Part shown: positions 1 through 36,787 of the stretch, piece after piece
Numbering within the stretch: position 1 is the first letter of the stretch
How the letters are laid out: every line of letters begins with the position of its first letter
Source of the DNA: Synechococcus sp. SB0668_bin_13
Lineage (GTDB): Bacteria > Cyanobacteriota > Cyanobacteriia > PCC-6307 > Cyanobiaceae
Direction: 5' to 3'
Length of the DNA stretch: 36,787 nt
Assembly: GCA_009836025.1 (NCBI GenBank)
Contig: VXWH01000133.1
Span: forward strand, 1 to 36,787
Translations under genes and position numbers: made by a program
Notes under the pieces: generated by a model
The model's input: the letters and a program-made list of their open reading frames with translations, nothing else
What the model was told of the DNA's origin: nothing
Databases searched by the model: none

Positions 1-186
1 AGGGGGAGAGAGAACAACGCAGCGCCACCTCCTCCGCAGAACACTCCCTCACGCTGCGCTTCTCCCTGTTGTTCTGAGGCTGAGGCCTGGCCACACCAAG
101 GAGGTCCTGTGTTGGCCCTTGCTCGCTGCCGCCCGGGTGACGCAGCGTGACCGTGGCTGATGTTTCCTTTGGCCTGTGCCAGGCTA

Positions 187-2022
187 TCAGGCCGCCCCTG
201 GGGCGGAGCTATCATTGTCCACCACCTCGCCACTGAAAAAACTGGCCAGAGTTTTGGCCGTGGCATCCAGTGATGGGCCTGACGCGCCAGGGGGAGGAGC
301 CGGTTCCTGGCGCCTGTGGCTTTGCTTCAGGAGGCCGGGATCCGGTGCAGCAGGTTGAGGTCTGGGCTGAGGCTTGATCGGGGGCCGGGCCGGGACCGCC
401 GGACTTGGGGATTGAACCGCCCCTTGGGAAGGGGTTGGCGGTGTTGACGGAGAGACGGGGCGTTGGCTGCGGCCAGCCTGTTGATGGCGATCCCCTGTGA
501 GCACCAGACGGGCCGTCTCGCCAAGAGTTGCGGCGACCGCCTGCTCCAACAACGTGCGCCGGGCCTGAGCCATCTCCAGCCATGCCTGATTGATCTGCAC
601 CACCACCCGGGATCCATCCCAGGACGCCACCTTCCCGTTTTGCCGCAGCATGGCCTGGGTGGAGGGCAACTGCAACCGGGCCAGGATGGTCTGCCAGAGC
701 TTGTCCAGTTCTGCGGCTTTGCCTGCATCCTCTGCCGAAGGGGACACAGCAGGGAGCGTGACAACGGATGGCGATGCCTGTGCCGAGGCTTGTGGACGCT
801 GGGACGTCGACGTGGGCTGACGGGCTGGTGCTGGTGCCGGTTGGGCCGGTGCGGGCAAACTGTGTTGGCGTGGGCCAGCATGGTCCGTGGTGGATGATGG
901 CGGCTGGACCGGACCGGGAGCAGTTGTGGTCCTCGGTTCCGCCAGGAGACCGGCCAGCAGCACCTCCAGGGCGAGGCGGGGCTGGCTGCTGTGGCGGAGC
1001 TGGGCTTCGGCGCCTTTGAGGGCCCGCAACACACTGAGCAGCGGATCGCGGCCAAACTGCTGCGCCAGCCTGGCGGCTTTCTCCCAACTGGCGGCGCTGA
1101 CGGTGGTGAGCGCTTGGCGATCAGGGGCCAGAACCGCCACCAGGAGATCCCGCAGCAGCGCGGTCAATGCTTGCAGGATGGCGTTGGGTTCATATCCCCG
1201 GTCAAACAACTGGCGGGTCAGCGCCAGCAAGGGGAGGGGCTCCCCCTTTGCCAATGCCGTTCCCAGTTCCAGCGCCTCCTGCTCCGGCACGGCGCCCATG
1301 AGTTCCCAGACGGCGGTGGCCTCAATGGGGGGTGACAGCAGGCTGAGCTGGTCCAACAGGCTTTCCGCATCCCGGAGGCCGCCCTGGGCAAATTGAGCCA
1401 CCAGGTGCAGGGCATCCGGAGCGATGGCAATCTGCTCCTGCTGGCTGATCCAGCTCAGATGTCGCACCAGTTCCGCCAGAGGGATGCGGCAGAAGTCAAA
1501 GCGCTGACACCGGGAAACGATGGTGGGCAGAACCCGCTGGGGATCTGTTGTGGCCAGCACAAAAACCACCCGTGGCGGCGGCTCTTCCAGGGTTTTGAGG
1601 AGAGCGTTGAAGGCCGCGGTGGACAACATGTGACACTCGTCCACCACGTAGACCTTCCACCGCAGTTGCACAGGCGCAAAACGGGCCCGCTCAATCAGTT
1701 CTCGAATGTTGTCCACCCCTGTGTTGGAAGCGGCATCAATCTCGATCACATCCAGAGCATTGCCGGCGGTAATGGCGCCACAGGCCTCGCACTGACCACA
1801 TGGTTCCGCCGTGGGTTCCGGGCTGCTGGTGCAGTTCAGGGAACGGGCCAGAATGCGGGCGCTTGAGGTTTTGCCCGTTCCCCTGGGTCCGGTGAAGAGG
1901 TAGGCCGGAGCAATCCTCTGCAGCCGGATGGCATTGGTCAGGGTGCGCACAATCGGTGCCTGACCCACAAGCTGGTCAAACCGCTGGGGGCGGTAGCGGT
2001 GGTGTAACGGCTCATAGGCCAT
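187..2022 (-). CDS. dnaX: DNA polymerase III subunit gamma/tau
   Basis: 611-aa [24 protein letters not shown] start, GPRGTGKTS Walker A, CxxC zinc module (CTSS...CGQCEAC), [27 protein letters not shown]; Pro/Gln-rich C-terminal tail. Confidence 0.97.
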
Positions 2023-3421
2023 GGTCTGCGGCTGTTTCCTGTTCCTGGCGGCTTGGAATGTCGGGCTGGAGCGTCACCCTGTTTCCATAATGCTGGTGCT
2101 GATTGACCATCTCCGCAGTGATGGTGAAGGTTTTGACGTCATGCTTGGAGGGCAGGCTATACATCACGTCCAGCATCAGATCCTCCACCAGGCTGCGCAG
2201 TCCCCTTGCCCCTGTCTGTCGTCGCACGGACTCCCGGGCAATGGTTTCAATGGCGCGCTCTTCAAACACCAACTGCACGTTGTCCATGCTCAGTAGTGTT
2301 TGAAACTGCTTCACCAGGGCGTTGCGTGGTTCCGTCAAAATGGCCTGCAGAGACTGCTCATCCAGGGAGTCCAGCACTGTGACGACCGGCACGCGCCCGA
2401 TGAATTCCGGAATCAGTCCATACTGCACCAAGTCCTCCGGCTCCAGCTTTCTCAAAATGTTGGCTGTCGACGGCTGGCGGCTCCGATCCTCGTTCCGGTC
2501 ATGGACAAAGCCGATGGAGTTCCTGCCCAGACGGCGTTTCACCACGTCGTCCAGACCCACAAAAGCACCGCCGCAGATGAAGAGGATATGACTGGTGTCA
2601 ATGGCGATGGTCTCTTGCTGAGGGTGCTTGCGCCCACCTTCAGGTGGTACATTGGCGATGGTGCCCTCCAGAACCTTGAGCAAGGCCTGCTGCACGCCTT
2701 CACCGGACACGTCCCGTGTGATGGAGCGGCTTTCACTCTTGCGGGAGATCTTGTCGATCTCGTCGATGTAGATGATGCCCCGCTGGGCCGCCGCCAGATT
2801 CATGTCCGCCTTTTGCAAGAGGCGCAGCAGGATGTTTTCCACATCGTCCCCCACATAGCCCGCTTCCGTGAGGGTGGTGGCATCCGTAACGACGAACGGC
2901 ACATTGAGCACCTCTGCCAGGCAGCGCGCCAGCAGGGTCTTGCCGCTGCCCGTCGGCCCCACGAGAAGAATGTTGGACTTTTCCAGGTGGGTGCCGAGGG
3001 AATGCTTCTCATCGCTGCGCCCACCAGACCAGGCCAGGCGCTTGTAGTGGTTGTACACAGCCACGGCAAGGGCCTTCTTGGCTTCGTCCTGTCCAATGAC
3101 GTAGTCATCCAGGTGGGCCTTGATGTCCTGGGGCTTAGGCACACTCACCAGCGTGATGGGGGGCGGACCGCCACGGGAGGAGGTTCCTGACGATGGCCCC
3201 AGTGCCGGCTTCAAGTTTCCACGGCCGTCACCCGCAAGCCCGGAGAATTCCTCTTCCAGGAGGTCGTTGCAGATATCGATGCACTCGTCACAGATGTAGA
3301 CCCCAGGTCCGGCAATCAGTCGCTGGACCTTCTCCTGGGGCTTTCTACAAAAGGAGCACCGAAGCTGGGGGGCATCAGGTTTCGCTATCGCAATGCTCCG
3401 GGCCAGGTTGTCGCCCACCAT
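2012..3421 (-). CDS. clpX: ATP-dependent Clp protease ATP-binding subunit ClpX
   Basis: 469-aa ORF with N-terminal zinc finger (CSFCRKPQ...CDECIDIC), [28 protein letters not shown]-like region and [16 protein letters not shown]. Overlaps the dnaX start by 11 bp. Confidence 0.98.
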
Positions 3422-3522
3422 TATCCACCCCCCGAGTTGATTGTGGAAGTGGTCGGCGCCCCATCAATTCGCCCGTCGCTACGCCTGCGTTGAATCCGTT
3501 GAATCATGGTCCAGGTCCAACG

Positions 3523-4974
3523 TCAGATCTGCTCATGGATGGATTCTGTCGGCTCGCTCGTCAGAGCGGGGCTGCTTTGCGCTTCTTCCCCATTCTCCGC
3601 CATGGCCGTGCGCACCTTGAAGCTGTTGTGCTCCTCCAGCCAGGCCAGAGCCTTCTCCCGCAGCAGGCCCGTCTTCACAAAGATGCGCAGTTTTGTGGGG
3701 TCCAGCTTGCTGGCCCGCCTGGCTTTGAGTCGCTTGCGCAGGGCCTGAATCTGGTCCTCCAACTCAGTCTCTGCAACCGTTAGCTGCTCTGCCCTGGCCA
3801 CGGTCTCAAGAGCAAGGTTGCGTTGGAGACGCCGTCGCGCCTCTTCCAGTTTGACCGGCTCAAGCTGCTCCAGAAGCTTGTCGCTGAGCCTGAAATCCGG
3901 ATTGACCCCCCGCGCCCTGAGTTTATCCTTGAAGTCCTCCATCACCACCTCCATCTCCTTTTCCACCATGGACTGGGGCAACTCCACCTCCATCTCTTCA
4001 CAGAGCATGTCGAGCAGGGCATCCTGACGATTCTCCTTGTTGTTTTCCTGCACCTGGCGGTCAATCTCCCGGCCCAAGGCCTCTTTCAACTCGGCCATGG
4101 TGGAAAAGCGGCTCACCTTCTGTGCAAAGGCATCGTCCAGCTCCGGCAACCGACGCGCCTTCAGCCCGCACAGGGTGATGGATACACGGTTTGTCTCGTC
4201 GTCCTGACCCAGGTCTTGCCGGGCGGGGCCGTTGTTTTCAGTCTCGCTGCCACCCTCGTTGGCGTCGTCCCCATTGGTTTCGCTGGGGAGCGTCCTGGTC
4301 TCCCCCACCGTCATGCCAACGATCAAGGATACAACCCTGGACATGGTCTCGTCCTCCTCGTCTAGCTCCACCTCCATTTCCCGTTCCCTGGGTCCAGGGG
4401 ATTCTTCCTCGTCCAGTCCATCAGGCGGCGGCAGCACCAGCTTGATCACCGCCACATCCCCCATTTCCGCCGTGGTTCTCTCCAGAGGCACCGTGGTGCT
4501 GGCAGAGCGGCGCCGTTGCTCAAGCTCGTCTGCAAGCATGCCCTCGCTGGAGGTTTCCTCCACCTCCACTTCCAGATCGCGATAGGCCTTCAGCGTGGCG
4601 CTGGGTCGCACATCGGCTTCCATGTTCAACGTGAGGCTCTCGCCGGGGTTGAACTGTTGAGCCAAGGCGTCAAACGAATCCTGAAGCTGCAGCTTCCCCA
4701 GCAAGGCCAGGTCTTCATCGTTCAGCACGTCCTGGGCTGTGTCCTCCAGGAGTTGCTCCAGGGCGGTGATCCACACCTGCCGGGCGCCCAGTTGCTGGAG
4801 CACGGCGGTCTGGGGAACCCGGCCCGGTCGGAAGCCGGGCAGCCGCACCGTGCGGCATAGCTTGCGCATGGCTTTGTCGTAACTGCGCTGACAACGCTCA
4901 GCAGGGACAACCACCTCCAGGGCCAGCCGGCTCTGGGGGCGCGGAGACGTCTTGACCTGAAGGTCAGAGGCCAT
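3523..4974 (-). CDS. tig: Trigger factor (peptidyl-prolyl isomerase / ribosome-associated chaperone)
   Basis: ORF 3523..5103; probable start at the in-frame ATG at 4974 (MASDLQVKTSPRPQSRLALEVVVPAERCQRSYDKAMRKLCRTVRLPGFRPGRVP). Signature GFRxGxxP is present, as is RLPELDDAFAQKVS. Confidence 0.95.
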   Translation of the reverse strand: MASDLQVKTSPRPQSRLALEVVVPAERCQRSYDKAMRKLCRTVRLPGFRPGRVPQTAVLQQLGARQVWITALEQLLEDTAQDVLNDEDLALLGKLQLQDSFDALAQQFNPGESLTLNMEADVRPSATLKAYRDLEVEVEETSSEGMLADELEQRRRSASTTVPLERTTAEMGDVAVIKLVLPPPDGLDEEESPGPREREMEVELDEEDETMSRVVSLIVGMTVGETRTLPSETNGDDANEGGSETENNGPARQDLGQDDETNRVSITLCGLKARRLPELDDAFAQKVSRFSTMAELKEALGREIDRQVQENNKENRQDALLDMLCEEMEVELPQSMVEKEMEVVMEDFKDKLRARGVNPDFRLSDKLLEQLEPVKLEEARRRLQRNLALETVARAEQLTVAETELEDQIQALRKRLKARRASKLDPTKLRIFVKTGLLREKALAWLEEHNSFKVRTAMAENGEEAQSSPALTSEPTESIHEQI

Positions 4975-5109
4975 GGCGGGGAAAGCACAACAACGAAGAT
5001 GCCCGATCCTAGACAACCGCGCCATGGGTGAGGCCCGGCAGGGGCTTAGGCTGGCTTCAGAACAACCGCATATCCCCCTGATTGGGCCCATCTGCTGCCC
5101 CACGCCCTG

Positions 5110-6210
5110 ATGACCACCGCAAGCCCTGCCCCTGACGCCTTGAGCGCCTGCCCTCCCACTGTTGCCGTGCTGGGCGCCACCGGTGCCGTGGGTCGTGAAC
5201 TGATCATGCTGCTGGAGCAGCGGGATTTTCCCTTGGACAGCCTGAGACTCCTGGCTTCACCCCGCTCTGCCGGCGCCCCGTTCACCTTTCGGGGCAAGAG
5301 CCTGACGGTGGAGGCGGTGTCCGAGGAGGCGCTGGCCGGGGTTGATCTGGTGCTGGCCTCCGCGGGTGGATCCGTCTCCCGCCAGTGGGCTCCGGTCATG
5401 GGGACCCATGGGGCGCTGCTGATCGACAACTCCAGCGCTTTTCGTCTGGATCCCCAGGTGCCGCTGGTGGTGCCGGAGGTGAACCTGGTGACGGCCAGCC
5501 GGCACCTGGGCATTGTTGCCAACCCCAACTGCACCACCATTCTGCTGCTGCTGGCCCTGGCTCCGCTGCGCCGCCTGGCCCCCCTGCGCCGTGTGGTGGT
5601 CTCCACCTACCAGTCCGCCAGTGGCGCTGGCGCCCAGGCCATGGCGGAGCTGGAGGCCACCAGCCGGGATGTGCTTCAGGGCCGACAACCCCAGAGCCAT
5701 GTGTTGCCCTATTCCCTGGCTTTCAATCTCTTCCTGCACAATTCCCCTCTGGCCGGGAACGGGTACTGCGAAGAGGAACTCAAAATGCTCCGGGAAAGCC
5801 GCAAGATCCTGGCGCAGCCGGACCTGCGCCTCAGCGCCACCTGTGTAAGGGTGCCGGTTCTGCGGGCCCATGCGGAAGCGGTCAACGTTGAATTCGACGC
5901 TCCCGTCCCGTTGGATGCCGCCCGGCAGGTTCTGGCGGAGGCCCCTGGTGTGACGATGATTGACGACTGGGCCAACAATCGCTTCCCCATGCCCAGTGAC
6001 GTGACCGGGAAGGATACGGTGGCCGTGGGTCGCGTCCGCCAGGACTTGAGCAACCCCAATGGCCTGGAACTCTGGCTCTGTGGGGATCAGATCCGCAAAG
6101 GCGCGGCCCTCAATGCGGTGCAAATTGCCGAAGCCATGGTGCGTCACGGCTGGCTAAGGTCCCCGTCTCCCCGGCAACGCACCCAAGACGCCCCCGTGCT
6201 GCAACCATGA
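5110..6210 (+). CDS. asd: Aspartate-semialdehyde dehydrogenase
   Basis: 366-aa [37 protein letters not shown] active-site motif, [10 protein letters not shown]. Confidence 0.97.
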
Positions 6211-7142
6211 CCAGCCCCTCTGCATCCACACCCCTGTTTGGCCGCATCGTTACGGCCATGGTGACCCCCTTTGGTGCGGATGGCGCCCTGGATCTGGCCA
6301 CTGCCGCCCGGCTGGCGGACCATCTGGTCAATACGGGCAGTGACGGGGTGCTGGTCTGTGGCACCACAGGAGAGTCCCCCACGCTCAGTTGGCAGGAACA
6401 GGACGAACTCCTGCGGGAAGTGAAGGCCGCCGTGGGGGCACGAGCCATGGTTCTGGCCGGGACGGGGAGCAACTGCACGGAGGAGGCTGTGGCCGCCAGC
6501 CGCCGGGCGTTGGCCCTGGGGGCCGATGGCGCCCTGTTGGTGGTGCCGTATTACAACAAGCCTCCTCAAGCCGGTCTGGAGGCCCATTTTCGCGCCATCG
6601 CAGATTCGGTCCCCGATTTGCCGCTGATGCTCTACAATATCCCCAGTCGTACAGGCTGCACTCTCCTTCCGGAGACTGTGGGCCGTCTGCTGAACTGCAG
6701 CAACGTGCGGGCCTTCAAAGCTGCCAGCGGCACGGTGGAGGAGGTTACAAATTTGCGGGCTGCCTGTGGATCTTCCCTGGCGATTTACAGCGGTGACGAC
6801 ACCCTCACCCTGCCCATGCTCAGCCTTGGGGCTGTCGGTGTGGTGAGTGTGGTGAGCCATCTGGAAGGTCTGCGCCTCCGGGCCATGATCCAGAACCACC
6901 TCACGGGACAGGCAGCCGCGGCCCTCGCCCAACATGACCAGCTTCTGCCTCTGATGCGTGCATTGTTTGTTCAGCCCAATCCCATACCCGTCAAAGCGGC
7001 GTTGGAACAACGGGGATGGTCCGTCGGCGCCCCACGGCTCCCCCTTCTTGCCGCAGACGCAAGCCTCAAAGCCCATCTGCATGACCTGATGCAGAGCCTG
7101 GAAGCCGACTCAACTGCGGCTGGACAGACTCTTTCCCCATAG
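6207..7142 (+). CDS. dapA: 4-hydroxy-tetrahydrodipicolinate synthase
   Basis: 311-aa [52 protein letters not shown] overlap with asd. Confidence 0.97.
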
Positions 7143-7150
7143 CTTCGCCC

Positions 7151-9190
7151 ATGACTCAAACCCCGAACGGCTCGGTTGAGCCTCTGCGCATCATTCCCCT
7201 TGGCGGCCTCCATGAGATTGGAAAAAACACCTGTGTTTTTGAATACGGGAACGAGTTGATGCTCGTGGATGCCGGCCTCTCCTTCCCCAGCGACGACATG
7301 CATGGGGTCAACGTGGTCATGCCCGATACCACCTATCTGCGGGAAAATGAACCGCGCATCCGGGGCATGATTGTCACCCACGGCCATGAGGACCACATTG
7401 GCGGCATCGCGCACCACCTGAAGCAGTTTACCATTCCCATCATCTACGGCCCCCGCCTGGCCCTGTCTCTCCTGGACGACAAGATGAAGGAGGCGGGGGT
7501 GAGTGATCGCACCAGAACCAAGACAGTCCGGCCCCGGGAAGTGGTCAAGGTGGGCAAACACTTCAGCGTTGAGTTCATTCGCAATACCCATTCCATCGCT
7601 GACAGTTTCTCCCTGGCCATCACCACGCCGGTGGGCGTCATTGTTTTCACGGGGGACTTCAAGTTTGACCACACCCCCGTGGACGGGGAGCGGTTTGATC
7701 TGCATCGCCTGGCCCAGTACGGGGAAGACGGGGTTCTTTGTCTGTTCAGCGACTCCACCAATGCGGAGTTGCCTGGCTTTACGCCACCGGAGCGCGCAGT
7801 ATTCCCCAACCTGGATCGCCACATTGCCCAGGCGGAAGGTCGTGTCCTGGTGACCACCTTTGCCAGTTCGGTTCACCGGGTCAGCATGATCCTGGAGCTG
7901 GCCCTCAAGCATGGCCGTCGTGTCGGGCTTCTGGGACGCTCCATGCTCAACGTGATTGCCAAGGCTCGGGAGTTGGGCTACATCCGTTGTCCCGATCACC
8001 TCTTCCTCACCATGAAGCAGTTGCGGGATCTGCCGGATCGGGAGTTGCTGTTGCTCATGACCGGCAGCCAGGGAGAACACCTGGCCGCCTTGAGTCGAAT
8101 TGCCCGAGCCGAACATCCCCACGTACAGCTCAAGACCACGGACACGGTCATCTTTTCCGCCAGCCCCATCCCCGGCAACACCATTGCCGTGGTCAACGTC
8201 ATCGACCAGCTCATGATGCAGGGGGCCACGGTGATCTACGGCAAGGACAAGGGCATCCATGTGTCCGGCCATGGTTCCCAGGAAGACGAGAAGTTGATGC
8301 TTGCCCTCACGCGCCCCAGGTTTTTTGTCCCGGTCCATGGGGAACATCGCATGTTGGTGCAGCACTGCAAGACCGCCCAGTCCATGGGGATGCCACCGGA
8401 GTCCATGTTGGTGATTGACAACGGCGACGTGGTGGAGTTGACGCCGGAATCCATTCGCCGGGGTGAACCGGTGAAGGCCGGCATCGAGCTTCTGGATAGC
8501 ACCCGCAAGGGGGTGATCAACACCCAGGTGCTGAAGGAGCGTCAGCAGTTGGCGGAGGATGGGGTTCTGGTTGCCCATGTGAGCATCAGCGGCGCGGGCC
8601 ACATGGGAGCGCCGGCGCGGGTAACCCTGCGGGGCGTGGCCACTTCACTTGCGCCGCAGCACTTTGCCAACTGGACCGATAACGAGGTGCAATGGGTGCT
8701 GGACAACCGCTGGCAACAACTCTGCCGCGGTGGTGATGATCTTCAGGATGTGGATTGGGTTGGTCTGCAGCGGGAAGTGGAGTTGGGCCTGCAGCGGCGG
8801 TTGCGGCGAGAGTTGGAAGTTGAGCCTTTGATCATCGTGGTGGTGCAACCGACGCCCAAGGGATCTACAGCCATCTACAAAGTCCCCGCCACCGAGGAAA
8901 AGGGCACCCCAGGGCGCCCTGGTCGTGGCGGAGCTCGCCCCAACGGCGTTCGTCCACTGCAACGGAACGGCAGTGCCAATGGTCAAAGCAAAAACCCGGC
9001 CCTCATGGATCGCCGTCACTTGAGCGCCAACGGTGCCAACGGCGCCACATTGTCTCAATCCACTTCACCACCTGTTTCACCATCTGCTGTGGCCAGCCCT
9101 GAGCCCGAGGTCAATACCGATGGGGTAGGGGCAACGTCAGCAGAGACAGTGCGTAAGCGCCGCAGCCGTAGTCGCGCCAGCACAGCCTGA
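7151..9190 (+). CDS. rnj: Ribonuclease J (metallo-beta-lactamase / beta-CASP family)
   Basis: 679-aa ORF: IPLGGLHEIGKN, THGHEDHIGG metal-binding motif, FTGDFKFDHTPV, LLMTGSQGE, HVSGHGSQED; low-complexity basic C-terminus (RKRRSRSRAS). Confidence 0.96.
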   Translation: MTQTPNGSVEPLRIIPLGGLHEIGKNTCVFEYGNELMLVDAGLSFPSDDMHGVNVVMPDTTYLRENEPRIRGMIVTHGHEDHIGGIAHHLKQFTIPIIYGPRLALSLLDDKMKEAGVSDRTRTKTVRPREVVKVGKHFSVEFIRNTHSIADSFSLAITTPVGVIVFTGDFKFDHTPVDGERFDLHRLAQYGEDGVLCLFSDSTNAELPGFTPPERAVFPNLDRHIAQAEGRVLVTTFASSVHRVSMILELALKHGRRVGLLGRSMLNVIAKARELGYIRCPDHLFLTMKQLRDLPDRELLLLMTGSQGEHLAALSRIARAEHPHVQLKTTDTVIFSASPIPGNTIAVVNVIDQLMMQGATVIYGKDKGIHVSGHGSQEDEKLMLALTRPRFFVPVHGEHRMLVQHCKTAQSMGMPPESMLVIDNGDVVELTPESIRRGEPVKAGIELLDSTRKGVINTQVLKERQQLAEDGVLVAHVSISGAGHMGAPARVTLRGVATSLAPQHFANWTDNEVQWVLDNRWQQLCRGGDDLQDVDWVGLQREVELGLQRRLRRELEVEPLIIVVVQPTPKGSTAIYKVPATEEKGTPGRPGRGGARPNGVRPLQRNGSANGQSKNPALMDRRHLSANGANGATLSQSTSPPVSPSAVASPEPEVNTDGVGATSAETVRKRRSRSRASTA

Positions 9191-9238
9191 TGGTTGCCAC
9201 TGTCCGTCGGATGAAACGCCCAGCAACTCGCCAGCGGC

Positions 9239-10048
9239 TTGGACTGCTTTGATGCCAACCGGGGCAAGGATGCTTGCCCCCAGCTCGGATCTGGGAACCG
9301 CCCCGCCATTCTTGCCCTGGATCTTGACGGGGTCCTTATGGACGGCATGGAAGAATACTGGAGGAGCAGCCTCCACGTGGTCCGGAGCTTTGGCGCCCCA
9401 CGGATTGGCTCCAATGGGGAGATTCCCCCGGCGTTCCGGCACATTCGTCCCTGGGTGCATACCGGTTGGGAGATGGTGGTGGTGGTCTGGGCCTTGGCCC
9501 ATGGTGCCGCCGAGGAAGCGTTTCTCCAGAATTATCCGGGGGCACTGCGGCAGTGGCAGGCGCACTTGGGGCAATCCTCGGCGGTGCTGCAGAGTGCCTT
9601 GGAGCGGCACCGCAGTGATTGCCTGTTGCAGGATCGCCAGGGGTGGCTGGCCCAGCACCGCCTCTATCCCGGCGTGGCGGAGCGGTTGCGCCGCTGTGGC
9701 GCCGAGGAGGGGGTGGATTGGGTGGTGGTCACCACAAAGGGACAGGAATTTGCTGCCGCCTTGCTGGAGCAGGACGGTCTCCAGCCCACCGCTGTCTACG
9801 GCCGGGAGCATGGCCCCAAGAGCCGCGTATTACGGCGCCTGCTGGAGCAGCGGCAACCCGTCTGGTTTGTGGAGGATCGACTCCCCACCCTTGAAACAGT
9901 GATGGCGGATCCCCATCTCAGGGGGATTGGTTGTTACTTGGCAGCCTGGGGCTACTTGCGTCATGCTGACCGGCAGCAGCTTCGCCCGCCTGCCCATTGG
10001 CTGGGTCACGCCACCTTTTGCGCTCCGTTCCCTGCCTGGCCCACCTGA
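9239..10048 (+). CDS. HAD-superfamily hydrolase/phosphatase
   Basis: AILALDLDGVLMDG (motif I DxDGVLxD), VVVTTKGQEF, GPKSRVLRRLLEQ, WFVEDRLPTLE. Start codon uncertain. Confidence 0.8.
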   Translation: MDCFDANRGKDACPQLGSGNRPAILALDLDGVLMDGMEEYWRSSLHVVRSFGAPRIGSNGEIPPAFRHIRPWVHTGWEMVVVVWALAHGAAEEAFLQNYPGALRQWQAHLGQSSAVLQSALERHRSDCLLQDRQGWLAQHRLYPGVAERLRRCGAEEGVDWVVVTTKGQEFAAALLEQDGLQPTAVYGREHGPKSRVLRRLLEQRQPVWFVEDRLPTLETVMADPHLRGIGCYLAAWGYLRHADRQQLRPPAHWLGHATFCAPFPAWPT

Positions 10049-10144
10049 GGCTGGGCTATTATGGTTCAAACGTACTTCCTCTCCCAGGTGTGGCAACCCT
10101 GGCAAACGTGGGAATACATCCTCACAAGACCCATCCCTTTCACC

Positions 10145-11302
10145 ATGGCTGTTCACTCCAACTCCTCTGCTGATGCCCATTCCCGCGATAAGGCCCTTGG
10201 GCTGGTGTTGAACCAGATTGAGCGCAACTTTGGCAAAGGATCCATCATGCGCCTGGGGGATGCCTCCCGGATGCGGGTGGAGACCTTCTCCACCGGCGCC
10301 TTGCCTCTGGATCTGGCCTTGGGAGGGGGCTATCCCAAAGGCCGTGTGGTGGAAATCTATGGTCCGGAGAGCTCTGGTAAAACCACGCTGACCCTCCACG
10401 CCATTGCCCAGGTCCAGAGGGAGGGAGGTGTGGCCGCCTTTGTGGATGCTGAGCACGCTCTGGATCCCGGCTATGCCGCCGCCCTGGGGGTAGACGTGGA
10501 AAACCTGCTGATTTCCCAGCCGGATACAGGGGAAATGGCCCTGGAGATCGTGGATCAACTGGTGCGCTCCGGCGCCGTGGCCTTGATCGTAGTGGACTCC
10601 GTGGCGGCCCTCACGCCCCGGTCAGAGATTGAGGGAGAGATGGGGGATGTGTCGGTGGGCAGCCAGGCGCGGCTCATGAGCCAGGCCATGCGCAAGATCA
10701 CGGGCAACATTGGCAAGTCCGGCTGTACGGTCATTTTCCTGAACCAATTGCGTCTGAAAATTGGCGTACTCTACGGTAACCCCGAGACCACGACCGGGGG
10801 AAATGCGCTCAAATTCTATGCCTCAGTGCGCCTGGACATCCGCCGCATCCAAACCCTGAAACGGTCCGGCAAGGAATACGGCATCCGCGCCAAGGTGAAA
10901 GTGGCCAAGAACAAGGTGGCTCCACCTTTTCGCATTGCTGAATTCGATATTGAATTCGGTCGCGGCATCAATGCTGTGGGCTGCTTGCTGGATCTGGCTG
11001 AGGAGACAGGTGTGGTAGTGCGTAAAGGAGGCTGGTATAGCTACGGAGGGGACAATCTGGGCCAGGGACGCGACAACACCATCCGCTGTCTGGAGCAGGA
11101 CGAGACGCTCCGGCAGACCATTGACAACCTCGTGCGCCAAAAGCTGAGCGAGGGCTCGGCAGTCATGGCCAATTCTGTGCGCCCCATCGCTGCCGGCGCC
11201 ACCAAATCTCCAGGGGAGGACGCCGTTCCCCTGCCAGCGCAATCTGCAACGGGTGATGCTCAAGCCATATCGGCAACCACCACCCGCACACCGTCCAGCT
11301 AG
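10145..11302 (+). CDS. recA: Recombinase A
   Basis: ORF 10061..11302; likely start at ATG 10145 ([39 protein letters not shown]). [13 protein letters not shown] Walker [31 protein letters not shown]. Confidence 0.98.
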
Positions 11303-11383
11303 TAGGCTCAGGCCCCATAAACCGAGTGCGATGTGACGGGGAAGGTCCTCCTGTGGGGCTTCAGTTGAGCGAGGGGCGAGCGC

Positions 11384-11553
11384 TTGACAGGCGCTGACGT
11401 GCTGCTGACGGATCAAGGCAGCGCACCCTGCATCCCAGCCAGGCGGAAGCGCAACAAGAGAGCGTACAAAATGCGCCATCAAGCGAGAACCTGTTCGCCG
11501 AGCGCAAGGACTGGCGCCGCAGTGCAACACGCTACGACCGCCATGCATCCATG
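11384..11553 (+). pseudogene. IS5-type transposase C-terminal remnant (frameshifted)
   Basis: Frame 1 reads GSAPCIPARRKRNKRAYK; a second frame continues with ENLFAERKDWRRSATRYDRHA. This resembles the IS5-family C-terminus (xPxIPxRxNRK ... EnxFxxLKdWRRiATRYDR). No intact ORF. Confidence 0.65.
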
Positions 11554-11558
11554 GTTCA

Positions 11559-11705
11559 GGCATCTCGTTGCGGCAGGAGTGCGGCCAGCTTGCGGCGGAA
11601 CTCCCCTTTGGGCATGCCTCCCTTCATTGCCCCATGGATGGTGAAGGCTCCTTCAGGATCGCTGACCACCAGATAGGTGGGCCAGCCCATGCCTTCCTTA
11701 TTGGG
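11559..11705 (-). pseudogene. 3' gene fragment, possibly from a thioredoxin-like protein
   Basis: Reverse frame reads GMGWPTYLVVSDPEGAFTIHGAMKGGMPKGEFRRKLAALLPQRDA*. It looks like the C-terminal part of a thioredoxin/DsbA-like fold and is cut off upstream by the repeat at 11706. Confidence 0.3.
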
Positions 11706-11898
11706 ACCCGAGCTGTGGGTAAGGGCACCAGGAAAGGTGGCCGTTTCCCCACCTGCAATAAGGCTACCGGCACTTGAAAACTCCTTCCACAACTGGCTTT
11801 TCATGGTGAGAGGGCATCCCCATGGGAAAGCAGGCTTCCCCAAGCCCCAAGCCAGCGTGGGGACAGTTTCCCGCTGCCCCCTTATCCAGAACTCGGGT
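11706..11898 (+). mobile_element. MITE-like repeat, copy A
   Basis: Left end ACCCGAGCTGTGGGTAAGGGCACCAGG, right end CCCTTATCCAGAACTCGGGT (inverted); internal core GGCTTCCCCAAGCCCCAAGCCAGC at 11833-11856. Confidence 0.7.
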
Positions 11899-12008
11899 TA
11901 TGTAGCCCCTTCTGGTTCTGGGGGATTGCCCCACCCCTCCCAACATTCTCTCGCATCGCAGACTGGGAAACATCCAGGCTGGTGGCCGCCAGCCTCTTCC
12001 GTTCAGCC

Positions 12009-12209
12009 ATGGATCGCCCCAAGTTGGTAGCCCTGATCACAGGGATATTCTCCATTGTTCTGGCAGTGCTCTACCTGGCACTGGTGCTCATTCTGGATCA
12101 CCGCTCCGGACTGGCGCCGGCGCCGGTGGATGGCTGGGCTGCCGGCCCGGCGGCAGACCTTTCAGGCGCCGTTGCAGCGGCTCCACGATCCGCTCCACCG
12201 CCATGGTGA
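12009..12209 (+). CDS. Small single-TM protein
   Basis: MDRPKLVALITGIFSIVLAVLYLALVLILDHRSGLAPAPVDG...; one hydrophobic helix. Resembles small conserved picocyanobacterial membrane proteins (recollection, not searched). The 3' part is antisense to the GTPase gene. Confidence 0.55.
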   Translation: MDRPKLVALITGIFSIVLAVLYLALVLILDHRSGLAPAPVDGWAAGPAADLSGAVAAAPRSAPPPW

Positions 12210-13677
12210 GAAAATCGTTGAACCGGGCCTGGCGGCGGTTCAGGTCATAGTGCTTGCGGATGGCTGCGGCCATGCCCCCATCCCCCCAGTCTTGATTGCG
12301 GCTGAAGTATTCCATCAGGCTGGCGCCAGCAACCCGTGTCAGCCATGCAGCACTCACCCCCTGCACCGCCTTGGCCACCACCAACGCGGGCCAGGCGGCA
12401 CTGAGGGCGGTGGTCAGCAGCATGGCGCCCCCCTTCACCAAGCCCAACCCCGTCATGGTGCGCCCCACCGCCAGGGCCAACTCCCGCCCCTGGTCCCGGC
12501 CCAGCTTGACCCCATGGATCCGCCCCAGCTCCAGCACCATCTGGGCATTCACTGCGGCCGCACCCACAAGATCCAGCCCTGGCAGGGGCGTCAGGGCGAT
12601 GATTCCCCCGCCAATCCAGGCATAGCGCTCAATGATGGTGCGGCTGGCCCGTTCCCGCTGGCTGGTGAGCACCGCCTCGGTATCCACGGAGAGGTGGCGA
12701 CTCTGCAGAAGGATGTTGTCGGCCATGAGCTCATCCCCTTCCAGGCGCAGCACCTGAGCCAGGCGTCGCAGCAGGGCGGACACCTCGGGGACGGGTGGAG
12801 GCGCTCCGCCCCTCAACCGTGGCGGCGCACTGCTGGCGGACACCACGTCCTCCGGCGGCAACTGGGGAGCACAGCGCTGCCGCAACACCTGCAACAGCCG
12901 CTGTTCCTGCCGTTGTCCCAGCAGGTCGCACTTGTTGAGCACCAGCAGGAGACGCTTGCGCAGGGACAACAACAACTGCACCATGCGCAACTCGCTGTCC
13001 CGCAGGTCGCCATCCACAACAAACAACAGTAGGTCCGCTTGAACCGCCTTGCGCCGCGCCATGTCTTCCCGCCGTTGGCCCAGGGTGCCGCTTTCCAGGA
13101 TGCCCGGCGTATCCACCAGCCGCACGCCACGGCCGAGGCCCGCCATGGGGAGGCGATAGCTGTGGCTGGCCTGGGTGGATCCCATGGCAGGCTCCACGGA
13201 ACCCACCATGTCCCCCAGAAGGGCGCGGATCAGGGAGGTTTTGCCGCTGGACCCTGTACCGAATACCACCACCACCAGGTCCCCCCGTTCCAACTCCGCC
13301 GCCACCTGGCTGCGCTCACGCTCCAGTGCCTGGCGCATCACCTGATCCCGCACCAGTTCCAACTGCCGCCCAATGCTGTCCAGATGTTCTCCAGCGGCCT
13401 CCCGCTTGGAGTCGAAGGCCATGGGGAGGGCCGGGTCCCGGAAACGTCTGGCCCACCGTGGGGACTTCTGACCGGGCATCTGCCCGTGCCATGTGATCCA
13501 GCCCAGCCAGCCCAGGGCCGCCACGGTGACCAGAAAGAGAGAGATACCCCAGCCACCCGCCAAGGTTTGCAGGCCCTGGGCCAGCCCCGCCAACAGGGTG
13601 ATCACCATCCAGAGGGCCAGAAGGGCCCCCAGCACCACGGCCACACTCCAGATCAGCCGACGGGTCCGCTTCCTCAT
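12088..13677 (-). CDS. Membrane-associated GTPase (Era-like G domain plus DUF697-like region)
   Basis: 529-aa ORF with GTGSSGKTSLIRALLG (P-loop), VDTPGILE (G3), LNKCDLL (NKxD), N-terminal TM helices and an Ala/Gly-rich C-terminal helical region. Confidence 0.85.
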   Translation of the reverse strand: MRKRTRRLIWSVAVVLGALLALWMVITLLAGLAQGLQTLAGGWGISLFLVTVAALGWLGWITWHGQMPGQKSPRWARRFRDPALPMAFDSKREAAGEHLDSIGRQLELVRDQVMRQALERERSQVAAELERGDLVVVVFGTGSSGKTSLIRALLGDMVGSVEPAMGSTQASHSYRLPMAGLGRGVRLVDTPGILESGTLGQRREDMARRKAVQADLLLFVVDGDLRDSELRMVQLLLSLRKRLLLVLNKCDLLGQRQEQRLLQVLRQRCAPQLPPEDVVSASSAPPRLRGGAPPPVPEVSALLRRLAQVLRLEGDELMADNILLQSRHLSVDTEAVLTSQRERASRTIIERYAWIGGGIIALTPLPGLDLVGAAAVNAQMVLELGRIHGVKLGRDQGRELALAVGRTMTGLGLVKGGAMLLTTALSAAWPALVVAKAVQGVSAAWLTRVAGASLMEYFSRNQDWGDGGMAAAIRKHYDLNRRQARFNDFLTMAVERIVEPLQRRLKGLPPGRQPSHPPAPAPVRSGDPE

Positions 13678-14174
13678 GACCTGCGGCCTTGCAACAGGAG
13701 GTCCAGCAACAGCAGAGCCACAGCAACGTTGATGGCCACATCCGCCAGGTTGAACACGGGGAAGGCAATGGGCACCAGTTCAATCCAATCCACCACCGCC
13801 CCCCGGAACCAGCGGTCCAGACCGTTGCCCAGGGCGCCGGCCAACACCAACCCCCAGGCCACAGCACCCAACGGCTGCCGGGGTGGGCGATTCAACAACC
13901 ACACCACCAGAGCGAGGCTCACCAGCAACGAGATCAACCCCAGCCACACCACGCCCCCGTCAAACAAGCTGAAGGCCGCACCTGTATTTTCCACCAGTCG
14001 CCACTGCAAGAGCCCCGGCAGGGCCGGTTGCGCCTGACCCGGTTGGAGCTGGCCCAGCATCAGCGCCTTGCTCAGTTGATCCAGCACCGTGCCGCCGGCG
14101 GCCACCAGCAGGCTGACGCCGGCAAGCCGTGGCTTCCGGCGCCGTGGATCGGGGGATGGTTGTAGGTTGGGCAC
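13674..14174 (-). CDS. lspA: Lipoprotein signal peptidase (signal peptidase II)
   Basis: ORF 13674..14216; probable GTG start at 14174. TVLDQLSKALM, VENTGAAFSLF, GALGNGLDRWFRGAVVDWIE, FNLADVAINVAVALLLLD. Confidence 0.93.
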   Translation of the reverse strand: MPNLQPSPDPRRRKPRLAGVSLLVAAGGTVLDQLSKALMLGQLQPGQAQPALPGLLQWRLVENTGAAFSLFDGGVVWLGLISLLVSLALVVWLLNRPPRQPLGAVAWGLVLAGALGNGLDRWFRGAVVDWIELVPIAFPVFNLADVAINVAVALLLLDLLLQGRRS

Positions 14175-14178
14175 GGCC

Positions 14179-14745
14179 TCAGTAGAGCAGGAGACGGCGG
14201 AGCAATGCGGCAACAACAGCCACGGGGCAGGCCATGACCGCTTGCAGCAGCAGGGGCAGCAGCCAATGGCCGATGATCAGTTCCGACCAAGGTATGAGCC
14301 ACTGGCCCATCACGGCGCCCAGGACCAGGTACATCCCCCCACACAGGGAGACCACCACAACTCCTGTTATGGCCACAACCCAGAGGCTGAAGGGGTCCCG
14401 CAGAGGGATCCGCTGCCCAATGCGTCCCACCAGCCATGCACCGGGCATCAAGCCCAGCAAATAGCCAAACCCTGGCTCCAGCACATAATCCAGGCCGCCC
14501 CCGGCATGGAAGACGGGAAACTGGGTCAGCCCGAAGGTCAGGTAGGCCACGGTGGTCATGAGGCCAACGCGGGCGCCGCAGATCAGGGACGTCAGCAACA
14601 CTGCCGCCAACTGGCCACTGGTGGGCAACTCCACCAGGCTGAGTCCCCCCGGGGTGGGCACTGCCATGGTGGGCTGGAGCAATCCCGCCACGATGGTCAG
14701 CAGCAGGCCCATGACAACACCCACCAGGTTCAGTAAAGCCTTCAT
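14179..14745 (-). CDS. bioY: Biotin transporter BioY
   Basis: 188-aa hydrophobic ORF: LICGARVGLMTTVAYLTFGLTQFPVFHAGGGLDYVLEPGFGYLLG, typical of the BioY S-component. Confidence 0.9.
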   Translation of the reverse strand: MKALLNLVGVVMGLLLTIVAGLLQPTMAVPTPGGLSLVELPTSGQLAAVLLTSLICGARVGLMTTVAYLTFGLTQFPVFHAGGGLDYVLEPGFGYLLGLMPGAWLVGRIGQRIPLRDPFSLWVVAITGVVVVSLCGGMYLVLGAVMGQWLIPWSELIIGHWLLPLLLQAVMACPVAVVAALLRRLLLY

Positions 14746-14825
14746 GGCGTGGTGCGAGGACTGGAACTGCCTGACGGGAAGGTGGGTTCGGGTCTACACT
14801 CAAGCGCCCTGGCGCTGGTGGATCC

Positions 14826-15062
14826 ATGGAGCAGGCCGATGGGCCATGCCCGGCTTTTGACACAGGGGCGCTGGTTCGCCTGATGGAGACTCAACCCTAC
14901 CTGAAAACCGCCGATCCCATGCCCATGCTCCGTCCCCCGGATCTGGTGGAGACGGGGGATGAGGGGGTGGTGGTGGAGTTGCGCCCCCAGAACATGCTGG
15001 CTGTGCGCTTTCGGCGGGGCACGTTTCTCCTGGCTGCGGATCAGGTGGAGCCTGTCGTCTGA
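14826..15062 (+). CDS. Small conserved cyanobacterial protein (DUF3148 / NDH assembly-like)
   Basis: 78 aa: ALVRLMETQPYLKTADPMPMLRPPDLVETGDEGVVVELRPQNMLAVRFRRGTFLL. Family assignment from memory of the motif. Confidence 0.65.
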   Translation: MEQADGPCPAFDTGALVRLMETQPYLKTADPMPMLRPPDLVETGDEGVVVELRPQNMLAVRFRRGTFLLAADQVEPVV

Positions 15063-16336
15063 GACCAGATGTGCTCCAGGGGCGCCGCCAGCGCCTGGGG
15101 GCCAACCGCTGCCAGACGGGGTTGGCTGAGCCAGCGGCGCGCCACCCGTTGACAGTCGGCCCCATCCCGTTGCGTCAACTGGGCCAACTGCTGCTCCGCC
15201 GCATCCACAGCCATGCCGTATCCCCGCAGCAGGGCCAGCCGTTCCGCCACCTGGCCGCTGGTCTGCAAGGCTGCCAACTCCTGCCCCTGCAGCTTGGCGC
15301 GGGCCAGGCACAGTTCCTCGGGCTGAAGGGGCGTCTCCAGGAGTCGCCGCCACTCCGTCAACAATAGCTCCAGCGCCAGGGCAGCCCGATCCCGGCTGGT
15401 TGAGAGGTACACAATGAAAGGGGCGCTCTGCTGGCGCACAGGAAACAACACCCCCACCTCGTAGGCCAGACCGTGGGTTTCCCGGATCACCTGGGGCAGC
15501 CGGGCGCTCATCCCGGTGCTGAGATGGCATTGCAGCAGGCGTAAAACAGCCTGGTCCTGGTGATTGAGCCCACAGGTGGCAGCCCCCAGAAGCAACACCA
15601 CCTGCTCCGTATCCTGGGGATGGAAGGCCATGGTGGCTGGCGTGGGGAGGGCCGCGGCCTGTGCCACGGGGGTGGAGCCATGGCCGGGGGTCAAGTCCTC
15701 CGCCAGAGCCGTCAGATGGGCTGTGGTGCTCTGATCCAGATGACCCGCCGCGGCAATGACCATGGCGCTGCTCCCCCAGTCTTGATGCGCCCGGCGCAAC
15801 TGGCTGGGGGTCAGGGCCGCCACCTCTGCTTTTTTCAAGCCAAGGGGGGCATGGCCGTATCCCCCAGGGCCATACAGCAGACGGCGCAGGTCCGCCAGGG
15901 CAAGCTGCAGGGGATCTTCCCGTTGTTGATCCAGGGCTTGCAGGGTGAGTTGCTGCTCTCGCCGCACCTCACGGGGCGCCAGTCGCGGCGTCTGGACCAT
16001 CTCCCGCACCCTGTCCAGGAGGGGCGCCGCATCCGCGGCCATGCATCCCAGACACAGCACCACGCCATCTTCCCGGGCGCCTGCCGCAAAATAGGCGCCG
16101 CGAGACTCCAACTCTTCCGCCAAAGCTACGGCATCCTGACGGACTGTTCCCCGCTGAATGGCGCCGGCCAACAGGTGGGCCTGGCCCCGTTGCCCTGGCG
16201 GATCCGCGGCGCTGCCCCCGGCAATCCACCAGCACAGGGCCATCACCCCGACATGGCGCCGCTGCTGAACCAGCAACTCGATGCGCTGATGACGGTGGTG
16301 CAGGTCAAGACGCATGGGAAGCCCATGGTAGGGCAA
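15041..16336 (-). CDS. M16 (insulinase)-family protein lacking the zinc motif
   Basis: 431 aa with M16-like layout (GQAHLLAGAIQRGT at the HxxEH position, ELESRGAYFAAGAREDGVVL, HPQDTEQVVLLLGAATCG, LRLLQCHLSTGMSARLPQVIRETHGLAYEVG). Confidence 0.85.
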   Translation of the reverse strand: MPYHGLPMRLDLHHRHQRIELLVQQRRHVGVMALCWWIAGGSAADPPGQRGQAHLLAGAIQRGTVRQDAVALAEELESRGAYFAAGAREDGVVLCLGCMAADAAPLLDRVREMVQTPRLAPREVRREQQLTLQALDQQREDPLQLALADLRRLLYGPGGYGHAPLGLKKAEVAALTPSQLRRAHQDWGSSAMVIAAAGHLDQSTTAHLTALAEDLTPGHGSTPVAQAAALPTPATMAFHPQDTEQVVLLLGAATCGLNHQDQAVLRLLQCHLSTGMSARLPQVIRETHGLAYEVGVLFPVRQQSAPFIVYLSTSRDRAALALELLLTEWRRLLETPLQPEELCLARAKLQGQELAALQTSGQVAERLALLRGYGMAVDAAEQQLAQLTQRDGADCQRVARRWLSQPRLAAVGPQALAAPLEHIWSQTTGST

Positions 16337-16371
16337 TGATCTGCACCGTCGTCAAGAAAGAGACAGGGACT

Positions 16372-17094
16372 TCAAAGGGTCTGTGCTGCCTCGGCCTCTT
16401 CCAGCCGTTGCCTCAGCCGCTCAGCCCAACCCGCCACCCAGCCCAGATCCGCGCCGTTAAAACAACGGGGGCTGGCGCCAGCCACCACCACCAGCCCCTG
16501 GGGTCCCAGGGGTTCCATCAGCACGGCGGGTGCGCCCTCCGGCAAGTAGGTGAATTCCCGGCGGGCGGGGAAGAGTTTCAGGTTCACCAGATAGAGGCGC
16601 CGTTGGCTGCTGAGCACCCGCTGCACCAGGGGACCATCCTGATAGGTCACACCCGTGAGCAGACCGCGGCTCAACAGCAGGCGCTGCTTCCAGACGCAGT
16701 GGACGGCCACCGCGGCAGTGTTCAACAGCAGCATCTGCGAACCCCATCCCAGCTCCTCCCGAACATCGTCGGGCAAGCCCTCTGCCAAGTCCAGCCCCTG
16801 CTCTCCGCTGAGGGTCAACGGTTGTTGCGCTGCAGGATCCACGCTGGTCCAATTGAGCCCCACCAGCATCAGTCCGACCGCCATCAGGGAACCCACCACA
16901 TCGGCGCGCCCCAGGCTCACGCTGGCTGGGCTGCTCCCTGCCGTCAGATGGTTCAACGCCAGGGCCAGGGCGCCGATGCCGCCGGTGAACAGGCTGAGGC
17001 GTGCTCCTGTGGTCATGGATTGCTGACGCCATAGGGTGTCCACCTTGGCAGTCCATGGCCGCCTCTGCTGCAATACAAATACCGATCCCACCAA
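16372..17094 (-). CDS. Cofactor assembly of complex C subunit B (CCB-like)
   Basis: 240 aa with two N-terminal TM segments and LLLSRGLLTGVTYQDGPLVQRVLSSQRRLYLVNLKLFPARREFTYLP, typical of the cyanobacterial CCB2/CCB4-type family. Confidence 0.7.
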   Translation of the reverse strand: MVGSVFVLQQRRPWTAKVDTLWRQQSMTTGARLSLFTGGIGALALALNHLTAGSSPASVSLGRADVVGSLMAVGLMLVGLNWTSVDPAAQQPLTLSGEQGLDLAEGLPDDVREELGWGSQMLLLNTAAVAVHCVWKQRLLLSRGLLTGVTYQDGPLVQRVLSSQRRLYLVNLKLFPARREFTYLPEGAPAVLMEPLGPQGLVVVAGASPRCFNGADLGWVAGWAERLRQRLEEAEAAQTL

Positions 17095-17102
17095 CTCCCA
17101 TT

Positions 17103-17546
17103 ATGGAGACCGGCACAGCCTTTGCCGCCATTGCGCTTGCCGCCGTGGCCTCCGACGGCGTTTGCACCCGCGAGGAAGCCCGGGCCCTGCGACGAGACCT
17201 GGAGTTTCGCTATCCCTACGTCCACATGGACGAGACGGCCATGGGAACCCTGTTTGACCAACTGTTGCGGCGCATCCGCGAGGACGGCCATGGGGACCTG
17301 ATGGCGGAAGCCGCTGGCGCCCTCAACCGCCAGCAGCAGTTGACAGCCTTTGCTGTGGCTTGCAACCTGGTCAGGAGCGATTATCGCACCACCCCCGAGG
17401 AGGAGGCCTTCCTGGAAGACCTGGCCCAGGCCATGGACCTGGATGCCGCTGAGCGCAAGACCATCCCTGACGTGTTGACCATTCTGTATCGGGATGCCTT
17501 ACAGCCCCACCCAACCAGTGTTAGGAACGTCAGTATGACGGGATAG
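17103..17546 (+). CDS. TerB-like tellurite-resistance family protein
   Basis: ORF 17001..17546; probable start ATG 17103 (METGTAFAAIALAAVASDGVCTREEARALRRDL), all-helical; AVACNLVRSDYRTTPEEEAFLEDLAQAMDLD. Confidence 0.75.
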   Translation: METGTAFAAIALAAVASDGVCTREEARALRRDLEFRYPYVHMDETAMGTLFDQLLRRIREDGHGDLMAEAAGALNRQQQLTAFAVACNLVRSDYRTTPEEEAFLEDLAQAMDLDAAERKTIPDVLTILYRDALQPHPTSVRNVSMTG

Positions 17547-17555
17547 AGTTGGCTG

Positions 17556-18218
17556 ATGGCGATGGGATGGTTTCTGGGACTTCTGGTGCTGGGGCTGGTG
17601 GTGCTGGCGCCGCCGTCCATGGCCATGACGGCCGCCGACTTGCCAGCCGCTCCACCGGAGCAGGAGCGGGTTGTGGATCAGGCGGAGGTGTTGAGCCGCG
17701 CTGCCGCCGGGGAGTTGAACCGCCACCTGTCCAACCTGACCAGCTACGGTGTGGAGGCCAACCTGGTCACCCTGGGGCGCGTAGACTACGGCAGCACCCC
17801 CGCCACCGTGGCAACGGATCTACTGGAGCGCTGGCAGCAACAGGATCCGCAGGAGCGGTTGATGACGCTGGTGGAAACCAAAACCGGCCAGGTGGCTGTG
17901 GTGGCCAGCCCCGCCCTGGCCCAGCGCCTCCCTCCCAACCTGCTGCAAAGCACCGCGGAGGACACCATAGCCGGTCAATTGCGCCGCGGTGAAGGGTACC
18001 GTCTGACGATGCTGCGGGGTATTCAGCGGCTGGACACGGTTCTGGCGGGTGAAGAAGATCCTGGACCACCGGCGCTGGAGGCGGCCGTGCCCGCTGTGCG
18101 CTCCAACGTGCCCAGCCATGAGGAAACAGCCGCCAGCAACGCTCTGACATGGGTGGCCGTGTTGCTTGGATTGGGGACGGTCATTCCCATGCTCACGTGG
18201 TGGGTATTTTCCCGCTGA
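17556..18218 (+). CDS. TPM-domain protein, photosystem II repair protein Psb32-like
   Basis: 220 aa: signal peptide, VVDQAEVLSRAAAGELNRHLSNLTSYGVEANLVTLGRVDYG, C-terminal TM helix. Confidence 0.75.
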   Translation: MAMGWFLGLLVLGLVVLAPPSMAMTAADLPAAPPEQERVVDQAEVLSRAAAGELNRHLSNLTSYGVEANLVTLGRVDYGSTPATVATDLLERWQQQDPQERLMTLVETKTGQVAVVASPALAQRLPPNLLQSTAEDTIAGQLRRGEGYRLTMLRGIQRLDTVLAGEEDPGPPALEAAVPAVRSNVPSHEETAASNALTWVAVLLGLGTVIPMLTWWVFSR

Positions 18219-18231
18219 CGCCTTCACCGCC

Positions 18232-19392
18232 ATGGCCTTGAACCGCTGGCTCGGACGTCTGGTGGTGGGCCACAGCAGGGAGGCTCGCCTGCGACGGCTG
18301 GAGGCGGCCACCGCGGCGGCGCTGCGGATTCAGACCATTGAATTGCGGCACTTCCAAGGGGATCTGGCGCGCTTTGACCAGGAGCTTGACGTCGGCAGCG
18401 GCAGGCTGGCCATGGTGGCCAGTCAGTTTCGCCAGGCCATGGCCGTGTGCAGGCGGGACTTGGCGGCGTTGCAGGCCTGTCGCCGGGAGTTCACGCCAGA
18501 CCAGTTGCAGCAGTTGCAACTGGTGGAGGACGTGGTGGGCGCTTACCATCAGCGGGCGCCTGGAAACGCCAGCCGTGATTCAGGTCTCAGTCAGCCGCCC
18601 GAGATGGTGCCCCGCAGTTTGCTGGGTCTCTTTTCCCGGATGCAGGATCGTCTTGCAGCCGGCGGTGAAGCCGCCACGGTGGAGGGATTTCGGCGGCGGC
18701 GGGATTCCACGCTGGTCTCGCTGCGGGTTCTGCTGTTGCTGGTGTTGGCGCCGCTGTTGTTTCAGCAGTTCAGCCGCACCCTGCTGGTGGGTCCCCTGGT
18801 GGACCGCGTTGCCCCAGCCGTTCCCGTGATCATGTACACCCGAGGGACGCTGGAGGAGCGGGCTGTGGAGAAATTGCGCATCTACAAGGAGGAACTGGAA
18901 TTTGAAGCCCTGCTACGGGGTGAGGCGGTGCCGTCCATTGAGGACATGCAATCCAGCTTGCGGCGAAGGGCCGATGAACTGCAAACAGAGAACGAGCGGG
19001 AGAGCACCACGGCCATCAAGAATCTCCTGTCGGACGGGTTTGGTGTGCTGGGATTTGCATTGGTCTGCCTCCTCTGCCGGGAAGAGTTGCGGGTGCTGCG
19101 CAGTTTTTTCGACGAGATTGTGTATGGCCTGAGCGATAGCGCCAAGGCTTTTGTCATTATCCTGTTTACGGACATGTTCGTTGGCTACCATAGTCCTGAG
19201 GGATGGAATGTTTTATTAGAAGGGATCTCTGAGCACTTTGGTCTACCCCCCAATCCAGGTTTTATTGGCTTATTTGTGGCGACATTCCCTGTTATTCTGG
19301 CCACAATCTTCAAGTATTGGATTTTTCGCTATCTCAACCGTGTCTCTCCTTCCTCCGTGGCCACACTGCGGAACATGAATGGCGGAGGTTGA
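18232..19392 (+). CDS. PxcA/CemA-family proton extrusion protein
   Basis: ORF 18166..19392; likely start ATG 18232. C-terminal multi-TM half: YGLSDSAKAFVIILFTDMFVGYHSPEGWNVLLEGISEHFGLP ... ATFPVILATIFKYWIFRYLNRVSPSSVATLRNMN. Confidence 0.9.
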   Translation: MALNRWLGRLVVGHSREARLRRLEAATAAALRIQTIELRHFQGDLARFDQELDVGSGRLAMVASQFRQAMAVCRRDLAALQACRREFTPDQLQQLQLVEDVVGAYHQRAPGNASRDSGLSQPPEMVPRSLLGLFSRMQDRLAAGGEAATVEGFRRRRDSTLVSLRVLLLLVLAPLLFQQFSRTLLVGPLVDRVAPAVPVIMYTRGTLEERAVEKLRIYKEELEFEALLRGEAVPSIEDMQSSLRRRADELQTENERESTTAIKNLLSDGFGVLGFALVCLLCREELRVLRSFFDEIVYGLSDSAKAFVIILFTDMFVGYHSPEGWNVLLEGISEHFGLPPNPGFIGLFVATFPVILATIFKYWIFRYLNRVSPSSVATLRNMNGGG

Positions 19393-19993
19393 TATGGACA
19401 GCGCGCCATTGGGGAATAGCCCAGCCGGACACGGGATTCTGGTGCTGGGAGGCAGTGGCAGCGGCAAGAGCCAGTGGGCCGAACACTTGGCGTCCACCTG
19501 GTCATCCACCTGTCAGCAGCCGGTGTTGTATCTGGCCACCGGTGATGCCACGTTGGCGGATGCCGATTGGCAGCAGCGTCTCCAACGGCACCGCCGCCGC
19601 CGCCCAGCCAATTGGCAGACCCGGGAGTGTGGCGCTGCCTTACCGGAAGCACTGGCTGCAGCGGAGACAGCGCCGTTGCGGCTGGTGGACGCCTTGAGCA
19701 GTTGGGTCAGCACCCTGCTGGAGCTGGAGGAAGCTGCTTGGCAAGCACGGGTCGAGCGGCTGTTAACCTGCATTCCCCCCAAGCAGGGCCCCACCATTCT
19801 GGTGAGCGACGAGGTGTCCTGGGGGGTGGTTCCCGCATCGGCCAGCGGCTACCACTTCCGGGAGCGCCTGGCCCGCCTCAACCGCCATGTGGCCCAGCGC
19901 TGCCAGAACCATTGGCTGGTGGTGGCCGGCCGTGCCGTGGATTTAACCCGGTGGTCCCAGCCTGTTCCTTACCAGCAACGTTGTTCTGGATAA
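19379..19993 (+). CDS. cobU: Bifunctional adenosylcobinamide kinase / guanylyltransferase
   Basis: 204 aa: ILVLGGSGSGKSQWAEHL, VLYLATGDA, LVSDEVSWGVVPASASGYHFRERLARLNRHVAQRC. The stop codon lies inside the repeat. Confidence 0.93.
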   Translation: MAEVDMDSAPLGNSPAGHGILVLGGSGSGKSQWAEHLASTWSSTCQQPVLYLATGDATLADADWQQRLQRHRRRRPANWQTRECGAALPEALAAAETAPLRLVDALSSWVSTLLELEEAAWQARVERLLTCIPPKQGPTILVSDEVSWGVVPASASGYHFRERLARLNRHVAQRCQNHWLVVAGRAVDLTRWSQPVPYQQRCSG

Positions 19994-20150
19994 GGAGACC
20001 AGGGAAGGTCACCGTTTCCCCACAACCGCAAAGACTGAAAAGCCGCAACAACAGACCACAGCGGGTTTCTCTTCCCCCTCCTCCCTTCTCCCCATCGGGC
20101 TTCCCCAAGCCCCAAGCCAGCACAAGGGCAATTTCCCGCTGCTCCCTGGC
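19981..20150 (+). mobile_element. MITE-like repeat, copy B
   Basis: Left end TTGTTCTGGATAAGGAGACCAGGGAAGGTCACCGTTTCCCCAC; internal AAAGCCGCAACAACAGACCACAGCGGG and GGGCTTCCCCAAGCCCCAAGCCAGC (20097-20121). Right end degraded. Confidence 0.65.
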
Positions 20151-20190
20151 ATCGCACCCGCCCAGTCTATCTTCGGATCAAGCATCAGTC

Positions 20191-21735
20191 TCATGTCGGT
20201 CCTCCCACCTTCGGGTGGGGCAATCTCGCCCGCGCCTCGTCCAGAAACTTGCCCCATGCCTTCGCGCCCTTGCGCGTGTTGCAGTTGCGGCACAGGCCGA
20301 TCCGGTTTGATTGGTCGTCCGCGCCGCCGCGTGACTTCGGAATACGATGGTCCAGGTCCAGATCTTCCGCTCGTAGCCCTTCCGATGTGCAATAGGGGTT
20401 GGCGCAGCGGCGCCCTTGATTGTTCCACAAGAGGACACGCAGCTTGGCGTCCGTCACGTGTTGAATGTCGGAACGTCGCGGCGGGTGCTTCCGGGCCGTT
20501 ACGGGTTTGCCGTCAATCGCCTCGAACAGCCCGGTTTCCTCCCGGAGCCGATCAAGCGTGACGGTCTCCGTCACCGGGTCGATATCCATGCCGATCCACC
20601 GGCGACGCAATTGCTCTGCGGCTACGCATGTCGTGGCGCATCCAGCGAACGGATCCATCACAAGGTCGCCCTCATTCGAGGATACTTCGACGATGCGCCG
20701 GTAGAGTTTCAAAGGCTTCTGCGTTCTCCATCCCGTGTGCTCTCTCGAGCGTGACGAAACCGGCGGAATGTTCACGATCAAATCGCTGGCGTAGATGCCG
20801 GGCAATGTGGACAAATACTTTTTGTAGCGCGGAATCCCGCCGGCCTTTCGCGGCCAGTGAATCAACCCGGCATCGTCCAACGCCTCGCACTTCGACAGCG
20901 CATTGAGCGATTCGTAGTTGTCAGGCAGTCCGGCATCGGGGGGGAACTTGTTGCGCGGAGGGGGCGCCCATGCCCGTCCGGCGGATGGCGTCACGCCTCT
21001 GAACGGCTTGTAGGCTTCCGGGCCACCCTCCTTTCCGCCGGTGAGGTCCGCGTCTTCCCACGGGCCGCGCTCATCCTTGCGCCAGTCGCTCCCATAGGCG
21101 GGATCGAACGGGTCGTATTGCTGATTCCAGGTTGGTTTCGCGCCCTTGGCGTAGTAGAGAATCCGATCACAGTTGCGGACGTAACGGGTAGGATTCAGAC
21201 CCTTTCCCGCCGTGCGTTTCCAGACAATCTCGTTGCGGAAGTTCGACCGTCCGAACACGGCATCCAACAGAAGACGCAGGTAGCTGTTCGCGGCATCGTC
21301 GCAATGCAGGTACAGACTCCCCGTCGGTTTGAGAATCCGGTGCATCTCGACCACGCGGGGAGCCATCCATGCGAGGAAGGCCGCGATGGAGTTTTCAACG
21401 CCAGTCTCGATGCCCCGATCCGTAACCTGCCCGCCCTCGATGACAACCGCCGCCTCAATAACCTCTTTGATGGCCGGATGGTCAGTCGCCAGCAAATCGT
21501 GCCACTCGTCAGTAACCTCGTCCCATCGCCAACGGTCATCGAACCGCTGCGTGGCGGCTTTGCTGCCGAGGGGCGCGTTGAAACTGCGCTTGGCGTTGAA
21601 GGGGGGATCAGTGGCGATCAGGTCTACGGTCTCGGAGTCCATGCCGCGCAGGACGCGCAGGTTGTCCGCGACGTAGAGTGTTCGGTTCGGGAGAAACATG
21701 GCAGCGACGGTAATCGAGCTTGCGGACCGCGTCAA
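20191..21735 (-). CDS. Beta-type site-specific DNA methyltransferase fused to a C-terminal HNH endonuclease domain
   Basis: 514 aa: catalytic motif IV TDPPFNAKRSF near the N-terminus, SAM motif I VMDPFAGCATTCVAAEQLRRRWIGMDI late in the chain (beta order), then HNH signature CANPYC...LDLDHRIPKSRGGADDQSNRIGLCRNCNTRKGAKAW. Confidence 0.93.
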   Translation of the reverse strand: MTRSASSITVAAMFLPNRTLYVADNLRVLRGMDSETVDLIATDPPFNAKRSFNAPLGSKAATQRFDDRWRWDEVTDEWHDLLATDHPAIKEVIEAAVVIEGGQVTDRGIETGVENSIAAFLAWMAPRVVEMHRILKPTGSLYLHCDDAANSYLRLLLDAVFGRSNFRNEIVWKRTAGKGLNPTRYVRNCDRILYYAKGAKPTWNQQYDPFDPAYGSDWRKDERGPWEDADLTGGKEGGPEAYKPFRGVTPSAGRAWAPPPRNKFPPDAGLPDNYESLNALSKCEALDDAGLIHWPRKAGGIPRYKKYLSTLPGIYASDLIVNIPPVSSRSREHTGWRTQKPLKLYRRIVEVSSNEGDLVMDPFAGCATTCVAAEQLRRRWIGMDIDPVTETVTLDRLREETGLFEAIDGKPVTARKHPPRRSDIQHVTDAKLRVLLWNNQGRRCANPYCTSEGLRAEDLDLDHRIPKSRGGADDQSNRIGLCRNCNTRKGAKAWGKFLDEARARLPHPKVGGPT

Positions 21736-21939
21736 CTACCCCGTATAATCCCAAGTTGAAGGTGCGCAATCTGCGGGTAAGTCAAACCCGATAGCCCCCT
21801 GGGAGGAAGGCCGCCACTCATCCGGCTTCATCGGCGGCATGAGCCGCGACCCATTCCATCACAACGTGCGCACTCCGTAGCCCGTAACCCCGGCGGGATT
21901 GTCCCTATGAGGAAGGATGAATCAGGCGCTGCCTGATCT

Positions 21940-22050
21940 TGGGAGCTCCCTGTTCCCCATCGCAAAAGCTGGAAAGCCGCAACAACAGACCACAGCGGGG
22001 TTCCCTCTCCCCCCGAGTTTCTCTCCTTCCTGCAACAGAGTGAGGGGAAT
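21940..22050 (+). mobile_element. MITE-like repeat, copy C (partial)
   Basis: Shares AAAGCCGCAACAACAGACCACAGCGGG and the preceding CTGTTCCCCATCGCAAAAGCTGG block with copy B. The GGCTTCCCCAAGCCCCAAGCC core is absent. Confidence 0.55.
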
Positions 22051-22370
22051 GTGCCCAGCCATGTGGACAGCCATCTGATCGTTGATAACTACTGCATCCA
22101 TCAACGGGGCAAGGGGAAGGAGTGGCTGGGGCAGCAGCCCAGGTTCCATCTCCATCTCACCCCCACCTATGGCTCATGGATCAAGCAAGTGGGACGCTGC
22201 TGCGGCAGCAGGAGCCAGAACCCCATGGACGTGGTTCCTGCCCCGGCGTTGGAGTCCTCATCCGCAAGATCAATTATGACTTTGTGGAGTCCTGCAACGC
22301 CCCAGCCCGTCCCTTTGTCCGGGTGGCTCCGCCGATCCAGCCTGGCCAAGATCCAACGCCTTTGTACTTT
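22051..22370 (+). pseudogene. IS630-family transposase DDE-domain remnant
   Basis: One frame reads HVDSHLIVDNYCIHQRGKGKEWLGQQPRFHLHLTPTYGSWIKQVGR; after a frameshift VLIRKINYDFVESCNAPARPFVRVA. Both are typical of the IS630 C-terminal catalytic domain (LxxDNyxtHk...P.fhlHftPTyaSWlnqvE; Npx.rPFxW). Confidence 0.85.
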
Positions 22371-22397
22371 CTCCAGGATCCTGCACTGGAAAGGCTT

Positions 22398-23039
22398 TTA
22401 GCCAGCTTCCTGGACCAAAGACAGAAGACGAGGGGAGACCCTTGTTCCCGGACCCGAGTCCACTTCCAGGAGGTGGGCTTGCCGCGCCTTGCTGATCAAG
22501 CGCGTGGTGGTCACCCGGGTGGTGCCAATGAGTTCCGCAATGCGCTCGTGGCTCAGACGAAACGACAGGGTACACCAATCCCCGCAGCGCCGCCCCAGCC
22601 GCGACACCAGCAAGCCAAACAGGGCTTGAAGCCGCAATTCAGCGGTCTTGAAATGGCGGATCCGTAGCAGCTGCAGGGTCCACTCATTCACCGTGCAGAC
22701 GCCCCTGTCACTGCTTTCCGGGTGAATCACAAAGTTGAGGCCGGTGAGCGCCTCAATGCACACCCCTTCACTGCACAGACGGTCCGTTGTAATGCGGTCG
22801 TTCTGCTGGAGAAACGCCAGGGTCATGCCCTGGGTTTCTTCACAGGGACAGAGCACACGGCCAACACCGTCGAGAACCTCAATCTGTCTGGACTGGCCAG
22901 CGCTCACAGGATCAAGGAGGACCGTTTGTCCGGCAGGCATGCGGATGACCCCCCTGGGGGTGTCCGGTATGGGTCGATACAAGGGTGAAAGAGTCGTCAC
23001 AAGCGAGAGAGTCATCCAGGACCTTAAGCTTAAGGGCAA
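22398..23039 (-). CDS. Crp/Fnr-family transcriptional regulator
   Basis: 213 aa: N-terminal cupin-like sensor (VLLDPVSAGQSRQIEVLDGVGRVL), C-terminal winged helix (TLSFRLSHERIAELIGTTRVTTTRLISKARQAHLLEVDSG). Confidence 0.85.
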   Translation of the reverse strand: MPLSLRSWMTLSLVTTLSPLYRPIPDTPRGVIRMPAGQTVLLDPVSAGQSRQIEVLDGVGRVLCPCEETQGMTLAFLQQNDRITTDRLCSEGVCIEALTGLNFVIHPESSDRGVCTVNEWTLQLLRIRHFKTAELRLQALFGLLVSRLGRRCGDWCTLSFRLSHERIAELIGTTRVTTTRLISKARQAHLLEVDSGPGTRVSPRLLSLVQEAG

Positions 23040-23077
23040 TCTCCGATTTATTGCAAGCGGTTCTCAATTAAAGTAGA

Positions 23078-23107
23078 ATTATAGAGACTGGTTCTCAAGA
23101 AGAGTCA
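23078..23107 (-). promoter_or_regulatory. Candidate promoter of the Crp/Fnr gene
   Basis: Minus strand reads TTGACTCTTCTTGAGAACCAGTCTCTATAAT: perfect -10 TATAAT, TTGACT upstream (spacer 19), with TTGAGAACC elements overlapping and downstream. Confidence 0.45.
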
Positions 23108-23122
23108 AGCGACAGACCATGA

Positions 23123-24511
23123 CTACAGCCCCTGGAGCCAAGCCAGCAGGACTTGGCGGTCCTTGGGGGCCAGGGCCAGGTAGTTCTCCCTGGCGTCCTC
23201 GGCTTCGCCCCCGTGCCAGCGGATGGCCTCATCTACGGTGCGGGCCCGCCCGTCGTGGAGATAGCCCGCCTTGCCGTTCACCCGGTGGGTGAGCCCCAAA
23301 CCCCAGAGGGGTGCTGTGCGCCACTCCGCTGAACGGGTGTAGCCATGCTCCGCCACACCGTCATCCAGGCCAGGCCCCATGTCATGCACCAACAGGTCTG
23401 TATAAGGCCAGACGGTTTGACCACGGATGGCCTGCACCACGGCACTGGGATCGGTGCTGGTTTCATGGCTGGGCACATGGCAGGCGGCGCACTGCAAGTC
23501 CCCGAACAGGGAAGCGCCTTTGGACACCACCGGATCCTTGGCGGGTCGCTTGGTGGCGGGCGCCCCGAGGCTCTGGCTGTAAAAGGTTACCGCCGTCAAT
23601 TCGTCCCAGGTGATGTCCGCCGGTTGCCCTTCGGCCGTCATGTTGGTCTCCGGCCCCGCTGCCGTGGTCAGACCCATGTCGTTGAGGTAGGCCTCAGCCG
23701 TCTGTTCCTGCACAGTGGCTGTCCCCGCTTTCCAGCCGAAGCGCCCCAGCGCCTGCTGGCCATGCTCATCTCCCAGAAGGACGGCCCGGCCGGAAATCCC
23801 GTCCCCATCCCGGTCTTCGGGATCGGCATGGCTGAGAATCGCCCGGTCCGGAATGGCTTCCAGGAGACCCAAGCCAACGAGGGGGGGCGCTGTTCGCAGA
23901 GAGCGGTTCATCTCGGCAGCAGCCACCACGTCCCCATTGGGACGGATCAAGTCCACATGAATCTTTTGCAGGGGCGGTTCATCTCCTGCCTGGGGTTCTT
24001 CCCGCCATGTGAGGTCCATGGTGGCCTCCGGCTGGTGGCCAAAAATTGCGTGATCCTGGATTTGCCAGCCCCATTCGGGCACCGGCGCAGCGCCGTTGGC
24101 CTCTTGCAGCGCCACCCGCACCAGGGAGACGCCGGGAACAGGGGCGCCGCGGCCGTTGCGCACATGGCAGGCGACGCAGGAATTGGCATTAAACAAGGGA
24201 CCCAGGCCCGCATCCTGATGGGTGGCCAGGGGGATATGACTCCGCTCAAAGAGGGGATCGCCAACGTCATGGCGGGCGATTTCATCCGGAGTCAAGTTCG
24301 ATGCCGGCTTCTCAAACGCTGCTGAAGTGCGATTGAAAACCGTCAAAGCACCGGCAGCAAGCTGGGAATCGGCTGCCAATGATGGATTTTGCGCAACCAC
24401 CACCAGCAATGCCGTCAGAATTGCACTGGCGAGGATAAGGAATGGGTGGTGACGCACCACCCCTGTCGTGGTTCCAGGTCTCATGGGATCTGGTATGGCG
24501 AGAGGCTTCAA
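23123..24511 (-). CDS. Di-heme cytochrome c / DUF1111 oxidoreductase-like protein
   Basis: 462 aa, N-terminal signal; two CxxCH motifs (NANSCVACHVRNGRGAPVPG, GDLQCAACHVPSHE); C-terminal TAPLWGLGLTHRVNGKAGYLHDGRARTVDEAIRWHGGEAEDARENY. Confidence 0.88.
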   Translation of the reverse strand: MKPLAIPDPMRPGTTTGVVRHHPFLILASAILTALLVVVAQNPSLAADSQLAAGALTVFNRTSAAFEKPASNLTPDEIARHDVGDPLFERSHIPLATHQDAGLGPLFNANSCVACHVRNGRGAPVPGVSLVRVALQEANGAAPVPEWGWQIQDHAIFGHQPEATMDLTWREEPQAGDEPPLQKIHVDLIRPNGDVVAAAEMNRSLRTAPPLVGLGLLEAIPDRAILSHADPEDRDGDGISGRAVLLGDEHGQQALGRFGWKAGTATVQEQTAEAYLNDMGLTTAAGPETNMTAEGQPADITWDELTAVTFYSQSLGAPATKRPAKDPVVSKGASLFGDLQCAACHVPSHETSTDPSAVVQAIRGQTVWPYTDLLVHDMGPGLDDGVAEHGYTRSAEWRTAPLWGLGLTHRVNGKAGYLHDGRARTVDEAIRWHGGEAEDARENYLALAPKDRQVLLAWLQGL

Positions 24512-24520
24512 CTTGGTGCT

Positions 24521-25537
24521 TCAAAAGCTGTCTAGCGTTTCCAGTGCCCGTGTCATCAGATTGAACGTGGATTCCGTGGCTTCGATGGCCGTCTCCATGG
24601 ACTCCACCACTGCGGGATCATCCAGCCGCTGGCTCAGCATGGAGGGCATGGCCTCGGCAGCGGAAAGGCCCATGGCCAGAGATTCCGAGAGCTGTTCGGC
24701 CAGGCCGGCATCCTTTGCGGTCAGCAGTTGCTTCAAGCCCGTGTCCTCAAATACACGTTGAGCGCCAACCATGTTGAACACAATGTCCGTATTGGTGGTG
24801 CCACTGAAGCGGCTTTCCAGGACCTCCGGCCCCTCCTCCAGAACAGCGCCCAGCTTCTCCAGATGTACCTCTTCCAGGGTGCCGATGGCGCCTTCAATCA
24901 TTTCAAGGACGGTGCCGTCAGGATCGCCCATCAACTCGGCGCCAAAGCCATCGGCTCCCGTCCAACTGCTCAGCAGTTGCTCGGCGGTGTCATGGAAGGC
25001 TGCTCCAGCCAGAGCAAGATAGGCGGTCTGCTGGGGTGTGAGATCGGCTGCCGTGGGCCGCCCGTTGCCGTCTCCATAGAGGACAAACTCAATACCGTGG
25101 AAGCCGATGGAGGTGGTGCCCAACCGGGAGAAGGTGTCTGCCGTGAAGGGATCCGTCGCGAACGCCTGCTTCAGCTCCAGCACGCTCACGGGCCAGTCGT
25201 CCAGATCACCGTCCAGACCCTCTGTTTCCGCAGGACCGAAGGCCCAGCTTTCCGTTATTTCCCAGAGTGGTCGGGTTTCCACCCATTGTTGACGGGCTGC
25301 GGCCAGGTGGGCGTCTGTCGGGTTGTTCGCCAGTGTCTGGAGCGCCTCCTCAAGGGCTCCACTCTCTTCCGCCAACAACCTGTAGGAGGGCAGCACCAGG
25401 TTCTCGACAAAGTTACGGCTCACGCTGGAAGAGGTTGCCCCATCGGCATGCATTTTGTTTTCGGCACAACCAACCACAAGCAGGCCTGCCAGCAGCGCCA
25501 GTGGAGCCTTGGAGACAAAAGGACGAAGTTCAACCAT
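24521..25537 (-). CDS. Imelysin-family (IrpA-like) iron-associated lipoprotein
   Basis: 338 aa: lipobox LLVVGC; PLWEITESWAFGPAETEGLDGDLDDWPV; imelysin GFHGIEFVLYG (GxHxxE) motif. Confidence 0.9.
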   Translation of the reverse strand: MVELRPFVSKAPLALLAGLLVVGCAENKMHADGATSSSVSRNFVENLVLPSYRLLAEESGALEEALQTLANNPTDAHLAAARQQWVETRPLWEITESWAFGPAETEGLDGDLDDWPVSVLELKQAFATDPFTADTFSRLGTTSIGFHGIEFVLYGDGNGRPTAADLTPQQTAYLALAGAAFHDTAEQLLSSWTGADGFGAELMGDPDGTVLEMIEGAIGTLEEVHLEKLGAVLEEGPEVLESRFSGTTNTDIVFNMVGAQRVFEDTGLKQLLTAKDAGLAEQLSESLAMGLSAAEAMPSMLSQRLDDPAVVESMETAIEATESTFNLMTRALETLDSF

Positions 25538-25703
25538 GGGGGACTTGCTTGCAAGATTTCGGCAGAAAGGTTCAGCAGAAAGGTGCAGAGATGATCAACC
25601 CATCACCCGCTGCCCCGATCATTCTTCCGGCATCTTGCGATTGGCTCCGATCCAATCAGACCCTGCCGAGTTAGCTTCAGCACAGATAATTGTTACTTTG
25701 CTA

Positions 25704-25832
25704 ACCCGAGTTGTGGATAAGGAAGCCAGAGGGGAATGACATTGCCCTGGCTTGGGGCTTGGGGAAGCCTGACGGAAGATGGAGGGGGACGAAGACGCGA
25801 CTTGTCCTGGTCCCCTTGTTCAGAACTCGGCC
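25704..25832 (-). mobile_element. MITE-like repeat, copy D
   Basis: Ends ACCCGAGTTGTGGATAAGG and CCTTGTTCAGAACTCGG(CC) as imperfect inverted repeats; internal CTGGCTTGGGGCTTGGGGAAGCC (25747-25769), the reverse complement of the core in A and B. Confidence 0.7.
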
Positions 25833-25942
25833 AATGTGTAGTAGTCGCTGTACCGTTCGATGCCAATGGAGCGGTAGCCCACTGCCTCCGCTGCCGCAAT
25901 GGTGGATCTGGAGCCCATGAAGAGATCCACCACGATGCCCTC
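25820..25942 (-). pseudogene. 3' remnant of a second DNA methyltransferase (motif I end)
   Basis: Minus-strand translation GIVVDLFMGSRSTIAAAEAVGYRSIGIERYSDYYTLAEF* matches the beta-MTase motif I/II tail (DPFxGSGSTxxAaexxGxxxIGiE). The rest of the gene is absent. Confidence 0.7.
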
Positions 25943-26320
25943 ACTCTTCGGAGTAGAGGGCCAGTTCCCCATGCTTGAGCACCTCCACGGCAGGTTGATT
26001 GGCGGCGGTGCGGCTGGAGCCGCGCAACAGGACCCGGCAGCGGGCCACCGGTTTCCGCATCCCGAAGGGCTTCACCAGGTAATCGTCTGCTCCCGCCTCC
26101 AGGCCCACCACGCGGTCGGTTTCCGAGTCCTTGGCGCTCACGATCAAGATGGGCGTGGTGAAGCCCCGACGGCGGAGGTAACGGCAGAAATCCAGACCAT
26201 GGACACCTGGCATCATCAAGATCCAGGAGGATCAGGTCAAACCCGCTGGTCTCCAGGGTGTCCTGAAAATGGTCCGGGGCCGCATTGCCGTGCGCCACAG
26301 CATCCACCAGAAATCCCTCA
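25943..26320 (-). pseudogene. Frameshifted and truncated OmpR/PhoB-type response regulator (receiver domain only)
   Basis: Two frames join as GFLVDAVAHGNAAPDHFQDTLETSGFDLILLDL / MMPGVHGLDFCRYLRRRGFTTPILIVSAKDSETDRVVGLEAGADDYLVKPFGMRKPVARCRVLLRGS. One-nt insertion at LDL|MMP; no N-terminus and no winged helix. Confidence 0.85.
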
Positions 26321-26366
26321 GGTGCTCAACCCGGAATCAGCCTGGCTGAGCCGCCACTCCAGAACT

Positions 26367-26398
26367 GCTGATCCCGTTAGTAATGCCAAGGGATCAGC
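26367..26398 (-). terminator. Stem-loop at the 3' end of the 26394..26864 gene
   Basis: Perfect 9-bp inverted repeat GCTGATCCC-N14-GGGATCAGC overlapping the stop codon; no clear U tract. Confidence 0.4.
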
Positions 26399-26864
26399 GG
26401 CGGGTTTCAAAAAAGTCGAAGTCCGCCGCGGTAAAGGTGCCCGCCTCCACTTGCCCCATGAGGTCCTCCAGTTGTTTCCAGAGCCCGGCGCCAGTGGCTA
26501 CAGCCAGAAGAAGCGCCAGGAAAAAGCTGCCCCCCGCCCCGAAGCCGAACACTTGCAGTCCAGCGCCAATGAACAGGATGGTCCCCACCACGATGCCGCC
26601 ATAGGGAAGCACCGTTGTGAAGCGCCCCAGGGGCAAGAGGGGCAGACGATCCTGCTTCCAATCCTCCAGCCGTTGTCTGACCTGGCGCGCAAAGGTCAAC
26701 CCACACAACAAGGCCACCACCAAGCCAATCCCGCTGAGGGCATAGGGCGGTTGGCTCTGCCAGTAGGGCTGGGCATTCAGGAGCACGTCCAGTTGCTCCT
26801 GGAACGCTGGACTCACCACATCTTCACCCACAGTGTCGCTCCAGTGGGTTGCAGTGTAGGGCAA
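26394..26864 (-). CDS. Conserved hypothetical two-TM membrane protein
   Basis: 156 aa with two hydrophobic segments (YALSGIGLVVALLCGLTFA; YGGIVVGTILFIGAGLQVFGFGAGGSFFLALLLAVATGAG). Confidence 0.7.
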   Translation of the reverse strand: MPYTATHWSDTVGEDVVSPAFQEQLDVLLNAQPYWQSQPPYALSGIGLVVALLCGLTFARQVRQRLEDWKQDRLPLLPLGRFTTVLPYGGIVVGTILFIGAGLQVFGFGAGGSFFLALLLAVATGAGLWKQLEDLMGQVEAGTFTAADFDFFETRR

Positions 26865-26888
26865 CCCGGTGCAGGCGGAGGTGACCCC

Positions 26889-28601
26889 TCAGACAGCCAG
26901 GGGATTCAGGCGCTTCCAGAGGGACTGGGCCAGGCCCTTGGCCACGTCGGCAGCACCAAAGTGACGCTGCAACAGATTCAGCAGACCCACAAAATCCTGC
27001 GTCTGCAAGCGATCATCCCGCACCAGGGTTTGCAGCAGGCGCTGGCGCAGCATCCGGCCGTCAGCCGTAAACAGGAGACGCAGGCCCGAACTGGCCAGGG
27101 GCAGCACGTCCTGCCCATCCCCACTGCCACGGGCCACCCTCAACAGGCTGTCCAGCCGCTCCAGCCGCAGCCGCCCCTCCTGGTCAAAGAGCACGTCCAG
27201 CAGCTTGTCCCGCAGCGCCACCGTATCCGCCGCCAGCAATCGCCGCGCCACGTAGGGGTAGGCCACCCCAACAATGCGAAAACCGGGATCCAGCCGCAGG
27301 GCCACGCCCTCCTGACTCACCAGGGCGCGAATGATCAAGGCAAACCGGGCCGGGACCCTGAAGGGATAGTCATACATCAACTCCGAGAAGCGATCCGTCA
27401 CCTGCTTGAAGTTGAAATCGCTCACCGCATTGGCCAGCTTCATGGCCAGCACCTCCTGGAGTGCGGGCACAATGCGTTGCCGATCCACATCGGGCCGCAG
27501 AAAGCCCAGTCGGATAAAATCGTCGGTCAGGCTCTCATAGTCTTTATTGATCAGGTGAATGATGGAGTCGGTGATGATCAGGCGGTCGTCCTGACTGATC
27601 TCGTCCATCATGCCGAAGTCCACGTAGCCCAGATGGCCCTTATCGCCTGTACGGCCAGGCAGGGCAATCAGATTGCCCGGGTGGGGGTCCGCATGGAAGA
27701 AGCCGTGCTCCAGCAACTGCTCCAGCCCCGCTGTCACGCCCGTGCGAATCAAGGCGGTGGGATCCAGGCCATGGCGGCGCAATTCGTCCGGATCCCGAAG
27801 CTTGGGGCCTTCCAGCCAGACGGTGGTGAGAACCCGCTGGCCGCTGTGGCTGCCAACCACCGCTGGCGCCACCACCGTTGGGTTATCGCGGAACTGCTGG
27901 GCAAAGCGGCGGGCGTGATGGGCCTCGGCCTCGTAGTCGATCTCCTCAAACAGCTTGCTGCCGAACTCGTCCACAATGGCCACCAGGCCATCCCCCAGGT
28001 TGAGGGGTAGTGCCGGGCCAAACACCATGGCAAGAAGCCGTAGCAACACCAGATCCCGGCGGATTACCGCCTCCAGGCCAGGCCGCTGCACCTTCACCGC
28101 AACCCAGAGTCCGTTGCTGAGTTGCGCCTTGTAAACCTGCCCCAACGAGGCCGCGGCAACGGGCTCCTGGGGAAAACTGCGGAACAGCTTGTTCACGGTC
28201 TGCCCCAGGTCTGTTTCCACCATGTCCCTTGCGGCATTCAGGGGGAAGGGCGGCAGTTGATCCTGTAGCTTGATAAGTTGGTCCAGCCAGGCGCTGGGGA
28301 TCAAATCGGGGCGGGTGGAGAGGGCCTGGCCCACCTTGATGAAGCAGGGTCCCAGTTGGGTGAGGGTTTTCAACACCGTCTGGGCCAAGCGGCTCTGGAC
28401 CGCGTGATCCGTGCTGCTCCCTCGCGTCACCAGCCGCACCGCCAGTCCGGTAAAATGCAGCAGCAGCACCAGAAGACGGCTGATCAACCGCCATGGCCGC
28501 AGCAGCAGCCAGAGCAGATCCCTGCCGTGGTCATAACGCAGTGGCTGCTCGCTCTGAGGTACGGAAGAGGCCAAGGCACGTTTGCCCAACACACGCGCCA
28601 T
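26889..28601 (-). CDS. ABC1/AarF (UbiB)-family protein kinase-like
   Basis: ORF 26889..29366; likely start ATG 28601 (MARVLGKRALASS). LGPCFIKVGQALSTRPDLIP, AAASLGQVYKAQL, VAVKVQRPG, FFHADPHPGNL, YVDFGMM. Confidence 0.95.
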   Translation of the reverse strand: MARVLGKRALASSVPQSEQPLRYDHGRDLLWLLLRPWRLISRLLVLLLHFTGLAVRLVTRGSSTDHAVQSRLAQTVLKTLTQLGPCFIKVGQALSTRPDLIPSAWLDQLIKLQDQLPPFPLNAARDMVETDLGQTVNKLFRSFPQEPVAAASLGQVYKAQLSNGLWVAVKVQRPGLEAVIRRDLVLLRLLAMVFGPALPLNLGDGLVAIVDEFGSKLFEEIDYEAEAHHARRFAQQFRDNPTVVAPAVVGSHSGQRVLTTVWLEGPKLRDPDELRRHGLDPTALIRTGVTAGLEQLLEHGFFHADPHPGNLIALPGRTGDKGHLGYVDFGMMDEISQDDRLIITDSIIHLINKDYESLTDDFIRLGFLRPDVDRQRIVPALQEVLAMKLANAVSDFNFKQVTDRFSELMYDYPFRVPARFALIIRALVSQEGVALRLDPGFRIVGVAYPYVARRLLAADTVALRDKLLDVLFDQEGRLRLERLDSLLRVARGSGDGQDVLPLASSGLRLLFTADGRMLRQRLLQTLVRDDRLQTQDFVGLLNLLQRHFGAADVAKGLAQSLWKRLNPLAV

Positions 28602-28721
28602 GAGCCTAAAAAATTTCCCCTGATTTTGCCGGGCATTCCCAAGCACGGGCAGGGTGCGGGCAACGAAGTGGATGGGCCTGCGGTGCGGGGATAGCCTGAG
28701 GGGTGATTCCTCTGCGATTCC

Positions 28722-29813
28722 ATGGTCACCCAAGAGTTTATGGTCGCCTTGCCCATAGCGGTGGCGAAGCTGCTGGTCGGGCTGTTTGTGGTTTGGCTGC
28801 TGGGGCGCATCTGCTTGCCCATAGCAACCCGGCTCGTCCGCAGAACAGCCACCACCGTCGATGACTTCATCGTCAAGGCAGCCTATAGGGGCCTGATGCC
28901 CGTGTTGTTCATGATGGTGGTGGTCTGGGCTTGGGAAGGGATTCCCTATGAAGGCATTGCCGACCGGATCGTTACAGCCCTGGCCGGGCTGGTGACCACA
29001 GTGGTGCTTGTGCAGGCCATCAACCGCATCCTGATGCGGCTGCTCACCGGTGCTTTCCAGCGAATCGCCAGGGATAGGGATGACGATGCCGGTCTCGAGG
29101 TGCTCACAGCCCTGAAACCCATGCTGCGGGCTTTGGTCTGGGTGCTGGGCGGGGTCATCTACCTGCAGTCCCTCGGTGTCCCCCTTGGCGCCCTGTGGGC
29201 ATTGCTGAGCGCTGGCGGCATCGGCGCCGGCCTGGCGCTCCAGAAACCCGTGGCGGAGTTCTTTGAATACATCTACATCCTGCTGGACAAACCGTTCCGC
29301 AGTGGAGATTTTCTCCATGTTGGCGACAGCGGCACCTGGGCCAAGGTGGAGCAGGTGGGCATCCACTCCACGCGGCTGCGCAGTGTGGACGGTGAACTGG
29401 TGGTGATGACCAACTCATCCCTGGCCAGTCAAACCCTCTCCAATTACACCGTGATGGAGCGCCGCCGCCGCATCTACCGCTTTGGCGTCACCTACAACAC
29501 CCCCCCCCAGGTGCTGAAGCGGATCCCCACCATGGCAAGAAAGATTGTGGAGGGGGTAAAGGATGCTGACTTCGACCGTTGTCACTTCGTGGAATTTGGC
29601 GCCAGCAGTCTGGATTTCGAGCTCTGCTACAACATCCCCACCAGTGATTACGTGGCGGCCCTTGATGCCCAGCAGCAGGTGAACGTGGCCCTGGTGCAGA
29701 TGTTCGCGGAGCAGGGCATTGAGTTTGCCTTCCCCACCCGCACCCTCTATCTCAACCATGCAGACCAGACTGGGGAAGCCGGCTCAACCAGAGAGCATGG
29801 GCAAGGACAATAG
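28722..29813 (+). CDS. MscS-family mechanosensitive ion channel
   Basis: 363 aa with N-terminal TM helices, LLSAGGIGAGLALQKPVAEFFEYIYILLDKPFRSGDFL pore/beta-domain signature, MTNSSLASQTLSNYT. Confidence 0.92.
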   Translation: MVTQEFMVALPIAVAKLLVGLFVVWLLGRICLPIATRLVRRTATTVDDFIVKAAYRGLMPVLFMMVVVWAWEGIPYEGIADRIVTALAGLVTTVVLVQAINRILMRLLTGAFQRIARDRDDDAGLEVLTALKPMLRALVWVLGGVIYLQSLGVPLGALWALLSAGGIGAGLALQKPVAEFFEYIYILLDKPFRSGDFLHVGDSGTWAKVEQVGIHSTRLRSVDGELVVMTNSSLASQTLSNYTVMERRRRIYRFGVTYNTPPQVLKRIPTMARKIVEGVKDADFDRCHFVEFGASSLDFELCYNIPTSDYVAALDAQQQVNVALVQMFAEQGIEFAFPTRTLYLNHADQTGEAGSTREHGQGQ

Positions 29814-29816
29814 TCC

Positions 29817-29993
29817 TCAGCCGTGCCCAGGCATCCGGGCGCGACTCACCAGCAGGGCAAACCACAGGCAAACCACCACAACGGCAAACGCCACCCCGGC
29901 GCCAATCCCCAGATGGACCATCAACCGCGGAACCACCTGGGGAACGATGACAACCCCTGCCAGGGGAAGGAGTTTGAACAAGGTGTTGTTCAT
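29817..29993 (-). CDS. Small (58-aa) two-TM protein
   Basis: Below the 60-aa ORF-track cutoff; minus strand reads MNNTLFKLLPLAGVVIVPQVVPRLMVHLGIGAGVAFAVVVVCLWFALLVSRARMPGHG*. Hydrophobic, compact, fits the gap between the MscS and DUF4912 genes. Confidence 0.6.
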   Translation of the reverse strand: MNNTLFKLLPLAGVVIVPQVVPRLMVHLGIGAGVAFAVVVVCLWFALLVSRARMPGHG

Positions 29994-30056
29994 GGAAGAT
30001 GTGAAGATCTGGAGGCTGCCCCCATTCTGGCAGCCTCCGATCCAGTTGGGTTGGCC

Positions 30057-31235
30057 CTAGAACCACTCCCCGACAGCATCTGCGGCGGTGTTGGTGTTGT
30101 CACAGGGGGTTGTGCGCTGGAACGCCATGGTGACCTCACGCTTCTGCTCCCCATCGGCGGCCACTGCCTTGATGGCGTAGTGCTGCTGGCCGTCGCGGAA
30201 CGGCACCTGGATGCGGAAGGTGCCTTCCGGGGTGAGCGGCACCGGCTCGTCGCCGACGGTAAGAGACGCGGAAGGATCCGTGGCGCCATAGACAATGAGT
30301 TCGGCGTCAGCCACCAGCCAGAAGGAGCGCTGGCGCGCCATACCGGCGCCAGAGTCCGTGCGACCACTGGCCCAGACGCCAGCGGCGGAATCGGAGAAGC
30401 CAGCTTTCTCCTCCTGCAATCCAAGCTCGTGCAACGGTTGCTGGAAGACTTCCGATCCTTGCCGCTTCAGGGAGAAGCCAGTGGCCACCTGATAAAGACG
30501 CTCGTGGATGGTGCTATCCAGAGGGGCTTCTTCCGGGGTGGGCAGAGGGATTGGGGTGGCCGTATCCAGGGAAAACGGCACAAACTGATCCAGAATTTGC
30601 TCGCTGGGCTTGGCCGCAGGAACCCTTGCCTTGGCGGAGAACGCTACGGATAGCCAACCGGCATCTTCAAGACGGAAACCCAGCTCAACCCGGTAGTCAC
30701 GGTTGCTGAGGGGCATCGGCACATGCCAATCCGCCGCGTTTGCATCCACGGGCACCTCCTGCAGGGTGTGGGGGTGGGCAGCGCCATTGCCCATCCCTGT
30801 CACGTCACTTACCCGCAGGCAAAGCTGCTGCGCTCCAGCCGCCTCGGCGGCTTTGCGTGTTTCCGGGGAGATCTCCCAGAAGACGTAACCCCACTCGGGG
30901 TCGCGGGGCAGGAAGACGACACGGTCGTTGCCCTGGGGAGACGACCCGTCTGGGTCAGACTGAGGCTGGGGCGCAGATCCCTCTGGGACGGCAGCGCTGG
31001 GTGGAGTCTGAGGGACAACAGCGTTGTCCATGGTCTGCAGGGATGCAGACCCTTGGGATTCAGGGTCTTCGGAAGGCGCCGGGGATGCCTCCGCGCCTGG
31101 ATGCTGGCCAATCGCTTGAACCAGAGCCTGCTTGCTCTTACGGCTATAGAGGCTGATGCCCAGTTGGCTGGCAATGGCGCGCAGTTGCCTCAGGGTGAGG
31201 CGTGCCAAGGAGGAGAGAGGAGCAAGGTCGGCCAT
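30057..31235 (-). CDS. DUF4912-domain protein with N-terminal SAP/Rho-N-like motif
   Basis: 392 aa: LARLTLRQLRAIASQLGISLYSRKSKQALVQAI; VVFLPRDPEWGYVFWEISPETRKAAEAAGAQQLCLRVSDVTG. Confidence 0.85.
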   Translation of the reverse strand: MADLAPLSSLARLTLRQLRAIASQLGISLYSRKSKQALVQAIGQHPGAEASPAPSEDPESQGSASLQTMDNAVVPQTPPSAAVPEGSAPQPQSDPDGSSPQGNDRVVFLPRDPEWGYVFWEISPETRKAAEAAGAQQLCLRVSDVTGMGNGAAHPHTLQEVPVDANAADWHVPMPLSNRDYRVELGFRLEDAGWLSVAFSAKARVPAAKPSEQILDQFVPFSLDTATPIPLPTPEEAPLDSTIHERLYQVATGFSLKRQGSEVFQQPLHELGLQEEKAGFSDSAAGVWASGRTDSGAGMARQRSFWLVADAELIVYGATDPSASLTVGDEPVPLTPEGTFRIQVPFRDGQQHYAIKAVAADGEQKREVTMAFQRTTPCDNTNTAADAVGEWF

Positions 31236-31385
31236 CTCTAAAGAAATGCTTTGGGATCACTGTGGAGGAGGCTCTCCAAAACCACAAGCCTTCATGCCCA
31301 GCCGGTGAGGCTTTCCTGACAGTGATCCCCAGACCCGATCCCGGGTCCCTTGCTTTGTCCGCAGGGCCTCAATCCTGACAACCCC

Positions 31386-32147
31386 TCACACCTTGCGATA
31401 GCGCACCTTGCTCATGTAGTCGAAGGATGTGTTGGTGCTGCCACCAGCAACACACCGGGTTGCGCCCACGGCGCTCACCCAGGCGCGGTAGTCGTTGGGG
31501 TTGCCGCCACGACTTGCAGCAGCGCGGGAAGGCAGCTTTCTGGCAGAGGCGCCGGTGGAAAACACGGCCTTGGGGAAGCCCAGAATACCGCGCCAGTAAG
31601 ACTCGTAGCGAGGAGACTTGATGTTGAACGGCGTTTCTCCCAGCTCCCGCCCCGGCAGCACCCGGCGGCGCTGATAGGGGACCGTGTCGTAGCCGAAATT
31701 GTCGATGTACTCCTGGGAATCCAGCAGGGCGTCCACCAGGCCCACCAAGCCCTTGTTGCAGATGACGATGGACCAGGCAATGGTTTCCGCCTGGCCATGG
31801 ACATCCCGCCCCAGGACCCGCTGCACCATTTGGGTCACCACCTGGTAGTTGCTGTTAAAGCGGTAGAAGGAGCTTCTGAAGGTGTCCGAGAGCAGAAGGC
31901 CGCGGATGAAATCCCGCACCGTGATCTGGTTGTTGCGCAACTGGGACTCCAGAGAGGCATCCCGGCTGCACTTGAAAGCGTGGAAGAAGATCTGCCGATA
32001 GGCCGCCTCGATGAGGGCGGTGGTGTCGGAATCGCTGAGGACCTGCTGGGTGCTGAAGATGCGCACCTGGTCATCATCAGCCCCCCCGTGGCCTTTCACC
32101 CGGGAATTCTGGGTTTCAAGGGCGTAGTTGAGAAGGGGAAGTGCCAC
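31386..32147 (-). CDS. cpcG: Phycobilisome rod-core linker polypeptide
   Basis: 253 aa: [85 protein letters not shown]. Confidence 0.97.
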
Positions 32148-32255
32148 GGGTCACCGGCTCAGTGCGATGTGAATGCTAGAGGACAACCCCCGCAAACATG
32201 ATCGGCAGAGCGCGGTGAAATCACAGTCCTTAACGTTCCACCGGCAAAGTGTTTC

Positions 32256-32855
32256 TCACCAGCCCAGGGCTGCTTGCCGAAGTGCCGCGTCCGGGAGCGG
32301 ACCGGGTGCAGGTTCAGGTCCACTGGAGCCTTCGATCCGGGTTTCAACAGACAAAGACGCCGTGTTGGAGAGCCCCTCCACCGTGCTGGTGCGTAGACGC
32401 ACCTGGGAACTGACAAACCAGAAGCGTTCCCGGCTGCGCATGGTCTCGTAGGTGGTGATCAACTCCAGGCCGTCCTCATCATCCATGCGAAACCGTCCCG
32501 CCACCGTTGCGGTCTCGGCATAGCCACGGTCCCGCAGCAGCTTCCCCTGACGGCCGTGCTCATCGGTGGGAATCAAGGCAAAGACCGTCTCCCCCTGGTG
32601 ATCCTCCCCCGCCCGGTCCCACGCCATGGAACCCAGCCAACGCACATGGCAGCCGCCCTGAACGGCCTCGGGTGGTTCGCCGTGCAGGCGGGCAACGGCC
32701 ACCAGGCGGTCATCCTCCGGGGGCACCGTGACCACTTCAATGTGGCTGACGCCTGCTTCGGTGCGACGGTGGAGCAAGTGATGACTGGTGCGCTGGGAAC
32801 GCCAGCGGCCCGCACTACGGGCAAAGAAGACCATGGCGTTGGGAATGGACTCCAC
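32256..32855 (-). CDS. CpcS/CpeS-family phycobiliprotein lyase-like
   Basis: 199 aa: AMVFFARSAGRWRSQRTSHHLLHRRTEAGVSHIEV, SMAWDRAG, FRMDDEDGLELITTYETMRSRERFWF; adjacent to cpcG. Confidence 0.85.
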   Translation of the reverse strand: MESIPNAMVFFARSAGRWRSQRTSHHLLHRRTEAGVSHIEVVTVPPEDDRLVAVARLHGEPPEAVQGGCHVRWLGSMAWDRAGEDHQGETVFALIPTDEHGRQGKLLRDRGYAETATVAGRFRMDDEDGLELITTYETMRSRERFWFVSSQVRLRTSTVEGLSNTASLSVETRIEGSSGPEPAPGPLPDAALRQAALGW

Positions 32856-32873
32856 AGTTGCCTCCTTACATAA

Positions 32874-32945
32874 CTGGGCCGCTAGGATTCGAACCTAGGA
32901 ATGGCGGGACCAAAACCCGCTGCCTTACCACTTGGCGACGGCCCA
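32874..32945 (-). tRNA. tRNA-Gln (anticodon TTG)
   Basis: Minus strand: TGGGCCGTCGCCAAGTGGTAAGGCAGCGGGTTTTGGTCCCGCCATTCCTAGGTTCGAATCCTAGCGGCCCAG; cloverleaf fits, anticodon stem GCGGG/CCCGC, loop TTTTGGT. Confidence 0.95.
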
Positions 32946-32970
32946 CTGCCGGGGTGTTGACGACTTTACT

Positions 32971-34389
32971 TTACACCACATTGCCCTTGCTGCGGAAGCG
33001 CAACAGCAACCGTTCCAGAGCCCTTTGCAACTGGCCTGGGCTGGCGGACTTGATGACGTGAATGGGAACCCCCAAGCCTTTGGCCGCCCGCCGTGCTCCT
33101 GGATCATGGCTGAGGCTGTTGCGCAGGGAGAGCACCACATCAGCCCGATCCACTGTGCGCACCACCTGTACCGGTAGTTGCCGGTCGTCAATCAGTGCAT
33201 TCAGTTGGTGCGGGGTCACGCCGGAGGGATAGATGCGCAGGTGGGTGTCCTGGGCGGCGGGGAGCGCAGGCTGCGCCATGGAAGCCATGGAGGATCCCTC
33301 CGGTTCCCCCAGTCCGGGGGGGCACGGAGAGGGATTCTGCACGTGGAGAACACCCCGTTCATCCAGGCGGCGCACCTGTGACTGGACGGGGCGGTCCCGT
33401 AGCAGGGCATCCACGGTGCGGGCCACGTTCCAATGCACGTGCCAGCAGTCACGGCTGTGCATTTCTACGGCCAGGGGGAAGGTGGGCGGGGCACAGCGCT
33501 CCTGCACCGTTTTCTGCGAGCCGCGGCGGCGGGCCTCTTCGTCCCCCAGGGTGACCGCCTGCAGGCCGCCAATCAGGTCACGGAGGGCGGGATTCTTGAT
33601 CAGGTTGGCCAGTTGATGGCCATGGGCCGTGCCCACCAGTTGCACGCCCCGCTCGGCAATGGTGCGGGCTGCCCAGGCTTCCTGCTCACTGCCGATCTCG
33701 TCAATGACAATCACCTCGGGCATGTGGTTTTCCACCGCCTCGATCATGACCCGGTGCTGATGCTGGGGATCCGGCACCTGCATCCGTCGCGCCCGGCCAA
33801 TGGCCGGGTGGGGAATGTCTCCGTCACCGGCGATTTCGTTGCTGGTGTCGATGACCACAACCCGCCGATCCATCTCGTCAGCCAGCACCCGGGCAATTTC
33901 CCGCAGCACAGTGGTCTTCCCCACACCGGGATACCCCATGATCAGGATGGACTGACTGGATTCCACCAGGTCTCTGACGATGGCCACGGTGCCGTACACA
34001 GCCCGCCCCACGCGACAGGTGAGGCCAATCACCTCTCCCGACCGGTTGCGCATGGCGCTGATGCGGTGCAGGGTCCGCGCAATCCCGGCCCGGTTATCGC
34101 CGCCAAAGCGCCCCACCCGGGCAATGACCCCATCCAATGCCTCCCGGCTGAGGGGAGCGTCCTCCAGGTCCAGCCGCCGGCCCGGATAGCGGGCCTCGGG
34201 AGGACGCCCCAGATCCAGCACCACCTCCAGCAGGTCCTGGCGCCGCTCCGCTGAAGCAAGCTGCTGTTGGAGGGACGCCGGCAGCACCGCCAGCAGGCGG
34301 TCCAGATCATCGGTGACCCGCTGCTCGCGGATGGTGATGGGCTGGAGGAGTCTGGGCTGGCCAGGGGCACAGGGGACTGGCGCGGCCAT
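32971..34389 (-). CDS. R3H-domain / SpoIIIAA-like AAA ATPase (Ycf45-type)
   Basis: 472 aa: LIMGYPGVGKTTVLREIARVLADEMDRRVVVIDTSNEIAGDGDIPHPAIGRARRMQVP; EVIVIDEIGSEQEA; C-terminal R3H-like region (LSHDPGARRAAKGLGVPIHVIKS). Confidence 0.93.
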   Translation of the reverse strand: MAAPVPCAPGQPRLLQPITIREQRVTDDLDRLLAVLPASLQQQLASAERRQDLLEVVLDLGRPPEARYPGRRLDLEDAPLSREALDGVIARVGRFGGDNRAGIARTLHRISAMRNRSGEVIGLTCRVGRAVYGTVAIVRDLVESSQSILIMGYPGVGKTTVLREIARVLADEMDRRVVVIDTSNEIAGDGDIPHPAIGRARRMQVPDPQHQHRVMIEAVENHMPEVIVIDEIGSEQEAWAARTIAERGVQLVGTAHGHQLANLIKNPALRDLIGGLQAVTLGDEEARRRGSQKTVQERCAPPTFPLAVEMHSRDCWHVHWNVARTVDALLRDRPVQSQVRRLDERGVLHVQNPSPCPPGLGEPEGSSMASMAQPALPAAQDTHLRIYPSGVTPHQLNALIDDRQLPVQVVRTVDRADVVLSLRNSLSHDPGARRAAKGLGVPIHVIKSASPGQLQRALERLLLRFRSKGNVV

Positions 34390-34544
34390 GGCCGGGAGGG
34401 GGTCACATCTCCAAGTTAAACCCTTGGCTCAGCCGGTGGGCTGAAGAGAGCCTGGGCTTGTCCAAAGGCATCACCTTCGTTGGTCATGGCATGGCTGCAG
34501 GAGCAACGGCCGGGAGCCCTGTTGGACGGTCATGGACAGAGGCT

Positions 34545-34572
34545 TGACAGGTGACAGGTGACAGGTGACAGG
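34545..34572. repeat. Heptanucleotide tandem repeat (TGACAGG)x4
   Basis: Four perfect consecutive copies of TGACAGG read directly. Confidence 0.97.
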
Positions 34573-34621
34573 TGTATGTCTGTGGCGCGTTTGGTGGCCT
34601 CGGCAACAGAGGTCGGAACTC

Positions 34622-34819
34622 ATGATTGTGGGAGCAGGTGTGGTGGCGGGCGTTGCAGCAACTACTGCAGGGACAGCAGGTGGAGTGGCGGGCGCAGCGG
34701 CAGGTTCTCACGCCGGAATTGCTGCTTTTGGAGCTGCTTTCCCGGCCACATGGCCCGGCCTTGTAGCCGGCGGGCTGGTTGCAGGGCTTGGAGTCGCCGT
34801 GGTTGGAGTTGTGGAGTAG
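34622..34819 (+). CDS. Gly/Ala-rich hydrophobic micro-protein (65 aa)
   Basis: MIVGAGVVAGVAATTAGTAGGVAGAAAGSHAGIAAFGAAFPATWPGLVAGGLVAGLGVAVVGVVE*; AGAGG Shine-Dalgarno-like sequence about 10 nt upstream. In-frame GTG alternative at 34565 inside the heptamer array. Confidence 0.6.
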   Translation: MIVGAGVVAGVAATTAGTAGGVAGAAAGSHAGIAAFGAAFPATWPGLVAGGLVAGLGVAVVGVVE

Positions 34820-34958
34820 TGCATCCAGTGCTAACAGGCGCGCCAAGTGAAAATCGGCCCAGTCGCCTAGGTGGTGTTGAGGCAGCCGAGCCTGCTTCCC
34901 TGCTCCTGCTGGTGGTGTGAGTTGGCACACCCAATGGATGCTGCGGACAGCTTCTCGG

Positions 34959-35978
34959 TCAAGTCCCCGACGCAGCCGGCAGGTTCAAGAGGCCCTGGGC
35001 CTGCTCCACGGCCACATCCGCCAGGTCGGAATGTTGATGCAGGGGCTTGCCCCGCGCCTGGGCAGCCGTCAACCAGGGGCTCAGCAGTTGGCGGGCGGCG
35101 CCGCCAAAGGCCATGCCCGCCACCGCCGGAGGCTTCTCTCCGCCGCCAGACAAGCCCTGGCGCTCCAGAAGCGTCTGGGTGTGTCTGTTGACGCCTCCGG
35201 CCACCTGCAACAGTCCCGGTGGACCATGGCGAGACACGCCAAGGGCCAACGCCACGGCGGCATGGGCCGTGCCCCGTCCCAGGTCCCCACTCATGGGGCG
35301 GCCGTCCAGTTGCCAGAGATGGGGGACCGGCTGCTTCGCAAGCAACCCGTGCAGTTGCCACAGATAAGGAATCAACTGGGACAGGGGGCCGCCGGCACTC
35401 ACCGCCAACAGCCGCAACCGGGGCAGCAGGGGTTGTAGCAAGGTCAGGAGTTGGGTGAACGGGGCGACGGCGCCAGGTCGGGTGTGAATTTCCAGGGCGT
35501 CCGGTTGGCACGCCTCCAGGACCTCCAGCAACCGGGAGCGCTCCAAACGCCATGGCCGCTCCTCAATCAGGCCCAGGGGGCACGCCGCCAGGCAACGGCC
35601 ACAGCCATAACAGCGGGCCATGGCCACACCCGCCGTTGAAATGGCCGCCACGGGGCAGGCGGCCTCACAGGGGCGGGGGCAGTCTTCGGGGCAATGGCGG
35701 GGATCAAAACGGGCTTTACGGAAATGGGAATCCGTGTCGTCGTTGAGGCTCACCATGAGCCAAGGGGGTGGTTGCCCCGGCTTGAGCGCCGCGGCGATGC
35801 CCTGGCGGGCGGCGGCCGCCACCGCCGGATCCGGAGCCACGTCAATGCAATGGATGCCGGCGCGGGTGTACACCCAGGCCAGATCCGTAATGGCGGCCAG
35901 GTCCTGATTGCTGGCGCCGCAGATCAACTTGCGCCAACAACCATGGCGCAAAGCATCTTCAGGGGCGTAGCCCGACAC
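34959..35978 (-). CDS. ldpA: Iron-sulfur protein, light-dependent period LdpA-like
   Basis: Probable GTG start at 35978 (VSGYAPEDALRHGCWRKLICGASNQDLAAITDLAWVYTRAGIHCIDVA); ferredoxin-type clusters CPEDCPRPCEAACP and CYGCGRCLAACP; adjacent to ndhN. Confidence 0.88.
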   Translation of the reverse strand: MSGYAPEDALRHGCWRKLICGASNQDLAAITDLAWVYTRAGIHCIDVAPDPAVAAAARQGIAAALKPGQPPPWLMVSLNDDTDSHFRKARFDPRHCPEDCPRPCEAACPVAAISTAGVAMARCYGCGRCLAACPLGLIEERPWRLERSRLLEVLEACQPDALEIHTRPGAVAPFTQLLTLLQPLLPRLRLLAVSAGGPLSQLIPYLWQLHGLLAKQPVPHLWQLDGRPMSGDLGRGTAHAAVALALGVSRHGPPGLLQVAGGVNRHTQTLLERQGLSGGGEKPPAVAGMAFGGAARQLLSPWLTAAQARGKPLHQHSDLADVAVEQAQGLLNLPAASGT

Positions 35979-35982
35979 GACA

Positions 35983-36444
35983 TCAGGCCGCCAACGCCTC
36001 AGCCAGGGGCTGCCAGCGCAGCGTCCGGCTCCCCCCCAGTTCACAGACAACATACAGGCCGGGGTAGCGCCGGGGTAGTTCCACGAAGGTGTCCAACTCC
36101 GCCCGGCTGAGCACCTGGGCCTCCAGGAGCCACAGCAGCACCGGCTTGTCCGTTTGGAGTTGGGGCATGAGTTGGGGCAGGGCCATGGAGACAGTGCCCA
36201 CGGCAGCCGTGCCGCCAATGCTCTGATGCCCCAGGTGGGGCGGACGGACCCCATGGAGACCCAGGAGAAACGTCTCCGGATCCCCCAGGCCCCGGGCCGA
36301 GCACAGTTGAGCGGCATAGCCTGCTGCCCGGAGGCGGCGCAGCAGGCGGGTCTCGAAGCCCCCCTCCGGCGGGGCCGTGACGGCCATGGCGCCATGGCGC
36401 TCCAGATCCTTGCGAAAGCGGCGGATGCCTAGCAGCAGTGGCAT
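35983..36444 (-). CDS. ndhN: NAD(P)H-quinone oxidoreductase subunit N
   Basis: 153 aa: MPLLLGIRRFRKDLERHGAMAVTAPPEGGFETRLLRRLRAAGYAAQLCSARGLGDPETFLLGLHGVRPPHLGHQ, NdhN signature. Confidence 0.95.
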   Translation of the reverse strand: MPLLLGIRRFRKDLERHGAMAVTAPPEGGFETRLLRRLRAAGYAAQLCSARGLGDPETFLLGLHGVRPPHLGHQSIGGTAAVGTVSMALPQLMPQLQTDKPVLLWLLEAQVLSRAELDTFVELPRRYPGLYVVCELGGSRTLRWQPLAEALAA

Positions 36445-36516
36445 GGGAGAGGTGGCTTGGAGGGAGGTAGTTGTCCGTCCACTTTGGCAAAGCGTGATCC
36501 TACGCTGAGGGCTGCC

Positions 36517-36544
36517 TTGACATGAGAGGGGCGTCTCCTAAAAT
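36517..36544 (+). promoter_or_regulatory. Candidate sigma70-type promoter of the terminal lipoprotein gene
   Basis: TTGACA (36517-36522), 16-bp spacer, TAAAAT (36539-36544), about 130 nt upstream of the ATG. Confidence 0.5.
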
Positions 36545-36671
36545 AAATATGTACATGCTGTCGAAACGTGCTTTCTGCTCTCCATGCCATGCTTCGCTTC
36601 ACTAGCCCCCCGCCCCGAAGGCGGTGCCAGATATGGAATTTGAGGGAATTTTAATTTTAAGAACGTCACCA

Positions 36672-36787
36672 ATGACTCAAGAGGCCCGCCCCGTCGGTTC
36701 TGCTCGTCGCTTCTGCTCGCGTGTCCTCCTGGCGTTGCCCCTTGTTCTGCTAGCTGCCTGTGGTGGTGGTGGCAGCAGTGGTGGGGG
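36672..36787 (+). CDS. Lipoprotein, N-terminal part only (runs off the window)
   Basis: MTQEARPVGSARRFCSRVLLALPLVLLAACGGGGSSGG...; Arg-rich n-region, hydrophobic core, LAAC lipobox followed by a Gly/Ser linker. Confidence 0.75.
   Translation, partial: MTQEARPVGSARRFCSRVLLALPLVLLAACGGGGSSGG

Follow-up and report, generated by a model that had tools for sequence, protein, structure and literature searches.

A putative single-chain methyltransferase-HNH restriction-modification enzyme in a Synechococcus genome, with some relatives carried by IS1595-family transposons

In type IIC/IIG enzymes, such as those of the MmeI, TstI and TspGWI families, restriction and modification reside in a single polypeptide and rely on one recognition domain (PMC12707154, PMC4752239). 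MmeI-like enzymes begin with a PD-ExK nuclease, followed by the methyltransferase (MTase) and a C-terminal target-recognition domain (PMC4752239). Restriction-modification (R-M) genes are enriched in sponge symbionts, and their lateral transfer between lineages has been ascribed to mobile elements generally (PMC8163846, PMC5099237). Among mobile elements, IS1595-family transposons are known to hold passenger genes, as in tISCpe8 and tISSag10/MTnSag1 (PMC5704250), and ISApl4 has GGGG-type inverted repeats and 8-bp duplications (PMC12561309).

Here we analyzed a stretch of 36,787 nucleotides from Synechococcus sp. SB0668_bin_13 (contig VXWH01000133.1, hereafter the window), for which an initial annotation had described an MTase-HNH fusion in a 514-codon open reading frame at 20191-21735. 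The frame is real and lies on the minus strand, which had been left unstated, but its TTG start is probably wrong. We set it aside in favor of the ATG at 21699, because a relative (L240) begins at the ATG equivalent to Met13. The likely coding sequence thus spans 20194-21699 (minus strand, 502 aa), with the stop codon at 20191-20193. All the motifs that had been named are present in the window protein (P0001, to which residue numbers refer): TDPPFN (motif IV) at residues 42-47, a late motif I (DPFAGCATT) at residues 361-369 and a complete HNH module, LDLDHRIPKSRGGADDQSNRIGLCRNCNTRKG, close to the C-terminus. Pfam places N6_N4_Mtase (2.3e-39, residues 37-387) and HNH (6.2e-11, residues 448-491) in the same chain.

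The order of the MTase motifs is that of the beta class. An N-terminal half containing TDPPFN (21211-21699, minus strand, residues 13-175, border approximate) shows conservation of ~0.70-0.88 per 20-residue block. It is followed by a variable region, the putative target-recognition domain (20740-21210, minus strand, residues ~176-332), where conservation drops to 0.37-0.50 versus ~0.70-0.87 in the flanking blocks, and by the C-terminal MTase part with the late motif I (20572-20739, minus strand, residues ~333-388). The DPPF motif predicts m6A as the product. In the HNH domain (20263-20394, minus strand) the catalytic positions are D462, H463, N477 and N486, and the Cys4 ligands are C444, C449, C482 and C485, with C444 just outside that stretch. 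The predicted structure has a mean pLDDT of 80.6, with lower confidence in the HNH part, and it matches the folds of type III Mod proteins and beta-class m6A MTases, the best matches being EcoP15I Mod (4zcf), 6k0w and M.BceJIV (8urk).

Compared by sequence alone, the window protein resembles type IIC/IIG enzymes in combining MTase and nuclease in one polypeptide. In contrast to the MmeI-like IIG layout, it has the beta-class MTase first, an internal variable region and the HNH domain at the C-terminus, with no PD-(D/E)XK nuclease ahead of the MTase. It also differs from type III Mod in carrying its nuclease in-chain, and no Res helicase partner was found among the neighbors scanned, the remainder of the window having been read by eye only. 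The neighboring genes are cobU, pcxA, a Crp-type regulator and a di-heme oxidoreductase (DHOR); as the initial annotation had stated, no separate restriction endonuclease (REase) gene was seen among them, as there would be in a type II system with a separate REase. Base composition of the gene (z -0.66) was uninformative as to foreign origin. In genome G009, a glycosyltransferase-like gene (L241 5108-5845) separates cobU from the fusion gene, a position where the window has none.

We then compared the borders of the window gene with those in G009. The two genomes have in common a 1,577-bp block (20178-21752 in the window, minus strand, 94% identity) that ends 16 bp past the stop codon. At its other edge lies an inverted-repeat-like motif, GGGATTATACGGGGTAGTTGAC (21728-21752, minus strand), which we infer to be the terminal repeat on the left side of an element of IS1595 type. 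The block starts exactly at GGGATTATACGGGG, and nothing else in the window matches the inverted-repeat core; a search of both strands of the entire window for GGG[GA]?[AC]TTAT gave a single hit, a descriptive count carrying no corrected probability, because the patterns were picked after viewing the sequences. Placement is similar in L135, where the repeat lies ~50 bp upstream of the MTase. The left motif is found once each in the window's genome (G000) and G009 but is absent from six further genomes of the genus, so it is not a dispersed repeat and does not point to additional copies there. At the cobU loci of other same-genus genomes, the ~1.5 kb of flank compared showed no sequence related to the fusion gene. 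We found no transposase match in the window and neither a right inverted repeat nor a target duplication around the gene, and for these reasons the window copy is best described as a putative transposase-less remnant of an IS1595-type element. A 52-nt direct repeat also flanks the gene (20027-20078, plus strand; other copy at 21961-22012, 87%). It is unsupported as a transposon end, since it sits outside the block common to the window and G009; a weaker copy is present in L237 of G009.

The window's genome, a 2.16-Mb draft in 201 contigs, harbors three MTase-HNH fusions in all. One of the two further genes (L002, G000:C158:159-1532) is directly followed by a right inverted-repeat-like end, ACTTTGGCATGTAATTCTC, and the other (L004 1474-2394, on G000:C115) is truncated by the contig end. 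A broken copy interrupted by stop codons is also present (G000:C157:5320-5801). Other fusions occur in same-genus metagenome-assembled genomes (MAGs), and orthologues and paralogues retain both domains. One locus (L022/L167, G003:C97) holds a fusion with a frameshift that disrupts its HNH part. The window's own subfamily was found in three genomes, namely its own, G009 and G443.

A single scan of 84,980 species genomes with a linker-HNH profile gave 94 relatives, a count that says little about the window's divergent subfamily, because the query alignment, which covered the linker and the front half of HNH, was built from the two other cyanobacterial groups and left that subfamily out. The best 80 of the 94 relatives are distributed among seven phyla (Cyanobacteriota, Pseudomonadota, Chloroflexota, Verrucomicrobiota, Acidobacteriota, Poribacteria and Dadabacteria), and many of these 80 come from sponge-symbiont genome sets. 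The jk18x bins derive from Ircinia (PMC9531527), the names of Spongia_Bin9 and S. spongiarum LMB point to sponge hosts and, judging from the letters of their names, the CAR, COS and RHO sets fit the Carteriospongia, Coscinoderma and Rhopaloeides of PMC8163846. Sponge origin was read from set titles and the papers cited; other hits belong to the sets SB06, p16x, OX638, OY282, GM7, SP12, CO363, Plut and others. The titles suggest that many hosts of the family are sponge symbionts. The window's host is probably a sponge-associated picocyanobacterium. A tree of the protein core mostly follows phylum but requires 8 changes for 6 groups (minimum 5). With many of its branches unresolved, the tree by itself is no proof of recent transfer, and MAG binning errors could also misplace contigs among phyla.

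Evidence of mobility came from the surroundings of the relatives. Among the best 80 of the 94, 20 loci hold a complete or residual transposase of the IS1595 family close to the fusion gene, all of them in Pseudomonadota or Verrucomicrobiota. The founding paper of this transposon family is reportedly that of Siguier et al. in 2009. No adjacent transposase was detected in the Chloroflexi and cyanobacterial copies of these 80 loci, so transposon cargo describes only part of the family. The relatives' transposase is assigned to IS1595 by NCBIfam NF033547. In L121, L129, L133 and L240, four elements end in inverted repeats and are flanked by perfect 8-bp target duplications (AAACCGAA, CAAATGAA, AAATGGCC and AAACAAAA); they also contain a transposase, detected by tblastn in the first three and as DDE_Tnp_IS1595 in L240, and thus display the full tIS organization. 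L240 belongs to the window's own subfamily and is the closest non-cyanobacterial relative of the window protein (58% identity). Its element is inserted inside parB: removing it with one duplication restores an open, parB-like frame of 498 codons. A Roseovarius chromosome carries four near-identical 4.5-kb units in unrelated surroundings, with inverted repeats (GGGAATTATATAC...) and 8-bp flanks. One of the four is bordered by identical 8-bp sequences and the other three share 8 bp crosswise, a pattern that recombination among the copies or a misassembly would leave. In one such unit (L117; transposase by Pfam), the IS1595-type transposase gene overlaps the fusion gene, and in two elements this overlap is 4 bp. 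With their GGGG-type inverted repeats and 8-bp duplications, these elements resemble ISApl4, and they hold a passenger gene as tISCpe8 and tISSag10/MTnSag1 do. Unlike in the latter, the passenger is an MTase-HNH fusion, and the window copy has no transposase.

Both catalytic parts of the fusion are well conserved. Across 62 fusions, a set that includes some identical copies, conservation is at least 97% both for the MTase motifs and for the key HNH positions (the Cys4 ligands, D462, H463, N477 and N486). Substitution rates indicate purifying selection on the HNH part, with dN/dS of ~0.06-0.14 in 7 of 8 pairs and 0.38 in the window/G009 pair, which has 11 substitutions only. On the other hand, among 216 pairs whose cores are more than 80% identical, 127 have recognition regions (residues ~176-332) less than 35% identical, with segment borders set after inspecting the sequences, and some recognition regions are common to fusions of different phyla. 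By this comparison, the recognition region between the MTase motifs is freely exchanged among scaffolds.

The nuclease itself appears to have been swapped. In relatives from phages and other, free-living cyanobacteria, the same MTase backbone and domain order are kept with a PD-(D/E)XK nuclease (Mrr_cat) in place of HNH (Pfam on two, motif in the rest), and motif I is usually GCGT rather than GCAT. Because sister MTases have Mrr_cat where the fusions have HNH, the C-terminal module is likely to act as a nuclease. The Mrr-type tail is common among MTase relatives in viral contigs. No HNH form was found in viral contigs with either the linker-HNH alignment or the window protein, the latter reaching close relatives only, and a phage origin of the HNH form was therefore set aside.

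Taken together, we consider it reasonably probable that the window protein is a single-chain, type IIC-like R-M enzyme whose family has partly spread as cargo of IS1595 transposons. The beta-class MTase and the HNH nuclease would use one internal recognition region, the MTase protecting sites that HNH would cut or nick when unmethylated, so that protection and cleavage would shift specificity together. Part of the family would move among several phyla as a tIS passenger, with a putative benefit in defense against incoming DNA, in retention of the element, or both. The compact self-contained R-M enzyme proposed in the initial annotation is thus the best-supported functional reading, given one chain with one recognition region, conserved active sites, purifying selection, no partner REase seen and the Mrr_cat alternative. 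Against it stands the absence of the type IIG layout, and its transposon part is weakened by the bare state of the window copy and by a base composition that does not mark the gene as foreign. The alternative that the protein is an orphan or regulatory MTase, using HNH for DNA binding or occasional nicking without restriction, seems unlikely to us. Beta-class MTases such as CcrM are solitary, cleavage by the fusion is a prediction, and the best phage and plasmid relatives match over the MTase part only; yet conservation of the catalytic residues and zinc ligands of HNH equals that of the MTase motifs, selection maintains the HNH part, and a sister clade has a different nuclease in the same place.

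The mobile setting raises another option, in which the fusion is a selfish homing-like or addiction device whose HNH cut promotes its spread or is lethal to cells from which the element is lost, while the MTase shields the carrier. The location of the gene within a mobile unit, the four near-identical Roseovarius copies and the 4-bp overlaps with the transposase gene would all agree with it. The insertions, however, fall in unrelated 8-bp targets with duplications, as is typical of DDE transposition, with no fixed cognate site, intron or intein in the relatives examined, and many copies persist without a transposase. Because of these duplications at unrelated sites, we reject HNH homing as the mechanism of mobility, and we regard the device as improbable, although addiction is conceivable and overlaps with the R-M reading. 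The selfish module suggested by the initial annotation therefore survives in part, as a mobile gene moved by IS1595-family transposition and not by homing. The likely start codon, the paralogues, the transposon and the distribution over several phyla go beyond that annotation. Least credible, and in our view very improbable, is a type IV-like nuclease cutting methylated DNA. HNH does serve as the nuclease of several modification-dependent enzymes, TagI and VcaM4I among them (PMC12707154), but an MTase with an intact active site in the same chain would mark the host itself for cutting, and Pfam matched no SRA, EVE or winged-helix reader in the window protein.

IS1595 elements of this kind are a concrete candidate vehicle for R-M gene transfer among sponge symbionts. 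It is quite possible, if somewhat short of probable, that an IS1595 family carrying a self-protecting MTase-HNH enzyme with exchangeable recognition domains is spreading across phyla in sponge microbiomes and has been a vehicle of the restriction-gene transfer reported there. The compact protein, with one chain, a swappable recognition region and either HNH or Mrr on one MTase scaffold, would offer a natural experiment in type IIC evolution and specificity change. From the sequences at hand, the link of IS1595 with this MTase may be older than the HNH form. We found no report of an MTase-HNH fusion, or of an MTase as IS1595 cargo, in the open-licence literature, which is weak evidence of novelty.

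Several further observations were made among the relatives. MTases with a C-terminal Mrr_cat-type nuclease are numerous (L026-L105 in viral contigs, L187-L195) and apparently form a large fusion family. IS1595-like transposase matches lie near MTase-Mrr genes in L036, L070 and L079, on contigs classed as viral. The Roseovarius transposon seems to have received a second, IS630-like insertion, with HTH and DDE_3 genes 3' of the fusion gene (L117 6593-7922). Finally, L223 (G453:C31) is an MTase in which both the linker and the HNH differ from those of the family, and its fusion may have arisen separately.
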